Shown here in pieces: positions 1-64,000 of a stretch of DNA of 64,000 nt. The notes beneath the pieces are model-generated. The model was not told where the DNA came from. It saw only the letters and a program-made list of their open reading frames with translations, and made no database searches. The stretch comes from Bacteroidota bacterium. GTDB taxonomy: Bacteria > Bacteroidota > Bacteroidia > Sphingobacteriales > Sphingobacteriaceae. How positions within the stretch are numbered: position 1 is the stretch's first letter; each line of letters opens with the position of its first letter. The DNA lies in contig JABDCF010000004.1 of NCBI GenBank assembly GCA_013288235.1, forward strand, positions 1-64,000, in the 5' to 3' direction. A program made the position numbers and the translations under genes.

Positions 1-701
1 GCTTAGGGCTTGCAGCCACAAAAAAGTTTATTGAAAACAATATCAGGGTTGTTATGATAGGAAGAAATGAAACTAACCTGTCAGAAGTTTTAAATCAATT
101 GGGGCAACTTTGCAGCTACAAAGTTTTCGACCTGGCTAATTTAAAAGCCATACCACAGTTAGTTAACGAAATTACAGCAGAATTTGGCCCGGTAGATATA
201 CTGGTAAATAATGCCGGCGTTAATCAAAAAAAGCCTTTTACCGAAGTGACTGATGAAGAATTTCAACGAGTTATCTTAACAAATTTAACATCGGTTTTTG
301 CTTTAAGCCGCGAGGTTGCCAAAACGATGTTAAAGCATAATAGCGGTTGCATCATAAACATTAGCTCCATGGCGGCACAATACGGCATACCTTATGTAAT
401 TGCCTATACCGCCGCAAAAACAGGTATTGAAGGGATGACAAAAGCAATGGCAGTAGAGCTTTCACCCGAAGGGATAAGGGTTAACTGTGTTGCACCGGGA
501 TTTATTGAAACCAACATGTCGGCAAAAGCGCTGGATGACGACCCGCAACGCAAACAAAAAGTAATGTCGCGCACCCCGATGGGCAAATTAGGTCAGCCCG
601 ATGACGTGGCCGAAGCTATTTATTATTTAGTTTCGGATGCTGCCAAATATGTAACCGGGGTGGTGCTACCTGTTGATGGGGGGAATTCGATAGGATTTTG
701 A
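1..701 (+). CDS. SDR-family oxidoreductase, gluconate 5-dehydrogenase-like (5' truncated)
   Basis: The reading frame is open from base 3 at the window edge, so the real start lies upstream and the first visible Met is internal. The visible part begins just after the N-terminal glycine-rich NAD(P) motif. It keeps the NNAG structural motif, the catalytic Ser in NISSM and a YTAAK (YxxxK) active site, and ends with the PVDGG segment usual in classical SDRs. Full length would be about 250 residues. Its closest family resemblance is to sugar-acid dehydrogenases (gluconate 5-dehydrogenase or KduD type) that reduce keto-gluconates with NAD(P)H; the exact substrate is inference. It converges on the sugar symporter gene and is separated from it by a terminator hairpin. 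Confidence 0.85.
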   Translation, partial: LGLAATKKFIENNIRVVMIGRNETNLSEVLNQLGQLCSYKVFDLANLKAIPQLVNEITAEFGPVDILVNNAGVNQKKPFTEVTDEEFQRVILTNLTSVFALSREVAKTMLKHNSGCIINISSMAAQYGIPYVIAYTAAKTGIEGMTKAMAVELSPEGIRVNCVAPGFIETNMSAKALDDDPQRKQKVMSRTPMGKLGQPDDVAEAIYYLVSDAAKYVTGVVLPVDGGNSIGF

Positions 702-726
702 AAGCTGCCGCGAACCAAAAGCATAT

Positions 727-851
727 TGCCGCGAGTTTAGCAAAGCTTAACCCGTGATATTACATGGCATAAGCTTTCTGCTTTTGTAGCGTGGAAGCTG
801 AAAGCTTCCCAAATGCCGCACCACGAGTTACGCTTTGCTAAACTCGCGGCA
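727..851. repeat. Long inverted repeat with nested hairpin
   Basis: Two 25-base arms at 727-751 and 827-851 are inverted copies with one mismatch (TGCCGCGAGTTTAGCAAAG core). The spacer contains a second perfect hairpin, GGAAGCT at 793-799 against AGCTTCC at 803-809. The whole unit could fold as a branched stem. It lies between convergent genes, just before a simple terminator. Confidence 0.75.
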
Positions 852-864
852 GCGTACTTATAAC

Positions 865-901
865 AAAAACAGCGATGAGGTGTAACCCCATCGCTGTTTT
901 T
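865..901. terminator. Bidirectional intrinsic terminator between convergent genes
   Basis: An AAAAACAGCGATG arm is followed by a short loop and the complementary CATCGCTGTTTTT arm. The A-run on one side and T-run on the other make it usable from both directions. It sits between the SDR gene ending at 701 and the symporter gene ending at 917. Confidence 0.8.
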
Positions 902-916
902 ATTTGGAATATATTA

Positions 917-2608
917 TTACCAAAAGAAAGTATACAAAGCAGTAAGTATAACAGCAATTACTATAGCACCAATCGCAAAGCTTCGGTTGGTCTTAAACAT
1001 ATTTACGTCTACCTCTAATCCGTTTGTACGCAATCCTTTTGCGTTCTCAATCATCGATATAATATACATACCCACAATACAGATTATAAATACAAAACCC
1101 ATCCTATCCAAAAAAGGAATTTCATAGACGCCATCGGCATTTAGCTTTGAAAAACCAAAGGGCTGCAGGAAGGAAAGGTTAGTCCAATAGGGCAAAAACT
1201 TGAACACGATAGCAAATCCAAGACCACCTATTGTTGCAAATAATGCAGCATTTGAAGTTGCCTTTTTCCAGAAGAAGCCTAAGATAAACATGGCAAATAT
1301 ACCAGGTGATACAAAACCTGTGTATTCCTGTATATACTGGAAGCCTTGTTTGCCTTCGCCCATTAACATATCGCCAATGACAAATGATAATAAAACGCCC
1401 AATACCATTGCAACCACTACGGCTACTTTACCAGTATTAACAAGATTTTTTTCTGATGCTTTTGAGTTTATCGCCTTTTTATAAATATCTAATGTAAATA
1501 TGGTGGCTATGCTATTTGCTTTGCCTGCCAAAGATGCCACAATAGCTGCCGTTAATGCGGCAAATGAAAGTCCTTTGAGGTAATTGGGCAATAAGTTAAG
1601 TATCGAAGGATATGCTTTATTGACATCTAAAACGCCTTTTGAGCTTAACATTTCATGGTGAAACATACCCTTCTGATAAAGCACGTATGCCGCTATGCCT
1701 GGCAACACTACAATAACCGGCATAAGCAACTTTAGAAAAGCTGCGAAAAGGATACCTGACCGGGCTGTTTTAAGATCGGCTCCAAGCGCTCTTTGTGTGA
1801 TGTATTGGTTACAACCCCAGTAATTTAAATTGGTGATCCACATACCGCCGATAAGCACCGAAAGACCCGGCAAATCGAGGTAATTGGCGTTGCCTTTTTT
1901 GAATATCATTTGGAAGTGGTCGCTGGCATCTGCACGTAATAGCTTGAAGCCGTTCCAAAGTCCGGTTGTACCAGATTTTTCGCTTATCAAATGCAGCGCG
2001 ATGTATGTAGCTGCCAGGCCGCCCAACACAAGGAAAAATACTTGTATAACATCGGTATAACCTATAACTTTCATGCCGCCCAACGTGATAATTATAGCAA
2101 AAACCGCTAATAAAACGATTACAAGTCTCAAGTCCAAGCCCGAAATACCTGCTATTGCAACCCCGCCCAAATAAAGTATCGACATCAGGTTCACAACAAT
2201 ATAAAGCATTAGCCAAAATATAGCCATGATCATAGCCACAGTGCCATTGTACCGCTGGTGAAGAAACTGCGGCATGGTAGCTATTTTATTTTTAAGGTAA
2301 ACTGGTATAAAAAATACGGCGACTATGACCAGCGTTGCTGCCGCCATCCATTCATAAGTACTAATTGCCAGCCCCATTTTAAAACCCGAGCCGCTCATCC
2401 CCACCATCTGCTCAGCGGAGATATTCGAAGCGATCAGCGATGCACCTATTGCCCACCATGTTAATGAACCTTCGGCCAAAAAATATCCTTTGGAGGTACC
2501 GTCACTCTTATTTTTGCGCCGGTATACCCACCAGCCGTAAAGAGATACTACTATAAAGTAGAAAAGAAATACAGCATAATCGCCGATAGAAAGGGTTTTC
2601 AAGTTCAT
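917..2608 (-). CDS. Sodium/solute symporter (SSS family), probable xylose transporter
   Basis: The 563-residue protein is dominated by hydrophobic helices, about 14 by eye, as in the SSS/SGLT family (Na+-coupled sugar uptake through the inner membrane). The N-terminus carries the family's first helix and the AIGASLIASNISAEQ region around residues 52-66, near the sodium site. There is no signal peptide, as expected for this family. It is the last gene of the xylB-xylA-symporter run on the minus strand, 131 bp downstream of xylA, so D-xylose is the likely substrate. The family assignment is firm; the substrate comes from context only. Other sodium:sugar symporters (galactose, glucose) would look the same. 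Confidence 0.85.
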   Translation of the reverse strand: MNLKTLSIGDYAVFLFYFIVVSLYGWWVYRRKNKSDGTSKGYFLAEGSLTWWAIGASLIASNISAEQMVGMSGSGFKMGLAISTYEWMAAATLVIVAVFFIPVYLKNKIATMPQFLHQRYNGTVAMIMAIFWLMLYIVVNLMSILYLGGVAIAGISGLDLRLVIVLLAVFAIIITLGGMKVIGYTDVIQVFFLVLGGLAATYIALHLISEKSGTTGLWNGFKLLRADASDHFQMIFKKGNANYLDLPGLSVLIGGMWITNLNYWGCNQYITQRALGADLKTARSGILFAAFLKLLMPVIVVLPGIAAYVLYQKGMFHHEMLSSKGVLDVNKAYPSILNLLPNYLKGLSFAALTAAIVASLAGKANSIATIFTLDIYKKAINSKASEKNLVNTGKVAVVVAMVLGVLLSFVIGDMLMGEGKQGFQYIQEYTGFVSPGIFAMFILGFFWKKATSNAALFATIGGLGFAIVFKFLPYWTNLSFLQPFGFSKLNADGVYEIPFLDRMGFVFIICIVGMYIISMIENAKGLRTNGLEVDVNMFKTNRSFAIGAIVIAVILTALYTFFW

Positions 2609-2670
2609 TATTTGGCTTTAATTTTAAGTTTAATTGTTTGGCTGACAATTATAGTTATTTTTTATTTAAA

Positions 2671-2740
2671 AGTTGATTGAGTTAGATTAAGTTCTATAAT
2701 AAACACCTGTCAAACCCAATCAACCGCTCACCCAATCAAC
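2671..2740. repeat. Intergenic hairpin with TTGATT-type word repeat
   Basis: One arm reads AGTTGATTGAGTTAGATTAA and the other CCCAATCAACCGCTCACCCA followed by ATCAAC. They pair imperfectly around a short AT-rich loop, and the second arm touches the xylA stop codon. The same word recurs at 39480-39582, 55955-56096, 61433-61746 and 63545-63662. Confidence 0.6.
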
Positions 2741-4065
2741 TAAATATACCTGTTGATCAGGTTTTCTATATACTCTTGTTTGCCGCTGGTTGTGCCAGGT
2801 TCGCCGTTTTCAATGGCATAAGCCCTTAGGTCTTCCAACGATAGTTTGCCGTCTTCAAAGGCCTTCCCTTTTCCTGTGTCAAACGAGTCATATCTGTCTT
2901 TGCGAAGCTTTAAGTATTCAGATTTTTGCAGAATGTTATCGGCAGTGATCAAAGCCCTTGCAAAAATATCCATACCGCCAACGTGTGCATAAAACAAGTC
3001 GGCCGGATCCGTTGAGTTACGGCGTATTTTGGCATCAAAGTTTATACCGCCGCCCTGGAAACCGCCTGCTTCCAGTACGATCATCATTATTTCGGTAACC
3101 TCGTTTATATCATTCGGGAACTGGTCGGTATCCCAGCCATTCTGGCTATCGCCGCGGTTTGCATCCATCGATCCTAATAAACCTGAATCTGCAGCTACCT
3201 GTAGTTCATGCTGGAAAGTATGACCGGCCAGCGTAGCATGGTTAACCTCAAGGTTTAGTTTAAAATCGTTAATCAGGTCGTATTTTTGCAAAAAGCCCAA
3301 TACGGTAGCGGCATCATAATCATACTGGTGCTTTGTTGGCTCACAAGGTTTTGGTTCGATAAAGAACGTCCCTTTAAAGCCTTGTTTTCGGGCGTAATCT
3401 TTAGCTGTATGAAGGAATTTAGCCAGGTGTTCCTGCTCGCGTTTCATATCGGTATTCAAAAGGGACATATAGCCTTCCCTCCCACCCCAAAACACATAAT
3501 TTTCGCCGCCAAGGGCAATAGTAGCATCCATAGCGGCTTTTACCTGCGCACCGGCATGGCTAAGTACATGAAAATCAGGATTGGTAGCAGCGCCGTTCAT
3601 ATATCTGCGGTGACTGAAAAGGTTTGATGTCCCCCAAAGCAGCTTTACACCACTTGCTGCCTGTTTTTGTTTGGCATATTCAACTAATGCCTGCAAGCGC
3701 CTGTCGTTTTCATTCACATCATTGGTGTAATCAACCACATCCACATCGTGGAAGCAGTAATAATGCAGCCCCATTTTGGTAATAAATTCAAATGCGGCGT
3801 CCATTTTATCTTTGGCGCGCCCAACGGCGTCGGCTTTTTCATTCCATGGGAATAAATGGGTTGGTTCGCCAAATGGATCGGCGCCGCTGCCGCAGAACGA
3901 ATGCCAGTAAGCGCAGGCGAAACGTAAATGATCTTTCATAGTTTTGCCTGCTATAACCTTATTTTCATCGTACCAGCGAAAAGCCAACGGGTTATCCGAC
4001 TGTATGCCTTCAAATTTTACCTGGCCTATGCCTTTAAAATATTCCCTTTCTCCTGTAATTATCAT
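2740..4065 (-). CDS. xylA: Xylose isomerase
   Basis: The 441-residue protein converts D-xylose to D-xylulose in the cytoplasm using two divalent metals. It matches the long (class II) xylose isomerases in length. It has the expected FCFHD-type histidine region (here YYCFHDVDV), the FWGGREGY motif, the metal-binding FIEPKP glutamate, [13 protein letters not shown], and the GSMDANRGD segment. It lies between xylB (88 bp upstream) and the symporter gene on the same strand, consistent with one xylose operon. No truncation or missing motif is apparent. Confidence 0.97.
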
Positions 4066-4153
4066 AATTATTGAATTGTTGAATTAGTGAATTATTGATT
4101 TGCTGTTATTTCAAACTTATAAAGTTTTAAAACTCTGTAAGTCTTTGGGTGAT

Positions 4154-5632
4154 TTAGTTTTCCAATTGTTTTTCAAGTAGTTTTTTCCATTGCTGGTAAA
4201 CCGGTTCAAGTTGTTTTGACGATGGTTCAATCAATTGTACCGGGTGCATATATTCAAACGCCTCCTTTGCTGATGAAAATATCCCAGCCCCTATGCCTGC
4301 GCCAAGCGCAGCGCCAACGCTGCCATCGTTTCTATAAAGCTCAACGGGTACACCGGTAATGTTTACAAAGGTTTCTGTAAAAAGCTCACTTAAAAACAGG
4401 TTATTTTTACCAGCCCTTATTACGGTCGGATTCATCCCGTTTTCACGCATAATATCAAGCCCGTAACGGAACGAAAAGGCAATCCCTTCCTGCACTGCCC
4501 TAATCACATGTGCTTGCGCATGAATGTTCAGATCGATATTTTTGAACTGCGCGCCAACTATTTTATTGTTCAACATACGTTCGGCACCATTTCCGAAAGG
4601 TAATACAAGCAGGCCAGCGCTCCCTACGGGCGCTTCTTTCGCTTTGACATTCATTTGCAAATAGCTTTCTGTTGAACCGAATGCATTTTTTAACCATCGG
4701 TACATACTACCGACGCCATTGATGCACAATAATACACCCAGGCGTTTTTGTTGTTCCGCATAATTTACGTGGGCAAATGTATTTACCCGCGACTGCTTAT
4801 CATAAGCCAATTGGTCGCTTACGCCGTAAATGACGCCCGATGTGCCCGCAGTCGCCGCTACTTCGCCAGGGTTAAAAACATTTAGTGAAAGTGCATTGTT
4901 CGGTTGATCGCCAGCTTTATAACTAACAGGTATACCGGGTTTTAATTTCAGATTTTGCGCGATGGACGCAAGCAAACCGCCATGCCCCGAAAACACTGGC
5001 TGTATCTCTGGAAAAAGCGTTTTATCAAAACCAAAATAGTTTATTATTTCGTTTGACAATCGATTGTCGACAAAGTCAAAAAATACGCCTTCTGATAGCG
5101 AAGAAACCGATGTATTTATTTCGCCCGTAAACCGCATAGAAATAAAATCTCCGGGCAGCATAAATTTGTCTGTTTTCTCATAAATTTCGGGTTCATTTTC
5201 TTTCACCCAAGCCAACTTTGAGGCAGTAAAATTACCGGGAGAATTTAACAGGTGTGACAAGCAATGCCCAGCCCCCATCGCCTCAAAAGCTTTATCGCCA
5301 ATTTCAACAGCGCGGCTATCACACCAGATTATACTGTTGCGCAATACATGCTGATCTTTGTCCACCAAAACCAACCCATGCATTTGATAAGCGACACCTA
5401 TAGCTGCAATGTCCAAAGGGTTGTAAAAATTGGTTTTATTGCATAATTCAATAGCCTGTTGTGTATGCTCCCACCACATTTCAGGCGATTGCTCTGCCCA
5501 GCCGGATTGAACGGCAATTATAGGACTTTCCGTATCAGGAAATGAGGCTGATGCTATCACTTTTTGTGATGCCGCATCAACCACTGACACTTTTATAGAT
5601 GAAGTCCCTATATCTATTCCTAATAATAACAT
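4154..5632 (-). CDS. xylB: Xylulokinase
   Basis: The 492-residue protein phosphorylates D-xylulose to xylulose 5-phosphate, feeding the pentose phosphate pathway. It has both halves of the FGGY carbohydrate kinase fold. The N-terminus has the LLGIDIGTSSIK phosphate-binding loop, the WCDSRA and DFISMRFTGE segments follow, and the C-terminal lobe has the GSVGAALGAGIGAG segment. Length is normal for XylB. It is the first gene of the operon; the 216-bp divergent gap to the LacI regulator holds a candidate operator. An additional palindrome, GACAATCGATTGTC at 5055-5068, is embedded in its coding sequence. Confidence 0.95.
   Translation of the reverse strand: MLLLGIDIGTSSIKVSVVDAASQKVIASASFPDTESPIIAVQSGWAEQSPEMWWEHTQQAIELCNKTNFYNPLDIAAIGVAYQMHGLVLVDKDQHVLRNSIIWCDSRAVEIGDKAFEAMGAGHCLSHLLNSPGNFTASKLAWVKENEPEIYEKTDKFMLPGDFISMRFTGEINTSVSSLSEGVFFDFVDNRLSNEIINYFGFDKTLFPEIQPVFSGHGGLLASIAQNLKLKPGIPVSYKAGDQPNNALSLNVFNPGEVAATAGTSGVIYGVSDQLAYDKQSRVNTFAHVNYAEQQKRLGVLLCINGVGSMYRWLKNAFGSTESYLQMNVKAKEAPVGSAGLLVLPFGNGAERMLNNKIVGAQFKNIDLNIHAQAHVIRAVQEGIAFSFRYGLDIMRENGMNPTVIRAGKNNLFLSELFTETFVNITGVPVELYRNDGSVGAALGAGIGAGIFSSAKEAFEYMHPVQLIEPSSKQLEPVYQQWKKLLEKQLEN
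5055..5068. promoter_or_regulatory. Intragenic palindrome resembling the LacI-type operator
   Basis: GACAATCGATTGTC is a perfect 14-bp palindrome inside xylB and shares the CAATCGATTG core with the two intergenic sites at 5806-5817 and 12295-12306. LacI-family proteins often use an auxiliary intragenic operator, so this could be one. It could also be chance within coding sequence. Confidence 0.35.
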
Positions 5633-5655
5633 TCTTTGTATGGGTTATAACGATA

Positions 5656-5762
5656 AAGAGCCTGGAAGCAAGAACAAAGACATCGACGGCTAACTTGATA
5701 TTCAAGACTTCTTCAACTTTGCGTCTTGGCTCTTAGTTCTTGATTCTTTGTTCCTGGTTTTT
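5656..5762. repeat. Intergenic imperfect hairpin, TCAAGAAC/TTGGCTC word repeat
   Basis: The left arm contains CCTGGAAGCAAGAACAAAG and the right arm contains CTTGGCTCTTAGTTCTTG followed by a TTTGTTCCTGG segment, which is roughly its inverted copy. It lies in the divergent gap between xylB and the regulator, upstream of both genes. The same word family occurs between the trehalose genes at 44049-44118. Confidence 0.55.
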
Positions 5763-5805
5763 TTTGGTACTTTTCAGCAACGAAATTAAATTATTTTTTT
5801 AATCC

Positions 5806-5817
5806 GCAATCGATTGC
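5806..5817. promoter_or_regulatory. Candidate LacI-type operator (xyl cluster)
   Basis: GCAATCGATTGC is a perfect 12-bp palindrome with a central CG, the classic shape of a LacI/GalR operator half-site pair. It lies 32 bp before the LacI-family gene start and 174 bp from the xylB start. An identical 12-mer occurs upstream of the esterase gene at 12295-12306. Confidence 0.65.
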
Positions 5818-5848
5818 CGACATTTATTTTATCATTTTTACAAAATAT

Positions 5849-6883
5849 ATGAAAAACAGGAAAAGGACTACTATTTATGACATCGCCGAAAAGTTGAATA
5901 TTGCCGCTTCTTCGGTTTCCAGAGCGTTAAATAATAGTAACCATGTAAACGAGGCCACAAAAAAATTAATATTAAAAACCGCCGCCGAATTAAATTACAA
6001 ACGCAACACTCTTGCCTCAAATCTGCGCAAGGGCCAATCCAAAACCATCGGGGTGATAGTGCCATTCATAAATCAGAACTTTTTCTCGAACGTTATTGCG
6101 GGAATTGAAGAAGCATCTTATCAAAAAGGTTATAATCTTATCATCTGCCAGTCAAATGAACTGCAAAGCAAAGAAATTAAATGTGTAAATACGCTCATCA
6201 ATCAGCATGTAGATTGTATAGTAATATCCTTATCGGTGGATAGTAACGACCACCGGCACCTGCAAAATGTAATAGATAATGGCATACAGCTGATCCAGTT
6301 TGATCGCGTTGCCGATGAACTGGAGACTTTGAAAGTTATTAATGATAACGAACAGGCTTCGGAGGAAGCTGTTTCGCACATGATAGAACAGGGGTATAAA
6401 CGCATCGCCTTATTGGAAGGCCCGCAAAACCTGCAGATATTCCGTCAACGCAAAACAGGCTATTTAAATGCGTTAAAAAAACATGGGATGCCCATTTTGG
6501 ATGAGCTGATCATTGAAAATGCCTGGACAAAAGAACTCGGCGCCAACGCCACCCGTAAATTGTTAAACCTTCCCAAACCACCCGATGCTATATTTGCCTC
6601 TACATCTGATTTTTCGGCACTGGGCGTACTTGAAGTAGCGTCGGCAATGGGTATAAAAGTACCATCGGAATTGGGTATCTGCGGCTACTCGAACGAGGCC
6701 TTTACCGAGATCACCAGCCCATCCATCACCACCATCGACCAGTTTAGCGTGTATATGGGCAAAACCGTTGCCAACCTTTATTTCCAGGAATTGGATAATA
6801 AGGAAGAAACTGAGGTGATACCAAAGATCATCAGTATCAAGCCAAAGCTGATTGTGAGGTCATCGACGAAGAGGATTGGGTAA
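5849..6883 (+). CDS. LacI/GalR-family transcriptional regulator of the xylose cluster
   Basis: The 344-residue protein has an N-terminal LacI helix-turn-helix at about residues 8-30 (TIYDIAEKLNIAASSVSRAL), then the hinge helix NYKRNTLASNLRKG. A periplasmic-binding-protein-like effector domain begins at KTIGVIVPF. Length is typical for the family. It is divergent from xylB, and the palindrome GCAATCGATTGC lies immediately upstream of its start, so it probably controls itself and the xyl operon in response to xylose or a derivative. A second identical palindrome at 12295 suggests a wider regulon. The effector and sign of regulation are not visible. Confidence 0.92.
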   Translation: MKNRKRTTIYDIAEKLNIAASSVSRALNNSNHVNEATKKLILKTAAELNYKRNTLASNLRKGQSKTIGVIVPFINQNFFSNVIAGIEEASYQKGYNLIICQSNELQSKEIKCVNTLINQHVDCIVISLSVDSNDHRHLQNVIDNGIQLIQFDRVADELETLKVINDNEQASEEAVSHMIEQGYKRIALLEGPQNLQIFRQRKTGYLNALKKHGMPILDELIIENAWTKELGANATRKLLNLPKPPDAIFASTSDFSALGVLEVASAMGIKVPSELGICGYSNEAFTEITSPSITTIDQFSVYMGKTVANLYFQELDNKEETEVIPKIISIKPKLIVRSSTKRIG

Positions 6884-6934
6884 GGAGGGGTATAATATAA
6901 CAACGTAAAGATCAGTTACCTATACAACATCAGC

Positions 6935-7408
6935 TCAATTGCTTGAGGAGGCATCCGTACTTAAAAGTTGTTCATGTGTTATTTCAATAGCCTCTACTGC
7001 TATTTCATTCCCGTCAGATTTAAGGTCAGTGCTTGTAATTTTTGTTGGCCATGCGTTAATTAATTGCCACTGCATAGTTATTTTGCCGTTTTCATCAAGC
7101 AACCTGATCAATATTGTTTCCTTTTTGACCGTGCTCATAGCTATTTGATTGCGCCACACCCAAAAGTCATTGTTATTTACGAAAATCCCCCTTTTCAGGC
7201 TTATTATGGCGTATTTTACGATACCGGGCATTTTAATAGTTGAAAAGAAGGGGCTTTCGCTTTTCCGGTACTCTATCGCCTGGTTTTCTGGATCCATCCC
7301 TGAAGCTTCCTGGAAAGGTATACCTTTTAGCGTTGGTGTAAGATCAACTTCAAACAGAAATTTTGGCGTAGGCCACGTAGCGCCTTGCTGGTTATCGTTA
7401 TCTGCCAT
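6935..7408 (-). CDS. Phage tail tube-like protein (T4 gp19 family), orphan
   Basis: The 157-residue protein resembles the conserved phage tail region / gp19 family that forms the inner tube of contractile tails, including extracellular contractile injection systems. Visible family traits are the N-terminal PKFLFEVDLTPTLKGIPFQEASG segment, the EYRKSESPFFSTIKMPGIVKY block, a KRGIF plus WRNQI helix region, and a late WPTKI segment before a short C-terminal tail; length is usual for the family. No sheath, baseplate, spike or AAA+ partner gene is present anywhere in the window, so it stands alone, flanked by metabolic and secreted-protein genes. It may be a dispersed accessory tube subunit or a leftover of a lost injection cluster. 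Confidence 0.75.
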   Translation of the reverse strand: MADNDNQQGATWPTPKFLFEVDLTPTLKGIPFQEASGMDPENQAIEYRKSESPFFSTIKMPGIVKYAIISLKRGIFVNNNDFWVWRNQIAMSTVKKETILIRLLDENGKITMQWQLINAWPTKITSTDLKSDGNEIAVEAIEITHEQLLSTDASSSN

Positions 7409-7463
7409 GTATTGTTTTCTTAACTGGTTTGTTTAAATTATTTTTTTAAAGCCATTGTCTTAC

Positions 7464-8036
7464 TTACTGCGGCCTATGAAACAACCCCACATACGCAGCC
7501 TTACCTAAAATATGCCCCTGCATTAACTTAAAAATATTCGCTTTGGTTTCCAGGGCAGTACTGCCTGCCTTTTCATTAAGTTTGATATCCAACGCAAATA
7601 ATTCAAATATATAGTGGTGCAACGGGCCTAAAGCCGGGGCTCCGGGGCCCCTGTAGCTCGGTCCCGCGTAGCTAATTTGATAACTACTGTCTGGGAGTTG
7701 CGCCCCGATTGGCATTTTTTCCGGTAAAGCTGTGTACCGGCCGGAAATATTCCATACCAGCCAATGTAAATTATCCTCGGATGTTTTATTTAATGCCAGA
7801 TCCACATCGTGCATCCAAAGAACAAAACTTTGGGTACCCGGTGGCACGTTAGTCCAGCTGAGTTCGGGGGAAACTGCCCCATCCGGAGAAGCCTGGGTGT
7901 ACTTTATAGGAATAATTGCTCCATCGGCAAAAGCCTGGGTAGTTAGCCGCATTGGAGGCACTTGTACCGACCGTTGTCCGAATGCAATTGAAGCTATGCT
8001 TATTAATGAAGCAAAAACAATTGTTAATTTTTTCAT
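7464..8036 (-). CDS. Secreted YbhB/YbcL (PEBP-like, Raf kinase inhibitor-like) protein
   Basis: The 190-residue protein opens with a signal peptide (MKKLTIVFASLISIASIAFG). It continues as a phosphatidylethanolamine-binding-like fold with SPELSWTNVPPGTQSFVLWMHDVD, HWLVWNI and GPSYRGPGAP, which are hallmark PEBP stretches lining the small anion pocket. It is probably periplasmic. The molecular role of bacterial YbhB proteins is not settled; binding of small phosphate-type ligands is family knowledge. It lies 55 bp downstream of the tail-tube gene's start and 82 bp from the channel-like gene, all on the minus strand. Confidence 0.88.
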   Translation of the reverse strand: MKKLTIVFASLISIASIAFGQRSVQVPPMRLTTQAFADGAIIPIKYTQASPDGAVSPELSWTNVPPGTQSFVLWMHDVDLALNKTSEDNLHWLVWNISGRYTALPEKMPIGAQLPDSSYQISYAGPSYRGPGAPALGPLHHYIFELFALDIKLNEKAGSTALETKANIFKLMQGHILGKAAYVGLFHRPQ

Positions 8037-8118
8037 TTCAGTAGTGTTGGTTTATAAATAATGTAACTCGTAAATATCTGTAATATTACCTGCGCTTTGA
8101 CCTCTAATCCATCACTGC

Positions 8119-9258
8119 TTAAAGCCTGTCCAGCGCATTAATACAGATAACAGGTATCGCTACATTAATACCCACATAAAAAATAAACGTAATGATAAAG
8201 GTGATCCATTTATTTAATGTATTTAAGCCAGGATTATGCCGGAAAAGATATTTTATAAGTGTCTCCCTCCCAGCAATCAGTAATACGGTTACAAGGCTGA
8301 TATCGTTTACAATTTCAGCAACCGAAATGGCGCCCGTGGCGGGTATCCTTGACATGATGATATTCAATGTTGCCGCCGCAAAAAACAAGCTGCCCACTAT
8401 TACCCTCATTTTGTCGTTCTCAGATGCAAAAAAAGACAGGAAACCTAATAGGGCGGCTATATAAAGCGTAACAAAAACTTTGAGATAAATACCAACCCCG
8501 CCCCTTTTTATAAATACCGCAAACCTCAGTTGTGAATGTGTATTACGCTGGCTTTGAATTTTTCGCGGATCACCCAATGACGATTTAATTGTATGGGCTT
8601 TTGAAAGGATAAAATTTTTACCGATCTCAAAACCCGTTACTGACACCCTGCTGCTCACATTTGAATTGGCCGTATCGGGCACAAAAGCAAACTGGTGTAC
8701 ATCGTAGCTAACGCTTTCCAATTGTATGGCCAACAGATAATTATCCAACGGGTATTGGGATACATCGAAGAATTTGGTACTTGAGCCCACAATGTGAAAT
8801 AAAACATAGGCAGAATCGCCTTTGCTGTTCAAGTAAAACGAATGTGTTTCAATATGTTCAATCGAGCCGTTTACAATTCTTACCGGCGCATTTTCAATCG
8901 TTATGGCGCCTTTTGCGGAATCTTTTAAATTGATAAAATTAATTTTCTTCGGATCCCATTTAAACCAGGCATAAAATTCATAGCTCCATTTAGCATGTAC
9001 TATATCAAAATCCTGGATGCGGTCTAAATATACCCCGCCAATTACATGCTCAGGCTTCGATTCTTTTACCTGTGCCCAATCTATTTTCGTTAGCCCGATA
9101 TCATCTTTCACAGGGCTTAGTTCAGCTTCTTTTTTCTCCCGATTTTCCGCAATAATTTGTTTGATATAGTTCTGACAGTAAACAAACAATACTACTAAAC
9201 AAACTATTTGAAACAAGCCGATTACCGCAGCCTTAACGATATTTGGTTTTGAAAACAT
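8119..9258 (-). CDS. Pentameric ligand-gated ion channel (Cys-loop-like) homologue
   Basis: I assign this 379-residue protein to the pLGIC superfamily from its architecture and short motifs. An N-terminal hydrophobic anchor lies at about residues 10-29. A beta-rich extracellular domain follows at about 70-255. Its YPLD at 169-172, followed by LAIQLESVSYD, corresponds to the FPFD and following strand of the family loop, without the eukaryotic cysteines. Four C-terminal helices follow at about 257-277, 285-303, 316-335 and 351-372. The M2-M3 link RIPATG resembles the LPxT turn of prokaryotic channels. Such proteins form cation- or anion-selective pores gated by ligand or protons; gating and selectivity here are unknown. 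The retained N-terminal membrane segment is unusual, since bacterial pLGICs normally start with a cleaved signal. Confidence 0.7.
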   Translation of the reverse strand: MFSKPNIVKAAVIGLFQIVCLVVLFVYCQNYIKQIIAENREKKEAELSPVKDDIGLTKIDWAQVKESKPEHVIGGVYLDRIQDFDIVHAKWSYEFYAWFKWDPKKINFINLKDSAKGAITIENAPVRIVNGSIEHIETHSFYLNSKGDSAYVLFHIVGSSTKFFDVSQYPLDNYLLAIQLESVSYDVHQFAFVPDTANSNVSSRVSVTGFEIGKNFILSKAHTIKSSLGDPRKIQSQRNTHSQLRFAVFIKRGGVGIYLKVFVTLYIAALLGFLSFFASENDKMRVIVGSLFFAAATLNIIMSRIPATGAISVAEIVNDISLVTVLLIAGRETLIKYLFRHNPGLNTLNKWITFIITFIFYVGINVAIPVICINALDRL

Positions 9259-9405
9259 AGGGCAAAATAATTCAAAAAATTGTAATAAACAACCTTATCA
9301 ACTACTATCCAACACTTTACATATTGTAATTTAGATAAGCAGCCCAATGCTTCCCATTGGAACCCGCAAAGGCGCTAAATAGTATAATGAGTCGAAAAAT
9401 AAACA

Positions 9406-10212
9406 TCAATTCCCCTTCGCCACCTGGTATTCCTTAATACGCTCCGCAACATCCACCATCGGTGCCACCCAAATATTTTTTTCATTTTGTTTAATAAAGT
9501 GCAAAAGCTGGCTATGCTCTTTTAGACCGACATTAAGGTTATGCCCACCGCCAACACCGTGAAAAAGAAAAACAAGAAGCGTATGCGTTTGCATAGCTTT
9601 TTTCACCAGGTCGATCATATAATCCGCAGATTGACCGTTTATAGCATAGCAGTCGATATTGTCCAGGTCAACCTTATCTATAGTTTGCAATCCCGGGCTT
9701 ACCCCTCTTGCCCCGGCAAAATCTTTTTTAAGCTGGTCGTAAAAAAACACATCGCCAATTTTACGGTCGCCGCAGGGAAAGGCAAATGTACGCATGTCTT
9801 TACCGTCAATGGCCTTAAGCAGGGTGTTGTTCACCCGGATCTCGCTTACGGCGCGGCTAACCGTATATCTACTTAAATCATTATCAGGGCCGATAAAGCT
9901 CCGGCCCGGCAAACTGCCATCGCAGGGATGGAATATAGAATGATTGCCCAATTCGTGCCCATGTTTGGCAACAAGCCGCCATTCGTTCATCCGTTTGTTC
10001 ACAACCGGCGATGAGCCTATTAAATAAAACGTGCCCTTTAATTTAAGCGAATCCAGTGCCGGGACCACATTATCAAGGTCAACATCTATTGCGTCATCGT
10101 AAGTTAGTACTACAGCGCATTGTTTATTGTTCCAAACCTGCGCGTTTTGAAGCCGGGCATTCGGCCCGGTTAATAACATTGGAATAAGCAGTAAACAGCT
10201 TTTTATATTCAT
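9406..10212 (-). CDS. Secreted polysaccharide deacetylase (NodB homology)
   Basis: The 268-residue protein carries a short N-terminal signal sequence followed by a NodB domain. Motif 1 is LTYDDA, with the catalytic base and metal Asp, at about residues 38-43. Motif 2 is GNHSIFHP, supplying the two metal histidines, and a late LFLFHGVG corresponds to the C-terminal His motif. Family members remove N- or O-acetyl groups from glycans. It follows the esterase gene by only 17 bp on the same strand and probably shares its promoter and upstream operator. Both would then act on acetylated polysaccharide in the periplasm or outside, possibly acetylxylan (inference). Confidence 0.85.
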   Translation of the reverse strand: MNIKSCLLLIPMLLTGPNARLQNAQVWNNKQCAVVLTYDDAIDVDLDNVVPALDSLKLKGTFYLIGSSPVVNKRMNEWRLVAKHGHELGNHSIFHPCDGSLPGRSFIGPDNDLSRYTVSRAVSEIRVNNTLLKAIDGKDMRTFAFPCGDRKIGDVFFYDQLKKDFAGARGVSPGLQTIDKVDLDNIDCYAINGQSADYMIDLVKKAMQTHTLLVFLFHGVGGGHNLNVGLKEHSQLLHFIKQNEKNIWVAPMVDVAERIKEYQVAKGN

Positions 10213-10229
10213 AGTGGTAGTTTGGTTTA

Positions 10230-12191
10230 TTAGCGGGTATCAGTTGTAAACGGCGAGGCGGGTAACCCTTCCTTATTATACAGGTTTGCCCCTTCAGGGT
10301 TATCTGCCCATGCATAACGAACATATAGCGGCCGGTTTACCTCATCGCTCCATACTATTACTTTATTATCTTTAATAATAGCATTTGCCCAAACGTACTT
10401 CCCTCTTACATCTGCTATGGCAAACTGGTTCAGTTCTCCCCCGCCCCTGGCCATCAGTCCACTGCCAATATTATTAAAGCTGATTATAATTTTATTGCCC
10501 TCAATTTTTGCCGATTGATAAACAGGGCCCGACGATACTGTTGCAGAATCACCGTAAGCAATTTTTTCCGCTGCCAGTGCCATCCTGTCGCCAACATCTT
10601 TTTTATCCAACGGATGTATATCATTCCATTCGCCGGCATCTATAGTTACAACCAAAGCAGTATTTGGTACTGATAAGGTTTTTAATTGTGCTTCGCGTAA
10701 CCGTGCCCATTTGCTTTCTTCCGGCGAGTAATCCACCTCCATAAAGCCGGGCAGTTGCGCATAGATAAAAGGGATATTACCCTCCTGCCATTTATTGCGC
10801 CAGTCGGCAATAAGGGCTGGCAGTAACTGGTCGTACTCAGCTGGTTTATTTGTGTTGGCTTCGCCCTGGTACCATAGTATACCTTTTATAGGGTAATTTA
10901 TTGCAGGCGCAACCATGGTGTTGTATAAACCTGTCGGTTCATTTTGTGCCGAAAAGGAGGAATAATTATCCTTATCGTTTTTTGGTGGGAATACCTCCCC
11001 CACCTTGTACTGCCACTCACCGCGCAGATCAAGCTGTTGAATGCCATCGGTAATATAATAAGGCTTATCGGGTACAAAGCCACCTTTACCTGCTGTATTG
11101 GTTATCCTGACTACAATTATATTTTTGCCGGGTTTTACGAGGTTAGCAGGCAAATTATAGCGCCTTGGCGGATACTGATATGTAATATTACCAACCTTTA
11201 CACCGTTAAAATAAGTTTCATCTGCGTCCACTATCCTACCCATAAATAGCTTAGCCGGTTTACCTGCCATCGAAGCCGGTACATTTATTTCCTTACGGAA
11301 CCATACCACCCCATTCAGGTTGCGCACACCCTGATCGTTCCAGTAACCGGGAAGCCAGAAACTATGCCACCCTTCGGCAACGTAAGCGGTATCATACCAT
11401 TTTATACGACCATCCAGGCCTTTATCAGTTATTTTAACAGGCTTGTTATCAAGTTTCTTTCTTTCGGCATCATGCCTTAAAATATTGTTCATATAAGCCG
11501 TGTCCCTTAATACCGTTAGTCTGTCGGCGTATTCAGCAATACTTTTTATCCCATCCTGGCTTATCCAGGCCTGTATAGGTGTGCCACCCACGCTCGAATT
11601 AATTAGCCCGATAGGCACATGATGTTTTTCATAAAGCTGTTTCGCAAAAAAATAGCTGGCGGCTCCAAAATTAAGCACGTCATTAGGGTTGGCTTCCATC
11701 CATTTGCCTGGCGGAAAATCATCGCGTACCCTATTCACGTCTGACACTGTTGGAATAAAAAAATTTCTGATCTGCGGATAATCCGCCATGGCAATCTCGC
11801 CGGGATATTTTTCTTTGACCCTTTCCATCGGTATCACCATGTTTGATTGACCCGAGCAAAACCATACGTCGCCCACCAAAATATCATGAAGAATAATATG
11901 GTTGCTGGCCATTATATCCATTGTATAAGGGCCGCCTGCCTTCATTGCCGGAATGGTAATCGACCACTGGCCATTTTTGTCGGCAATAATATTGTAGCTA
12001 TGACCATTAAACTTTATTTTAACATTTTCACCCGGAGAAGCCGTACCTCTTATTTTTATTTTGATATCTCGTTGAAGTACCATTCTATCGCATATCAATT
12101 GCGGAAGGTGAACCTGGGCAATTGAAAACTTGCACGTAAATAAAATAGCTGTTATTAAAGTTATTATTGAAAAACTGTATCTGATTTTCAT
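10230..12191 (-). CDS. Secreted SGNH esterase of the sialate O-acetylesterase (SASA) family
   Basis: The 653-residue protein has a signal peptide ending near FSIAQ. The SASA/SGNH catalytic parts are split: the nucleophile Ser in CSGQSNM (about residues 112-118), WYQGEANT, and the late DIHPLDKKD block supplying Asp and His. A jelly-roll-like galactose-binding insert (WFRKEINVPASMAGK and following) lies between them, as is usual for bacterial members. The family deacetylates sugars, but the sialate label is historical, and many Bacteroidota members are carbohydrate esterases of plant glycans. A palindrome identical to the xyl operator lies 104 bp upstream, so acetylxylan is a plausible substrate. 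Confidence 0.88.
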   Translation of the reverse strand: MKIRYSFSIITLITAILFTCKFSIAQVHLPQLICDRMVLQRDIKIKIRGTASPGENVKIKFNGHSYNIIADKNGQWSITIPAMKAGGPYTMDIMASNHIILHDILVGDVWFCSGQSNMVIPMERVKEKYPGEIAMADYPQIRNFFIPTVSDVNRVRDDFPPGKWMEANPNDVLNFGAASYFFAKQLYEKHHVPIGLINSSVGGTPIQAWISQDGIKSIAEYADRLTVLRDTAYMNNILRHDAERKKLDNKPVKITDKGLDGRIKWYDTAYVAEGWHSFWLPGYWNDQGVRNLNGVVWFRKEINVPASMAGKPAKLFMGRIVDADETYFNGVKVGNITYQYPPRRYNLPANLVKPGKNIIVVRITNTAGKGGFVPDKPYYITDGIQQLDLRGEWQYKVGEVFPPKNDKDNYSSFSAQNEPTGLYNTMVAPAINYPIKGILWYQGEANTNKPAEYDQLLPALIADWRNKWQEGNIPFIYAQLPGFMEVDYSPEESKWARLREAQLKTLSVPNTALVVTIDAGEWNDIHPLDKKDVGDRMALAAEKIAYGDSATVSSGPVYQSAKIEGNKIIISFNNIGSGLMARGGGELNQFAIADVRGKYVWANAIIKDNKVIVWSDEVNRPLYVRYAWADNPEGANLYNKEGLPASPFTTDTR

Positions 12192-12294
12192 TTATAAAAA
12201 GTTGATCATTGATGTAAACACAAGGTAAGCCGGCGCAATGCCTGGATAGCTGCCAATCTAAATGGAGGTAAATATCAGAAAAAAAAATCATTCG

Positions 12295-12306
12295 GCAATC
12301 GATTGC
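12295..12306. promoter_or_regulatory. Candidate LacI-type operator (esterase/deacetylase operon)
   Basis: GCAATCGATTGC is identical, base for base, to the palindrome next to the LacI-family regulator at 5806-5817. It lies 104 bp upstream of the esterase start. This suggests that the xylose regulator also controls the esterase and deacetylase genes. Confidence 0.6.
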
Positions 12307-12606
12307 TTTAATTGATTGAAAGACCACGTGACTTCGATAAACGCGATCCGAACCAATTTATTTTCTTTTTTAATCCCATTCTAATCTGCCTTTAATTCCC
12401 CTCTAATTTGCCTGTTATACCTTTGTGGCTGTTAGGTAAAACTAACAAGCAAAAGATTTTTACTACGGTATGCTTTTATGTATCGATGCGCAGCAGGGAT
12501 GTTTTGGGCAGAAACTTTATTAAGACCTGTAAAACGCCCCCCATTATAAAGAGACGTAATACCCCTATAAAATACTTAATACCCCTAAGGATGTTGAGTT
12601 TGTTGA

Positions 12607-12636
12607 AGGCAGTGCGGCTTAATGCTGCACTTGCCT
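12607..12636. terminator. GC-rich hairpin, possible terminator or small-RNA end
   Basis: AGGCAGTGCGGC pairs with GCTGCACTTGCCT around a TTAAT loop, with one bulge and one mismatch. No T-run follows. It lies in a gene-free stretch downstream of a TACCTTTG promoter-like box at about 12416-12423, so a short transcript ending here is conceivable. Confidence 0.3.
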
Positions 12637-12773
12637 GATACGACAATTCCAATACATTTATCGATTACAATACCTATAATAATTTCCTAAATCTGTCGAA
12701 ATTATGCAAACCTAAAATATCGGCGCATCTGCGTTGGCATATATTTTAATATTTGCATCCCCCATTTAGGTGA

Positions 12774-12804
12774 TTGACATTCGCGCCCGAATGTGATAGC
12801 TTTG
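12774..12804 (+). promoter_or_regulatory. Bacteroidota-type promoter of the secreted-protein gene
   Basis: TTG at 12774-12776 and TAGCTTTG at 12797-12804 are separated by 20 bp, matching the Bacteroidota sigma-A pattern TTG-N19/21-TAnnTTTG. The start codon at 12825 lies 20 bp downstream. The good match also argues for starting the gene at 12825. Confidence 0.7.
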
Positions 12805-12824
12805 GTATTATAAATCACCATTCT

Positions 12825-13580
12825 ATGAAAAAACTTGTATTTGGTATGGCATTACTCTTCTTCATGTCGAAACTGTTGGCGCAGGATTGCTCGCAGTATA
12901 TGTACATGCAAAAAAATAAGACCATTGAGATGACATCTTTCAATGATAAAGGAGATGTAACCTTTAAATCAGTTACCAGGGTTGCTGATGTGAGTACGGC
13001 GAACGGGATAACTACGGCGAATGTTGTTGCTGAGGCATATGATAAAAATGGGAAATTAATTAATTCATCAAATGTTGCCTATAAATGTAATGGTGGAGTG
13101 ATGATGATGGACATGAGTTTAAATTCTCAGCAACAGTCGCAGCAAAATGTCAAAATGGATATTAAAGTAATAAGTAAGGATTACATGGAATTTCCGGCAG
13201 GAATACAAGTTGGGGATCATTTAAAAGATGCCACCACCCAAATGGAGTCAACAATGAATAATGGCACAACGGTTGTTACTACCATTAAGATTACCGATAG
13301 GATGGTTGAAGGAAAAGAAACTGTTACCACCCCTGCAGGAAGTTGGGATTGTTTTAAAATAACGTCAAAAACTACATCTTCAACTGTTTTCAAAGGCGCC
13401 AGCGCCGATACTATCAACAACGCAATGAGCGCGATGGACAAGCTTAGGGCCAAACTGGGTAAATTAGGGCCAAAAATGCCGTCGAACACTTCAGAAAACA
13501 CAGCGTGGTATATGCCTGGTTTTGGAATGGTAAAATACAAAGGCAAAACCTTTGTTATGGAACTCACTGCAATAAATTAG
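12825..13580 (+). CDS. Secreted protein of unknown function, DUF3108-like
   Basis: The 251-residue product starts with a clear signal peptide (MKKLVFGMALLFFMSKLLA) and is then beta-rich. I place the start at 12825 rather than the in-frame codon 51 bp earlier, because it opens the signal peptide and follows a good promoter. The body has repeated strand-turn patterns, a TTPAGSWDCFKI segment, and a C-terminal WYMPGFGMVKYKGKTFVMEL stretch. These resemble the periplasmic DUF3108/TapB-like fold, in which a lipocalin-like sheet binds hydrophobic ligand. That relation is a guess from pattern. It converges on the response regulator gene. Confidence 0.75.
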   Translation: MKKLVFGMALLFFMSKLLAQDCSQYMYMQKNKTIEMTSFNDKGDVTFKSVTRVADVSTANGITTANVVAEAYDKNGKLINSSNVAYKCNGGVMMMDMSLNSQQQSQQNVKMDIKVISKDYMEFPAGIQVGDHLKDATTQMESTMNNGTTVVTTIKITDRMVEGKETVTTPAGSWDCFKITSKTTSSTVFKGASADTINNAMSAMDKLRAKLGKLGPKMPSNTSENTAWYMPGFGMVKYKGKTFVMELTAIN

Positions 13581-13633
13581 TTGTAAGCTTAATGGGCAGA
13601 GATTCGTCTAAAACCGGAAACACTGTCTTCCTT

Positions 13634-13660
13634 TCTCAAATCTCATATCTCACATCTAAA
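13634..13660. repeat. ATCTCA-word direct repeat at the convergent gene ends
   Basis: A run of TCTCAAATCTCATATCTCAC followed by ATCTAAA reiterates an (A)TCTCA(A) word. It runs into the stop codon of the response regulator gene. No inverted arm is evident here, unlike most other word-repeat loci in this window. Confidence 0.4.
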
Positions 13661-14291
13661 CTATCCTGTTTTTCAGTGCTTTTGCTACCGCCTCGGATTG
13701 GTTATGCACATGTAGCTTTTCATAAATATTGCGGATATGGCTTTTTACAGTTTCGAAACTGATATTAAGTGCGGCAGCTATCATTTTATAGCTATGCCCT
13801 TTTACAAGATCGTTAAGTATTTCTTTTTCACGAACTGTGAGATCGTATTTTTCTATCGCGCCATAACTGCTCTGCACAAGATGATCTAAAACCATGCGTG
13901 CAATATTAGCACTAAGCGGCGCGCCGCCTTCAAGTGATTCTGCAATAGCGACAAACAATTTCTCAAAACAATATTTCTTTAATAAATATCCAGAGGCGCC
14001 GGCGCATATGGCTGCTATCACGTTTTGATTATCATCAAAAACGGTAAGCATTATAATTTTCACTTCTTTGTTAACCTCCCGGATCAACCTAACTGCCTCT
14101 ATCCCACTTCTTAAGGGCATATCGATATCCATCAGGATAACATTGGGCTTTAAGGTTTCAATGTCATTTAAAACATCTATGCAATTTTGAAAAGCTCCTG
14201 CACAAACATAGCTATCAGATGTATTAATGAGTTGTACCAATGCCTCGCACAAGTCGGTGTTATCCTCGTATATCAAAATGTTTGTTTTCAT
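13656..14291 (-). CDS. NarL/FixJ-type response regulator
   Basis: The 211-residue protein has an N-terminal receiver domain: acidic pocket YEDN at residues 8-11, phosphoacceptor Asp at about 55 in ILMDIDMP, Thr at about 83 in MLTVFDD, and Lys in LLKK at about 104. A C-terminal LuxR-type HTH follows (LTVREKEILNDLVKGHSYKMIA, then NISFETVKSHIRNIY). It would dimerise and bind DNA on phosphorylation. It follows the sensor kinase gene by 114 bp on the same strand, and the two form an evident pair. Targets are not visible; the nearby outer-membrane barrel gene at 17800 is one candidate. Confidence 0.93.
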   Translation of the reverse strand: MKTNILIYEDNTDLCEALVQLINTSDSYVCAGAFQNCIDVLNDIETLKPNVILMDIDMPLRSGIEAVRLIREVNKEVKIIMLTVFDDNQNVIAAICAGASGYLLKKYCFEKLFVAIAESLEGGAPLSANIARMVLDHLVQSSYGAIEKYDLTVREKEILNDLVKGHSYKMIAAALNISFETVKSHIRNIYEKLHVHNQSEAVAKALKNRIV

Positions 14292-14405
14292 TAATTTCTT
14301 TTTCAGTCAGCCAGTCAACTGCGATATTTATTTAAAAAACAAACCGGGATTGGTTGGTTGATAGTCGTCCGTGTTAAATGTAAGCAGATTATTTATCATT
14401 TATTG

Positions 14406-17400
14406 CTACCGAAATCGGGGGATATGGAAACTCAAAGAGACGGAAGTGCCTTTATTTTTTTCGCTTTTAATATTAAATACTGCATCAATTTTACTTGCCC
14501 TATGCTTCATATTGTATATGCCATTGCCCGGAGAAACCGATTTCAGGCTAAATCCTTTGCCATTATCGTTTATGGTTAGGGTGCAGATATCTTTTTGCCT
14601 TGTTAAACGAATTTCAATAAAAGTGCATTGGGCGTACTTTGAGGCATTACAAATAGCTTCTTTAAAAATAAGATATAGTTCCTTCCTTGTCCCCATTCCA
14701 ATTTTCAGGTTTTCCATATCACCCTCAACAATTAAGTTGAACGGAATGCCCTGTACTTCTAATATCTCAGCAAGATATTCACGTGCTTTTCGTAAAAAAT
14801 TATCCACACTGTCATTCCTGGTATTGATAGACCATACGATATCTGATAATGCATCAAGTGTTTTTTCAGACCGGCTGCTTATTTTTTCCAGTAATTCGCG
14901 GCTGCTATTTTGGTCTGAGTTTATTTTCTGTAAAGCAATCTTGCTAAAAATATTTATCCCGCTAAGCGTCGAGCCTATATCGTCATGCAGGTCACGCGCT
15001 ATTTTGTCGCGCAGTTGAAGCGTCATTTGTAGCTGGTTCATCTTGTAGGCGTATATTATGTATATCATACTTACAATAATTGCGACAACGCTTAAATAAA
15101 ACCACCATCGGTGCCAGAAAGGGGGAGAAATGATAAGGATAAGCTTAGCCGGGACATTATTCCATACGCCTTCATTATTACAGGCTTTTACATTAAAAAT
15201 GTAAGTACCTTCATCTAAATTGGCATAAGAAACATAACGGCGCGTACCTGCATCATTCCATTTTTTGTCCAGGCCGACCATTTTATAAGCGTATCTGTTA
15301 AGTTTTGGCTGGGTGTAGTTTAGCGCAACATATTCAAACGAAAAATAGTTTTGGTTATAGTCCAGTTTAATAGTTTCTCCCTTGTGTATATCGTAATTCT
15401 TATCAAAGATCTTCAAATCGGTTATTAATACATCGGGGAACTGGGTGTTTTTCTGGATACTTGCCGGGTTAAAGTTGTATATACTGCCTTTGGTCCCAAA
15501 TGAAACGCTGCCATCATCATCGGCTATTATTGAATATAACCCGTCCAGGTTTTGAATGCCATCCTTTTTATCAAAAACCGTAAATTTTTTTTCTTGAAGA
15601 TTAAAATTAATCACGCCTGCGTTAGTTAATAGCCAAAGGTTATTTTGTTTGCCGGGTACTATAGATAAAACATTCATCGAAGGCAGGTCATCTTTAATCG
15701 TTGTTATTAATGGATTTTTAAGCCCCCAATCTGTTTTCCATAAGCCGTAATTCTCAGTGCCTATCCATACGTCCTTCCCATTTTTATAAATTGTATTAAT
15801 TGTAAGGTTATTAAATATAGCATCGTTTGTATTATTCCACCGTACCTTTTCATACCTGCCTATATTGGTGTGCATTAAAATTAACCCAGTAAAATATCCG
15901 CTTGCCAGCATGCTGTCGTTTGATAGTTCGCAAAATGTATTTATTTCATTTATTTTATCTAATGAGTTTCGTTGTATATAATGATATGAGATGAATTTTT
16001 TTGAGATGGGATCGAACCTGAAAATGCCATCACTGTGTGTACCGATCCACATCCTGTTCTCTTTATCAATATACAAAGCAGTTATTATGCTTTTAATGTC
16101 ATCCGTTTTAAATATTTCAGACTTCATCAAAGCAACGTTAGCACCCGCATTCCTGACAACTTTTACCAGCATATTTCTTGAAGTAAACCAAGTAGTTTCG
16201 TTTCTGTCCTTAGTTATATTAAATACTGCGAAGTTCTCGGGCAGGCCTAAAACCTTGCTGTAATCAGTCAATATGCCTTTATGTTGGTCATAGGTAAATA
16301 TGCCTTCATACATGCCCATCCACCACAAGCCATCCTTTTCTTTAAGCATGCAAATGGGTGAAATATGAGCCGGTACAAGCCCCGTATCTGTTTTTAACAG
16401 CAGGTCCGTTTTTGAAAGGTTAATTTGGTGGGGATCACATTTAAATATCCCGTTTTCCGAACCGATCCAGATAATATCCGACCTGTCGCGAAATAAGGCT
16501 ACCACCGACCCTGATATTTTATTTTCACTTTTCCACTCAACAGGATAATTGATAAATTTATTTTTTGACGGGATAAATATCGTCAGCCCGCCTTCTTTAT
16601 TACCGATCCAAATGTTGCCATCCCGGTCGGGCAATAAGGACTTTATTATTTTATATGGTACAAGATTAACATTGTCTGTTTGGTGCGACCATGATTTTAT
16701 TTTTTCCGTTTTAGGATCAAACATCACAAGGCCTGCCCCCCAGGTGCCAAACCAAACATTACCTGCCTTGTCGATCAGTGACTTTGTAAAAGGTATCTTC
16801 GAATTTTTGTCTATCCTGGGAAAAATTGGTATATCAGGATGATAGAATTTGTAACTGCCGTTTGATTTGGTAAAACAGTAAAAACCATTAGCCCCGGTTA
16901 AATATAGATGCCCCTTATGGTCATCGGCGAGTGAACTTATGCCTACGTTTCTTCCAAAAGCCGGAATTTTATGCCACTGGCTTGTTTTTTTATTAAATTC
17001 ATATAAACCATCGGCCGTCCCCGCCCAAAAAACCGAATCGTTCTTTGGAAGTATGGCAAATACATCCCGGAATTTTTTTGCCTGAAAATTTCTTATCCGC
17101 TGCGAACTGATATCAATACAACTTAAGCCCGCTATCGACCCTATCCACAAATTTTTATTTTCAGGATATAAAAACCAGATTGTGTTATTAACTAAAGAAG
17201 TAGAGTCACCCGGTAAATTTCTGAACGCTTTATAACTGTAGCCGTCATACCTGAAAAGCCCCTCGCCAGTACCAAACCAAATAAAACCATCTTTGTCCTG
17301 CTGTATATCATTTATATAGTTGTTTGAAAATTCTTCATCCTGTACTTTTTCAATATGCAGGTTTTCGATATTTTGCCCATATATTGAAGATGTTATGCAC

Positions 17401-17483
17401 AACAAGTAAAAAACGACGAGTGGAAATGGAAGATCAAAGGCCTTTTTTAGTGATAGGGAATATTTAATAAGGCACAACTTCAT
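14406..17483 (-). CDS. Sensor histidine kinase with periplasmic two-bladed propeller and Y_Y_Y domain
   Basis: The 1025-residue protein has an N-terminal signal/anchor (about 16-36), then many reg_prop propeller repeats (for example DKDGFIWFGT, DRDGNIWIG, DKENRMWIGTH). A Y_Y_Y immunoglobulin-like domain follows at about 700-785 (YVALNY, RYAYKMVGLDKKW). One transmembrane helix lies at about 793-812, then a HisKA_3 domain with the phosphoacceptor His near 833 (RDLHDDIGSTLSG), and an HATPase_c domain with N-box near 946 and NDNGKGF near 973. This is the sensor half of a hybrid two-component layout, but it stops after the kinase. Receiver and HTH are on the separate NarL-type gene downstream. Propeller sensors of this type commonly detect oligosaccharides. 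Confidence 0.93.
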   Translation of the reverse strand: MKLCLIKYSLSLKKAFDLPFPLVVFYLLCITSSIYGQNIENLHIEKVQDEEFSNNYINDIQQDKDGFIWFGTGEGLFRYDGYSYKAFRNLPGDSTSLVNNTIWFLYPENKNLWIGSIAGLSCIDISSQRIRNFQAKKFRDVFAILPKNDSVFWAGTADGLYEFNKKTSQWHKIPAFGRNVGISSLADDHKGHLYLTGANGFYCFTKSNGSYKFYHPDIPIFPRIDKNSKIPFTKSLIDKAGNVWFGTWGAGLVMFDPKTEKIKSWSHQTDNVNLVPYKIIKSLLPDRDGNIWIGNKEGGLTIFIPSKNKFINYPVEWKSENKISGSVVALFRDRSDIIWIGSENGIFKCDPHQINLSKTDLLLKTDTGLVPAHISPICMLKEKDGLWWMGMYEGIFTYDQHKGILTDYSKVLGLPENFAVFNITKDRNETTWFTSRNMLVKVVRNAGANVALMKSEIFKTDDIKSIITALYIDKENRMWIGTHSDGIFRFDPISKKFISYHYIQRNSLDKINEINTFCELSNDSMLASGYFTGLILMHTNIGRYEKVRWNNTNDAIFNNLTINTIYKNGKDVWIGTENYGLWKTDWGLKNPLITTIKDDLPSMNVLSIVPGKQNNLWLLTNAGVINFNLQEKKFTVFDKKDGIQNLDGLYSIIADDDGSVSFGTKGSIYNFNPASIQKNTQFPDVLITDLKIFDKNYDIHKGETIKLDYNQNYFSFEYVALNYTQPKLNRYAYKMVGLDKKWNDAGTRRYVSYANLDEGTYIFNVKACNNEGVWNNVPAKLILIISPPFWHRWWFYLSVVAIIVSMIYIIYAYKMNQLQMTLQLRDKIARDLHDDIGSTLSGINIFSKIALQKINSDQNSSRELLEKISSRSEKTLDALSDIVWSINTRNDSVDNFLRKAREYLAEILEVQGIPFNLIVEGDMENLKIGMGTRKELYLIFKEAICNASKYAQCTFIEIRLTRQKDICTLTINDNGKGFSLKSVSPGNGIYNMKHRASKIDAVFNIKSEKNKGTSVSLSFHIPRFR

Positions 17484-17799
17484 TTAAGCATTGGTTAGCA
17501 TACCGGCACTAATATACCAATAATTGAACAATTACTAATTCGCAAATACCCCGTACCGATTGGGAATATTATCTATATCTTCGGCATTTTAAATTTGTAT
17601 AGTCAACGGTTGTTGTAGTTTTAAACTTTATGAAAGCCAAAAACGGCCGGTAGGGCTTTTGTTACAGATAAAAATTAACATTTTTTAAGAATTAATATTG
17701 ATACTAATACAATCCTTTATACGTTTGCATAACCGGTGCAACTAAGTCCGGGCAATAATATTAACGCTAAATAAAACAACAACCCCCTGTTCCCATAAC
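17484..17799. other. 316-bp divergent intergenic region
   Basis: The gap lies between the sensor kinase and the outer-membrane barrel gene. I see one good plus-strand promoter at 17698-17727 and a further TAAATTTG box near 17590 without a well-spaced partner. There is no coding sequence, repeat or hairpin of note. Confidence 0.5.
17698..17727 (+). promoter_or_regulatory. Bacteroidota-type promoter for the outer-membrane barrel gene
   Basis: TTG at 17698-17700 and TACGTTTG at 17720-17727 are separated by 19 bp, fitting the Bacteroidota consensus. The gene start at 17800 leaves a 5' leader of roughly 65 nt. Confidence 0.6.
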
Positions 17800-18537
17800 A
17801 TGAAAAAAAACTTTACTATTCTATCAGCTCTTTTAATTACACTATTCTCTTTAAATGTAAAAGCACAGGACGATGCACCACAGGCTAAAAGCTATATGGC
17901 TATAATAGGCGGCTATTCAATACCACAGGGTAGCTTTGCCCAGGGAAATTATAGCAACAACAGTGCTGGGTTTGCGAAAAAGAGTGGGACATTGGGTTTT
18001 GATTTCGGGATTTACCTTTATAAAAACCTGGGCCTTGGCATAACCTTCACTTACCAGGACAATGGCGAATACAACTCAACCGACGTGCAGAACCTTGCTA
18101 ACGGATATAATGCTTCTTTTGTTAAGGACGAAACCAACGTTACCGCAGTTGGCCGCTACCAAAGCGTCAACTTTTTGATTGGGCCGCAGTATACATTCTT
18201 ATATAAAAAGTTTGCACTTGATTTAAGGGCGTCGGCGGGTTTAATAAAAAGTATTTCAACGCCTACACTCGGCGTAGTTTTCGATAATTCAAACAATTCG
18301 GCAACTTATCTCAACCAGCTTAACTCCGGCGCCAATGCATGGGGATACAGTGGCAGCGCGGGTGTTCGTTACGCGTTGACAGATAGCTGGGATATTGGTT
18401 TTAAATGCAGCTATATAAATTCTTCTGGGATAAAAATTGAAAATTCGGGCCCTACTTATACCGGTGTTGGCCGCTATCAAACCAAACTGCCCATTACCGA
18501 ACTTCAAACCACACTTGGGATCACGCTTAAATTTTAA
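17800..18537 (+). CDS. Outer-membrane beta-barrel protein
   Basis: The 245-residue protein has a signal peptide (MKKNFTILSALLITLFSLNVKAQ). Alternating hydrophobic and polar strands follow, with aromatic girdles, glycine-rich turns (GGYSIPQGSFAQGNYS) and a final strand ending in phenylalanine (ITLKF), typical of an eight-stranded OmpX/OmpW-like barrel. It probably sits in the outer membrane as a small porin or structural protein. It is divergent from the sensor kinase and preceded by a good promoter; regulation by that kinase is possible but unproven. Confidence 0.8.
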   Translation: MKKNFTILSALLITLFSLNVKAQDDAPQAKSYMAIIGGYSIPQGSFAQGNYSNNSAGFAKKSGTLGFDFGIYLYKNLGLGITFTYQDNGEYNSTDVQNLANGYNASFVKDETNVTAVGRYQSVNFLIGPQYTFLYKKFALDLRASAGLIKSISTPTLGVVFDNSNNSATYLNQLNSGANAWGYSGSAGVRYALTDSWDIGFKCSYINSSGIKIENSGPTYTGVGRYQTKLPITELQTTLGITLKF

Positions 18538-18750
18538 TTTATCGATTGACTGGCAGTTTGCTGGGGCATAAAATTTTATGTGCTTTGTTATGTTGCATGC
18601 GATAAATCGCGGAGGAAAAAAAGTTTTGTGCAAACCCTGCGATTTGATATTATATTGGCTATCAACAATATAATATCAAAAACCGTAAAAGTGTAAACCC
18701 TATTTACTTGTTTAATTTGTTTGGAATTTGACTTAATCAACCCAATTAAC

Positions 18751-19356
18751 CTACTTCTCGCAAGCGGGGTCGTCTGTGACTATCTTTTTTTCGATTCTTC
18801 TATCAGGGATAAACCACACACAGGCAACCAAAATATAAAGCCCGAAACTTACAGTTGAATTTAGCCATGAAATGCCGATAGCAATGGCATAAATACATAT
18901 AGATATATTACCCTTCCAGTCCTTCCCTATAGCTTTGGCTAGCAATGAATTTTTGCCATGATGTCTTATCAGCGCCAGCATTAAAAGCCCGTAGGCTATT
19001 GCATTCATTAGCAGCACAACACCATAACAAGTAACTGGCCAGCGGGCAAAATCATTTTCGCCCATCCAGGCAGTAACAAATGGTACCAGCGAAAGCCAGA
19101 AGAGCAAATGCATATTTGCCCAAAGAATGGTACCATTTACCGATTCAGCTGCCTGCATGGTATGATGGTGATTATTCCAGTAAATGCCAATGTATATAAA
19201 ACTAAGGATGTAGCTGATAAAAACCGGGCAAAGCGGCAACAACGACCTGATGTCGGCACCATGCGGACCGCCTGGTATTTTCAACTCCAAAACCATTATA
19301 GTAATGATAATGGCGATAACACCATCGCTGAATGCTTGTAAACGTCCTTTGTCCAT
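18751..19356 (-). CDS. TMEM175-like (DUF1211) membrane protein, putative potassium channel
   Basis: The 201-residue protein starts with the family signature RLQAFSDGVIAIIITIMVLE, whose FSDG motif lines the pore in TMEM175 channels. About six helices follow, with HHHTMQAAESVNG and WLSLVPFVTAW in the usual places. Bacterial members form tetrameric, weakly selective K+ channels in the inner membrane. Length is normal. It follows the quinoprotein gene at 154 bp on the same strand, with a word-repeat hairpin between them, so co-transcription is doubtful. Confidence 0.88.
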   Translation of the reverse strand: MDKGRLQAFSDGVIAIIITIMVLELKIPGGPHGADIRSLLPLCPVFISYILSFIYIGIYWNNHHHTMQAAESVNGTILWANMHLLFWLSLVPFVTAWMGENDFARWPVTCYGVVLLMNAIAYGLLMLALIRHHGKNSLLAKAIGKDWKGNISICIYAIAIGISWLNSTVSFGLYILVACVWFIPDRRIEKKIVTDDPACEK

Positions 19357-19357
19357 A

Positions 19358-19505
19358 ATTTTAGGTTAAAGGTAAAAGGCGAAAGGTAAAAGGTTTTTTG
19401 TAAATTTTCATTTAACGGATTAAAATTTTCAGCTCGCCTGTCTATTGTGTTTTCGAAGGGGGCCCCAGGCAAACCCTTTACCTTTAACCTTTCGCCTTTT
19501 ACCTC
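19358..19505. repeat. Intergenic hairpin with AAAGGTAAAAGGCG word repeat
   Basis: The left arm reads AGGTTAAAGGTAAAAGGCG followed by AAAGGTAAAAGG. The right arm is its approximate inverse, with CCCTTTACCTTTAACC then TTTCGCCTTTTACC. The loop contains a GGGGGCCCC palindrome near 19459-19467. The right arm reaches to within a few bases of the quinoprotein stop codon. Confidence 0.65.
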
Positions 19506-19510
19506 CTTTC

Positions 19511-21682
19511 CTATGGTAACGCAAAACAAACATAACTATCGCCCGATTTACTACCTATTTTACCACCGCCACAGGCTATTACCACGTATTGTTTACCGTC
19601 AATTGAATAAGTGGCGGGTGTAGCATATCCCGCGGCTGGTAATTTTGCTGCCCAAACTTGTTTACCCGTTTTTTTATCAAAAGCCCTTATCATTTCGTCC
19701 TTTGTAGCGGCAACAAATACCAAACCGCCTTTGGTTACCAATGGGCCGCCATATAATTCGGTACCGGTAATGGGTATGCCTTTTTTTGTTAATTCGGGAT
19801 ACTCGCCTAATGGCACTTTCCACAAAAGCTTGCCTGACGTAAGGTCTACAGCGTCAAGTGTTCCCCAGGGTGGTTTAATACCCGGGTAGCCGTCAGTGTC
19901 GAGAAAACGCTTATAACCATTCATGGTATAAGGGATATCGTTTAGCTTATTTTTTGATACTGGTTCTTTTGAAATTATTTTAGCATCTGAAGCTTTTTCC
20001 GGCAGTTTTAATAAGAATGCAAGGAGGGCCCTTTTATCATCCATTGTAATTTGTTTAAACGAGGGCATCATATTGCGGCCGTTTGCCACGATCTGGCTTA
20101 CCTGTTGCTCATTATATTTTTTACCGATATTGACCAATGAAGGGTAAGCTGTGCCATTTCCCTTTAATTCGGGGCCATGGCACGAGATACAGTACTTATT
20201 ATAAATAGTATGCCCCATGCCTGCTAATGTATGATCATCTGTATTTTTTGGCACATCAATCATCACCTGCGCCCAGGGCATATCGGTATTGCTGATGTAC
20301 ATAATTTTTGTTTCGGGATCAACCGCCGCGCCGCCCCACTCGCCGCCACCATCAAAGCCGGGAAATATCCAATCGCCATCCTTGCTTGGCGGGGTAAACA
20401 TGGTATTGTATTTTACTTTATTGTATTTTGTCAGCATAGCCTTATGTACCTCTGGTGAAATATTCGTTACATCTTCGGGCCCGAAATGCTGGCGGGCAAA
20501 AGGTTGCGGCAATGATGGTATAGGCTGTGTTGGCCAGGGTTGTTCGCCCGGCAAGGCATTTGTTGGTACAGGTTTTTCTTCAATCGGGAATATTGGCTGC
20601 CCGTTGGTACGGTCGAACATAAAAATAAACCCGTGTTTGGTGATCTGCGCTACAGCATCTATTGTTTTTCCGTTATGTTTTATGGTGACCAGGTTTGGGT
20701 TTGCAGGCAGGTCGCGGTCCCACATATCATGATGTATAACCTGGTAGTGCCAAATGTATTTGCCGGTTGCAGCATCCAGCGCGATCAAACAGTTAGCAAA
20801 CAGGTTGGGGCCTTTACGATGTGCCCCATAAAAATCACCGCCAACCGAACCAGTCGGAACATAAACAATACCGCGTTTTTCATCTAAAGCCATACCGCCC
20901 CAATTATTGGCCGAGCCTAACTTTTTCCACGCGGTGCTATCCGGCCAGGTATTAAACCCAAATTCTCCGGGATGTGGAATGGTGTGAAATATCCATCTCA
21001 ACTTGCCGGTCAATACATCGTAAGCCCGGATATGCCCCGGTGCCGCATCTTCTGATTCATCAACCCTTGCGCCTATTATAAGTAAGTCCTTGTAAATAAT
21101 GCCGGGTGTAGTACCCGAAACATACGATTTTACTTTGCGGCCCAGGTCTTCAGTAAGGTCTAAATAACCTCCTTTACCAAAATTCATTATGGGTTGGCCA
21201 TTACCCGCATCAATAGCATAGGTTTTCTGCCCAACACTATAAAAAATGCGTTTATTATCCCCGTTTTTGCCTTCCCAATAAACCACACCGCGGCATACCT
21301 TGTAATAAGCCATTGGATCATTCTTTTTTGAAGTATCCTGGCTTGCGGGATCGAAAAGCCATTTTTGTTCGCCGGTAGCGGCATTTAGTGCAAATAATTT
21401 TAGTTTGGGACTGGTACCGTAAAGTATACCGTCAACCATTATGGGGTTGCATTGGTTCTGGCTGCGGTTTGCGCTGTCTTTATCATTGGAGGTATATGTC
21501 CAGGCTACCTTAAGCCGGTTAACATTTTGTAATGTAATTTCATCGTTAGATGAATACCTGTTACCATCTTTTGAACCGGCATAGGTACGCCAACCAGCAT
21601 AACCGTTACCCGATGAATGTCTTTTACAGGATATAATAACAGATGCAATAACGCACAGGAGTAACAGTTGCAGGTTTTTCAT
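19511..21682 (-). CDS. PQQ-dependent dehydrogenase with cytochrome c domain, lipoprotein (glucose dehydrogenase-like)
   Basis: The 723-residue protein begins with a lipoprotein signal whose lipobox ends IISC (Cys 19). An eight-bladed quinoprotein propeller follows, with repeated W-motifs such as GEQKWLFDP, GKLRWIFHT and GKYIWHYQ. A cytochrome c segment is inserted late: CISCH at about residues 498-502, with a distal Met in MMPSF. The propeller resumes and closes with TELYGGPLVTKGG. It would oxidise a sugar or alcohol in the periplasm and pass electrons through its own haem to a respiratory acceptor. It resembles membrane-type glucose dehydrogenase but has lipid anchoring instead of the N-terminal helices. 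No PQQ biosynthesis genes are in the window. Confidence 0.88.
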   Translation of the reverse strand: MKNLQLLLLCVIASVIISCKRHSSGNGYAGWRTYAGSKDGNRYSSNDEITLQNVNRLKVAWTYTSNDKDSANRSQNQCNPIMVDGILYGTSPKLKLFALNAATGEQKWLFDPASQDTSKKNDPMAYYKVCRGVVYWEGKNGDNKRIFYSVGQKTYAIDAGNGQPIMNFGKGGYLDLTEDLGRKVKSYVSGTTPGIIYKDLLIIGARVDESEDAAPGHIRAYDVLTGKLRWIFHTIPHPGEFGFNTWPDSTAWKKLGSANNWGGMALDEKRGIVYVPTGSVGGDFYGAHRKGPNLFANCLIALDAATGKYIWHYQVIHHDMWDRDLPANPNLVTIKHNGKTIDAVAQITKHGFIFMFDRTNGQPIFPIEEKPVPTNALPGEQPWPTQPIPSLPQPFARQHFGPEDVTNISPEVHKAMLTKYNKVKYNTMFTPPSKDGDWIFPGFDGGGEWGGAAVDPETKIMYISNTDMPWAQVMIDVPKNTDDHTLAGMGHTIYNKYCISCHGPELKGNGTAYPSLVNIGKKYNEQQVSQIVANGRNMMPSFKQITMDDKRALLAFLLKLPEKASDAKIISKEPVSKNKLNDIPYTMNGYKRFLDTDGYPGIKPPWGTLDAVDLTSGKLLWKVPLGEYPELTKKGIPITGTELYGGPLVTKGGLVFVAATKDEMIRAFDKKTGKQVWAAKLPAAGYATPATYSIDGKQYVVIACGGGKIGSKSGDSYVCFALP

Positions 21683-21816
21683 GAAATGGATTAAATTAAC
21701 CAGGTTTTAAGGGATTAAAGCTAATCACATTCTGTTAAAAACAAAAAACTTTCATGAAGAGGCAAGGAACAATGGCCAAATGTTACCAATTGTGTGTGTT
21801 TTGCATATAAAAACCA

Positions 21817-22461
21817 TCAAAAAGTTGTTACCACCAAATTTTTATATGCTCCAATAGTGCTGTTGCCCAACCAAAAGCCAACAGAGCCGCTTTTCACGCT
21901 ACTGTCCAACAGACTATAAATAAAATCGGGTGTTGTATGGTGATTAACAAATACAGTGAGTTTGCCGCCTTTTACAATTACTTTAATGTGGAACCAACCG
22001 TGCAGCGGTAAAGTGGTTTTTCCCTGGTACTTATCAGCCTCGTAATCCCACCAGTTAAAATCATATTTTTTTTCGGGCATGTATTGGATTGCATTTATCG
22101 TTCCTGAGCTTTCGGGCCTGAAATAAACCGACTCATAATGATGATCATCCTTTATTCTGAAGGCCAAGCCAACAAACCCGTTTTTATCACCTGGCCAGGC
22201 CGCATCCAATTCAATAATTCCATCTTTAAACTCCAGGCCTTTTGGATAGGCAGTACTCGCCGATTTGTAATTATCGATTTTTCGCTTCAGCAACAGCGCA
22301 TTTTGACCTTTATATTGCCCAAAAGCATAATCGAGCGTATCCGTACGCGGGATGGTCCAATCAGTTGGTTTTATAACCGAATAGTTATGAACTGTAGGTT
22401 TTGGCTGTGCATAAGCATTGTTAAAAATCAATGACATAAGCAGGATGCATAAAATTTTCAT
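21817..22461 (-). CDS. Secreted LamG/concanavalin-like protein (paralogue B)
   Basis: The 214-residue protein has a signal peptide (MKILCILLMSLIFNNAYA). A single jelly-roll domain follows, with GLEFKDGIIELDAAW, GFVGLAFRIKDDHHYESVYFRPE, WFHIKVIVKGGKLTVFVNH and a closing GSVGFWLGNSTIGAYKNLVV. This is the glycan-binding or DUF1080-like fold. It overlaps the upstream gene by four bases (ATGA), implying translational coupling, and shares the same blocks with it, so the two are tandem paralogues. Catalytic residues cannot be identified, so a binding role is as likely as an enzymatic one. Confidence 0.8.
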   Translation of the reverse strand: MKILCILLMSLIFNNAYAQPKPTVHNYSVIKPTDWTIPRTDTLDYAFGQYKGQNALLLKRKIDNYKSASTAYPKGLEFKDGIIELDAAWPGDKNGFVGLAFRIKDDHHYESVYFRPESSGTINAIQYMPEKKYDFNWWDYEADKYQGKTTLPLHGWFHIKVIVKGGKLTVFVNHHTTPDFIYSLLDSSVKSGSVGFWLGNSTIGAYKNLVVTTF

Positions 22462-23114
22462 TGTTTTTTTGTTATTTCAAGGTTTGCAAAATCGCCGTTA
22501 AGGCCCAGGGCATCTGTCCACAAGCCTACAAAGCCATTGTTACGGTTACTCAACTTTTTTACTTTTAATGAGGCAACCGGCGAATGGTTTACATATACCG
22601 TAATTTCATTTTCCGCCACCACAATACGTATGTGAAACCAATCAGTTGGCCTAAGTGATGGAGTAACTGTATTTTCATAAACTAAGGGATGCTCCTTTCG
22701 CAACCTGTACCAGGGATATTCGGGCTCACTTATATATTCAACCATATGTTTTTTGCGAAGGGAATCCGTTGATTGAAAATTGAATGGGCGAAAATAAATG
22801 GCTTCATAAGTAATGGTATCAATCGCATGAAATGCTATTCCTACAAAACTTTGCTGTAAAACATCTTTCCCCCGTATATCAACGTCGATACTTCCTGTTG
22901 AAAACGTAACGTTTTTCAGCAACACTATGCCTTTAGCTGTCACACCCCGCCCGTTAACGGCGTCAATAACATTTACGTGTTGCGCGGGGCAGTAAATAAG
23001 TTTGCCTTCTTTAAACAGTTCGCCTAAATTATATTTCCTAACTTTTTGCGCGTGGCTCAAGGATGTCATCAACAAAAAGGAAAAGAACATCGGCCGAAAT
23101 AAAAGATTGTTCAT
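22458..23114 (-). CDS. Secreted LamG/concanavalin-like protein (paralogue A)
   Basis: The 218-residue protein has a signal peptide followed by one jelly-roll domain. It is recognisably similar to its neighbour: SFVGIAFHAIDTITYEAIYFRPFNF, DWFHIRIVVAENEITVYVNH and GFVGLWTDALGLNGDFANLEI line up with the corresponding blocks there. It is first in a two-gene unit whose second gene starts inside its stop codon. The divergent gene at 23258 encodes a membrane protein whose outer part has a similar sandwich, hinting at a functional trio. Function is unknown. Confidence 0.8.
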   Translation of the reverse strand: MNNLLFRPMFFSFLLMTSLSHAQKVRKYNLGELFKEGKLIYCPAQHVNVIDAVNGRGVTAKGIVLLKNVTFSTGSIDVDIRGKDVLQQSFVGIAFHAIDTITYEAIYFRPFNFQSTDSLRKKHMVEYISEPEYPWYRLRKEHPLVYENTVTPSLRPTDWFHIRIVVAENEITVYVNHSPVASLKVKKLSNRNNGFVGLWTDALGLNGDFANLEITKKQ

Positions 23115-23257
23115 TGTGTTTTGAGATGTTTAATTTTAACCAAAACTCATAAATATGCTGCAAACACACGGTTCAAACCTGTTTCAATTATGTTCAATTT
23201 TTATAACGGCAGATTTCGCTCTAAATAAGTAAAAGAAGGTAGCTACTTTTAACCCGG

Positions 23258-24562
23258 ATGGAAAAAGAAAAACAATTGCTCATTAAGTGCCGTAGCCTGA
23301 TCGAGGACGATCTCAATTGGGGGGACAGCAGCACGTGGAGTAATGATGATTTTGAACAGCTAAGCGAAAAAATTTTTGAAAAGACAAGGGTACAGCTAAG
23401 CATTTCGACCCTTAAGCGGATATGGGGCAAAGTGCGCTATGAAAATTTCCCTACAACAGCGACGCTAAATGCGTTAACGGGTTTTCTCGGCTATGATAGC
23501 TGGAGGGCTTTTAAACAAAAAAACAGTATTAATGAACCTGCCAATGCTGTCGAAAATACCACCAATTTAATAACTGAGGCCGGGCGCCAAATACACCCAG
23601 GTAAGGCAAAGCCAAAATTTGGAAAAATTAATGCTGCTTTTATTTTTATTGGATTACCGCTGATAGCGGCGGTAATATTTTACATGTCGTTCAAAAAAAG
23701 GTCAGCTAACATTGACCTTTCAAAAGTAAAGTTTGAAGCGGTAAAGATTTCGGATTCGCTGCCAAATTCGGTCGTTTTTAATTACGATGCGTCGGTTTTT
23801 AAATCGGACAGTGTTTACATACAACAATCATGGGACCCAACGCGCAAGGAGCGGATTGACGGAAACGGCAGACAATATACTTCCATCTATTACAATCCAG
23901 GCTATTTTATGGCAAAGCTGATTGTAGACAATGAAATAAAAAAAGAATGCGTGGTATCCATAAAAACAAATGGCTGGAAGGGCATCATTGAACAAAAGCC
24001 GGTACCGATTTATCTTTCCGCACACGAAATAAGAGGCAAAGGGTTTATGGGCATATCTGACAGTTTGTTCCACGCAAAAATTGGCTTACCTGTATTTAAT
24101 GATACCTGGGTAAAATTCGCCAACGTGCAGGAATTTGAAGGCATAGATGCAGGAAATTTTGCACTCGAAACCACTTTTAGAAACGCATCGGCAGTAGAGG
24201 CATCAGTTTGCCGCAAGGTAAATGTGGTACTTTTAGGGGCAGGTATGGCTATTGTTATCCCATTTTCGGATAAAGGCTGTATTTCTGATCTTAACCTGCT
24301 AAACGCTGGCAATTATATAAGCGGTAAAGATCATGATATGAGCGCTTTTGGTTGCGATTTCAGCCAATTTCAAAATTTAAAGTGCAGCGTTGAAAATCAC
24401 CATTTAAAAATTTATCTCAACAATAAACTTATTGTGGATACCCCGCAAAAACAAACATTAGGCAAAATTGAAGGCATAAGGTTTGAATTTGAAGGTGCAG
24501 GCCAGGTAAAGTACGTTAAATTATCAACACCGACGGCAGGTATTTATGAGGATAGGTTTTGA
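23258..24562 (+). CDS. Transmembrane protein with N-terminal HTH-like domain and C-terminal LamG-like domain
   Basis: In this 434-residue protein, residues 1-90 form a cytoplasmic alpha-helical region with a helix-turn-helix-like stretch (VQLSISTLKRIWGKV, then PTTATLNALTGFLGYDSWRAF), a module recurrent in Bacteroidota hypothetical proteins. One transmembrane helix lies at about 125-145 (AAFIFIGLPLIAAVIFYMSF). A beta-sandwich of PKD-like character follows (about 160-245). The C-terminal domain, about 255-430, resembles LamG (LKCSVENHHLKIYLNNKLIV). The layout suggests a one-component membrane regulator with an outer ligand-binding part. It is divergent from two secreted LamG-like proteins. DNA binding is inference. 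Confidence 0.75.
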   Translation: MEKEKQLLIKCRSLIEDDLNWGDSSTWSNDDFEQLSEKIFEKTRVQLSISTLKRIWGKVRYENFPTTATLNALTGFLGYDSWRAFKQKNSINEPANAVENTTNLITEAGRQIHPGKAKPKFGKINAAFIFIGLPLIAAVIFYMSFKKRSANIDLSKVKFEAVKISDSLPNSVVFNYDASVFKSDSVYIQQSWDPTRKERIDGNGRQYTSIYYNPGYFMAKLIVDNEIKKECVVSIKTNGWKGIIEQKPVPIYLSAHEIRGKGFMGISDSLFHAKIGLPVFNDTWVKFANVQEFEGIDAGNFALETTFRNASAVEASVCRKVNVVLLGAGMAIVIPFSDKGCISDLNLLNAGNYISGKDHDMSAFGCDFSQFQNLKCSVENHHLKIYLNNKLIVDTPQKQTLGKIEGIRFEFEGAGQVKYVKLSTPTAGIYEDRF

Positions 24563-24660
24563 TAGATTTACCAGCCTATTTTATACTTAAGTCATTTTGG
24601 CGGGGCCAGTTTTTATACCCCATCTTAAATTGTCTCACCAATCTACAACTCAAGGTCGTA

Positions 24661-25701
24661 TTATTTAATTATTTCCCGGATAGTGTTGTCGCCATAGTCG
24701 GCTATATAAACATTCCCTGCGGCATCTACCGCAAGTCCATACGGGCCAACAAGTAAGTTACCTTTAGTTGTACTACCTGTACCGCTGCCTAATGTAGTTA
24801 CTGCACCGGCGGGGCTAATTTTTTGCACCACATTATTCCCATAATCTGTTACATAAACATTATCCGCAACATCGACCGCTACACCCGTTGTGCCATTAAA
24901 AGTAATTGCTGTGCCCGGGCCATGGGCAATACCCCCACCTGCTATGGTTGTTACCAACCCGGCCGGTGTTATCTTCCTTACCAGGTTATTTCCGTAATCG
25001 GCCACAAACACGTTACCTGTGGCATCTACTGCTACCCCCGTAGGCTGGTTAAATGATGCTTTAATACCCGAGCCATCAGAAGACCCAGGACTGGTACTGC
25101 CTGCAATAGTAGTTACAGCCCCGGCCTGGTTGATTTCGCGTATGGTGTTATTACCATAGTCGGCTACATAAACATTGCCAGAGGCATCTACCGCTATTCC
25201 CTGCGGGAAATTAAATGAAGCCAGATTGCCTGTGCCATCGGCCGAACCAGGCAAGCCGCTCCCTGCTAAAGTGGTTACGAGGCCAGCGGGGCTAATCTCC
25301 CGTATTAAATGATTGCCATCATCCGCCACGTACACGTTACCTGCATTATCAACGGCAACACCAGTTGGCTGATTAAACGAAGCGTAAGTACCGTTACCAT
25401 TGGCCGAGCCAGGTATTAGGTTGCCTGCCAGCGTTGTCACCAATCCACCGGCAGTTATTTTGCGGATCATATTGTTGCGAAAATCAGCCACATATAAGTT
25501 GCCCGAGGCATCAAAAGCTATACCCGTAGGCCCGTAAAATGAAGCATTTGCTCCGGTACCGCTGGACGACCCCTCGCTGATACCGCCTGCTAATGTGGTA
25601 ACAGCTGCAGCTGCGTTAGCGGCGGGCGTATTAAATTCAAGTTCTTTACCGCATGAGGTAATTAATAGCACTATGGAAATAAGCAATAAAGTTTTTTTCA
25701 T
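24661..25701 (-). CDS. NHL-repeat beta-propeller lipoprotein
   Basis: The 346-residue protein has a lipoprotein signal with lipobox ITSC (Cys 17) and then six NHL repeats of about 55 residues. Each has a GVAVDAxGNVYVADYGNNxIRKI-type strand pair and a VTTLAGS turn. The repeats are highly alike, so the gene is internally repetitive at the DNA level (about 24700-25600). NHL propellers usually act as binding scaffolds; some open the sugar ring or act as lyases, but no catalytic signature is visible. It is probably tethered to the outer membrane. Confidence 0.88.
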   Translation of the reverse strand: MKKTLLLISIVLLITSCGKELEFNTPAANAAAAVTTLAGGISEGSSSGTGANASFYGPTGIAFDASGNLYVADFRNNMIRKITAGGLVTTLAGNLIPGSANGNGTYASFNQPTGVAVDNAGNVYVADDGNHLIREISPAGLVTTLAGSGLPGSADGTGNLASFNFPQGIAVDASGNVYVADYGNNTIREINQAGAVTTIAGSTSPGSSDGSGIKASFNQPTGVAVDATGNVFVADYGNNLVRKITPAGLVTTIAGGGIAHGPGTAITFNGTTGVAVDVADNVYVTDYGNNVVQKISPAGAVTTLGSGTGSTTKGNLLVGPYGLAVDAAGNVYIADYGDNTIREIIK

Positions 25702-25900
25702 TTAATTTCAGTTCGCGACCATTAGGCTTTTGATATGCCCAAGCCGGAGCGCTAACAAATTTAACATTTATTACGTTATCTTTTGTCGTAAAAAGTGGCC
25801 CAAAATACTTCAAAGCGAGCATCTTATTTTTAAACCATTTAGCTTTCAACGGGTCTATAAATCATAAATAAACATTTGACAAATTAAATTTAACATCACT

Positions 25901-26053
25901 ATGAAAACGATCAAATATTTTGCTTTGCTATTGGTAATGGCGGCAAGTTTCAGTTCTTGTGTAGTAAGGGAACATGGACCAGGATGGGTACCTGGGCATT
26001 ATAATTACGGCCCATACGGTGGTCGTCACTGGGTACCGGGTCATTATAATTAA
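25901..26053 (+). CDS. Small lipoprotein with repeated WVPGHYN motif
   Basis: A 50-residue reading frame starts at ATG 25901. It encodes an SPII signal with lipobox SFSSC (Cys 21) followed by a very short Gly/Tyr/His-rich tail that contains GWVPGHYN and HWVPGHYN, separated by YGPYGGR. The frame ends just before a perfect terminator hairpin, which supports it as a real gene. Tails of this kind occur on small Bacteroidota envelope lipoproteins with W-X-P-GHY repeats. The function is unknown; an envelope-coating or metal-binding role is only a guess. Confidence 0.75.
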   Translation: MKTIKYFALLLVMAASFSSCVVREHGPGWVPGHYNYGPYGGRHWVPGHYN

Positions 26054-26070
26054 TTATCACAAATACCTTC

Positions 26071-26112
26071 AAATAAAGCAGGGCTGCCTTATCGGGCAGC
26101 CCTGCTTTATTT
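26071..26112. terminator. Perfect bidirectional terminator
   Basis: AAATAAAGCAGGGCTGCC at 26071-26088 is perfectly complementary to 26095-26112, with a six-base TTATCG loop. A/T-rich flanks on both sides allow it to stop transcription from the small lipoprotein gene and from the convergent OmpA gene. Confidence 0.9.
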
Positions 26113-26130
26113 GAAATAATATTTTACACC

Positions 26131-26991
26131 TTAGTTGCCGGATGGCGCCGGTTTCCCAATAAGCGTCATAAACTGATCGAGTTTTGGAGTAATAATAATT
26201 TCCGTACGCCTGTTTTGCGATTTACCCATATCCGTACCGTTATCGGCTATAGGGTTATATTCACCGCGCCCTCCCGCTGTTAAGCGTTTAGGGACAACAT
26301 TGTAGGTAGTCTGTAATGCCTGTACTACTGATGATGCCCTTAAGGCGCTCAAATCCCAGTTGTTGCGGATATTTACTTGCGAAATAGGTACATTATCGGT
26401 ATTACCTTCAACCAACACATCGTAATTTGAGTAGTCGTTTATGATCTTCGCTACTTTGCTTAATATGCTTCCTGCCGTAGGCGAGATCATATAGCTGCCC
26501 GATTTATAAAGCATATTGTCGGATAGCGAAATATAAACTACACCTTTAAGTACCTTTACATCAACATCTTTCGCTTCATCAGGTGTTAGTGATCGTGTTA
26601 GGTTGTTGGTAAGTATCTGGTTCAGCGAGTCGCTCTTATTTTTGAGTTCCACCAGGTGCTGGATGTATTTATCCGATGCTGTTATCTGGTCGGCCAGTTT
26701 CGCAATATTCACATTTCCCTGGTTTGTGCCTGCTAAACACTTATTTAATGCATCCTGCAAAGCGGCTGCATTTGATTTTGCCGATGCAATCTGATCTTGT
26801 AAACTTTGTACTTGCCCTCTTGAATTGGCAAGCTCTTGCTGGGTAACCTGCCAGCTTTGTTTCAGGTTACGGTTGGTGTCAAGTGACCGGTTATAATCCG
26901 ACTGTAGTGCAGCATACTTTTTATTGCTGACACAGCCTTGGGTCAATGCTGCCCCCAATAAGATAACAGGTAACAAAAATTTAATTTTCAT
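26131..26991 (-). CDS. OmpA-family peptidoglycan-binding lipoprotein
   Basis: The 286-residue protein has a lipoprotein signal with lipobox TQGC (Cys 20). A long coiled coil follows at about 25-125 (YNRSLDTNRNLKQSW through VELKNKSD). The OmpA_C domain, about 150-275, has VLVEGNTDNVPIS, NWDLSALRASSVVQAL and the RRTEIII arginine pair that grips diaminopimelate. It tethers the outer membrane to peptidoglycan. Length and layout are typical for Bacteroidota OmpA/MotB-like lipoproteins with a coiled-coil spacer. Confidence 0.9.
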   Translation of the reverse strand: MKIKFLLPVILLGAALTQGCVSNKKYAALQSDYNRSLDTNRNLKQSWQVTQQELANSRGQVQSLQDQIASAKSNAAALQDALNKCLAGTNQGNVNIAKLADQITASDKYIQHLVELKNKSDSLNQILTNNLTRSLTPDEAKDVDVKVLKGVVYISLSDNMLYKSGSYMISPTAGSILSKVAKIINDYSNYDVLVEGNTDNVPISQVNIRNNWDLSALRASSVVQALQTTYNVVPKRLTAGGRGEYNPIADNGTDMGKSQNRRTEIIITPKLDQFMTLIGKPAPSGN

Positions 26992-27234
26992 GTCTGTACT
27001 AATTTATCAAGTGATCATAACCATTTATGATCATCATATATCAGTAACAAAACATAACCATTAAAGTTTAATGTATTTAATTCATGGACTTTGTAATGGC
27101 CTTTTGAAAACAAAAAACGCCTGCAGCCGTTATCTGATTAGAGTTATAGTTTATGATTGATTGGTATACCGGCAGGTTCCGCGTTTTACTATAAAGATTG
27201 GGCAGGGCCTATAATATCCCTGCACCAACAAAGT

Positions 27235-28236
27235 TTATGCTTGTTCTTCTAAAACCCTCACTTCACCCGGCTTTCCATTCTTAAATGCCTTTCTCGGCGT
27301 TAGCCCCAACAACTCAAACATAGCCATATCGGTATCAAATGATGGGTTTGGCGTAGTTAACAGCTTATCGCCTGCAAAAATCGAATTTGCACCAGCCATA
27401 AAACAAAATGCCTGCTCAACCAAAGTCATTTCGGTACGGCCTGCCGAAAGGCGTACAACCGTCCTTGGCATAATAATACGGGTAGTAGCTATCATACGTA
27501 CCATATCCCAAACAGAAACCCGTGGCTGGTCGCCAAGTGGTGTTCCCTGAACAGGCACCAAAGCATTGATTGGTACTGACTCAGGATGTTTGGGTAAATT
27601 TGATAGCGTTTTAAGCATGGAAATACGGTCTTCCACTGTTTCGCCCAAACCTATAATGCCCCCGCTGCATACTGTTATCTTTGCTTTGCGCACATGCTCA
27701 AGGGTTTTTAAACGCTCGTCATAAGTGCGGGTAGTAATAATGCGTTTATAATCTTCTTCGGATGTATCGAGGTTATGGTTATAGGCGTACAGGCCAGCGT
27801 CGGCAAGCCTTTGCGCCTGGCTTTCAGTAAGCATACCAAGTGTACAACAAACCTCCATATCAAGCTCGTTTACTGCCTTCACCATATCGATAACCTTATC
27901 AAAATCGCGGTTATCGCGTACTTCGCGCCATGCGGCCCCCATACATAACCTTGATGCACCGCCATTTTTGGCTTTCTGTGCTGCGGCAATAACTTCGTCC
28001 TTTGGCATTATAGCGTGCACATCAACACCTGTGTTATAACGGGCTGCTTGCGGGCAATAAGCGCAATCCTCCGGACAGCCGCCTGTTTTTATAGATATTA
28101 ACGAGCTTATCTGCACTTCCGAATAATCCTTATTTTCACGGTGTACAGTAGCGGCCTCGTAAACCAGGTCTAATAAAGGTCTGTGATATATCTCGGCTAT
28201 TTCTTCTTTTGTCCAGTTGTATCTTACTTCGGTCAT
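27235..28236 (-). CDS. bioB: Biotin synthase
   Basis: The 333-residue radical-SAM enzyme converts dethiobiotin to biotin. The 4Fe-4S motif CPEDCAYC supplies Cys 54, 58 and 61. The downstream cluster region keeps [15 protein letters not shown] and YNHNLDTS, and the C-terminal SAGRTEM supplies the Arg of the 2Fe-2S site. Length is normal. It follows mgtE by 57 bp on the same strand, so it may be read from the mgtE transcript; no other bio genes are in the window. Confidence 0.97.
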
Positions 28237-28293
28237 TGTATAATATTTCGGTGTGCCTTATTTAGGGGCAATTATAATAAAAACTTCGTTACC

Positions 28294-29658
28294 TTAATGG
28301 TGCAAATGCGGCAATAAAAGTTTGGATGCAAACCATAAGGGCAGAAAAAACCCGGCGCAATCAGTAAAGGTAGTTATAATGATGGATGATGCTACTGCAG
28401 GGTCTATCCCTATTCTTTTCAATATTAATGGAATAGATGCACCTGTTAAACCCGCCACAATAAGATTACCTGTCATAGCTAAAAACAAAACAAGGCCCAG
28501 TAATGGGTCGGCATCATAAAACCAGGCAATAAAAAAAACAATGACGCCGTTTGCTGCGCCATTAAGCATGCCAACCAAAAATTCTTTTAAAACAGCATTA
28601 TATGATTGCTTATCGGTAAGGTCGTTTAATGAGATACGCCTTACTGTTACTGCCAGCGCTTGTGTAGCGGCATTACCGCCCATACCGGCAATAATGGTCA
28701 TATAAGCTGCAATTGGGGCAATTAGTGCAACTGTACTATCAAAATGCCTGATAACCGATGCAGCTAAATATGCTGTACCAAGGTTGATCACCAGCCATGG
28801 CAGGCGGCTTTTTACTGCATCTTTCCAGTTACCGCTCAACTCTTCGTCTTCTGATACACCCGAAAACTTTAAAATATCCTCGGTACTCTCCTGCTCCATT
28901 ACATCTATAATATCGTCGACGGTAACCCTACCAAGTAGCTTCATGTTATCATCAACAACCGGGATAGTGGTTAAATTGTATTGAGAGATGAGCCCGGCAA
29001 CCTCTTCCTGGTCAAGGTCAGCCTTTACATATACAAAATCGGTATTCACCAAATCACTTACGTGGGCATCTGCTTTCGCCGTCAGAATCGACTTTATAGA
29101 CAATATTCCCTGTAAAATATTCGCATCGTCAACCACATAAATGGTGTAAAATTCCTCCATTTCTTCCGATTGGCGAATGATCTCGTCCAAAGCATCTTTT
29201 TTATCAAGCCCGATATTTACTTTGATGATCTCGGAGTTCATCAAACCGCCCGCAGTATCCTCATCATATTTCAGCAGGGCACGTATGCTATCGGCATCTT
29301 CCTGGTCAATATCTTTTAATATCTCAGTTTGTTCATCCTCATCCAGCTGCGAAATAATATCTGTTGCATCATCATAATCCAGTTCTTCAACAATTTCAGA
29401 TCTTTTTTCAGGATGAAGATTGATAAGCAACTCACCGGGGCGGTGCTCTTCATCCATTTCCGCGATCACTTCGGATGCTACATCAATTGGAAGGATATTT
29501 ATTATCCTTTCTTTAGCTTCCTGAGGAAGTTTTTCAAACAGCAGGGCAATCTCCGATGCATGGTATTCCTTCAGAACAAGTTCTAATTCAGCGTCGTCGC
29601 CTTCCAACGCCGTCTCAATACGCAGCAAGTCTGATTTATCTATTTCAAAGGATTGCAT
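28294..29658 (-). CDS. mgtE: Magnesium transporter MgtE
   Basis: The 454-residue inner-membrane protein has the three-part MgtE layout. An N-terminal helical superhelix (about 1-135) has repeated acidic DEEHRPGELL- and LDEDEQTEIL-type helices. A tandem CBS pair follows at about 138-260. Five C-terminal transmembrane helices begin near 285, with IAGMGGNAATQALAVTVRR and FTDCAGFFLPLW lining the pore. Mg2+ binding between the cytosolic domains is known to close the channel. It is divergent from mgtA across 674 bp of non-coding DNA. Confidence 0.96.
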   Translation of the reverse strand: MQSFEIDKSDLLRIETALEGDDAELELVLKEYHASEIALLFEKLPQEAKERIINILPIDVASEVIAEMDEEHRPGELLINLHPEKRSEIVEELDYDDATDIISQLDEDEQTEILKDIDQEDADSIRALLKYDEDTAGGLMNSEIIKVNIGLDKKDALDEIIRQSEEMEEFYTIYVVDDANILQGILSIKSILTAKADAHVSDLVNTDFVYVKADLDQEEVAGLISQYNLTTIPVVDDNMKLLGRVTVDDIIDVMEQESTEDILKFSGVSEDEELSGNWKDAVKSRLPWLVINLGTAYLAASVIRHFDSTVALIAPIAAYMTIIAGMGGNAATQALAVTVRRISLNDLTDKQSYNAVLKEFLVGMLNGAANGVIVFFIAWFYDADPLLGLVLFLAMTGNLIVAGLTGASIPLILKRIGIDPAVASSIIITTFTDCAGFFLPLWFASKLLLPHLHH

Positions 29659-30332
29659 ATGCCACTAAAATACATGTTTAATTTGTACAAAGTGCTCCTT
29701 CGGAGAAAATTTGTTGATTTGAAAATTGAAAATTACATATTCTTCATTTTCAAATTGTCAAGTTATCAAATCTTCAAATTATTATCGTTTTCAAACTATA
29801 AATTTTTCAAATTGAAGAACGTTTTCAAATTAAAAAACTACTTTTGCCGGAAATGTAAGGGCAGCCGCAGGTTGCCTGAATTAAAAACAACAAATATGGA
29901 CGCAGGCCCGAGTTATAGTTATCAGCATGATCTTAAAATTGCCAACCTTGTTGCAGGGAAGGGCAAACAGATGTGTTTGGTACATTTATGCCAACTACTG
30001 CTTTGCACTTCCATCAGCTAAACCGCAAATAGCTGAAAGGCTTATCTATGCCTTTACCCCCCCCGTCTTTCTCTTATTTATTTACAATCTGATTCAGCAT
30101 TTTATCTATCATTTGCATTGTGCCATACAAGGCCCGGGCTGAATATTTTTAAAAAATCACCCGCCACAATAAACTTAACATAATGTTAACATTATAAATC
30201 ATTTATTGCATTTATTATTGAGGATTAATGTTTGTGGCTGGTTAACCCCTTTTTCAAAAGAACATTTTCACAGATCAGCATAGCCACTTTTTTAAAGTTG
30301 CTATTTCTTAAATTACGTAAGGAGGACATATT
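29659..30332. other. 674-bp non-coding region between divergent magnesium transporter genes
   Basis: 29697-29835 is an AT-rich word repeat built on TTCAAATT/AATTTGAA elements, with inverted copies. From about 29836 to 30140 composition is mixed; a 41-codon frame from 29896 has no recognisable family feature. The last 150 bp before mgtA are AT-rich, and an AAGGAGG ribosome-binding site appears at about 30319-30325. I looked for a known Mg2+ riboswitch fold and could not recognise one by eye. Confidence 0.5.
29697..29835. repeat. AT-rich word repeat (TTCAAATT / AATTGAAAA)
   Basis: The stretch repeatedly uses GATTTGAAAATTGAAAAT on one side, and TCAAATTGTCAAG, ATCTTCAAATTATT and TTTTTCAAATTGAAG on the other. 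The halves can pair in several registers. The architecture is the same as at other word-repeat loci, but the word is specific to this locus. Confidence 0.5.
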
Positions 30333-33047
30333 ATGCCAACTACTATAAAGGAAAAGATAAAAAAATACAGTTTTATACAGCGCGGCAATGGGCATAGCCC
30401 GCAGGAGTTTGATACGGCCTCCATCACCAAACTTAAAAATATCGCTGTTTGCAGCAGTAATAAATCGCTCACTTTTTTAGAAACCAATATCAAGGGGTTA
30501 TCAAACGATGAAGTGGACGAACGCATTGATGTATTCGGATTAAATGAAGTAACGCACGAGAAGGCGCCAAAATGGTATATACAACTTTTACAGGCGTTTA
30601 TAAACCCATTTATAGCCGTTTTATTTATATTATCCATCATATCGTTAATCACCGATGTAATTATTCAAAAACCGGGCGACAGGGATTATACCACTGTATT
30701 GGTTATTGGTACTATGGTAATGCTAAGCGTTTTGCTGCGGTTTGTGCAGGAGTTCAGGAGTAACCAGGCGGCAGAAAAGTTAAAATCGATGGTAAAAACC
30801 ACCGCGACAGTTATCAGGGAAGAAGAGAAAAGCGAGATCGATATAAAGAAACTGGTACCGGGTGACATTATCCAGCTTTCGGCAGGTGACATGATACCGG
30901 CAGATGTACGCATACTGCAATCAAAGGACTTATTCGTAAGCCAGTCGATGCTCACCGGTGAAGCCTTACCTGTCGAAAAAACCTGGAATGCTGTTGCTGA
31001 TGCCGCCAAACAATCGCCTTTGGAGTTGAACAATATCTGTTTTATGGGTACCAATGTGGTGAGCGGAACTGCCATGGCCGCCGTGGTAAATACTGGCGAG
31101 GATACTTATTTTGGTTCATTATCAAAATCACTTGTAGGTAAGCGCGCCGAAACGAGCTTTGACAAGGGTGTAAACAGCGTAAGCTGGTTATTAATACGTT
31201 TTATGCTGGTTATGGTGCCTTTGGTTTTTTTAATCAACGGACTTACCAAACATGATTGGCTGGAAGCATTTTTATTTGGCCTTTCAATCGCAGTTGGCCT
31301 TACCCCCGAGATGCTGCCCATGATAGTTACCGCAAACCTTGCCAAGGGTGCTGTAAATATGTCGAAACGCAAGGTGGTGGTTAAGCGCTTAAATGCCATC
31401 CAAAATATTGGTGCGATGGATATTCTTTGTACCGATAAAACAGGTACACTTACGATGGATAAGATAGTTTTGGAGCGCCACCTTAATGTTTATGGCCTGG
31501 AGGACAGCGAGGTGATGAAGTGGGCTTACCTCAATAGTTTTCACCAAACAGGGCTTAAAAACTTACTGGATGTTGCAGTGCTGGAGCATGTGGATATACA
31601 TTCGTGTTTAAAAGAAGGAGAAACCTATAAGAAAATTGACGAAATCCCATTTGATTTTCAGCGTCGGCGGATGTCGGTGATACTTGAAGGTAAAAATCAT
31701 AAGCACCTGCTGATCTGTAAAGGTGCGGTTGAAGAAGTACTTGACCTGTGTACCCACGCATTTGACCCCGGAGAAGATGACAGCTTGCAGATAGAAAAAG
31801 ATGACGTTATCCCGATGGATGATAAAATGCGGGAGATAGTGCTGAAAAAATCAAACCAGCTAAATGCCGAGGGGCTGAGGGTATTGTTAGTAGCTGTAAA
31901 GGAATATGATGAACGGCCATTAACTTACAGTAAAGCTGATGAAAGCGACATGATACTCACCGGCTTTATTGGCTTTTTAGACCCCGCAAAACCATCCGCA
32001 AGCCTGGCTATTGATGCGCTGCACAAATTAGGCGTGAGTATAAAGGTGCTAACCGGTGATAACGAGATAGTAACTAAAAAAATATGCAAGGATGTAGGTA
32101 TCCCCTTCACTAATATTTTGTTAGGCCGCGATCTGGAACACATGAGCGACGAAGACCTTAGCAACCAGATAGATGATGTTAGTATCCTGGCCAAACTAAG
32201 CCCGGTACAAAAATCAAGGGTGGTTAAGATATTACAGGCAAAAGGGCATACCGTAGGCTTTATGGGCGATGGCATTAACGATGCAGCCGCCTTGCGCGAT
32301 GCCGACGTAGGCATTTCGGTTGATACAGCGGTGGATATCGCCAAAGAAAGTGCAGATATCATCCTGTTGGAAAAAGATTTGATGGTGTTGCGTAAAGGGG
32401 TTATTTACGGCCGCCGTACGTTTGGCAACATCATCAAGTATATAAAAATGACTGCCAGTAGTAATTTTGGCAATATGTTTAGTATGCTTGGCGCAAGTGC
32501 TTTGCTGCCATTTTTACCCATGCTGCCAATACAAATACTAATAAACAACCTGCTGTATGACATTTCGCAAATATCCATCCCCTGGGATAGGATGGATGAA
32601 GATTATATAGAAAAACCACGTAAATGGGATGCCGGGGGTATTGGCAAGTTTATGATCTTTATAGGCCCCATAAGCTCTATTTTCGATTATGCCACTTTCG
32701 CGTTGTTGTGGTTTTTCTTTAAAGCCAATTCGCCGCAGCACCAGGGCTTTTTTCAAACAGGATGGTTTATCGAGAGCTTGCTTTCGCAAACGTTAATTGT
32801 GCATATGATACGCACCCGCAAAATACCTTTTATACAAAGCTGGGCCACTGCGCCGGTGTTGGCGTTAACCACTGCTATAATGGCTATAGCTATATTTCTG
32901 CCGTTCTCACCTTTGGCTTCGGCATTTAAATTAGAGCCAATGCCATTTATATTTTTCCCATGGTTGTTATCGATATTGGTAGCGTACTGTTTTTTAACGC
33001 AGTTAGTGAAGAACTGGTTTATAAACAAATTCCACCAATGGTTGTGA
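30333..33047 (+). CDS. mgtA: Magnesium-translocating P-type ATPase (MgtA/MgtB type)
   Basis: The 904-residue P3B ATPase imports Mg2+ with ATP hydrolysis. It has an N-terminal cytoplasmic tail, the actuator TGE loop (MLTGEALPVEK, near residue 208), and the GLTPEMLPMIVT ion-site helix. Also present are the phosphorylated Asp 368 in CTDKTGT, KGAVEEVLDLC in the nucleotide domain, and the GDGINDAAALRDADVGISV hinge. A strong AAGGAGG ribosome-binding site just before the ATG is unusual for Bacteroidota and supports this start. It is divergent from mgtE. The composite transposon inserted 29 bp after its stop codon and left the gene intact. Confidence 0.96.
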   Translation: MPTTIKEKIKKYSFIQRGNGHSPQEFDTASITKLKNIAVCSSNKSLTFLETNIKGLSNDEVDERIDVFGLNEVTHEKAPKWYIQLLQAFINPFIAVLFILSIISLITDVIIQKPGDRDYTTVLVIGTMVMLSVLLRFVQEFRSNQAAEKLKSMVKTTATVIREEEKSEIDIKKLVPGDIIQLSAGDMIPADVRILQSKDLFVSQSMLTGEALPVEKTWNAVADAAKQSPLELNNICFMGTNVVSGTAMAAVVNTGEDTYFGSLSKSLVGKRAETSFDKGVNSVSWLLIRFMLVMVPLVFLINGLTKHDWLEAFLFGLSIAVGLTPEMLPMIVTANLAKGAVNMSKRKVVVKRLNAIQNIGAMDILCTDKTGTLTMDKIVLERHLNVYGLEDSEVMKWAYLNSFHQTGLKNLLDVAVLEHVDIHSCLKEGETYKKIDEIPFDFQRRRMSVILEGKNHKHLLICKGAVEEVLDLCTHAFDPGEDDSLQIEKDDVIPMDDKMREIVLKKSNQLNAEGLRVLLVAVKEYDERPLTYSKADESDMILTGFIGFLDPAKPSASLAIDALHKLGVSIKVLTGDNEIVTKKICKDVGIPFTNILLGRDLEHMSDEDLSNQIDDVSILAKLSPVQKSRVVKILQAKGHTVGFMGDGINDAAALRDADVGISVDTAVDIAKESADIILLEKDLMVLRKGVIYGRRTFGNIIKYIKMTASSNFGNMFSMLGASALLPFLPMLPIQILINNLLYDISQISIPWDRMDEDYIEKPRKWDAGGIGKFMIFIGPISSIFDYATFALLWFFFKANSPQHQGFFQTGWFIESLLSQTLIVHMIRTRKIPFIQSWATAPVLALTTAIMAIAIFLPFSPLASAFKLEPMPFIFFPWLLSILVAYCFLTQLVKNWFINKFHQWL

Positions 33048-33058
33048 GGATTATTTTT

Positions 33059-33068
33059 GTAGAGACGC
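33059..33068. repeat. Left half of the split GTAGAGACGC hairpin
   Basis: GTAGAGACGC here and its inverse GCGTCTCTAC at 36771-36780 are the two arms of a single hairpin unit separated by the transposon and its target duplication. Related intact or partial units occur at 37484-37508, 40881-40899 and near 12551. Confidence 0.8.
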
Positions 33069-33076
33069 AATATTTT
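33069..33076. repeat. Left 8-bp target-site duplication
   Basis: AATATTTT here is repeated exactly at 36763-36770, immediately outside the two terminal inverted repeats. Eight bases is the duplication length known for IS1595-family elements. Confidence 0.85.
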
Positions 33077-33099
33077 GGTAACTATATACAATTTTACAC
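33077..33099 (+). repeat. Left terminal inverted repeat of the transposon
   Basis: The 23 bases begin GGTAACTATATACAA and match the inverse of 36740-36762 except at positions 2 and 16. The lipid-free coding cargo starts 35 bp inside it. Confidence 0.8.
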
Positions 33100-33133
33100 C
33101 TATAGAAAGGGGGTTACCATATAATGCGTAAAC

Positions 33134-33679
33134 CTAATTCTTTTTGGTATGGGGCATCTTTAGCTGAAATAATTCTTTTTGCAGTTTTAGGCTGTCTTGT
33201 TGTAATTGTTTTATATGAACTGATAATTGCTTTGTTTGATTGTCCAATCTATACGTCATAATAGATACAACCATGCTAACCAATGCAAAAAACCCCACAA
33301 CGCCTAAAATCCATGTTTGCCGCTTTGAATTGGCTGAAATAATATTATTGCTTGTAATTGTTGATTTGTTTAAATTTAGGTTTGATTGCACCAACCGGTA
33401 ATTGTTTAAGTATTCAAGTCCACCTGAAGTTAATCTTGCCCTAACCTCCCAAAGACCTGAACCATCTTCATTTTGTCTGTGTTTCTCCAGCCTAATATGC
33501 TTACTTTCATGCATTTCATCAACAAAATGCGCTATCCTGTCGCTAATAACATCGGGAGGTTCATTAGGGTCTACGTTTGGTTGTTTTTTAAACCATTCAT
33601 GTAGCAAGTGATCGACTTGAACCAATCTGTCTATTCCCCATTCCTCTAAATAATCCAATAATTTTAAATAATCATCCAT
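33134..33679 (-). CDS. Transposon cargo: predicted winged-helix, transmembrane, coiled-coil protein
   Basis: The product has 181 residues. Residues 1-95 look like a small winged-helix domain ending in the wing-like ARLTSGGLEYLNNY, similar in style to YjcQ-type proteins. A linker rich in Asn and Ser (about 96-118) leads to one transmembrane helix (about 120-138, WILGVVGFFALVSMVVSIM), and a charged coiled coil (KQLSVHIKQLQQDSLKLQKEL) closes the protein. It is the leftmost gene of the transposon and points toward the left end. I recognise no named family for the full protein. The layout suggests a membrane-anchored regulator or sensor. Confidence 0.7.
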   Translation of the reverse strand: MDDYLKLLDYLEEWGIDRLVQVDHLLHEWFKKQPNVDPNEPPDVISDRIAHFVDEMHESKHIRLEKHRQNEDGSGLWEVRARLTSGGLEYLNNYRLVQSNLNLNKSTITSNNIISANSKRQTWILGVVGFFALVSMVVSIMTYRLDNQTKQLSVHIKQLQQDSLKLQKELFQLKMPHTKKN

Positions 33680-33731
33680 AAAAAAGGCTACTGATTAGGC
33701 AGCTTAAATGTAAAGTATTTTATTTTGATAA

Positions 33732-34319
33732 TTGGCTTACAAATTATACTTTTATAGACCTAAAAAGTATAATTTAAATAAACCAATCTTGCACGAATTC
33801 ATCGATACATACGTTAAGTTGTTAATAGCTATGATTTCTTTTGTAATACCACTGATGGTTTTACTTCTGTCTGTGTTTAGCAAAGGATCGGGTGTAATAA
33901 AGAAAAAGTACGAACAAGAGCAAGAGCAACTGGAAGCAATAATAGCTTCACAATTAGCTAATATCGTTGATTATAGCACTATTGGGAAAACTATAAAGAA
34001 AAGTTCGCGGAGTTTAACGTGGTGTAAAATAAAAAATCAGTATAAATTAAAATTACTTAATCCAATACGACAACTTTGTAGGATTGTTATTTCGTTATTT
34101 TTGGCTCTTGTTTTGATAATGTTTGATATGATTATTAAGGATAAATATTTTCACCTGTATAGTCACTGGTCGTCAGTTACTTTAATTATTGGAAGTATTA
34201 CTTGCTTAATTTACGGAATAATTTGTTTATTACAAGTCGGATGGATATCAATACACACGAAAACTATAATGGAATCAGAAACGAATTCCACAAAACTTGA
34301 TAAAGAAATTACAAAATAA
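33732..34319 (+). CDS. Transposon cargo: small multi-helix membrane protein
   Basis: The product has up to 195 residues. The start is uncertain: a TTG at 33732 gives the full frame, while ATG 33831 would start at MISFVIPLMVLLLSVF, just inside the first hydrophobic helix. Three hydrophobic helices are visible, at about residues 33-52, 118-137 and 150-176. A charged, helical cytoplasmic-looking region with KKKYEQEQEQLEAII lies between the first two. It is divergent from the winged-helix cargo gene across 52 bp. No family is recognised. Pairing of two membrane proteins within a mobile element resembles toxin or defence modules but is not proof of one. Confidence 0.6.
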   Translation: MAYKLYFYRPKKYNLNKPILHEFIDTYVKLLIAMISFVIPLMVLLLSVFSKGSGVIKKKYEQEQEQLEAIIASQLANIVDYSTIGKTIKKSSRSLTWCKIKNQYKLKLLNPIRQLCRIVISLFLALVLIMFDMIIKDKYFHLYSHWSSVTLIIGSITCLIYGIICLLQVGWISIHTKTIMESETNSTKLDKEITK

Positions 34320-34345
34320 TAAAAAATAAAGAATAATTTTACACT

Positions 34346-34645
34346 ATGGCTTTTAGAGTAACCGAAATAATAAATGCCAACACTATAAAGATTTCTCCTC
34401 GATGGGCTTGGGAGGGGTATGCTGGAGAATTTATTAAGATTAAAAATTTTAATACTACAAGTGTAGACGTGTCTAATTTTATAAAAACGAAATTATCTAA
34501 TCTTTTACTTAATAAAGAAGTGGAATTAAAAAACCCAACTAATGCCACAAAAGGTGCAAATAACAACGATGAAATTACTGTAAATGTTTATTTAAATGGA
34601 GTAGATATTTCGGTTTATTTTCCTGAAATGCGTAGCGTTGCCTAA
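34346..34645 (+). CDS. Transposon cargo: SNase-like OB-fold protein lacking catalytic residues
   Basis: The product has 99 residues. The order VTEIINANTIKISP, GEFIKIKNF, FIKTKLSNLLLNKEVELKNP and ITVNVYLNGVDISVYFPE follows the strands and helix of staphylococcal-nuclease-like OB folds. The active-site Arg, Asp and Glu positions (for example the DGDT and DAPE motifs) are replaced, so nuclease activity is not expected. It starts 26 bp after the membrane protein gene and is probably co-transcribed with it. The fold assignment is a pattern-based inference of moderate certainty. Confidence 0.6.
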   Translation: MAFRVTEIINANTIKISPRWAWEGYAGEFIKIKNFNTTSVDVSNFIKTKLSNLLLNKEVELKNPTNATKGANNNDEITVNVYLNGVDISVYFPEMRSVA

Positions 34646-34687
34646 TTTACAAGAATCACAATATCCTCTATAATTAGTTTGTTATCT

Positions 34688-35731
34688 TTATTTTTTCGGA
34701 TTGTAATTAAGTGCTGTTTGAAGATTAGTGTTGAAATCAGATAACTTTTCCGGCTCGTTAAACATTTTTATCTGATTAGCATCTTTCTTTGCTTTCTCTA
34801 ATAATTTTGGCTTAGGTAACACCATTTCAGGCTCTTTAAAGTCGATTTGTGTTTGACCCAATGATCTTGCAAATAAATCCTTAAACTCTTGCCATGAACG
34901 CGATAATTTAAGCATGGTAGTTATTGAAACTAATTGATTTCTTAATAACTCTTTCCCTCTTTTTTCATCTAAAGACTGAAATAGTTTTTTGGTGTACTTG
35001 CCATCTTTGTTTTTTGGCGTGTTCTCTTTAAGCCATTGAAACACGTCTTTTGGTAAGTAATTATAGACATATTGATTAGTATATTTACCTATTACTTGTG
35101 GCCGCTTAACGGTATTTGGATTGAAAGGCCAGTCTTTTAATCTGTATATATTTCTGTAAAAATCGGTTTGAAATTCTCTTTGCCATTCTAATATTACCGG
35201 AGAAACGCCGAATTCTTTAAGGCTTTTTACTATTTGTGTTTCTTCATCTGTATACCTATACCCGGTAATTTGTTCGACATATTTTAAAACCCCAAATTGA
35301 GAGAACCCCATAATTATGGCATATGCTCGTTTACCTGCATTAACCAATGCTTCGTTTTTAGGGTTGTCATTACCAGCTTTGACAAATACATCGCATATCA
35401 ACGGCAACGCCGTAGCTTCTAATCCCGTTGATACCTTTTTACCAGTTGAGATATAAGGAACCGCGGCAGCTAATTTATCTACTAAATCAGCTGATATATA
35501 ATTCTTTAACGCAGAATTTGACAAATAAGCGGGCAAAACCGCGGCACCTAATTTACGTTTCTCCCAATAAGACGCACTTCCTTTAAATCCAAAAGCGCTT
35601 GATAAGCTTCGTTCTGAAAAAACGTGGGTTCTATCTTCATCATCTAAAATTGAGGCGACCAGCTTAACGCCGTTAAAGGTGTCTTCACCAGTGCACAATG
35701 CCTTTGACAAATTTTTTAATTCTTCACTCAT
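34688..35731 (-). CDS. Transposon cargo: P63C-domain protein
   Basis: The 347-residue protein contains a P63C-like region at about residues 190-295: QTDFYRNIYRLKDWPF, RPQVIGKYTNQYVYNYLP, KNKDGKYTKKLFQSLDEKRG and LLRNQLVSITTMLKLSRSW. P63C proteins occur in phages and mobile elements and lack a defined biochemical function. The N-terminal half is a helical domain with a VFSERSLSSAFGFKGSASYWEKR segment. Its start codon overlaps the transposase stop codon as ATGA, so translation is probably coupled to the transposase. It may be a transposition accessory factor or a cargo effector. Confidence 0.8.
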   Translation of the reverse strand: MSEELKNLSKALCTGEDTFNGVKLVASILDDEDRTHVFSERSLSSAFGFKGSASYWEKRKLGAAVLPAYLSNSALKNYISADLVDKLAAAVPYISTGKKVSTGLEATALPLICDVFVKAGNDNPKNEALVNAGKRAYAIIMGFSQFGVLKYVEQITGYRYTDEETQIVKSLKEFGVSPVILEWQREFQTDFYRNIYRLKDWPFNPNTVKRPQVIGKYTNQYVYNYLPKDVFQWLKENTPKNKDGKYTKKLFQSLDEKRGKELLRNQLVSITTMLKLSRSWQEFKDLFARSLGQTQIDFKEPEMVLPKPKLLEKAKKDANQIKMFNEPEKLSDFNTNLQTALNYNPKK

Positions 35732-36672
35732 TTTGTAAGGTTATTATAGGTTAAACGATTGGTGCAATTAGCCAGTAAAGAATTGAAACGAATTAAGTCA
35801 GTTGTTTTACGGCTATTGTAACGAAATGTAAATTCATCTGCATATTTCTGAATGTGCTTTGCAGATATATTATGATAAATACCTATTACCATACGGTCAA
35901 AAAGTGAAAAACAGCCCTCAATGCTATTAGTGTAATAAACGCCTCTGCCATATTCTTTTTTGCTATGGTCAACTACTCCATGATGTGCAAATTCTTTGCC
36001 TACTGTAACGTAGGTGTTTGCTGTATCTGTCATTAACACACTTTCGGTATCAACATTAGCCCTTACTAAGTTAGGCACGAAATCAGTAGGTTTAACGGCC
36101 TGTAAACGCAATCTACTACCACGTTCCATTAAGCCTAAAACAACGGTTTTATTATTATGACGGTCTGCTTTATTTTCTAAAATCACTTTGCGTTTTTTAT
36201 TGCTCATGTTTTTAACTTTCCCGCCAACTATAGTTTCATCAACTTCAACAATTACGCCTGAACCACCAAGTTTGTTATCGTTGTCAATTTCGGTTTCAGC
36301 GGCATCTATACCGAAGCAATTACGGATACGCTGTAACATGAACCAAGCTGTTTTTTGCGTAACATTTAAATCACGTCCTAATTGGAGAGAAGATATGCCT
36401 TTTTTGTGAGCGGTGACAAGGTAAATTGCAATAAACCAAGATTGTAATTCTATCTTTGTGTTATCAAATAGAGTAGCAGTACGAACGTTAAAATATTTAC
36501 CTGTATTTTTGCATTTGTAGCCTCTTGCAGTAACGTAAACTTTAGAAGTTTCATCAAACGGACTTACTACGTTTCCGTTCCAGCGAAGTTGCTCTAAATG
36601 GTTAATACAAGTTTGTTCATCGGGAAATGCCTTGATTAACTCTCTTATTGATTTGAACTCTATATTTATCAT
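35728..36672 (-). CDS. IS1595-family (ISXO2-like) transposase
   Basis: I start the 314-residue protein at the Met encoded at 36672 (MINIEFKS), 21 bp inside the longest frame, because it matches the usual N-terminus. A zinc-ribbon-like N-terminal part is degenerate: YKCKNTGKYF keeps only one Cys, and the usual upstream CxxC pair is absent. The DDE core is complete, with VEVDETIVGGK (first Asp), VLMTDTANTY (second Asp) and NSIEGCFSLFDRM (Glu), followed by YADEFTFRYN. It lies at the right end of a 3.7-kb element with matching inverted repeats, reading inward. The frame is intact. Confidence 0.93.
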   Translation of the reverse strand: MINIEFKSIRELIKAFPDEQTCINHLEQLRWNGNVVSPFDETSKVYVTARGYKCKNTGKYFNVRTATLFDNTKIELQSWFIAIYLVTAHKKGISSLQLGRDLNVTQKTAWFMLQRIRNCFGIDAAETEIDNDNKLGGSGVIVEVDETIVGGKVKNMSNKKRKVILENKADRHNNKTVVLGLMERGSRLRLQAVKPTDFVPNLVRANVDTESVLMTDTANTYVTVGKEFAHHGVVDHSKKEYGRGVYYTNSIEGCFSLFDRMVIGIYHNISAKHIQKYADEFTFRYNSRKTTDLIRFNSLLANCTNRLTYNNLTK

Positions 36673-36739
36673 TGCGTTTGAATTACAATACAAATATAGT
36701 AGTTATTTACACAAAAACAAATTTATTTTTAATTATTTA

Positions 36740-36762
36740 GTGTAAACTTGTATATAGTTATC
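36740..36762 (-). repeat. Right terminal inverted repeat of the transposon
   Basis: Read on the minus strand it begins GATAACTATATACAAG and pairs with the left end at 21 of 23 positions. It lies 68 bp outside the longest transposase frame. Confidence 0.8.
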
Positions 36763-36780
36763 AATATTTTGCGTCTCTAC
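36763..36780. repeat. Right target-site duplication and right hairpin arm
   Basis: AATATTTT (36763-36770) is the exact second copy of the target duplication. GCGTCTCTAC (36771-36780) is the inverse of the arm at 33059-33068. Confidence 0.85.
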
Positions 36781-36833
36781 ATTTTGAGCAATAATTGTAT
36801 TTTTAACGATAGTTTTTTAGCAAGACTAATAGC

Positions 36834-37418
36834 GTGAAAAAAAGAGCCTTAACCTTAAATACTTTTCTAATAATATCGGTGTTAACGAGTCTTGCCGGAT
36901 GCCAAAACAATACGGCCCAATCAACATCCGATACAGCAACATCCGCAAAAAAAGCAAAGGCTGAAAAAGCTATTTCTAATTCTAACTGCGATTCAACGGT
37001 AACTAATCAGGAATTTAGTTTTGATGCGTTAGCCCTCCAGGTTTTTAAAGCCGATACCAATAAAATTAAGTCATTGTTCATGAATCCTGTAGCTTTAAAA
37101 ATGGCAAAAGATACGGATAAAAATAATGGAGGAGTGCGCTATTACCTGTATAATTTCACAGATGGAATAAATAAAATTACCCTATTTTATAATCATGGCT
37201 TTTACATAGAATACGCTGATATAAAAAACGATAAAGTTCAATTAAATAAAAAAGTTTCCATTGGCATGAACCAAGATGTTTTTCTGAAATTAATTAACGT
37301 AAAAAGCATTAATTGTGATACGATAACTGTACAAGACGATGAAATGACTTTCGAAAGTGTTTACATTTTTAAAAAAGCTAAACTAAGAGAAATAAGGATG
37401 GGGCAGACAGTGGAATAG
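36834..37418 (+). CDS. Hypothetical lipoprotein
   Basis: The 194-residue protein probably starts at GTG 36834, which opens a lipoprotein signal (KKRALTLNTFLIISVLTSLAGC, Cys 23). A Ser/Thr/Lys-rich linker follows, then a compact domain with two short acidic strands, FYNHGFYIEYADIKNDKV and MTFESVYIFKKAKLREIRMG. I recognise no family. It lies just outside the transposon's right end, and the insertion is 54 bp upstream of the start, so its native promoter may be altered. Confidence 0.7.
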   Translation: MKKRALTLNTFLIISVLTSLAGCQNNTAQSTSDTATSAKKAKAEKAISNSNCDSTVTNQEFSFDALALQVFKADTNKIKSLFMNPVALKMAKDTDKNNGGVRYYLYNFTDGINKITLFYNHGFYIEYADIKNDKVQLNKKVSIGMNQDVFLKLINVKSINCDTITVQDDEMTFESVYIFKKAKLREIRMGQTVE

Positions 37419-37483
37419 CCACATCTTGTTAATCTCCCACAGGTAAATTACCCGATAAATTCATTGTTCGCCTTAATATTTCC

Positions 37484-37508
37484 GAGACGAAAAACATTCC
37501 GTCTCTAC
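37484..37508. repeat. Intact short hairpin of the GAGACG family
   Basis: GAGACG at 37484-37489 and CGTCTCTAC at 37500-37508 form a stem around an AT-rich loop. It is a close relative of the hairpin into which the transposon inserted, but without an insertion. Confidence 0.65.
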
Positions 37509-38116
37509 AAGCTATAATCATACTTTACAACAATATCGAGCTTGTTTAGCTTTGATAAGGCCAGGTTTACTTGTGTTTTTCTGATAGCAACCTGAATACT
37601 GCAATTATTATCAAATACCTGGTTAATGATGGTTAAATTATCATCTTTAATTATCTTCATTATGTCGTTCATCAACAGATAATCAAATTCAATAGTATAA
37701 ATATCATCAACTGTCTTTTCAACGACAACTGCATGTTTTAACGCTTCTTCAGTTGCCGTTTTATAAGCATTTATCAATCCGGGAACGCCAAGCAACGTCC
37801 CGCCAAAATAGCGTACAACTATAATAGCAATATTAGTGAGATCGCGGGAAAGCAACACATTTAAAATAGGCCTGCCCGCTGTTCCGGACGGTTCGCCATC
37901 GTCATTTATCCGGAAAACTGAACGGTCGATACCCAACCGCAAAGCCCTGCAATGGTGGTTTGCTTTGGGATGTTCGGCTTTTAATTTTAAAAGATAGGCC
38001 TTTGCCTCATTTTCAGAATTTATTGGATACGCATAAGCCAAAAACTTGCTTCCCCTATCGCTGAATATTCCTTCGCTTGGTTTTTCAATAGTACGGTAAG
38101 TATCTTCAAAAAGCAT
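37505..38116 (-). CDS. YigZ/IMPACT-family protein
   Basis: The 203-residue protein has the two-part IMPACT layout. The N-terminal domain has SDRGSKFLAYAYPI, KANHHCRALRLG, RINDDGEPSGTAGRPIL and VVRYFGGTLLGVPGLINAY. The C-terminal ferredoxin-like domain covers about 135-203. Bacterial YigZ proteins are thought to interact with translation or elongation factors; the exact role is not established. Length is normal. It is followed, 10 bp upstream in sequence terms, by a small secreted-protein gene on the same strand. Confidence 0.92.
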   Translation of the reverse strand: MLFEDTYRTIEKPSEGIFSDRGSKFLAYAYPINSENEAKAYLLKLKAEHPKANHHCRALRLGIDRSVFRINDDGEPSGTAGRPILNVLLSRDLTNIAIIVVRYFGGTLLGVPGLINAYKTATEEALKHAVVVEKTVDDIYTIEFDYLLMNDIMKIIKDDNLTIINQVFDNNCSIQVAIRKTQVNLALSKLNKLDIVVKYDYSL

Positions 38117-38126
38117 CGGGACACCG

Positions 38127-38519
38127 TTATCTTACCCTTTTCCAATATTCTTCAACACGCTTGCCATTTGGTAATACGCCTTTTAAAACAAGTGTATCAT
38201 TTCTAACTGCATAAAAATAATGGATAGGTATATTGGTGATCTTTGACGGCTGGCTGCAAAATGTTTCTGTATCAACACAAGTATCGCCTCTTAATGTGTA
38301 GTTACCGGTTTCGTATTTTTCATCCTTGTAGCCTTTTTCTACTACAAATGCTTCATAATGTGCGCCATCATATTTTCTTAGTAAGGCGTATTCCTTTGGT
38401 GCCGCTTCTTTTTTTCCGTTAAAGATATCGCCTGCATACTTCCAGGAGCCTTTTAGCGTGGGCTGTAGTTGAAAGGAATATAGAATAAACGAAGAGAGAA
38501 CGATAAATATTAATTTCAT
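38127..38519 (-). CDS. Small secreted protein of unknown function
   Basis: I start at the Met at 38519, which opens a proper signal peptide (MKLIFIVLSSFILYS); a Met five codons earlier is also possible. The mature part, about 110 residues, is beta-rich, with LKGSWKYAG, KKEAAPKEYALLRKYDGAHYEAFV, GNYTLRGDTCVDTETFCS and a final VEEYWKRV. The lipocalin-like strand order resembles small DUF4488-type proteins of Bacteroidota. No catalytic features are seen. It lies 10 bp upstream of the YigZ gene and 33 bp after hemF, on the same strand, so the three may be co-transcribed. Confidence 0.7.
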   Translation of the reverse strand: MKLIFIVLSSFILYSFQLQPTLKGSWKYAGDIFNGKKEAAPKEYALLRKYDGAHYEAFVVEKGYKDEKYETGNYTLRGDTCVDTETFCSQPSKITNIPIHYFYAVRNDTLVLKGVLPNGKRVEEYWKRVR

Positions 38520-38551
38520 AATGGCTGCAAACAATTTTTATTCCCAGGCTA

Positions 38552-39466
38552 TCAAACCCAATTAATACCCTTTTTTAATAAAGATAAAGTTTTTTCTTCC
38601 TCTCCGCCAGGTTTCGGTTGATAATTATAAAGCCATTTGGCAGTTGGGGGCAAGCTCATTAAAATTGATTCAATGCGTCCATTGGTCTCTAATCCAAATT
38701 TAGTGCCGGCATCATAAACCAGGTTAAACTCGGCATAGCGGCTACGGCGCTGGTATTGCCATTGCTGCTCATCTCCGGCAAATGGTTTATCCCGGTTTCG
38801 TTTCACTAATTCAGTATAAATAGGGATAAATGAACGCCCTAATGTTTTCGAAAATTCAAAGATGGTTTCCCAGGTCAGGTCTTCACTTGCGGTTAAACGA
38901 TCGTAAAATATGCCGCCTATCCCGCGGGTTTCATTACGGTGTTTTATAAAAAAATAATCGTCGGCCCATAATTTAAACCGGTGATAAAAGTCACGATAAA
39001 ATGGATCGCAAACGGACTTTAAATAAGCATGAAAATACCTGGCGTCATCTTCAAAAACATAGTGCGGGGTAAGGTCGATCCCCCCGCCAAACCATCGTAC
39101 AGGCTCCACGCCTGATCCAAATGATGATGGCATCTCAAAATACCGGATATTCATGTGGATGATGGGAACCATCGGGTGGTTAGGATGGATTACAATGGAA
39201 ATACCAGTGGCGAAAAAATCATCCTGCTCAACTTTCAGGGCTTTCTTTACCGAATCAGGCAATTGGCCGTGAACCGCCGAAAAATTAACGCCGCCTTTTT
39301 CAAAAATATTCCCGTTTTGAATAACGCGGGTGCGCCCGCCACCGCCACCTTCCCGCTCCCATTTTTCTTCTTCAAAATGGGCTTTGCCATCAGTTAACTC
39401 AAGGGCAGCACATATTTCATCCTGTATTTGCTGGTAATCGGCAGTGATTTGTTCCTTACTTATCAT
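38552..39466 (-). CDS. hemF: Oxygen-dependent coproporphyrinogen III oxidase
   Basis: The 304-residue enzyme oxidatively decarboxylates coproporphyrinogen III to protoporphyrinogen IX in haem synthesis. Family landmarks are GGGGGRTRVIQNG near the N-terminus, PMVPIIHMNIRYF, FGGGIDLTPHYVFEDDARYFH, KHRNETRGIGGIFYD, and the C-terminal LVYDAGTKFGLETNGRIESILMSLPP. Length is normal. This aerobic form fits a respiring organism with the cytochrome bd oxidase found later in the window. Confidence 0.97.
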   Translation of the reverse strand: MISKEQITADYQQIQDEICAALELTDGKAHFEEEKWEREGGGGGRTRVIQNGNIFEKGGVNFSAVHGQLPDSVKKALKVEQDDFFATGISIVIHPNHPMVPIIHMNIRYFEMPSSFGSGVEPVRWFGGGIDLTPHYVFEDDARYFHAYLKSVCDPFYRDFYHRFKLWADDYFFIKHRNETRGIGGIFYDRLTASEDLTWETIFEFSKTLGRSFIPIYTELVKRNRDKPFAGDEQQWQYQRRSRYAEFNLVYDAGTKFGLETNGRIESILMSLPPTAKWLYNYQPKPGGEEEKTLSLLKKGINWV

Positions 39467-39479
39467 CGGGGCAAAGGTA

Positions 39480-39582
39480 GTTGATTAGGTTGATTGGGCG
39501 AATGGTTGATCGGGTTAAAATATCGATCCTCAAAAACTACTACCTTAGTCAACTCAATAAACCTAATCAACTTATTCAACTA
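39480..39582. repeat. Intergenic hairpin with TTGATTAGG word repeat
   Basis: The left arm GTTGATTAGGTTGATTGGG faces CAACTCAATAAACCTAATCA followed by ACTTATTCAAC across a loop of about 40 bases. The right arm overlaps the end of the MFS gene, whose stop is at 39576. Confidence 0.6.
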
Positions 39583-40808
39583 ACTTCAACATAATTAAGG
39601 TCTTTACCAAATGTTTCTTTCAATTGACTTAATGACAACAGCGCTAATACAGTAAGTATAGCCATCATAATGTAGCCGCTATTTACCATTCCGTAGTGCG
39701 ATACCAACGATTTGAAGCCGATAGTAATTAAAATAAGTGAACCGCGAACAAAATTTGGAACGGTTGTAGCAACCGTTGATCGTATATTGGTACCGAACTG
39801 CTCGGCGGCAATGGTGATAAACGTTGTCCAGTAACCAACAGCAAATCCCATAAAAGCGCATAACCATAAAAATTGCTGGCTTGTAAGGCCGGTTGACTGC
39901 AAATAAAGTACAACGCTGGCCGCCGAGAGCAGCAGAAAAATAACCATTGCCAACTTACGGGATTTAAAGAATTGCGATAAAAGGCCTGCAACAATCCCTC
40001 CAATGGCTATGCATATATAAGCGTATTGTAAGCCATCACCTGCATTCAATTTACCTGTGGCATGCAACGCCACCCCAAATTCGGGCTGTAATGAAATTAA
40101 GATGCCAACCACATACCAAAGTGGGGCCCCTATTAAAATACAGCACAAATATTTTTTAAACCTGCCCCAATTGTTAAACAGCATTAAAAAATTCCCTTTT
40201 GAAACCCCCGCTTGTTTAATATTTTTAAACATTCCCGATTCAAATGTTCCTATCCTAAGAAACAATAAGACAACTCCTAACCCTCCGCCAATAAAATAAG
40301 CTTCGCGCCATCCAAATTTTGAAATCCAGTTAGCAGCTACTACTCCCAAAAGGCCTATCGCCGCCACGATCATCGTACCATAGCCACGTTTTTCTTTGCT
40401 CAGGGTTTCACTAACCAGGGTTATTCCGGCGCCCAATTCGCCGGCAAGTCCTAAACCTGCAATAAAACGTACGATGGCATAGGTGTTAATATCATGCACA
40501 AAACCATTTGCAAAATTGGAAACTGAATATAATATGATAGAGCCGAAAAGCACTTTTAAACGTCCTAATTTATCTCCCAGTACGCCCCATAAAATACCTC
40601 CGAGCAAAAGGCCGAACATTTGCCAGTTAAAGATGTCGGTACCAACAGATAATACATCCGCCGGTTTTACACCGATATCGGCAAGGCTTTTTCTCCTTAC
40701 AATCAGGAAAATTAGCAGGTCATAAATATCAACGAAGTAGCCCAAAGACGCCACCAGTACCAGCAAAACTGCATTCCTGGTAATTTTTGCCGAAGTATCA
40801 GCTGTCAT
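39576..40808 (-). CDS. Major facilitator superfamily transporter
   Basis: The 410-residue protein has twelve predicted helices in two six-helix halves. The family loop between helices 2 and 3 is LWGVLGDKLGRLKVLFGS (GxxxDxxGRR type), and AGLGLAGELGAGITLVSE occurs in helix 4. The N-terminal YFVDIYDLLIFLI resembles sugar and aromatic-acid H+ symporters. Substrate cannot be told from sequence, and no pathway neighbour gives a hint: hemF is downstream, a cold-shock gene upstream. Confidence 0.88.
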   Translation of the reverse strand: MTADTSAKITRNAVLLVLVASLGYFVDIYDLLIFLIVRRKSLADIGVKPADVLSVGTDIFNWQMFGLLLGGILWGVLGDKLGRLKVLFGSIILYSVSNFANGFVHDINTYAIVRFIAGLGLAGELGAGITLVSETLSKEKRGYGTMIVAAIGLLGVVAANWISKFGWREAYFIGGGLGVVLLFLRIGTFESGMFKNIKQAGVSKGNFLMLFNNWGRFKKYLCCILIGAPLWYVVGILISLQPEFGVALHATGKLNAGDGLQYAYICIAIGGIVAGLLSQFFKSRKLAMVIFLLLSAASVVLYLQSTGLTSQQFLWLCAFMGFAVGYWTTFITIAAEQFGTNIRSTVATTVPNFVRGSLILITIGFKSLVSHYGMVNSGYIMMAILTVLALLSLSQLKETFGKDLNYVEVS

Positions 40809-40880
40809 AATTGTAATAATTGGTTATATAGTCCAGATAAACAATGAATTGTATATCCTTATCTTGTTTAATTGGTATAA

Positions 40881-40899
40881 AGAGACGCAGTATTTCGTC
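40881..40899. repeat. Partial hairpin of the GAGACGC family
   Basis: AGAGACGCAGTATTTCGTC keeps a short GACG/CGTC stem with an AT loop, a degenerate copy of the repeat at 33059/36780. Confidence 0.45.
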
Positions 40900-40918
40900 A
40901 TTTCAAATTTTTCTCCAC

Positions 40919-40943
40919 AAAAAAACCCCTGTGCTGGCAGAGG
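40919..40943 (-). terminator. Intrinsic terminator of the cold-shock gene
   Basis: Read on the minus strand, CCTCTG, a six-base loop and CAGGGG form a stem (one G-U pair) followed by seven Ts. It lies 25 bp after the cold-shock stop codon. Confidence 0.7.
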
Positions 40944-40967
40944 TCCCTAAGAGATTAATCTTTTAAA

Positions 40968-41165
40968 TTATGCTTTTTTTACATTTACTGCCTGTAATCC
41001 TTTTCTGCCTTCTTCTACGTCGTATGTAACGCTATCGTTATCTTTAATGGCGTTTACGCCGCCTTGTACATCTTTAAAGTGTACAAAAAGATCCTTACCA
41101 TCGTCGGTAACAATAAAACCATAACCTTTTTGTGTGTTAAACCATTTTACTTTTCCAGTTTTCAT
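40968..41165 (-). CDS. Cold-shock domain protein (CspA family)
   Basis: The 65-residue single-domain OB fold has both RNA-binding motifs: GKVKWFNTQKGYGFI (RNP1, residues 4-18) and DLFVHF (RNP2, about 26-31), followed by SVTYDVEEGRKGLQAVNV. It binds single-stranded RNA or DNA and acts as an RNA chaperone in the cytoplasm. It has its own terminator and a structured leader with a strong hairpin, consistent with temperature-dependent control as in other csp genes. Confidence 0.96.
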   Translation of the reverse strand: MKTGKVKWFNTQKGYGFIVTDDGKDLFVHFKDVQGGVNAIKDNDSVTYDVEEGRKGLQAVNVKKA

Positions 41166-41212
41166 AAATATTATAATTGTTGTATAAAAAAATTGTGTTA
41201 CAGATTAAAAAA

Positions 41213-41258
41213 CTATGCTGAAAACTGAAAAAATACCAACTTTTACAGTTTGGCATAG
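41213..41258 (-). promoter_or_regulatory. 5'-leader hairpin of the cold-shock gene
   Basis: On the minus strand, CTATGC pairs with GCATAG and AAACTG with CAGTTT around a small internal bulge and an AT-rich loop. It would lie at the very 5' end of a transcript started from the promoter at 41274-41303, followed by an AT-rich leader of about 50 nt before the start codon. Confidence 0.55.
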
Positions 41259-41273
41259 AAAAACCAATCTGTT

Positions 41274-41303
41274 CAAATATATAAAATATATTAATAACCA
41301 AAT
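41274..41303 (-). promoter_or_regulatory. Predicted promoter of the cold-shock gene
   Basis: On the minus strand, TTTGG near 41302-41298 precedes TATATTTG at 41281-41274, matching the Bacteroidota -33 and -7 boxes with slightly short spacing. Transcription would start near 41265, giving a leader of about 100 nt. Confidence 0.45.
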
Positions 41304-41307
41304 AAAA

Positions 41308-41943
41308 TTATTTATTTGGTTGCGGAGTTAATCGTAAATAGGGTTTAACCTGTGTAAAACCTTTCGGAAATTTCGCCGGGATGTCTTCTGTTTTAATTGC
41401 AGGCACCACTACAACATCTTCGCCGTCCTTCCAGTCGGCCGGGGTTGCTACGCTGTAATTAGCCGTTAACTGTAGTGAATCTATGACCCTTAATATTTCC
41501 TGGAAGTTTCTCCCTGTTGAGGCAGGGTAGGTAATAGTAAGCTTGATCGTTTTATCGGGCGCAATAACAAATAACGACCTTACAGTTGCTGTTAAAGATG
41601 CATTCGGGTGGATCATGTCATAAGCGAGCGCAATTTCCCGGTTCTCATCCCCTATTATCGGGAAATTAACCTCAACATTTTGTGTTTCATTAATGTCGCT
41701 TATCCAGCCTTTATGCGACTCAACTGAATCAACGCTTAATGCAATAACTTTCACGTTGCGTTTGTCAAATTCACTTTTCAACGACGCTGTTTTCCCTAAT
41801 TCTGTGGTGCATACCGGTGTATAATCGGCAGGGTGCGAAAATAATACACCCCAGCTATCGCCCAGGTATTCATAAAAATCAATTTCACCTTCTGATGTTT
41901 TTGCTTTGAAATTTGGAGCTTTATCTCCCAACCGTAAACTCAT
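41308..41943 (-). CDS. 1-Cys peroxiredoxin (Prdx6-like)
   Basis: The 211-residue protein reduces peroxides in the cytoplasm. The peroxidatic Cys 45 lies in HPADYTPVCTTE, preceded by the FSHPAD motif. The C-terminal arm (VVVPAIKTEDIPAKFPKGFTQVKPYLRLTP) identifies the Prx6 subfamily, which lacks a resolving Cys in the usual place. Length is normal. It is divergent from the GH15 gene, with a word-repeat hairpin between. Confidence 0.94.
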   Translation of the reverse strand: MSLRLGDKAPNFKAKTSEGEIDFYEYLGDSWGVLFSHPADYTPVCTTELGKTASLKSEFDKRNVKVIALSVDSVESHKGWISDINETQNVEVNFPIIGDENREIALAYDMIHPNASLTATVRSLFVIAPDKTIKLTITYPASTGRNFQEILRVIDSLQLTANYSVATPADWKDGEDVVVVPAIKTEDIPAKFPKGFTQVKPYLRLTPQPNK

Positions 41944-42075
41944 AACTTTATAATTTATCTGTTTAAATAATATACTAAGTTAGGTGGATTGTTTTATTAA
42001 GCAATAGTGATTTGAAAAAATATCTATTAATTACATGGGAATTATATAATTTATAATTAACAATTATTTCCAATG

Positions 42076-42218
42076 CGGAAGTCGGAATGCCGATTGCGGA
42101 ATTATTTTGAAGGATTTTTCTAAGCACTTCCTTGTTAATGGCAGGAGGTTATCCCTGTAGTGCATGTTTTCCCATGCAGAATCAAACAAAAATTCCGCAA
42201 TCGGCATTCCGACTTCCG
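42076..42218. repeat. Inverted repeat with CGGAAGTCGGAATGCC arms
   Basis: Two perfect 28-base inverted arms at 42076-42103 and 42191-42218 flank an 87-base spacer. The arms are themselves built from a reiterated CGGAA/CGGAAT word. The unit lies just upstream of the preferred GH15 start, and the 5' leader would contain it if transcription starts further out. Confidence 0.8.
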
Positions 42219-42263
42219 AAATCCCCCGAACATTCTGCTAAAAAGTTTGTTGAACTTTTTAAT

Positions 42264-44048
42264 ATGGAACGACATACCTATAACACCGGCATAATTGGCA
42301 ACTGCGCTTTTTTGGCCCATATAAATAAAAATACCAATGTAGATTGGCTTTGCTGGCCCCGATTTGACAGTACGTTTATTTTCGGTGGCCTGCTTGATAG
42401 CAAAAAAGGCGGCGCATTTTCAATTTTGCCCCTTGAAGATTATACATCACATCAATATTACCTTGAAAACACCAATGTACTGATCACTGAGATCACCGCA
42501 AAAAGCGGCAGCAGTTACCGGATAACCGATTTTGCCCCACGTTATTTTGAGCACCAGCGTTATTATAAGCCGCTGATGCTGATTCGTAAAATTGAACCAC
42601 TCGAGGGTACACCGCAAATTGTTGTTAAGTGTGAGCCTGTTTCTGACTATGGCAACACTAAACTGCATGTAAACCGCGGCAGCAACCACATTCAATTTTT
42701 GGGAGGTGATGAAAACATGCGGCTCACAACCAATATACCAATTAGCTATGTTTTTGATGAACAGCCCTTTGTGTTGAATGATAGCCGCTACCTGGTACTA
42801 ACCTATGGCGAACCCCTTGAAGCGCCTTTAATAAGCACGGCCGAGCGTTTTTTGCGCGAAACCATTCAATACTGGCGCACCTGGATAAAGCACTCATCCA
42901 TAGCTACTTATTACCAGCCGTTTGTGATACGGTCGGCGCTGGCATTAAAAATCCACCAGTTTGAAGATACTGGTGCTATAATTGCAGCAAGTACCACCAG
43001 TTTGCCTGAGTCGCCGGGAAGTGGCCGCAACTGGGATTACCGCTATTGCTGGCTGCGCGACACTTACTATGTAATTACAGCGCTCAATCACATCGGCCAT
43101 TTTGAAGAAATGGAAAAATATTTTGGCTACGTGGCCGACATCTCGTTCAATGAAAAAGACAGGTACCAGCCACTATACGGCGTTACCGGTAATAAAATAC
43201 TTACCGAAGACATACTAACCGAACTGGAAGGCTATATGGGTAACCAACCGGTACGGGTTGGCAACCAGGCTTATGAGCATATCCAAAACGATATTTACGG
43301 GCAGGTAATGATCTCGCTTCTGCCTCTTTATACCGACCATAGGTTTATATTTTCAGAAAGGAAGGATTCGATAAGATGGATAGATTTCCTGCTGAATAAA
43401 ATAGAGCGTACTATTGATGAGAAAGACGCCGGCATATGGGAATTCCGGAATATGGCTGATATACACTGCTATAGTAACCTGTTTCAGTGGGCGGGTGCGT
43501 CGGCGGCAGAAAAGATGGCGCGTACCATTGATAATCAGAAGTTGGTTAAAAAGGCACTATCATTAAAAAAACGGGCAGCCAAACATATCGAAAGCTGCTA
43601 TGACCCGGTGAGGAAAGTTTACACAAATGCGGCGGGCGGTACCAATCTTGATGCCAGCACACTACAGCTGATCATGATGAATTACCTTGACCCTGCGTCA
43701 GAACGTGCCAAAAACCATTTAAATGCATTGGAGAAAGAACTAAGAACACCAAACGGCTTATTTTACAGGTATTTATATAAAGATGATTTTGGCAAGCCTA
43801 AAACCACCTTCCTGATATGCGCATTTTGGTACGTTGAGGCGCTGGCCAGCGTAGGCCGGATAGAGGATGCACAACACGAATTTGCAAACCTGCTGCAATA
43901 TTCAAACCATTTATTGCTTTTCAGCGAAGATGTGGATGAAAATGATGGCAGCCAATGGGGTAATTTCCCGCAAGCATATAGTCATGTGGGATTGATGAAT
44001 GCAGCTTACCGGATTGCGATGAAATTAGACAGGCCGGTATTTTTGTGA
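42264..44048 (+). CDS. Glycoside hydrolase family 15 (glucoamylase/trehalase-like)
   Basis: I start at ATG 42264 (MERHTYNTGIIGN, 594 residues), which is where family homology begins. The longer frame from 42132 runs through the inverted repeat and adds 44 unlikely residues. The N-terminal supersandwich has CAFLAHINKNTNVDWLCWPRFDS. The (alpha/alpha)6 barrel has SPGSGRNWDYRYCWLRDTYYV, with the catalytic acid region around EGYMGNQPVRVGNQAY, and a late NFPQAYSHVGLMNAAYR. Bacterial proteins of this type include GH15 trehalases. It is convergent with the trehalose synthase-phosphatase fusion, so trehalose is a plausible substrate. Confidence 0.9.
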   Translation: MERHTYNTGIIGNCAFLAHINKNTNVDWLCWPRFDSTFIFGGLLDSKKGGAFSILPLEDYTSHQYYLENTNVLITEITAKSGSSYRITDFAPRYFEHQRYYKPLMLIRKIEPLEGTPQIVVKCEPVSDYGNTKLHVNRGSNHIQFLGGDENMRLTTNIPISYVFDEQPFVLNDSRYLVLTYGEPLEAPLISTAERFLRETIQYWRTWIKHSSIATYYQPFVIRSALALKIHQFEDTGAIIAASTTSLPESPGSGRNWDYRYCWLRDTYYVITALNHIGHFEEMEKYFGYVADISFNEKDRYQPLYGVTGNKILTEDILTELEGYMGNQPVRVGNQAYEHIQNDIYGQVMISLLPLYTDHRFIFSERKDSIRWIDFLLNKIERTIDEKDAGIWEFRNMADIHCYSNLFQWAGASAAEKMARTIDNQKLVKKALSLKKRAAKHIESCYDPVRKVYTNAAGGTNLDASTLQLIMMNYLDPASERAKNHLNALEKELRTPNGLFYRYLYKDDFGKPKTTFLICAFWYVEALASVGRIEDAQHEFANLLQYSNHLLLFSEDVDENDGSQWGNFPQAYSHVGLMNAAYRIAMKLDRPVFL

Positions 44049-44118
44049 GCCAAGAATCAAGAGCCATAAATCAAGACAAAAGTGGCTCCCGGTTCTTGAT
44101 CCTTGAATCCTGGCTCCG
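44049..44118. repeat. Hairpin with CAAGAATCAAGAGCC word repeat at convergent ends
   Basis: GAGCCAAGAATCAAGAGCC on one side and GGTTCTTGATCCTTG followed by AATCCTGGCTC on the other are rough inverses. The unit begins immediately after the GH15 stop and runs into the 3' end of the trehalose gene, whose last codons (SRIKNREP) are encoded by the repeat. Confidence 0.65.
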
Positions 44119-46290
44119 TGTAAACCCCGTGAGCAGTTTACGCACTTCAGCCGGGTTGCGTAAATAAAACTTTGCTGCGGAAAAGTTGCTGCCTACTTTT
44201 ACACTTATAGCGCCATCAGGCAATGCCTTAAATAAGTCCTCATCCGTATAATCATCGCCAAAGGCTATAATGAAATCATAGTCATTTTTATCAATGAGGG
44301 TTAACGCTGCCTTTCCTTTATTTATTTCTACATTTTTTATCTCAAGCACTTTATCACCCGACAAAAGCTGGAGGCCCTTATCGCTGGCTAAGTATTTTAA
44401 GTTGTTCATCAGCTCGTTTGCGCGCAGTTCGCCGAGGCCTTTTTGAGCGTTGCGGTAGTGCCACACCAGTGAGTAGCTTTTCTCTTCGATAAACGACCCG
44501 GGGGTGCGATCTACATAAGTTTCCAGTAAAGGATAAATATCATGTTTCCAATTATCGGTTAGCCCGCTGATTTTATGCCAGGTCGTATTTTCTTGCTTAA
44601 ACCACGAACCATGTTCAGCAATGAGATAAAGCTTACTATCATCAAACCATTCGCTTAAGTTTTCGTGTTTACGGCCACTTATCAATACAACTTCATTGGC
44701 CGGATCGCTTGTGAGCTCTTTTAACAGATCGTATAACTCCTGGTCTGGCGATGCCTGTTGGATATTTGACCTGAATCCTACCAATGTGCCGTCATAATCT
44801 AAAAATATGATACGCTTATTCGTATTATGGTAGCGGTTTATTATCGATTGCTCCGTGGCTCCGCTTACGTGCCTGGTTTGCATTGATCGTTGTAATTGTT
44901 TAACCTCTTTCAGCTTATCCATAAATATCTTCACCCAATGCGATACGTTAAACTTTGCAACAATTTGCCGCATGGCACGCATCCGTACCTGCTGCTCATC
45001 CAATGGCATATTAACCGCTGTTATAATGGCATTGCAGACTTCTTCGGCATTATTGGGGTTTACAATAAGCGCATCGATCAACTCTTTTGATGCACCGGCC
45101 ATCTCACTTAAAATTAAAACACCGTCATCGTTTATCCGGCTGGCTACAAACTCCTTACTTACCAGGTTCATACCATCGCGCATCGGGGTAACCAGGCAAA
45201 CATCAGCAACACTGTACATAGCCGACAGTATTTCAATAGGGATTGAGCGATAGTAATAGTTTATAGGGTTCCATTCAATGGTACGGTATATGGAATTGAT
45301 ATTCCCCACCCTTTTGTCTATCTCATCTCTTAAGTGCGCATACTGTGGTACCGAGTCCCTTGAAGGTACCACAATCATATAAAGCGCTATTTTGCCCTTA
45401 TATTCCGGATACTGCTGTAACAAAAGCTCAAATGCCTGCAATCGCTGTAATATACCTTTGCTATAGTCAAGCCGGTCGATAGAGATAATTAGCTTGCAAT
45501 CTTTAAAGTTATCTTTGATCAACTCAGCCTGGACTTTTACAGCATTTTTAAGCGGTAGTGCCGCGTATTTTTTATCATCGATACCCATCGGGAAAGATTC
45601 AATAACAACCGACCTTTCATCGTATGTAATAACGTTTGCCGACGCGGTTACAGGCAATAACCTTGCAGCAGTATTTAAGAAGTGCTTTACATCATCAAAA
45701 GTATGGAAGCCAATAAGATCTGCGCCGAATATGCCTTTAAGCAATTCATCGCGCCAGGGAATAAGCCTGAACATCTCATACGAGGGGAAAGGGATATGCT
45801 GAAAAAAGCCAATGGAGACATCGGGCATACAGTTTCTGACCATACCGGGCACCAGTAGCAACTGATAGTCGTGTATCCATATTACATCTCCCGGCTCCGC
45901 AACTTTTAATATGGCATCTTTAAATTTATTGTTCACTGCCCTGTAGCAATCCCAGTTTGATTTTTTATAATAGGCATAGGTTGAGGAATAATAATGAAAA
46001 ACCGGCCATAGCACATCATTCGAAAAACCTTCATAATATTCATTGATCTCTTCCTGCGATAAAAATACAGGTTGTAGTTTTAGTTCGGAAAGTTGGTTAA
46101 TAACCTTGTCCCTGTCTTCGCCTTCCGTAATCTCAATCCCCGGCCAGCCGATCCATAAATTATTTCCTTTTTTATAGATCGACCCCAAGCCGGTGGCCAA
46201 GCCTCCCTCGCTTGGCGACAAGGTATATTCATCTTCATTTTTTGATATTTTTACAGGCAGCCTGTTTGAAACAATTATTGTTTTAGACAT
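44071..46290 (-). CDS. Bifunctional trehalose-6-phosphate synthase/phosphatase (OtsA-OtsB fusion)
   Basis: I start at the Met at 46290 (MSKTIIVSNRLPV, 739 residues), seven codons inside the longest frame, because the GT20 domain begins there. The N-terminal GT20 glycosyltransferase (about 1-470) has GGLATGLGS, WIGWPG, VWIHDYQLLLVPGMVR and the GMNLVSKEFVASR donor site. The C-terminal HAD phosphatase (about 490-725) has FLDYDGTLVGF and GDDYTDEDLF. It makes trehalose from UDP-glucose and glucose 6-phosphate, as an osmoprotectant or carbon store. The last residues come from a word-repeat element. Confidence 0.95.
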   Translation of the reverse strand: MSKTIIVSNRLPVKISKNEDEYTLSPSEGGLATGLGSIYKKGNNLWIGWPGIEITEGEDRDKVINQLSELKLQPVFLSQEEINEYYEGFSNDVLWPVFHYYSSTYAYYKKSNWDCYRAVNNKFKDAILKVAEPGDVIWIHDYQLLLVPGMVRNCMPDVSIGFFQHIPFPSYEMFRLIPWRDELLKGIFGADLIGFHTFDDVKHFLNTAARLLPVTASANVITYDERSVVIESFPMGIDDKKYAALPLKNAVKVQAELIKDNFKDCKLIISIDRLDYSKGILQRLQAFELLLQQYPEYKGKIALYMIVVPSRDSVPQYAHLRDEIDKRVGNINSIYRTIEWNPINYYYRSIPIEILSAMYSVADVCLVTPMRDGMNLVSKEFVASRINDDGVLILSEMAGASKELIDALIVNPNNAEEVCNAIITAVNMPLDEQQVRMRAMRQIVAKFNVSHWVKIFMDKLKEVKQLQRSMQTRHVSGATEQSIINRYHNTNKRIIFLDYDGTLVGFRSNIQQASPDQELYDLLKELTSDPANEVVLISGRKHENLSEWFDDSKLYLIAEHGSWFKQENTTWHKISGLTDNWKHDIYPLLETYVDRTPGSFIEEKSYSLVWHYRNAQKGLGELRANELMNNLKYLASDKGLQLLSGDKVLEIKNVEINKGKAALTLIDKNDYDFIIAFGDDYTDEDLFKALPDGAISVKVGSNFSAAKFYLRNPAEVRKLLTGFTRSQDSRIKNREPLLS

Positions 46291-46365
46291 AACGGATATA
46301 TAGAAGCACAAATAATTAGTGCCTCATTAAAAAGGTTTATCCTATACAGTTTGTTTTAAAATGAA

Positions 46366-46400
46366 TAAAAAAAGCCCCTGGTCCGAAAACCAGGGGCTTG
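46366..46400 (-). terminator. Intrinsic terminator of the secreted-protein gene
   Basis: AAGCCCCTGG at 46372-46381 pairs perfectly with CCAGGGGCTT at 46390-46399 around an eight-base loop. On the minus strand a run of seven Ts follows. It separates the gene at 46428 from the trehalose gene downstream. Confidence 0.88.
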
Positions 46401-46427
46401 TAACTGAATGAAATAAAATTTGGAAGG

Positions 46428-46910
46428 TTATTTTACTTGTTTAAAAAACTCGATGTCTCCTGAACCTGTTACCCTAACCAAAACTTCATGTCTGTCGTTT
46501 TTCAGGTCAACAAAGTACGATGTAGCGTCAATGTCCCTGTTCAAAGCCTCATTGGCCTGGTAAACAATAACATTACCTGCTGCATAGCCTTTGTATTCAT
46601 CAGCTATCAGTTTTTGTGATTTAGCAGGGATGGCATTATAGCCAATAACCTGGGTAGTCCCTAAGAAATCACCTGCAGGGGTATAAAATGCGGTTTTCTT
46701 TACGCCATCAATGATGAAATCGGCTTTCTGGCAATTTTTTGTTTCAGTCCATACTACATTTTGTGCATTTGCAAAATCAGCAGTAAACTCTTGTTGTACG
46801 GCATATGAAACATTAACAGCAGTTTCAGTAACCTTTTTACCACCGTCGGCAGCAAATACATTAACGCTGAACAAAGCAGCGGTTGCGATTGTTAAAAATA
46901 TCTTTTTCAT
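46428..46910 (-). CDS. Secreted protein of unknown function (BLIP-like/PepSY-like pattern)
   Basis: The 160-residue protein has a signal peptide (MKKIFLTIATAALFSVNVFA). The mature part has VQQEFTADFANAQNVVW, DGVKKTAFYTPAGDFLGTT and ADEYKGYAAGNVIVYQ, then a strand-rich end with YFVDLKNDRHEVLVRVTG. This order of F-x-x-A-x-N-V-x-W followed by a helix and sheet is common in Bacteroidota small periplasmic proteins of the PepSY-like type. Function is unknown. It is a single gene with its own terminator. Confidence 0.75.
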   Translation of the reverse strand: MKKIFLTIATAALFSVNVFAADGGKKVTETAVNVSYAVQQEFTADFANAQNVVWTETKNCQKADFIIDGVKKTAFYTPAGDFLGTTQVIGYNAIPAKSQKLIADEYKGYAAGNVIVYQANEALNRDIDATSYFVDLKNDRHEVLVRVTGSGDIEFFKQVK

Positions 46911-47289
46911 GGTTGTTTTAAATTTTAAATCCGCAACAAAAGTATGATAAATTTATTAAAGCAGAAATTATTAAGATATTTTTATGAATATTTTATAATT
47001 TAAGTGGTTTTAAGGTGATAATTTTAAATTTTCACAAATCACTTAGTGTATTTTTTACAATATGTCAATGAAAAAATGGCCATAAAACTGCATTCACATT
47101 AAATAAATGGCTTTTTTACTTTAAATTAACGTTGAAATTATCATTTAAATGTCATTAAAACATTTATGAAGAGATGGAGTCGTTTGAAAGTTGAAAAGTT
47201 GTAAGGTTAAAACGTTAAAAGTAAATTTTCCACTTCGCTATTAAATATGCAAAGCCAACTTTACAACCTTCCAACATTACAACACCCCC
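46911..47289. other. 379-bp AT-rich intergenic region
   Basis: The first 250 bp are plain AT-rich DNA with a TACTTTTG box (minus strand) near 46939 that could serve the secreted-protein gene. From 47186 to 47288 there is a word-repeat hairpin. No coding sequence is seen. Confidence 0.5.
47186..47288. repeat. Hairpin with GTTGTAAGGTT word repeat
   Basis: GTTGAAAAGTTGTAAGGTT faces CCAACTTTACAACCTTCCAA followed by CATTACAAC across a short loop. The words repeat within each arm. The right arm abuts the stop codon of the SDR gene. Confidence 0.6.
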
Positions 47290-48096
47290 TCAACCATTGT
47301 CAGCAAAGCCGGGGTACAGGGTCATGCCTCCATCCATAAATATAGTGGTGCCTGTAATGTAATCAGCTTCATCGGATGCCAGCCAGGTAGCCAGTTTGCC
47401 AATATCATCCGGTTCGCCTATGCGGTTATAAGGGATAAGAGTAAGTAATTTAGTTAACGCTTCGGGCGTATCCCAGGCTGATTTATTTATCGGTGTTTGT
47501 ATGGCGCCCGGGCCTATGGCAACTACGCGTATTTTATGCGGCGCCAGTTCCTGTGCTATGCTTTTCATAAACATATTAATACCGCCTTTGCTCGTTGCAT
47601 AGTTTACATGGCCTGCCCATGGAATCACCTCGTGTACGCTGCTCATGCAAATTATTTTACCCGCTGCTTTGCTCCTTTCAGGTATTACGCCTCTTTTTAT
47701 AAATTCTTTAGCGGCTTCACGTGCACATAAAAACTGGCCGGTAAGATTTATGCTGATGACGGTATTCCATTGCTCCAAAGTCATATCCACAAAACGCGAA
47801 TCCCTTTGCAGGCCGGCATTATTTACCAATATATCAATAGTGCCGTATTGTTGATACATTTCAGCAAACATGGCAAGCACGTCATCTTCTTTACTTATAT
47901 CCGCGTGGATGGCATAAGCTGTTCCGCCAGCTGCGGTTATTTCGTCAACTGTTTGTTCAGCAACTTCATGCGCATCCACATGGTTAATAATTACGTTAGC
48001 ACCTGCCGCAGCAAGCGCCAAAGCTACGCCTTTGCCTATACCGCTATCTGCGCCCGTTACTAACGCCGATTGTCCTTTTAATGATGTTGAGTTCAT
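47290..48096 (-). CDS. SDR-family oxidoreductase, glucose 1-dehydrogenase-like
   Basis: The 268-residue classical SDR has TGADSGIGKGVAL as the nucleotide motif (about 14-26), NNAG at about 91-94, catalytic Ser in CMSSVHE and Tyr-Lys in YATSK. The C-terminus is TGTTIFMDGGM. It resembles the glucose 1-dehydrogenase group, but substrate within this family cannot be called by sequence alone. It is the first gene on the minus strand in its segment; the amino-acid aldolase-like gene lies 184 bp upstream. Confidence 0.88.
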   Translation of the reverse strand: MNSTSLKGQSALVTGADSGIGKGVALALAAAGANVIINHVDAHEVAEQTVDEITAAGGTAYAIHADISKEDDVLAMFAEMYQQYGTIDILVNNAGLQRDSRFVDMTLEQWNTVISINLTGQFLCAREAAKEFIKRGVIPERSKAAGKIICMSSVHEVIPWAGHVNYATSKGGINMFMKSIAQELAPHKIRVVAIGPGAIQTPINKSAWDTPEALTKLLTLIPYNRIGEPDDIGKLATWLASDEADYITGTTIFMDGGMTLYPGFADNG

Positions 48097-48279
48097 AGGT
48101 GTTTATGTCTTTTTTAGTTGACGCAATTTACCTTATAAGCTCAATAAATTGAAGCTGTTATGCAAAATCATTTCAACATGTCTTAAAAACATAGCATGAG
48201 ACGGGATACGAAGGCCACAGCGCATCAACGGAGGGCACATTGGAACAGGTATCGCCCGGCTTTGATATCCTTACCAAAC

Positions 48280-49395
48280 CTAAACGGTTATTTTACGGTC
48301 TCGGGCAATGTTTTTCCAATCTCCGTTCGTTTTATTACTCTCAATGGCAATTACCCGTTCATATAAGGCTATTGTGGGGCATATATGGTATGGCAGCCCA
48401 TAAAACACATCACCTACCTTGTACTTATGATTTTTGCCTGCATCAGCTACCAAATGCTCTTCACTTTGACTAGTCATTATCAGCTCCGGCGCGTTTAAAA
48501 AATAAACACGTTTGCTCAGTTCATTTTCAGCCGCTATAGATTTATGGCCGAGATCCAGGCATATTTTGGTTTCATCAGGCAAAGATATTATCCTGCTTAC
48601 CACCAAAGCAGCAGTTAAAAATGGCTGTTCAGCTAACATGGTTTGATAACCTTTGTCCCAATAAACAAAAGTGCCCGGACTGCATTCAATTTTATTCCGT
48701 TTAGCATGGATAGGGAATGTTGGTGAACCACCAGCTACGATCACAGGTTCGTGATAACCTAAATGCACCAGGTTTGCCTGTAATTTACTTACCGGGGCAA
48801 AACACTCATTACACTCATCAGTACGGACATTAAAGTCGGCATCGTGAAGGTGGCCGTCATATGCGTGCAAACCTACCGGTTTTATGCCAGGTAGCAGGTC
48901 GCAATCAACATAAAGCTGTAACGCAGCTTTTCCGGGCGCTATCCCTGTCCGATCCTGGCCAATATTCAGGTCGATATATACCTTTGTAATTATCTTATTT
49001 TTTACCGCGGTCGCAGATATTTCAACAGCCGCACTTATGTTATCGACAAGGCAAGAAAATTTAGTTTCCGGATAAGTTATTATCAACTTTACAAACCGTT
49101 TTAGCTTAGGCCCTATAGGTTGGTAAGCAAGCAAAACATCGGGCGCTTTGCATATTGCCAACATCTCTGCTTCAGCAATTGTGGCGCATTTAAACTTATG
49201 GATACCCGCCTCGAGCATTAATAGTACAACCTCTTTGCTTTTATAAGTTTTAGCATGGGGCCGCAACCGGGAAACGTCATCTATCATACTTTTCAGTATT
49301 TTGATGTTTTGTTTTACCCTATCGGGATAAACCACTAATGCAGGCGTATCTAAGCTTTCAATATCGTTGATATTGTACCAATCGTTTGCTGTCAT
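48280..49395 (-). CDS. PLP-dependent D-threonine aldolase-like enzyme (alanine racemase fold)
   Basis: The 371-residue protein carries an alanine-racemase-type TIM barrel with PLP on Lys 49 in RPHAKTYKS, preceded by the LDTPALVVY entry strand. The C-terminal beta domain has the metal-binding His and Cys of D-threonine aldolases in YGLPYHICPTIALYE. Typical reactions split D-threonine or a 3-hydroxy-D-amino acid into glycine and an aldehyde. DHLC-like dehydratases share the layout, so the precise substrate is open. No operon partner is close. Confidence 0.87.
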   Translation of the reverse strand: MTANDWYNINDIESLDTPALVVYPDRVKQNIKILKSMIDDVSRLRPHAKTYKSKEVVLLMLEAGIHKFKCATIAEAEMLAICKAPDVLLAYQPIGPKLKRFVKLIITYPETKFSCLVDNISAAVEISATAVKNKIITKVYIDLNIGQDRTGIAPGKAALQLYVDCDLLPGIKPVGLHAYDGHLHDADFNVRTDECNECFAPVSKLQANLVHLGYHEPVIVAGGSPTFPIHAKRNKIECSPGTFVYWDKGYQTMLAEQPFLTAALVVSRIISLPDETKICLDLGHKSIAAENELSKRVYFLNAPELIMTSQSEEHLVADAGKNHKYKVGDVFYGLPYHICPTIALYERVIAIESNKTNGDWKNIARDRKITV

Positions 49396-49571
49396 CTAAT
49401 TATACTTAAGAATTTTACAACCATTTAGCGAACTTATTACAGCTACTGCTGTTAGCTATTCGCTAAACACAAATTTCCTGTTTTTAACTTAGCTATCGCA
49501 AGAAAAAACATTAAACAGGAAAGTAAAGACATTATTTCCTACATTTATACTTTAATACAAAAACTAAATTT

Positions 49572-49823
49572 ATGGACATCCAAATTTCAACAATCAAGCT
49601 TTATCAAATAATTAAAGATAAAACTGATGATAAGACTGCTGAAGATGTTGTTAATGCGCTCCAGGCTACAATTAAAGAAGAAGTAAAAATTGAGGCTACC
49701 AATCAAATAAAAGATCTGAAAATAGATATTATTGACAGAATAGGAAGCGCAAAAATTCAAACTATCCTTTGGGTTGTTGGAGTTGGGGTATTACAATTGG
49801 TTGCCCGTTATTTTCTCAAATAA
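49572..49823 (+). CDS. Small coiled-coil tail-anchored protein (CCDC90-like)
   Basis: The 83-residue protein has a cytoplasmic helix-rich part with a coiled coil at about 30-62 (ATIKEEVKIEATNQIKDLKID). A single C-terminal membrane helix follows at about 64-80 (IQTILWVVGVGVLQLVARYF). The arrangement matches the compact CCDC90/DUF1640-type proteins, whose eukaryotic relatives include mitochondrial calcium-uniporter regulators. The bacterial role is unknown. It converges on the RidA gene with a 35-bp gap. Confidence 0.65.
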   Translation: MDIQISTIKLYQIIKDKTDDKTAEDVVNALQATIKEEVKIEATNQIKDLKIDIIDRIGSAKIQTILWVVGVGVLQLVARYFLK

Positions 49824-49858
49824 AAACTACTCTGGTCACCTTATACACAATATATTTC

Positions 49859-50323
49859 CTAAAACAACTCAAACAAAGCCTCTATCTCGACAGGTATATT
49901 ATCAGGCAACGAGCCCATGCCAACGGCACTGCGTACCCCTATCCCGTTATCTTCGCCCCAAACTTTTGCAAATAATTCACTGCAACCATTAATAATAAAA
50001 GGGTGTTTTTCAAAATCGGGCGTACAGTTAACCATGCCCAAAACCTTTATTACCCGTTTCACTTTATCAAAGCTACCCAGATTAGCTTTTATAGTTGCCA
50101 ATATGGCCAAACCCACCTGGCGGGCGGCCAGCTTTCCTTCCTCCGGTGTTATTTTTTCGCCAATGCGGCCAATTATAAGTGTGCCATCATCCTGAACAGT
50201 GCCGTGGCCCGATACATACAGATATTTCCCATCTATTAAACAGGGTTTGTAAACACCCAACGGCTTTGGTGCCGGAGGTAAGTTGAGCCCTAATGCAGCA
50301 AAATTTTGATCAGCAGTATTCAT
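49859..50323 (-). CDS. RidA-family protein
   Basis: I start at the Met at 50323 (MNTADQNFAALG, 154 residues), because the 18 preceding codons do not match the family. The YjgF/RidA-like fold is seen in VYKPCLIDGKYLYVSGHGTVQDDG and KLAARQVGLAILATIKANLGSFDKVKRVIKVLG, with RSAVGMGSLPDNIPVEIEALFEL at the end. RidA proteins hydrolyse reactive enamines and imines. This longer version belongs to the YjgF-like endoribonuclease-labelled group rather than to canonical 130-residue RidA. A terminator at 50354-50387 separates it from the gene upstream. Confidence 0.9.
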   Translation of the reverse strand: MNTADQNFAALGLNLPPAPKPLGVYKPCLIDGKYLYVSGHGTVQDDGTLIIGRIGEKITPEEGKLAARQVGLAILATIKANLGSFDKVKRVIKVLGMVNCTPDFEKHPFIINGCSELFAKVWGEDNGIGVRSAVGMGSLPDNIPVEIEALFELF

Positions 50324-50353
50324 TTTATAAAACAATGTTGTAAACGCAAAACT

Positions 50354-50387
50354 AAAATAAAAAGCCGGGTATCTCACGCCCGGCTTT
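50354..50387 (-). terminator. Intrinsic terminator
   Basis: AAAGCCGGG at 50361-50369 pairs with CCCGGCTTT at 50379-50387; on the minus strand a T-rich tail follows. It ends the DoxX-like gene at 50442-51230. Confidence 0.8.
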
Positions 50388-50441
50388 ACCTTTTAAATCA
50401 AAAAATCAACTATATCAAAATTTAAGGGTCACAGTTTATTG

Positions 50442-51230
50442 CTATGATGTAACCAATGTATTTCTCGTTTTTAATGAAACTCTGGGTAATGCAAACCATA
50501 ACGCCAGTATAGCGCCATAGCTCCCCCCTCTTTCTATCCATTCAAATAATTCCCAGTGAGGGTAAAAAAGCTCTGTCCCTATCTTCCATATAAAAAAAGC
50601 AAATATTAATGGGCGAAGCGGGCGGATAATTACTGTACACGCGGCTACGATCTCAAATATCCCAACCATATGCGCAACTAACGCCGGGTTTGAAAAACCA
50701 ATGGAGGCGTACTGCCCCATAATCCCCTTCTTTTCGATCAGGTTAAGCCATCCATGACCAAAAAGCAACAGAAAAACCACCGCTTTTAAACAATTAATAA
50801 CTTTTTCGAGTATTTCCGTCTTAATAGTACTATTTGGCTTCAGAAGCCTGAAAAACCTTTTAAATTCTTTTTCACTATTGCTACTTAAAATGAGCAATGC
50901 CAATGGCGCGCCGAAATTACCGGCGCGCTCAATAAATTCGGCAAAAGGTTCGCCAGACATTGGCCTTAGAAAGGCAGTGACCGCACCCCATATCACAAGC
51001 CACCATGTAATTGCTCGTGTAGGGTATATCAACAATGATAATCCCATTAATATATCAACGGTGCCTACTACAGGCATAAGTGAATATGCCGTATTATGCG
51101 CTATACCAAAAACGGCAAAATAGTTGCACCATATTTGTTTGGTAATTATACCAAACGAGCCATGCCCAATAAAACACATTGCGGCTGCAAAACGCAATGT
51201 GTAATATATTTTTCTATCGTTCTGTAACAT
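50442..51230 (-). CDS. Integral membrane protein with two DoxX-like repeats
   Basis: The 262-residue protein has about eight helices and shows an internal duplication. CFIGHGSFGIITKQIW, MPVVGTVDILMGLSLL and EFIERAGNFGAPLALL in the first half correspond to LLFGHGWLNLIEKKGI, VGIFEIVAACTVI and EWIERGGSYGAILALW in the second. Each half resembles a four-helix DoxX/DoxD-type unit. Single-domain DoxX proteins act with thiosulfate or sulfhydryl oxidation; the role of this fused form is unknown. Confidence 0.75.
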   Translation of the reverse strand: MLQNDRKIYYTLRFAAAMCFIGHGSFGIITKQIWCNYFAVFGIAHNTAYSLMPVVGTVDILMGLSLLIYPTRAITWWLVIWGAVTAFLRPMSGEPFAEFIERAGNFGAPLALLILSSNSEKEFKRFFRLLKPNSTIKTEILEKVINCLKAVVFLLLFGHGWLNLIEKKGIMGQYASIGFSNPALVAHMVGIFEIVAACTVIIRPLRPLIFAFFIWKIGTELFYPHWELFEWIERGGSYGAILALWFALPRVSLKTRNTLVTS

Positions 51231-51265
51231 GATATTAATTCATTCGACTATATTACAAACTTTTA

Positions 51266-52351
51266 CTAAAATTTAACGGTCACGCCCACGTTTACAACGT
51301 AATCAGCAAAAGCTGCATCTCCATGGGTATAAACACCGGTAATCTCTGTTGTCCTTTCATCAGGTACGCTTTGCGTGCGGTCGCGGATAACAGCAATAGG
51401 CACATAAGCATAAAAGGCTATGTTTTTAAAGCCGTAGGTCACCCCTGGCTCAAGAGATAAAATATAACCAGGCCTCCTAAAGCCATCACTGCCGCCCATA
51501 ATATCACGTACAGGTAAACAGTCGTCACGCACGCCTAATGAGAAGCTGAATTTTTTAACCGCCAAACTCGCGCCCGCCCTTACCAGGTATTGATCGGGCA
51601 CACTATTTACGTTGCTTGTTTCGGCAAGCTTGGCTGCGCTTGGCGTTGCTGCAGAAGTTAAAGTCCCATTTACATCGGTAGGGTTGCTCAGGTAAAAAAA
51701 GTTACCATAAAAGCCAAAACTATGCGTGAAGTTATAATATGCGTTTACATCCAGAGAAACACCAGTACCGCCTGAACCAAGCTGTATAGACTGGTCAACA
51801 GGCTGAAGCGTCCTTACACCGGTTGCGCCGTTAAGGAAATAATCCTGAACATTATCATTGCCGGTGGCAAATGTTATGCCCATACCAACCTGGATGTTTC
51901 CTTTCGTTGCTTTTTTAGGGTCAAATAACCAATATAATGCGGTGGCACTCATATCGCCGATACCGGCAGAATGTGTACTAAACCTTGTACCACTGCTTAC
52001 CTGCGACCGGCTATTATCGGCAAATGGCAGATCAACTGATAGCGACCAGCGATTATTAAACACACGGGTAAATGTGTTATCCATCTGAACGACTTTGTTT
52101 ATTACGTTATTGTGTAATGCTATACGCTGAAATTGTTCCTGCTTACCTATAAAATGCCTGAATGATTTATAATAACGGTCGTTATCATTATATAACCAAT
52201 ACCCGTTTGTTGATGTGCTGTCCGGGTGTTCGTTCATTTCGCATATGCCGCCTGTACTCCTAATGGCAACGCATCCCTGTGCAAAAGTTTTTGCTTGCGT
52301 AAGTAAAATAAATAAGCAAATTGTTAAAATCGATTTTAAAACTGTTTTCAT
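51266..52351 (-). CDS. Outer-membrane beta-barrel protein, transporter-like
   Basis: The 361-residue protein has a signal peptide ending at QAKTFAQG. A large set of amphipathic strands follows: WSLSVDLPFADNS, IGDMSATALYWLFDP, GNIQVGMGITFATGNDN and SFGFYGNFFYLSNP. The last strand is ADYVVNVGVTVKF with a terminal Phe. It resembles the 'MetA-pathway of phenol degradation' barrel style. An early GGICEMNEHPDSTS segment is unusual. It is third in a minus-strand set after another barrel and a haloperoxidase-like lipoprotein, suggesting a related substrate. Confidence 0.78.
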   Translation of the reverse strand: MKTVLKSILTICLFILLTQAKTFAQGCVAIRSTGGICEMNEHPDSTSTNGYWLYNDNDRYYKSFRHFIGKQEQFQRIALHNNVINKVVQMDNTFTRVFNNRWSLSVDLPFADNSRSQVSSGTRFSTHSAGIGDMSATALYWLFDPKKATKGNIQVGMGITFATGNDNVQDYFLNGATGVRTLQPVDQSIQLGSGGTGVSLDVNAYYNFTHSFGFYGNFFYLSNPTDVNGTLTSAATPSAAKLAETSNVNSVPDQYLVRAGASLAVKKFSFSLGVRDDCLPVRDIMGGSDGFRRPGYILSLEPGVTYGFKNIAFYAYVPIAVIRDRTQSVPDERTTEITGVYTHGDAAFADYVVNVGVTVKF

Positions 52352-52416
52352 AATTGGGTTTTACTGTGAATTATTGTGGGTGAATTGTTGTTTATTTATT
52401 ATTTTTTTAAATCCGA

Positions 52417-52434
52417 TCCCGATAGCTATCGGGA
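52417..52434. repeat. Perfect 18-bp palindrome TCCCGATAGCTATCGGGA
   Basis: The palindrome lies in the gap between the haloperoxidase-like gene and the barrel gene. The CCCGATAGCTATCGGG core is a short repeat I associate with Bacteroidota genomes. It may act as a weak terminator or a protein-binding site. Confidence 0.6.
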
Positions 52435-52459
52435 CGAAATTCAGAAATCCGAAATATCC

Positions 52460-54013
52460 TCAGTTTCCGGCTCCATCAGACTGGGCCCTTATTATGGCAT
52501 ACTGGCCAACTTTATTCCCGGTTACCAGGCCAACTTCCACGTCACTGCGGTAATGTATGCCGCCATACAAACGCGACAATGCTGCCTGGTTAGCCAAATC
52601 TGTAAACTTGGTACCCCTGTCTGGCAACAAATAAGTTAACACGGTTGCGGCAGCACCACTGAAGTTTGAATGCCCTGATGTGTACGATGGAAAATTTGGA
52701 ATACCTGTTAAGGTTTTTATCTCAGGATTTGCCTGCGTAGGCCGCTCATTAAAGTAAAAATACTTGGTGTCCCAACAGCAAATAGCCACGTCCATTTCGG
52801 CCATATTTAACAAGGCTAAATTGCGGGCCCAGCGTACTTCGCTGTAATTCTGTTTTACAAATTCGTCGGCCGCAATGGCATTCCAGTGCCCGGTTGGCGT
52901 ATAAGTTCCAACCCCGTCTGCCCAAAACTCAACCTGTGCCTGGTTGGCACGTGTTGGGTGCTGGCTATACGAAAGCACTTCTGCCTCTTCTTGTTTAAAT
53001 GCCTCAGAGCCTGCCAAATTCGGCGGGCCGGGGCGCAATGCAACTACTGTAAGTGTATCAAACAAAAACGGCAGCACTTTGCTAAATAAAGGCAGCATAG
53101 GTGGCCTGGATGGCGATTCGAGGCTTGTCCAGAATTGGTCTCCTCTCGAAGTTGCATTTGCCTGAAGCGATAACCACTCGGCCGGTGTACCGATAGCTTT
53201 ACCAGCCCTGTCGCCACGGGCCCGTGTTGCAAAAACATCAGCAACCTGTATGCCCAATGATTGGCCGGCAGTTAATTCGCCCCGTACATTGGCCCCTGCC
53301 ATAATGCGGTATTGCATTTCTTCTGCAGCCTTTTGCTCTATATAAGCTATCTCTGTAGGAAACAATAACTTCATTATCTCAACGGTAGCGCCAGCAACTA
53401 CAGCATCCTCGCTTGGATATGATGGCAGCGTAGATTTTGGTATCAGGGCCTGTACAGCTGCATCATTGGTATAAGGTGCTGTGCGGTTGTATAATTTTTT
53501 AAAGTGGTAAGCTGCTATAAGTGCGTCATACTGCGCTGCACTAACATAGGCATAAGCACGCGCCGCGTAAGGCGGGTTTGAGAAAGGGAACTGCGGGTAT
53601 GCAAATGGGTTAGTTGAGCTTGGCGCAGGGTAAGATCCGTCGGCGTTTTGATAAGGCGGCAGGTTATGTTTGGCCACCAGGTCACGTAAAATTTCGTTCC
53701 AGCGCAGTACTGCGCCTGCACTCCAATAACTAATGATCGCTTTCTCATCGCTTGTTAAACTGCTTTGATAACCTTTTATCTCCTCCAGGTCGGCCGTATA
53801 AGCAGGCGAACCGATGGCATCAGGGGCGGCAACCGTAAACGCAGATGCGGTTGTAATTAATACTGGTTTCCAGGTATCTGCATTTAAATCAATATTCGAA
53901 GGGGCAAGGGCAGGATATAAAGTTGTACGGTCAATAACTGCTTTATTGCACGACCCTAAAAAAAATACACCCGTTAAAATAACCAGTTGTATGAAGTATC
54001 TATATCTTTTCAT
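52460..54013 (-). CDS. Vanadium-dependent haloperoxidase / PAP2-type lipoprotein
   Basis: I start at the Met at 54013 (MKRYRYFIQLV, 517 residues), which opens a lipoprotein signal with lipobox LGSC; the longer frame adds 26 unlikely codons. The C-terminal PAP2/haloperoxidase core has the vanadate- or phosphate-binding set: KYFYFNERP, PSYTSGHSNFSG (catalytic His) and SRLYGGIHYRSDVEVG. These enzymes halogenate organic compounds with peroxide or hydrolyse phosphates; activity cannot be told apart by sequence. The N-terminal part, about 1-230, is helical and family-specific. It lies between two outer-membrane barrel genes with only 7 bp to the upstream one. Confidence 0.88.
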   Translation of the reverse strand: MKRYRYFIQLVILTGVFFLGSCNKAVIDRTTLYPALAPSNIDLNADTWKPVLITTASAFTVAAPDAIGSPAYTADLEEIKGYQSSLTSDEKAIISYWSAGAVLRWNEILRDLVAKHNLPPYQNADGSYPAPSSTNPFAYPQFPFSNPPYAARAYAYVSAAQYDALIAAYHFKKLYNRTAPYTNDAAVQALIPKSTLPSYPSEDAVVAGATVEIMKLLFPTEIAYIEQKAAEEMQYRIMAGANVRGELTAGQSLGIQVADVFATRARGDRAGKAIGTPAEWLSLQANATSRGDQFWTSLESPSRPPMLPLFSKVLPFLFDTLTVVALRPGPPNLAGSEAFKQEEAEVLSYSQHPTRANQAQVEFWADGVGTYTPTGHWNAIAADEFVKQNYSEVRWARNLALLNMAEMDVAICCWDTKYFYFNERPTQANPEIKTLTGIPNFPSYTSGHSNFSGAAATVLTYLLPDRGTKFTDLANQAALSRLYGGIHYRSDVEVGLVTGNKVGQYAIIRAQSDGAGN

Positions 54014-54020
54014 AATTAAA

Positions 54021-54959
54021 TTATTTAGTTTTTTTCGAAAAATCAAGTATGTAAAGGAAGCCACCGAACACAGTGGTGCTTTGGCCAACATTCCTGCCTG
54101 CTAAAACATAATTACCACCTGCAGTAAGTTCCAGGCCAGTAACTGATTCAAAGCTGTATTTAAATAATGCGCCGGCAGTGGTCATATTCATAGTGTTGCT
54201 TGGGAAAGGCATGTCGTTTTTCCTTATATCAAAACCGCCTAATGTTGTAGTTTGGGTGAAGATGGCTTCGGCATTAAACTTAAGGCTGCGGTACCCTGAG
54301 CTAATAAGGATATTGTTTTGATTGGGCATATATACCTTATTACTATATATCAGTTGAGTAGTGTAATAAGAATTCTGGTCGATTGTGATATCGCTTCGTT
54401 GTATATACTGGCCGGCTGCAGCTATAAAAAAGCGCCCGGTTTGATAATTGGCCAGCGCTCTGATCGACGCGGTTTCGCTGTGTAAACCTATAGATACCGG
54501 CAAAAAATTGGGTTCGTAGTTGGTTAGCGGTATTGATGCAGCGCCGATAGCATCAACCGTGAATATGCCCTTACCAATCTCTGTTTGAAAAGCAACCCAT
54601 TTTAAGGCAACCGAGAGGTCTTGAATACCGCTCTGCCCTTTAAGTGTCCCTGCGGAGGCATTGGTAGTAACATAAGGCGCCGAAGCGAAAATATCCAACT
54701 TATTGGTGATCCCGTAAACTGCGCCGACACCATACATGTTGGTGGTCACCTTCCCGATATTTGCATTATCGCGCTTAAAGGTACCCTCCCAGTAATTGGT
54801 CCAGCTATTTGTCGTGTACATTCCGCCAACGCATAAATAATTCTTGGGGATCATCAGTGCATCCGCTTCCGTTTGGGCGCGGGCTATTTTTGAAAAGGCA
54901 ATTAAACAGCATACAGCCATACAATACCTATAAAAGCATAGGTGTAAAGATTTCATCAT
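54021..54959 (-). CDS. Outer-membrane beta-barrel protein
   Basis: The 312-residue protein has a signal peptide ending near ARAQ. Strands with alternating polarity follow, such as YGVGAVYGITNKLDIFASAPY, QDLSVALKWVAFQ and SIGLHSETASIRALANYQTG. The last strand is FGGFLYILDFSKKTK, which does not end in Phe. It resembles transporter-like barrels of Bacteroidota. It is first in a three-gene minus-strand set, directly before the haloperoxidase-like lipoprotein (7-bp gap). Confidence 0.75.
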   Translation of the reverse strand: MMKSLHLCFYRYCMAVCCLIAFSKIARAQTEADALMIPKNYLCVGGMYTTNSWTNYWEGTFKRDNANIGKVTTNMYGVGAVYGITNKLDIFASAPYVTTNASAGTLKGQSGIQDLSVALKWVAFQTEIGKGIFTVDAIGAASIPLTNYEPNFLPVSIGLHSETASIRALANYQTGRFFIAAAGQYIQRSDITIDQNSYYTTQLIYSNKVYMPNQNNILISSGYRSLKFNAEAIFTQTTTLGGFDIRKNDMPFPSNTMNMTTAGALFKYSFESVTGLELTAGGNYVLAGRNVGQSTTVFGGFLYILDFSKKTK

Positions 54960-55214
54960 AATCTTTTGTTAAAACAGTAAATAAAAATGGTTTGAGAAAT
55001 ACACTGACACAATCGGCTACGAATACTTAAAAAAGCATTATAAGCCATAGATTGTCATCAGCCCGAATAGACAATGCCTTTAAACGTCAGCAATTACAAT
55101 AGATAAAATAAGTTCCATTCAAATGCAAATTGCAATGGCACATATTTACGCTATAAAAAATTGCAGCACAGCCTTAATTTAAATAGTAAAGCGCGTAACA
55201 GTTTTTAAGCAATG

Positions 55215-55766
55215 TTAGGCTACGAAATTGGGTGGTTTACCCGGGGATTCAATGAAGGGATTAATCAACTGGAAAGATAACATGGCATTATTCTTTTTAA
55301 CAGAAATACCGACTACGGCATAGCTATATTTAAAAGTTTGTAAATTATACTCACTTAAAGTATTAACTTTTTTAGATACCGGCGCCTGCCCTTTTTTACT
55401 TACCGGAACGTCGCTGATCTCCTTTACTGTGATAACGTTTGCAGACACCAGGCGTGTTTTATCTGTATTTTGAAGACAGATAAAATACATAGTATCACGT
55501 GTCATTTTAAGCCTTACATAATTGTAGTAGGCATCTTTTAACTGAATTTGACCAACAATTTCCTCATACTCTGTCCAATCCGAAATGGTGGGCATATTAA
55601 CAGGTATTTTTAACTCGATAAGCTTGGTTTTATCAATTTTATTTTCAAATATCTGCTTTACCATTTGGGTATCCGCCTGGTTAATATAATATTGAAAAAA
55701 CAGGCTATACCCTCCTATGTAAAACAGGTGGATTGTTAAAAATCCGATGGCAAAAAACCGTTTCAA
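55215..55766 (-). CDS. Membrane-anchored hypothetical protein
   Basis: The 183-residue protein has one N-terminal membrane helix (about 3-24, FFAIGFLTIHLFYIGGYSLFFQ) without a clear cleavage site. The extracytoplasmic part, about 150 residues, has mixed alpha/beta pattern, including QIFENKIDKTKLIELKIPV, WTEYEEIVGQIQLKDAYYNYVRLKMT and KNNAMLSFQLINPF. I recognise no family. It stands alone on the minus strand, divergent from cydA. Confidence 0.65.
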   Translation of the reverse strand: MKRFFAIGFLTIHLFYIGGYSLFFQYYINQADTQMVKQIFENKIDKTKLIELKIPVNMPTISDWTEYEEIVGQIQLKDAYYNYVRLKMTRDTMYFICLQNTDKTRLVSANVITVKEISDVPVSKKGQAPVSKKVNTLSEYNLQTFKYSYAVVGISVKKNNAMLSFQLINPFIESPGKPPNFVA

Positions 55767-56096
55767 TTAATCAGGTATTGGTACAGGGTTATTTCAATGT
55801 CGTAAATGTATAGAATAATTTTATTACGACGTATCATTTTTTTTACAATTGATAGCAAAAATGTTAAAATTCTTTAGAATAATTCTATTTAACGGCCATT
55901 TTTGAGTTTACAGATGCTTAAAATCAACAATAGGTATATTTGTATTGGATAGGAATTGGTTGATTGGGTTTGATTAAGTTGATTAGGTGAATGGTTAGTT
56001 AAAAATTAATTATTTAACAACTACCCCACGAACCTACACACCGTTCAATCACTCAACTTAATCAACCCCAATCAACCACTCACTTAATCAACCAAT
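55767..56096. other. 330-bp divergent region upstream of cydA
   Basis: The first half is AT-rich with a TATATTTG box at 55935-55942, without a well-spaced upstream partner. The second half, 55955-56096, is a word-repeat hairpin running right up to the cydA start codon, so the cydA leader would contain it if transcribed from further out. Confidence 0.5.
55955..56096. repeat. Hairpin with TTGATTGGG word repeat before cydA
   Basis: GGTTGATTGGGTTTGATTAA and AGTTGATTAGG on the left face ACTCAACTTAATCAACCCCA and ATCAACCACTCACTTAATCA on the right. The right arm ends 1-4 bases before the cydA ATG, so the ribosome-binding region lies in the repeat. Confidence 0.65.
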
Positions 56097-57410
56097 ATGA
56101 ACGATTTTATCGCCGCCCGGTCGCAAATGGCCATATCGCTGGGTTTTCATATCATATACTCATGTATTGGCATGGTTATGCCGCTTTTTATGGCCGTGTC
56201 CCATTATAAATGGATAAAAACCGGGGATACCGTTTATAAAAATATTACCCAGGCCTGGAGCAAAGGCGTGGCTATATTTTTTGCCACAGGAGCAGTATCA
56301 GGCACCATATTATCATTTGAGTTGGGCCTCCTTTGGCCAAAGTTCATGGAACATGCCGGGCCCATATTCGGAATGCCATTTTCTTTAGAGGGTGTGGCCT
56401 TTTTTATTGAGGCCATAGCATTGGGATTTTTCCTATACGGATGGGGCAAGTTTAACAAATGGTTCCACTGGGGCACAGGCGTTTTGGTTGGCGTAAGCGG
56501 AATAGCATCTGGTATATTGGTTGTATCGGCAAATTCATGGATGAATAATCCTTCAGGGTTTGACTATGTAAACGGCCAGTACCTTAATGTCGACCCGATA
56601 AAAGCCATGTTTAATGGCTCGTGGTTTTCCGAAGCCTTGCATATGACGCTTGCTGCATTTTCAGCAACGGGGTTTGCTGTTGTGGGGATACACGCTTTAA
56701 TGATTGCCCGCAAAAAGAATGTCCTATTTCATACCAAAGCATTTAAAATAGCTATAGTTTTTGGTGCTGTAGCCGCTATTTTACAACCCTTTAGCGGCGA
56801 TATATCTGCAAAAAATGCGGCAAAAGTGCAGCCTGCTAAATTGGCTGCAATGGAATCATATTTTCATACACAGCCTTATTCGCCGTTGGTTATTGGCGGT
56901 ATACCCGATACTTTAAACAAAAAAGTTAACGATGGCATTGAAATACCCGGCCTGTTAAGCTTTTTGGTGAACGATAATTTTAAACAGCCCGTTAACGCGC
57001 TCGATAAAATACCAACAAAAAACCAACCGCCAATAACAGTTACACACCTGGCTTTTGAATTAATGATAGCTATTGGTTCGGCCATGATGCTGATCGGTCT
57101 GCTATATTTTATTGCGATATGGAAAAAAAGAAGCTGGCTGTCAAAAAAATGGTTCCTCAACCTGTTTATTTTGGCAACCCCGTTTGGCTTTATAGCCGTT
57201 GAGGCCGGCTGGACGGTTACCGAAGTTGGCCGGCAGCCATGGATAATACAGGGAATTATGCGCACCAGCGAAGCAGTTACCCCTATGCCGGGCATACATT
57301 ATACTTTTTATCTTTTCACGGCTATCTATTTTATATTGAGCATAGCTGTTATATTTTTATTAAGCAGGCAGATAAAAATGGTGCCTGAATTGTACGACCG
57401 TAAAGCTTAA
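56097..57410 (+). CDS. cydA: Cytochrome bd ubiquinol oxidase subunit I
   Basis: The 437-residue membrane protein has nine helices. The haem b595 axial His is near residue 18 in SLGFHIIYSCIGM and the haem b558 ligand lies in SEALHMTLAAFSATGF. The MGWQPW-like region is VGRQPWIIQGIMRTSEAV. The protein is short because the Q-loop between helices 6 and 7 is reduced, as in the S-type group. It would reduce oxygen to water with quinol. Subunit II follows 4 bp later; no cydX or cydDC is seen nearby. Confidence 0.96.
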   Translation: MNDFIAARSQMAISLGFHIIYSCIGMVMPLFMAVSHYKWIKTGDTVYKNITQAWSKGVAIFFATGAVSGTILSFELGLLWPKFMEHAGPIFGMPFSLEGVAFFIEAIALGFFLYGWGKFNKWFHWGTGVLVGVSGIASGILVVSANSWMNNPSGFDYVNGQYLNVDPIKAMFNGSWFSEALHMTLAAFSATGFAVVGIHALMIARKKNVLFHTKAFKIAIVFGAVAAILQPFSGDISAKNAAKVQPAKLAAMESYFHTQPYSPLVIGGIPDTLNKKVNDGIEIPGLLSFLVNDNFKQPVNALDKIPTKNQPPITVTHLAFELMIAIGSAMMLIGLLYFIAIWKKRSWLSKKWFLNLFILATPFGFIAVEAGWTVTEVGRQPWIIQGIMRTSEAVTPMPGIHYTFYLFTAIYFILSIAVIFLLSRQIKMVPELYDRKA

Positions 57411-57414
57411 AATT

Positions 57415-58416
57415 ATGCTGTATATCGTTATCACATTTTTGTTTTTGGCCATCGTACTATACTTCCTTTTAGGCGGGGCCGACTTTGGCGCTGGGATAAT
57501 TGAGCTGTTTACCTCGCATAAAAACAAATCGCGTACGCGCAAAACCATGTACCAGGCCATCGGCCCTGTGTGGGAAGCAAACCATATGTGGCTGATAATT
57601 GCTGTGGTTATTTTATTCGTGGGTTTCCCGGTGATATACAGCGATATGTGTACTTACCTGCATATCCCGTTGCTTATAATGTTGTTAGGTATCACCGCCC
57701 GGGGGACAGCGTTCGCTTTCAGAAGCTATGATGCCATAAAAGGCGAAAGGACACAGAATTTTTATAACCATGTTTTTGTTTATTCAAGCTTTATAACACC
57801 TTTATTTTTAGGGATTATAGCCGGGAGCGCTATTTCAAGACAAATCGGACTGCACGAAACCACTTTTCAATCCGCTTATATCTTTGACTGGCTAAACTAT
57901 TTTTCGGTGGCGGTAGGTCTTTTTACAGTTGCATTAAGCGGGTACCTTGCGGCTGTTTACCTCATCGGCGAAGCTGAGGACGAGGCAGATGTCAAACGCT
58001 TTATCCGCAAAGCGAGGCTAATGAACATTTTGGCTGTAGCTTTTGGCGGGATGGTGTTTTTATCGGCCGAATTAGAAAATATCCGGCTGGCGCATTTCAT
58101 ATTCGGCAACCCGGTTAGCCTTATTGCTGTAATTGCGGCAGCAATTTCGTTGGTTTTACTTTGGGTGCTGATGAGCAAAGGGAAAAAGAAGATCATCCGC
58201 GTATTTGCTGCCTTCCAGGTCACGATGATACTTTTAGCAGTTGGCTATATGCATTTCCCCTATTTTATTATGATAAAAGGTGGAGAGAATTTGTCCTTGT
58301 TATCACTGCACGCGACCGCCAAAACTATTGATGATTTGGGCTGGGGCCTTTTTATTGGCAGTTTTCTGATATTGCCTTCCCTGTTTTATTTGTATTATAG
58401 CTTTGACCAGGATTAA
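57415..58416 (+). CDS. cydB: Cytochrome bd ubiquinol oxidase subunit II
   Basis: The 333-residue membrane protein has the family's N-terminal helix with LLGGADFGAGIIELF, and VWEANHMWLIIAVVILFVGFP, EDEADVKRFIRKARLMN and a long helical bundle. It pairs with cydA in a two-gene operon (4-bp spacing). Its last five codons, including the TAA, are the start of a 15-base perfect inverted repeat arm at 58402-58416, so the 3' end of the gene is part of a hairpin. Confidence 0.96.
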   Translation: MLYIVITFLFLAIVLYFLLGGADFGAGIIELFTSHKNKSRTRKTMYQAIGPVWEANHMWLIIAVVILFVGFPVIYSDMCTYLHIPLLIMLLGITARGTAFAFRSYDAIKGERTQNFYNHVFVYSSFITPLFLGIIAGSAISRQIGLHETTFQSAYIFDWLNYFSVAVGLFTVALSGYLAAVYLIGEAEDEADVKRFIRKARLMNILAVAFGGMVFLSAELENIRLAHFIFGNPVSLIAVIAAAISLVLLWVLMSKGKKKIIRVFAAFQVTMILLAVGYMHFPYFIMIKGGENLSLLSLHATAKTIDDLGWGLFIGSFLILPSLFYLYYSFDQD

Positions 58417-58535
58417 GGGGATTTAAGGATTAGCGGGATGCTTGTTCGATAATTGATAGTAAAAGCATCCCGCGTAAAAATCCATTAAATCCAAAAATCG
58501 TGGTTCATCCTTAAATCCGTTTAATCCTGGTCAAA
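58402..58535. repeat. Nested hairpin overlapping the cydB stop codon
   Basis: TTTGACCAGGATTAA at 58402-58416 is perfectly inverted at 58521-58535, and pairing continues as GATTTAAGGAT on the left against ATCCTTAAATC on the right. The interior has a second hairpin, GCGGGATGCTT against AAGCATCCCGC. It lies between the convergent cydB and DUF1080 genes and could act as a terminator. Confidence 0.8.
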
Positions 58536-58540
58536 TCATG

Positions 58541-59914
58541 TTACAGTGTTTTTACTTTAATACTCCTGAACCAAGCCTCATTTCCGTGGTCCTGCAATAA
58601 CAAATGGCCTTCTTTAGCTTCGCCAAAGTTTTTCCATATCACGTATTTACTGATGGCTACCAAATCTTTAAACTCTTTTGAGCCTCTTTCATATTCCAAT
58701 ACTTTTACGCCATTTAAGTAATGCTCTACGTGGTTATTGGGATAAACAATTATACGGCCGGTGTTCCATGCCCCTATGGGCCGTATAAAACGTTCGGGTT
58801 TGTTTGATGGGATCAAATCATAAAGGGAAGCCAGGGTACGGTCGCCATTGCGGCCAAGTTTAGCATCAGGGTGCAGTTTATCATCCAGCACCTGGTATTC
58901 TAACCCAATAGCTGAACCCTTGGTAACTTCAGACAGGGTAACAAAATACTTAACCCCACTATTGGCGCCGGGCGTTATTTTAAACTCAAACGAAAGATCA
59001 AATGCGCTGTACATGTCATCTGTAACGATATCCCCGCCGCCTGATTCTTCTTTTCCCTCTGAAGGCAAAACATGCATTACACCATCTTTATATTCCCATC
59101 CTTTAGCCGGGAATGTTGCCATTGTAGCGCCGCGCCAGCCGTTTGAAGTTTTGCCATCGTATAATAACTTCCAGCCGCTGGCTTTTTCATGCGCCGAAAG
59201 CTGGTTAGGCATATAATTTAAAGTGTAAATATCTTTTGGGAATGGTTTTGGTTTAAGGTTTTTTGTTTGGATGACCAGGTTTTTAAAATAAACCTTTTTC
59301 CCGGCTTGTTCCGGCGTAGTAACAGCATGTACTTGTAAGCCGATAAACCCTCTGCTGTCTACGGTATCTATCATATCCGCAACAGGGACGCCGTTTATCC
59401 AGGTTTTCATTTCGTTGCCGATACATTCCATGCGGATATGATTATAAACGCCAACTTTAAACGCATCTTTTGCTTTGGCATTCAAATCGAGCGGGTATAG
59501 CCAATCCCTCCTGCCTTCATCATAAATACCACCCGACCATTTTCTGTCTGACGGGTCTATCTCAAACTGCCTACCGTAAACTTTGCCCTTACCATCATGC
59601 GCGGCGGGATCAAAATGACTGCGTACCTGTACGCCCGAATTGCTTAGCGGGCTTTCGATTTTTGTATCCATTTCGAGGATAAAATCGCCGTACTCTTTAT
59701 CAGTAACCAAAAATGTATTACCCGAGTTAAGTACGGTTGTGCCTACTATCGCGCCATTTTCAACTTTATAATCAGCAGTACCTGCGAGGCGCTTCCAGCC
59801 TTTAAGGGTTTTGCCATCAAAAAGCGATGGGGTGCTCTGGGCGTGGATTGTGGATGGCAGGATGAAGGTTGCGGTTAGTAGTATAGTTGTGGCTGTTAAT
59901 GTTAATTTCTTCAT
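58541..59914 (-). CDS. Secreted protein with two DUF1080 (3-keto-disaccharide hydrolase) domains
   Basis: The 457-residue protein has a signal peptide (about 1-25) and two concanavalin-type domains of the DUF1080 family: SLFDGKTLKGWKRLAG (about 31-46) for the first and LLYDGKTSNGWRGATM (about 256-271) for the second. Each is followed by the GDFILEMD- or FDLSFEFKI-type strand, SGVQVRSH or GANSGVKYFV, and a late SIKVKTL. Members of this family act on 3-keto-glycosides or bind glycans. It lies 184 bp downstream of a TAT-exported Gfo/Idh/MocA oxidoreductase, the usual source of 3-keto sugars, with a repeat between them. Confidence 0.9.
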   Translation of the reverse strand: MKKLTLTATTILLTATFILPSTIHAQSTPSLFDGKTLKGWKRLAGTADYKVENGAIVGTTVLNSGNTFLVTDKEYGDFILEMDTKIESPLSNSGVQVRSHFDPAAHDGKGKVYGRQFEIDPSDRKWSGGIYDEGRRDWLYPLDLNAKAKDAFKVGVYNHIRMECIGNEMKTWINGVPVADMIDTVDSRGFIGLQVHAVTTPEQAGKKVYFKNLVIQTKNLKPKPFPKDIYTLNYMPNQLSAHEKASGWKLLYDGKTSNGWRGATMATFPAKGWEYKDGVMHVLPSEGKEESGGGDIVTDDMYSAFDLSFEFKITPGANSGVKYFVTLSEVTKGSAIGLEYQVLDDKLHPDAKLGRNGDRTLASLYDLIPSNKPERFIRPIGAWNTGRIIVYPNNHVEHYLNGVKVLEYERGSKEFKDLVAISKYVIWKNFGEAKEGHLLLQDHGNEAWFRSIKVKTL

Positions 59915-59982
59915 AATGGTATATTTAGCAATGAATTCTTCTCTGACTTTAAATGTAGTAGCTATTTCCTGCGATCAAAAAC

Positions 59983-60078
59983 TTTGTCATTGCGAGGAGG
60001 AACGACGAAGCAATCACGAACTTTGCATGGTTGCTCTGTATGGTTCGCGATTGCCGCGCTATCGCTCGCAATGACAAA
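59983..60078. repeat. Hairpin with TTTGTCATTGCGAG arms
   Basis: TTTGTCATTGCGAG at 59983-59996 is perfectly inverted at 60065-60078, and inner stretches such as GAAGCAATC and GATTGC continue the pairing imperfectly. The ends match a hairpin repeat I recognise as widespread in Bacteroidota. It lies between the two genes of a putative 3-keto-sugar pair. Confidence 0.7.
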
Positions 60079-60098
60079 ATGATTAGTTCACAGCGCGA

Positions 60099-61430
60099 TC
60101 ACACCTTCACTTCCCACCCTTTTTCATATTCCCTGTGCCAAAGCTGCATGGCTTCGGGATCATTTAAAATGTGTCCGTTTGTGGTATCGATATGCAACAC
60201 CCTGTCCATGCGGTAAGATATATTGCCTAACTGTGGCAGCAAGGTTGATCTAAACCCTGTTTCGATAGGGCAATTTAATTTTGTTACGCCGCGAACAGAA
60301 TCGACAAAGTTTTTCATATGCAGGCCATCTAAAGCCGCTGTCGGGCTTACTTTGTTGGTGGCATCCACAACGGTGTTATCTTTTACCTCTTTTACAAATT
60401 TATTATCGCCATCATATACTTTGTAGCCGTTTCCACCATCATAGGTCAGTGTGCCTTTATCGCCGTAGAAGGTTACGCCACGGCTTAAGCCTTCAATGTT
60501 AAAACCATTGCAGCTTCTTCCCTCCCATTCGGCAGCTGTATCATTTGGGAAATTATATAGTATATTTTGAGTATCGGGTGTTTGCCAATCGTCTTTAAAT
60601 TGAAACCGGCCGCCTGTTGATACAACCTTGCTTGGGAAATCAACACCCAGACCCCAGCGGATCACATCCAGTTCGTGCGTACCGTTATTTAATGCTTCGC
60701 CGGTGCCCCAGTTCCAGAACCAGTGCCAGTTATAGTGGATCAGGTTATCCTGGTATGGCTTACGCGGCGCGGGGCCCTGCCAAAGTTCATAGTCAAGATT
60801 TGAAGGCACTGGTACCTGTTTGCCAATGCCAATGCTGGGCCTGTGGTTGGCATACCAGCCCTTTGCATAATAAGTGCGGCCGATCACGCCATCGTGCAAT
60901 TCCTTCACCATTAACTGGCAATTGCTGAAAGAGCGGCGCTGACTACCCATTTGCACCAGCCGGTTATATTTTTTTGACGCCTCTACCGCCATTTCACCCT
61001 CGTGCGGGTTATGGCTGCATGGTTTTTCAACATATACATGTTTACCTGCCTGGCAAGCCATTATGGTTGCAGGTGCATGCCAGTGGTCGGGCGCGGCTAT
61101 TACAATGGCATCAACATCTTTTTTCTCCAACAGCTGGCGGATGTCCGTTATACCCTCCGGTTTTTTACCCGTCCTTTTATAAATATCCGCAATGGTGCTT
61201 GCCACTACGTTCGAATCCACATCGCACACATAACCAATTTCGGCGTTTGGAAACCGGGCAAAGTTTTGGGCGAGATATAAACCCCGGCTATGCGTCCCCA
61301 TCATACCTATAACTACCTTCTCATTAGGCGACCCTTTGAAAAACCCGGCAGCTTTGCCTAAATGCGGCGCCAGCAGGAAACTTGTCCCCGCAACCGATGC
61401 TGTTTGAATGAATTTTCGACGATTGATCAT
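60099..61430 (-). CDS. TAT-exported Gfo/Idh/MocA oxidoreductase
   Basis: The 443-residue protein has a twin-arginine signal (NRRKFIQTASVAGTSFLLAP, RR at 3-4). The Rossmann NAD domain follows (VVIGMMGTHSRGLYLAQNFARFP), then the EKPCSHN motif with catalytic Lys near 135. The C-terminal GFO_IDH_MocA domain has WHWFWNWGTGEALNNGTHELDVIRWGLG (about 240-267). Such proteins oxidise or reduce a sugar hydroxyl with a tightly bound NAD cofactor in the periplasm. It is upstream of the DUF1080 protein on the same strand; substrate is unknown. Confidence 0.92.
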   Translation of the reverse strand: MINRRKFIQTASVAGTSFLLAPHLGKAAGFFKGSPNEKVVIGMMGTHSRGLYLAQNFARFPNAEIGYVCDVDSNVVASTIADIYKRTGKKPEGITDIRQLLEKKDVDAIVIAAPDHWHAPATIMACQAGKHVYVEKPCSHNPHEGEMAVEASKKYNRLVQMGSQRRSFSNCQLMVKELHDGVIGRTYYAKGWYANHRPSIGIGKQVPVPSNLDYELWQGPAPRKPYQDNLIHYNWHWFWNWGTGEALNNGTHELDVIRWGLGVDFPSKVVSTGGRFQFKDDWQTPDTQNILYNFPNDTAAEWEGRSCNGFNIEGLSRGVTFYGDKGTLTYDGGNGYKVYDGDNKFVKEVKDNTVVDATNKVSPTAALDGLHMKNFVDSVRGVTKLNCPIETGFRSTLLPQLGNISYRMDRVLHIDTTNGHILNDPEAMQLWHREYEKGWEVKV

Positions 61431-61432
61431 GT

Positions 61433-61746
61433 TTAGTTGATTAAGTTTATTAAGTTGGATTAGGTTGATTAAGTTATTTAATTGGTTTATTAAGTTATTT
61501 TAATTGGTTGATTGGGTTGATTAGGTTGGATTGGGTTGATTAAGTTAGTCTAATTGGTTTATTGAGTTGGATTGAGTTGATTAAGTTGTTTTTATTTGGT
61601 TTATTGAGTTCGATCGGGTTGACTATGCTAATTTAGAAGTTGATCGGGCTGGCTCAGCTAAAACCACTCACCTAATCAACCCAATCCAACTTAATCAACT
61701 ATTATACAAACCACTCACTTAATCAACTCAATCCAACTTAATCAAC
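61433..61746. repeat. 314-bp word-repeat array, TTGATTAAGTTGATT and inverse
   Basis: A left half of many GGTTGATTGGGTTGATTA units gives way to a shorter right half of CTCACCTAATCAACCCAATC and ATCAACTTAATCAACC units. No constant-length spacers exist, so it is not a CRISPR array. It fills the whole gap (61431-61750) between the Gfo/Idh/MocA and SDR genes and contains no coding sequence. Confidence 0.75.
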
Positions 61747-61750
61747 CAAA

Positions 61751-62566
61751 CTACACCCCCCCAAATATCGAAAACCCGCCATCTACGCATATCATCGAGC
61801 CAGTTACAAATGCCGATGCATCGCTCAATAGCCAAACCAATGCGCCTATCAGTTCATCGGGGTGGCCGAAACGTTTAAATGGCGTGTTCCTTATTACTTT
61901 TTCGCCGCGCGCAGTATAACCGCCTTCGGGTTTGGTTAACAAATTACGGTTTTGTTCCGTTAAGAAAAAGCCTGGCGCAAGCGCATTCATCCTGATGGCG
62001 TCACCGTAACGGTTAGCCAGTTCAACGGCAAACCATTGGTTATAGCAATCAACAGCGGCTTTGCCCATATTATAGCCCAGTACCTTTGTTATTGCCCGTT
62101 TTGAATTCATGGACGATATGTTAACAATGCTACCTTTACCTGTTTTAGCAATTGCCTCGCCGAATATTTGGGTAGGATAAAGTGTTCCCCATAAATTAAC
62201 TTCCATCACCTGCTTCATGCCCTCGAGGTTCATACTGAAAATATCTTCATCGGGCTGTAAAACGCCCTGGGGCATATTGCCGCCAGCACCGTTAACCAAA
62301 CCATCTATCCTTCCATAGGCTTCTATGATTTTGTTTTTTGCTGCGATGAGTTCTTCGGTATTTAACACATCAGCCACCAATGCGATGGCTTTGCCCCCAT
62401 TAGCATTGATATGATTGGCCCGTTCTTCGGCTAACACTTTATTGCGGCCCAAAATACCAACTGTGCCCCCGGCCTCAACAATGCCGTTAACAAAGGAGTT
62501 TCCTAAAATCCCGGTACCGCCGGTTACAATAATTACTTTTCCGCTTAATGAAAATTGATCCGTCAT
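61751..62566 (-). CDS. SDR-family D-mannonate oxidoreductase-like
   Basis: The 271-residue SDR has TGGTGILGNSFV as the nucleotide motif (about 15-26), NGAGGNMPQGVL instead of the usual NNAG, and an active site of NISSM and YNMGK. The C-terminus is ALAPGFFLTEQNRNLLT and TGSMICVDGGF. The GAGGNMP and FFLTEQNR stretches mark the fructuronate/mannonate-type subgroup that interconverts D-fructuronate and D-mannonate. It follows kduI at 148 bp on the same strand, supporting a uronate-catabolism role. Confidence 0.85.
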   Translation of the reverse strand: MTDQFSLSGKVIIVTGGTGILGNSFVNGIVEAGGTVGILGRNKVLAEERANHINANGGKAIALVADVLNTEELIAAKNKIIEAYGRIDGLVNGAGGNMPQGVLQPDEDIFSMNLEGMKQVMEVNLWGTLYPTQIFGEAIAKTGKGSIVNISSMNSKRAITKVLGYNMGKAAVDCYNQWFAVELANRYGDAIRMNALAPGFFLTEQNRNLLTKPEGGYTARGEKVIRNTPFKRFGHPDELIGALVWLLSDASAFVTGSMICVDGGFSIFGGV

Positions 62567-62599
62567 TTTTTATTTATAAATATCTCTAAACCAGGTTCT

Positions 62600-62708
62600 A
62601 TAGTTTTACCACAAAGGGCACTATGGTTTCACTAAGGGCACTAAGTTTTGAAAGTTTTTCTCTGTGGCCTTTGTGAAATCTTTTTTGTCTTTGTGGTTAA
62701 ATTTCTTC
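62600..62708. repeat. Word repeat CACTAAGGGCACTA / CTTTGTGG
   Basis: TACCACAAAGGGCACTATGG and CACTAAGGGCACTAAG on the left face CTCTGTGGCCTTTGTG and CTTTGTGGTTAAA on the right. They pair imperfectly across the kduI-to-SDR gap. Confidence 0.5.
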
Positions 62709-62714
62709 ATAAGG

Positions 62715-63545
62715 CTACCTTAAGTCACTTATCGAAATTGCGTCCATATCGGTATAATCCAAATTCTCGCCGGCCATGCCCCATATAAAATTATAGTTAG
62801 AAGTGCCACTGCCTGCATGTATGCTCCAGGGTGGCGAAACAACTGCTTCATAGTTATTAACGGTGATGTGCCTGGTTTCGTCCCCTTCGCCCATATAATG
62901 CATTATTTTTTGGCCGACCGGCAAATCGAAATAAAAGTACGCCTCCATACGCCTGTCGTGCGTGTGGGGCGGCATCGTATTCCAAACGCTTCCCGGTTGC
63001 AATATTGTTAATCCCATTACCAACTGGCAACTTTTAATGCCATCGGCATGGATGTACTTATTTATGGTGCGTACATTGGCTGTAGCGAAATTGCCGGCAT
63101 TAACTTTTGCGGCTTCGTCAATACTCATAAGGGTGGTTGGATAAGTAGTATGTGCGGGCGCTGAAAGCAGATAAAAAACAGCCGGGTTATCTTTGTTATC
63201 GCTTGAAAAAGCGACCTCTTTTATGCCCTTGCCAATGTACAGGCAATTAAATTTTTTTAGACTGTATGCTTTTCCATCTGCTATAACCTGTCCATCGCCG
63301 GCGACATTAATTATTCCTATTTCCCTGCGCTCTAAAAAATAGTCAGCCCGAAGGTTTGGATAATTTTCCAATAAAAGCTCGTCCTTAACCGGGTTTGCTG
63401 CGCCAACTATCATCCTGTCGTAATGGGTATAAACGCAGTTGATAGTATCTTGTTTAACAATGTTGTCTATTAAAAACCGCTCCCTTATTAATGTGGTGCC
63501 GTATTGCTTAAAATCACCTGGATGTACACTGTGCAGTATTTTCAA
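62715..63545 (-). CDS. kduI: 5-dehydro-4-deoxy-D-glucuronate isomerase
   Basis: The 276-residue cupin-type enzyme isomerises 5-keto-4-deoxyuronate to 2,5-diketo-3-deoxygluconate in pectin and alginate-like breakdown. The family's metal-binding motif, TMPPHTHDRRMEAYFYFD (about 192-209, His and Glu ligands), is intact, and SPPWSIHAGSGTSNYNFIWGMAGEN follows. The N-terminus has SVHPGDFKQYGTTLIRERFL. Length is normal. Paired with the mannonate-type SDR downstream, it points to a uronate pathway continuing beyond the window. Confidence 0.97.
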   Translation of the reverse strand: MKILHSVHPGDFKQYGTTLIRERFLIDNIVKQDTINCVYTHYDRMIVGAANPVKDELLLENYPNLRADYFLERREIGIINVAGDGQVIADGKAYSLKKFNCLYIGKGIKEVAFSSDNKDNPAVFYLLSAPAHTTYPTTLMSIDEAAKVNAGNFATANVRTINKYIHADGIKSCQLVMGLTILQPGSVWNTMPPHTHDRRMEAYFYFDLPVGQKIMHYMGEGDETRHITVNNYEAVVSPPWSIHAGSGTSNYNFIWGMAGENLDYTDMDAISISDLR

Positions 63546-63662
63546 TTGAATTGGTTGATTAAGTGAGTAGTTTATTAAGTGAATGGTAAAAATGGCTCGA
63601 AGTAAGAGTTGGTCTTCGTCAACCCAACCAACTTAATCCAACTCAATCAACCTAATAAACTT
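63545..63662. repeat. Word-repeat hairpin upstream of kduI
   Basis: TTGGTTGATTAAGTGAG and TTATTAAGTGAATGG on the left face CAACCCAACCAACTTAATCC and AACTCAATCAACC on the right. It begins at the kduI start codon and ends about 100 bp before the next gene on the plus strand. Confidence 0.55.
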
Positions 63663-63759
63663 CAAAACCAAAGTTAACATTTAGGTTAGCAAATAATAGT
63701 AAAATAGTTTTTACATTGGCTTAAACTTTCTTTAAGTGAAATTCAACCGCAATTATAAA

Positions 63760-64000
63760 ATGAAAAAATTATTGCTTCATAAAAAAGTGTTGTTGTTATT
63801 TGCTTTTATAAGTATTACCGGAAAAATTATGGCACAAAATACAACCACCTGGACTGAGAAAAGCGCCGCTGAATGGCTGCAAAGCGCCGATTGGCGCAAC
63901 GGAGTAAAATTAAATGTCGACCCTTCGGTAAATAAAGTTGTTTTTGCTGAACAATATCACAAAAATAAAGCCGCATGGGATAAAGCCTTCGCTTTTTTAA
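63760..64000 (+). CDS. YhcH/YjgK/YiaL-family protein, secreted form (3' truncated)
   Basis: The first 80 codons are visible before the window ends. A signal peptide (MKKLLLHKKVLLLFAFISITGKIMA) leads into SAAEWLQSADWRNGVKLNVD and then FAEQYHKNKAAWDKAFAFL, which resembles the entry of the DUF386/YhcH beta-barrel proteins that bind sugars near sialate or uronate operons. The signal peptide is an unusual addition, since most YhcH proteins are cytoplasmic. It is divergent from kduI. Confidence 0.7.
   Translation, partial: MKKLLLHKKVLLLFAFISITGKIMAQNTTTWTEKSAAEWLQSADWRNGVKLNVDPSVNKVVFAEQYHKNKAAWDKAFAFL

Follow-up and report, generated by a model that had tools for sequence, protein, structure and literature searches.

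The window, i.e. the whole stretch of 64,000 nucleotides analysed here, carries on its minus strand a gene for a 379 amino acid protein resembling pentameric ligand-gated ion channels (pLGICs; 8119..9258, ATG start, exact ORF bounds). Orthologous copies are present in two other genomes (loci L001 and L002; 80% and 73% identity), and the three copies are hereafter referred to as the window clade. Whole-gene pairwise dN/dS among them is 0.04–0.08 at saturated dS (2.1–4.0), and because of this saturation the ratio tells no more than that protein change has been strongly limited. A separate profile of 18 relatives scored the window protein at 125 bits and reported none of 1000 shuffled versions of it. 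Orthologous copies, low dN/dS, and the shuffling result confirm that the ORF is real and not due to chance.

The pLGIC-like gene stands by itself: 147 nt separate it from the end of a polysaccharide deacetylase gene upstream, and 82 nt downstream a PEBP-family gene begins on the same strand. A sialate-type esterase and a gp19-like protein are also encoded in the neighbourhood. None of these neighbours recurs beside L001 or L002, as judged by eye from the ORFs of 120 aa or more lying within some 6 kb; synteny was thus rejected as a clue to function, and no ligand can be inferred from it. The gp19-like gene (6935–7408, minus strand) encodes a homologue of the T4 tail tube protein (PF06841, E = 3e-36); other phage or contractile-tail genes were not evident by eye among ORFs of 130 aa or more in positions 1–30000. 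The window further encodes a bacterial TMEM175-type potassium channel homologue (18751–19356, minus strand, PF06736, E = 1.1e-33), a two-component regulator-propeller histidine kinase (14406–17483) with an adjacent LuxR-type response regulator (13656–14291), both on the minus strand, and, at 917–6883, what we take by eye to be a sugar-use cluster of an SSS-type transporter, xylose isomerase-like and xylulokinase-like proteins, and a LacI-type regulator.

The pLGIC-like protein begins with a single N-terminal hydropathy peak at residues 10–28 (9175..9231, Kyte-Doolittle mean 2.65), a probable signal-anchor helix, followed by a charged linker with six K+R and seven D+E (residues 29–62, 9073..9174). 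The predicted ligand-binding-domain region, delimited by full-length profile alignment, spans residues 63–252 (8503..9072) and contains the Pro-loop motif Y169-P-L-D172 (8743..8754); it ends with the pre-M1 Arg252 (8503..8505), by homology the salt-bridge partner of D172. Four C-terminal hydrophobic stretches (residues 253–281, 283–305, 308–338, and 348–377) fit four helices. With hydropathy and low-confidence DSSP assignments combined, and with alignment columns in addition for M1 and M2, the helix regions were placed at residues 255–277 (M1, 8428..8496), 284–302 (M2, the putative pore helix, 8353..8409), 313–341 (M3, 8236..8322), and 348–377 (M4, 8128..8217). The M2-M3 turn R304-I-P306-A-T-G309 (8332..8349) carries the conserved Pro at 23'. 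The DSSP assignments derive from an AlphaFold2 model built on an alignment of three sequences only (pLDDT 36.2, pTM 0.30) and served as weak support for helix positions. The motifs that a preliminary description of this DNA had named were all found (YPLD at 169–172, LAIQLESVSYD at 176–186, RIPATG at 304–309), and the four C-terminal helices it had proposed are seen both by hydropathy and as low-confidence predicted helices.

Direct searches nearly failed to assign the protein to a family. The window protein and L001 matched no Pfam family, PF02931 and PF02932 included, and L002 reached 15.7 bits against a gathering cut-off of 26. TIGR00860 matched the window protein with E = 0.0012 (17.6 bits) and L002 more strongly (E = 2.8e-6, 26.4 bits), at a model cut-off of 280.2. 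In a phmmer search against PDB, GABA-A and glycine receptors (E = 0.1–0.96) ranked behind matches to exfoliative toxin (the top four, E = 0.027–0.05) and endopeptidase, which we regard as chance as they span 41–82 residues with E = 0.027–0.66. A BC85_0335 match was rejected for scoring under its own cut-off, and a profile of the three window-clade sequences gave no PDB match at E ≤ 0.1.

The assignment was instead made through bridging relatives with about 20–28% identity, and is transitive because direct searches fail. Of four such relatives scanned against Pfam, two passed the PF02931 gathering score of 26 (L011, 28.3; L018, 27.8) and two fell narrowly under it (L012 and L027, both 25.9). 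All four relatives scanned against NCBIfam matched the model NF033918 'ligand-gated ion channel' (LGIC_1) under its cut-off with E = 1.6e-12 to 1.1e-20; the NCBIfam scan gave no NF033918 match for L001 or L002. A profile built from 18 relatives, with the window clade left out, retrieved 245 PDB sequences at E ≤ 0.001 (best E = 3.6e-28), of which the 60 listed are, by molecule name, GLIC and GLIC chimeras; with the window clade included, glycine receptors were also among the PDB matches listed. Profile–profile alignment with hhalign joined the window clade to the relatives over residues 62–368 (99.85% probability, E = 9.6e-31), which shows homology across that span. The only gene that the relatives-only profile found in the window's own genome was the window gene itself (E = 1e-40). 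By these profile comparisons the gene can firmly be placed in the pLGIC superfamily, and the protein is, as judged from sequence, a divergent relative of the animal neurotransmitter-receptor channels. The preliminary description had called it a bacterial pLGIC homologue and proposed a search with channel-family HMMs; the homology holds through profiles built on relatives (PDB, hhalign, own-genome search, and shuffles), whereas a direct family match is nearly absent. Surveys that rely on direct Pfam scans, which miss this divergent member, would undercount the family.

Residue conservation was assessed in an alignment of 55 unique ORFs shorter than 460 aa, taken from 88 that matched, with ORFs sharing the same C-terminal 250 residues collapsed to one; neither longer ORFs nor the copies L058 (Azospirillum) and L059 (Streptomyces) are among these rows. 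Among the most conserved superfamily positions listed in Table 1 of PMC4795631, the window protein keeps six of seven (Y169, P170, D172, F210, R252, and P306), the exception being the M1 Pro, replaced by T264. P170 corresponds to the Pro of the β6-β7 loop given there as 100% conserved in the superfamily and is Pro in 54/54 other rows, as is the pre-M1 Arg252 an Arg in all 54. F210 provides the aromatic residue (W, F, or Y) of the β9 core, and the M2-M3 loop Pro P306 and a basic residue at M2 0' (K283) are likewise present, with F292 at 9'. The preliminary description had singled out YPLD in place of FPFD. The motif is there, but its Tyr is unremarkable because the same table gives F/YPxD as the superfamily motif, and 25% of sequences have the Tyr. 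A Cys loop is absent, as expected of bacterial members (Cys only at residues 20, 28, and 372). The M1 14' position is Thr264 in all three window-clade copies, whereas the 52 other rows have Gly (41) or Pro (11) in this kink column; superfamily frequencies of 77% Pro and 5% Gly (PMC4795631) make the kink residue a common but not an obligatory feature.

The predicted pore differs as well. Counting back from the M2-M3 Pro as 23', Arg285 (8404..8406) falls on position 2', where Arg is present in 3/3 window-clade copies and in none of 64 other sequences (0/52 alignment rows and 0/14 rows of the separate Bacteroidota family f47, two being repeated). Among the rows compared, Arg285 at 2' thus appears as a newly seen feature confined to the window clade, and as a sequence fact it alters the putative pore. 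In its predicted pore the window protein also has acidic D282 at -1' and basic K283 at 0'. Position -2' is Asp or Glu in 46/52 other rows, whereas the window clade has Asn at -2' and Asp at -1', an assignment that in other rows hangs on the variable M1-M2 loop, where two alignments place the acidic residue of f47 differently. The alignment gap in this loop is about three residues; M2 from 0' to 23' is aligned without gaps. An E-[RK] motif before M2 has been associated with cation channels (PMC549065); D282-K283 resembles it, while the Arg at 2' would argue the opposite way.

Genes of the window type were found in 3/149 genomes of the genus at E ≤ 1e-30, the window's own included. A scan of one genome per species (84,980 species by description) gave two close-relative loci, the window's own genome being possibly absent from that set. 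At E ≤ 0.001, and with the window's own genome counted, pLGIC-like genes occur in 43/301 genomes of its family and 29/395 sampled Bacteroidota genomes. The family is thus patchy, in keeping with its preliminary description as rare in bacteria, yet it extends beyond the few model cases to which that description had mostly confined it. The window's own genome shows one copy only (incomplete assembly of 4.37 Mb in 224 contigs, 70.6% complete), and G279 holds both a window-type and a standard copy, so the two types can coexist. Ten plasmid records carry pLGIC-like genes (eight Azospirillum, two Streptomyces); relatives were absent from viral contigs in two scans. The gene on a plasmid of Azospirillum sp. 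B510 (L061:1851–2891) is annotated as 'hypothetical protein', adjoins an alanine racemase gene, and has peptide/ABC substrate-binding genes nearby; the Streptomyces plasmid copies are likewise annotated as 'hypothetical'. Partial pLGIC-like matches also lie in frames of 721–1074 aa (L087–L089 in G639, G374, and G388; also G504 and G508), which possibly encode extra domains as in DeCLIC.

Genes related to L034 are present in 14/15 genomes of f47. Of the 14 copies read (L093–L106; a 219 aa fragment of the same type, L107, was set aside), 12 start with basic residues and continue with a hydrophobic segment and a charged linker; of the other two, L097 is truncated by its contig end and L106 has no linker. 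Strict cleavage-like sites are present in 8/12, most of them where the hydrophobic segment ends, and the N-terminal 29 residues share a mean of 40% identity (range 21–69%, 58 pairs, L097 and L106 left out). The f47 layout therefore gives no independent support for a tether. A core-only tree, calculated without L050, L060, L061, L084, L086, and the N-terminal columns, groups the window clade with L034/L035 (support 87/68), but long branches meet nearby and the kinship it suggests is not conclusive. The full tree gives no clear grouping of this kind, and in both trees the branch of the window clade is very long.

The layout of hydrophobic segment (residues 10–28) and linker (29–62) is shared by both orthologues and is thus conserved in three genomes. 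Identities in the three window-clade pairs are 59, 68, and 59% for residues 7–28, 76, 74, and 71% for the linker, and 81, 71, and 71% for the ligand-binding region, which makes residues 7–28 the least conserved of the compared segments in every pair. For comparison, relatives whose N-termini are short and hydrophobic have a signal-peptide region with a mean identity of 24% and a maximum of 57% in 283 pairs with 66–84% identity of the mature protein (283/325 pairs kept; pairs outside this range and those with L001–L004, L023, or L028 were left out). Segment and linker identities of the window clade lie above all 283 of these pairs, the segment narrowly (lowest value 59% vs. control maximum 57%), in a comparison of three window pairs with control pairs that share ancestry. 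Between residue 15 and the beginning of the ligand-binding domain, a search for cleavage sites under a strict AxA/VxA/SxA rule found none in the window copy or in L002; L001 has a single one at residue 18, which falls within its hydrophobic segment. Together, the identity of segment and linker and the scarcity of strict sites speak moderately for a segment retained under selection and against a cleaved peptide. The retained N-terminal membrane segment of the preliminary description is accordingly, on sequence evidence, the better-supported reading, and the window protein is on balance likely to be tethered at its N-terminus by a signal-anchor.

We consider it probable, as a whole, that the gene encodes a divergent Cys-less Pro-loop pLGIC of the inner membrane with an uncleaved N-terminal signal-anchor. 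The pentamer, its topology, its gating, and the uncleaved anchor are what we infer from the homology and features above. The N-terminal helix would most likely stay in the membrane with its basic end in the cytoplasm, and the charged 34-residue linker would climb along the outer face of the periplasmic ligand-binding domain until it reaches the N-terminus of that domain. Each subunit would thereby have five membrane helices instead of four. A putative periplasmic small molecule or ion would bind between subunits, and the signal would pass via the Pro loop (D172) and the pre-M1 Arg252, opening an M2 pore that presents D282 at -1', K283 at 0', and the unusual Arg285 at 2'.

An ordinary four-helix pLGIC, whose N-terminal segment would be removed as a signal peptide, the fate expected for that of the other Sphingobacteriaceae relatives, and whose long charged linker would come next, is a minor possibility that finds some footing in the low conservation of the hydrophobic segment relative to the other segments and in the relatives of the same family, all 28 of which have a hydrophobic N-terminal stretch, 23 with a strict site and 28 with a looser one. 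Cleavage-like sites, moreover, occur in 8/12 of the f47 copies that have a comparable segment and linker. In the window clade itself, a looser candidate, IIA (IIA|EN), lies at residue 37 of the window copy and L001 but is lost in L002, which has Val there, and the candidates at Cys28 and Thr57, present in all three copies, appear only under the widest rule. Cys and Thr are poor residues at position -1 of a cleavage site. The near lack of strict sites in the window clade and its segment and linker identities above each of the signal-peptide pairs also argue against cleavage. That the protein is no pLGIC but an unrelated membrane protein, made of a β-sandwich and four helices, whose motifs resemble those of pLGICs by chance, would agree with the missing Pfam families, the three-sequence profile without PDB match, and a structural model too poor to interpret; the full-length profile matches, the 0/1000 shuffles, and the six of seven superfamily positions kept make it highly improbable.

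A receptor with pLGIC fold whose pore is anion-selective or non-conducting, and which would work less as a cation channel than as a sensor or scaffold, is compatible with either fate of the N-terminus. We regard this as possible, though somewhat unlikely. It is suggested by the five Arg285 side chains that would line the narrow 2' ring, a residue particular to the window clade, by the loss of the acidic -2' residue typical of other rows, and by the Thr at the M1 kink in all three copies. It is weakened by the likeness of D282-K283 to the motif tied to cation channels (PMC549065) and by the gap in the M1-M2 loop alignment, although M2 itself is gap-free. More speculative still, and in our estimation unlikely, is a combination of these features, i.e. 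a branch of anion-selective or non-conducting proteins with five-helix subunits that tether the ligand-binding domain at both ends, a 2' Arg ring, and an M1 helix that has lost its kink. The N-extended f47 proteins might be the nearest kin of such a branch.

As a family, pLGICs are central drug targets, and their bacterial members serve as structural models. If the window protein does have a fixed N-terminal tether and a charged 2' ring, it would offer a natural system in which to see how gating responds to a constrained ligand-binding domain and how selectivity is set by pore charge. Titles and abstract starts listed from the open-access literature searched contained no report of the window gene, no paper joining pLGIC terms with Mucilaginibacter or Sphingobacteri, and, among the matches listed, no pLGIC with an extra N-terminal helix.

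Among known systems, the standard pLGIC-like proteins of Sphingobacteriaceae (e.g. L011, L018, and L027) resemble the window protein in full-length homology at about 20–28% identity, Pro loop, pre-M1 Arg, M2-M3 Pro, and a short M3-M4 loop. They differ in a short hydrophobic N-terminus with no linker in the rows viewed and, in 23/28, a strict cleavage-like site, and, in the alignment rows, in Gly or Pro at M1 14', in the lack of Arg at 2', and in mostly Asp or Glu at -2'. The f47 proteins (L034, L035, and L093–L105) likewise lead into the ligand-binding domain with a basic N-terminus, a hydrophobic segment, and a charged linker (12/14), but have F-P-x-D, Gly at 2', and Gly at M1 14' in 14/14, linkers that are unlike and of variable length, and cleavage-like sites in 8/12, so that their segment may be cleaved. 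GLIC, the proton-gated channel of Gloeobacter, aligns with the relatives' profile over nearly its whole chain but is far from the window protein in sequence, with no direct match by phmmer or the three-sequence profile, and presumably is without an N-terminal tether. It has the same coupling residues as the window protein (PMC4795631, Table 1) but a Pro at M1 14' (PMC4795631). Animal Cys-loop receptors differ in the Cys pair flanking the loop, which is absent from the window protein. DeCLIC and bacterial pLGICs with PBP-I or MCP-N/Cache N-terminal domains, as described in PMC9897478 and PMC549065, also have additions before the ligand-binding domain; theirs are globular domains, whereas the window protein has a single hydrophobic segment with a short linker in this place.
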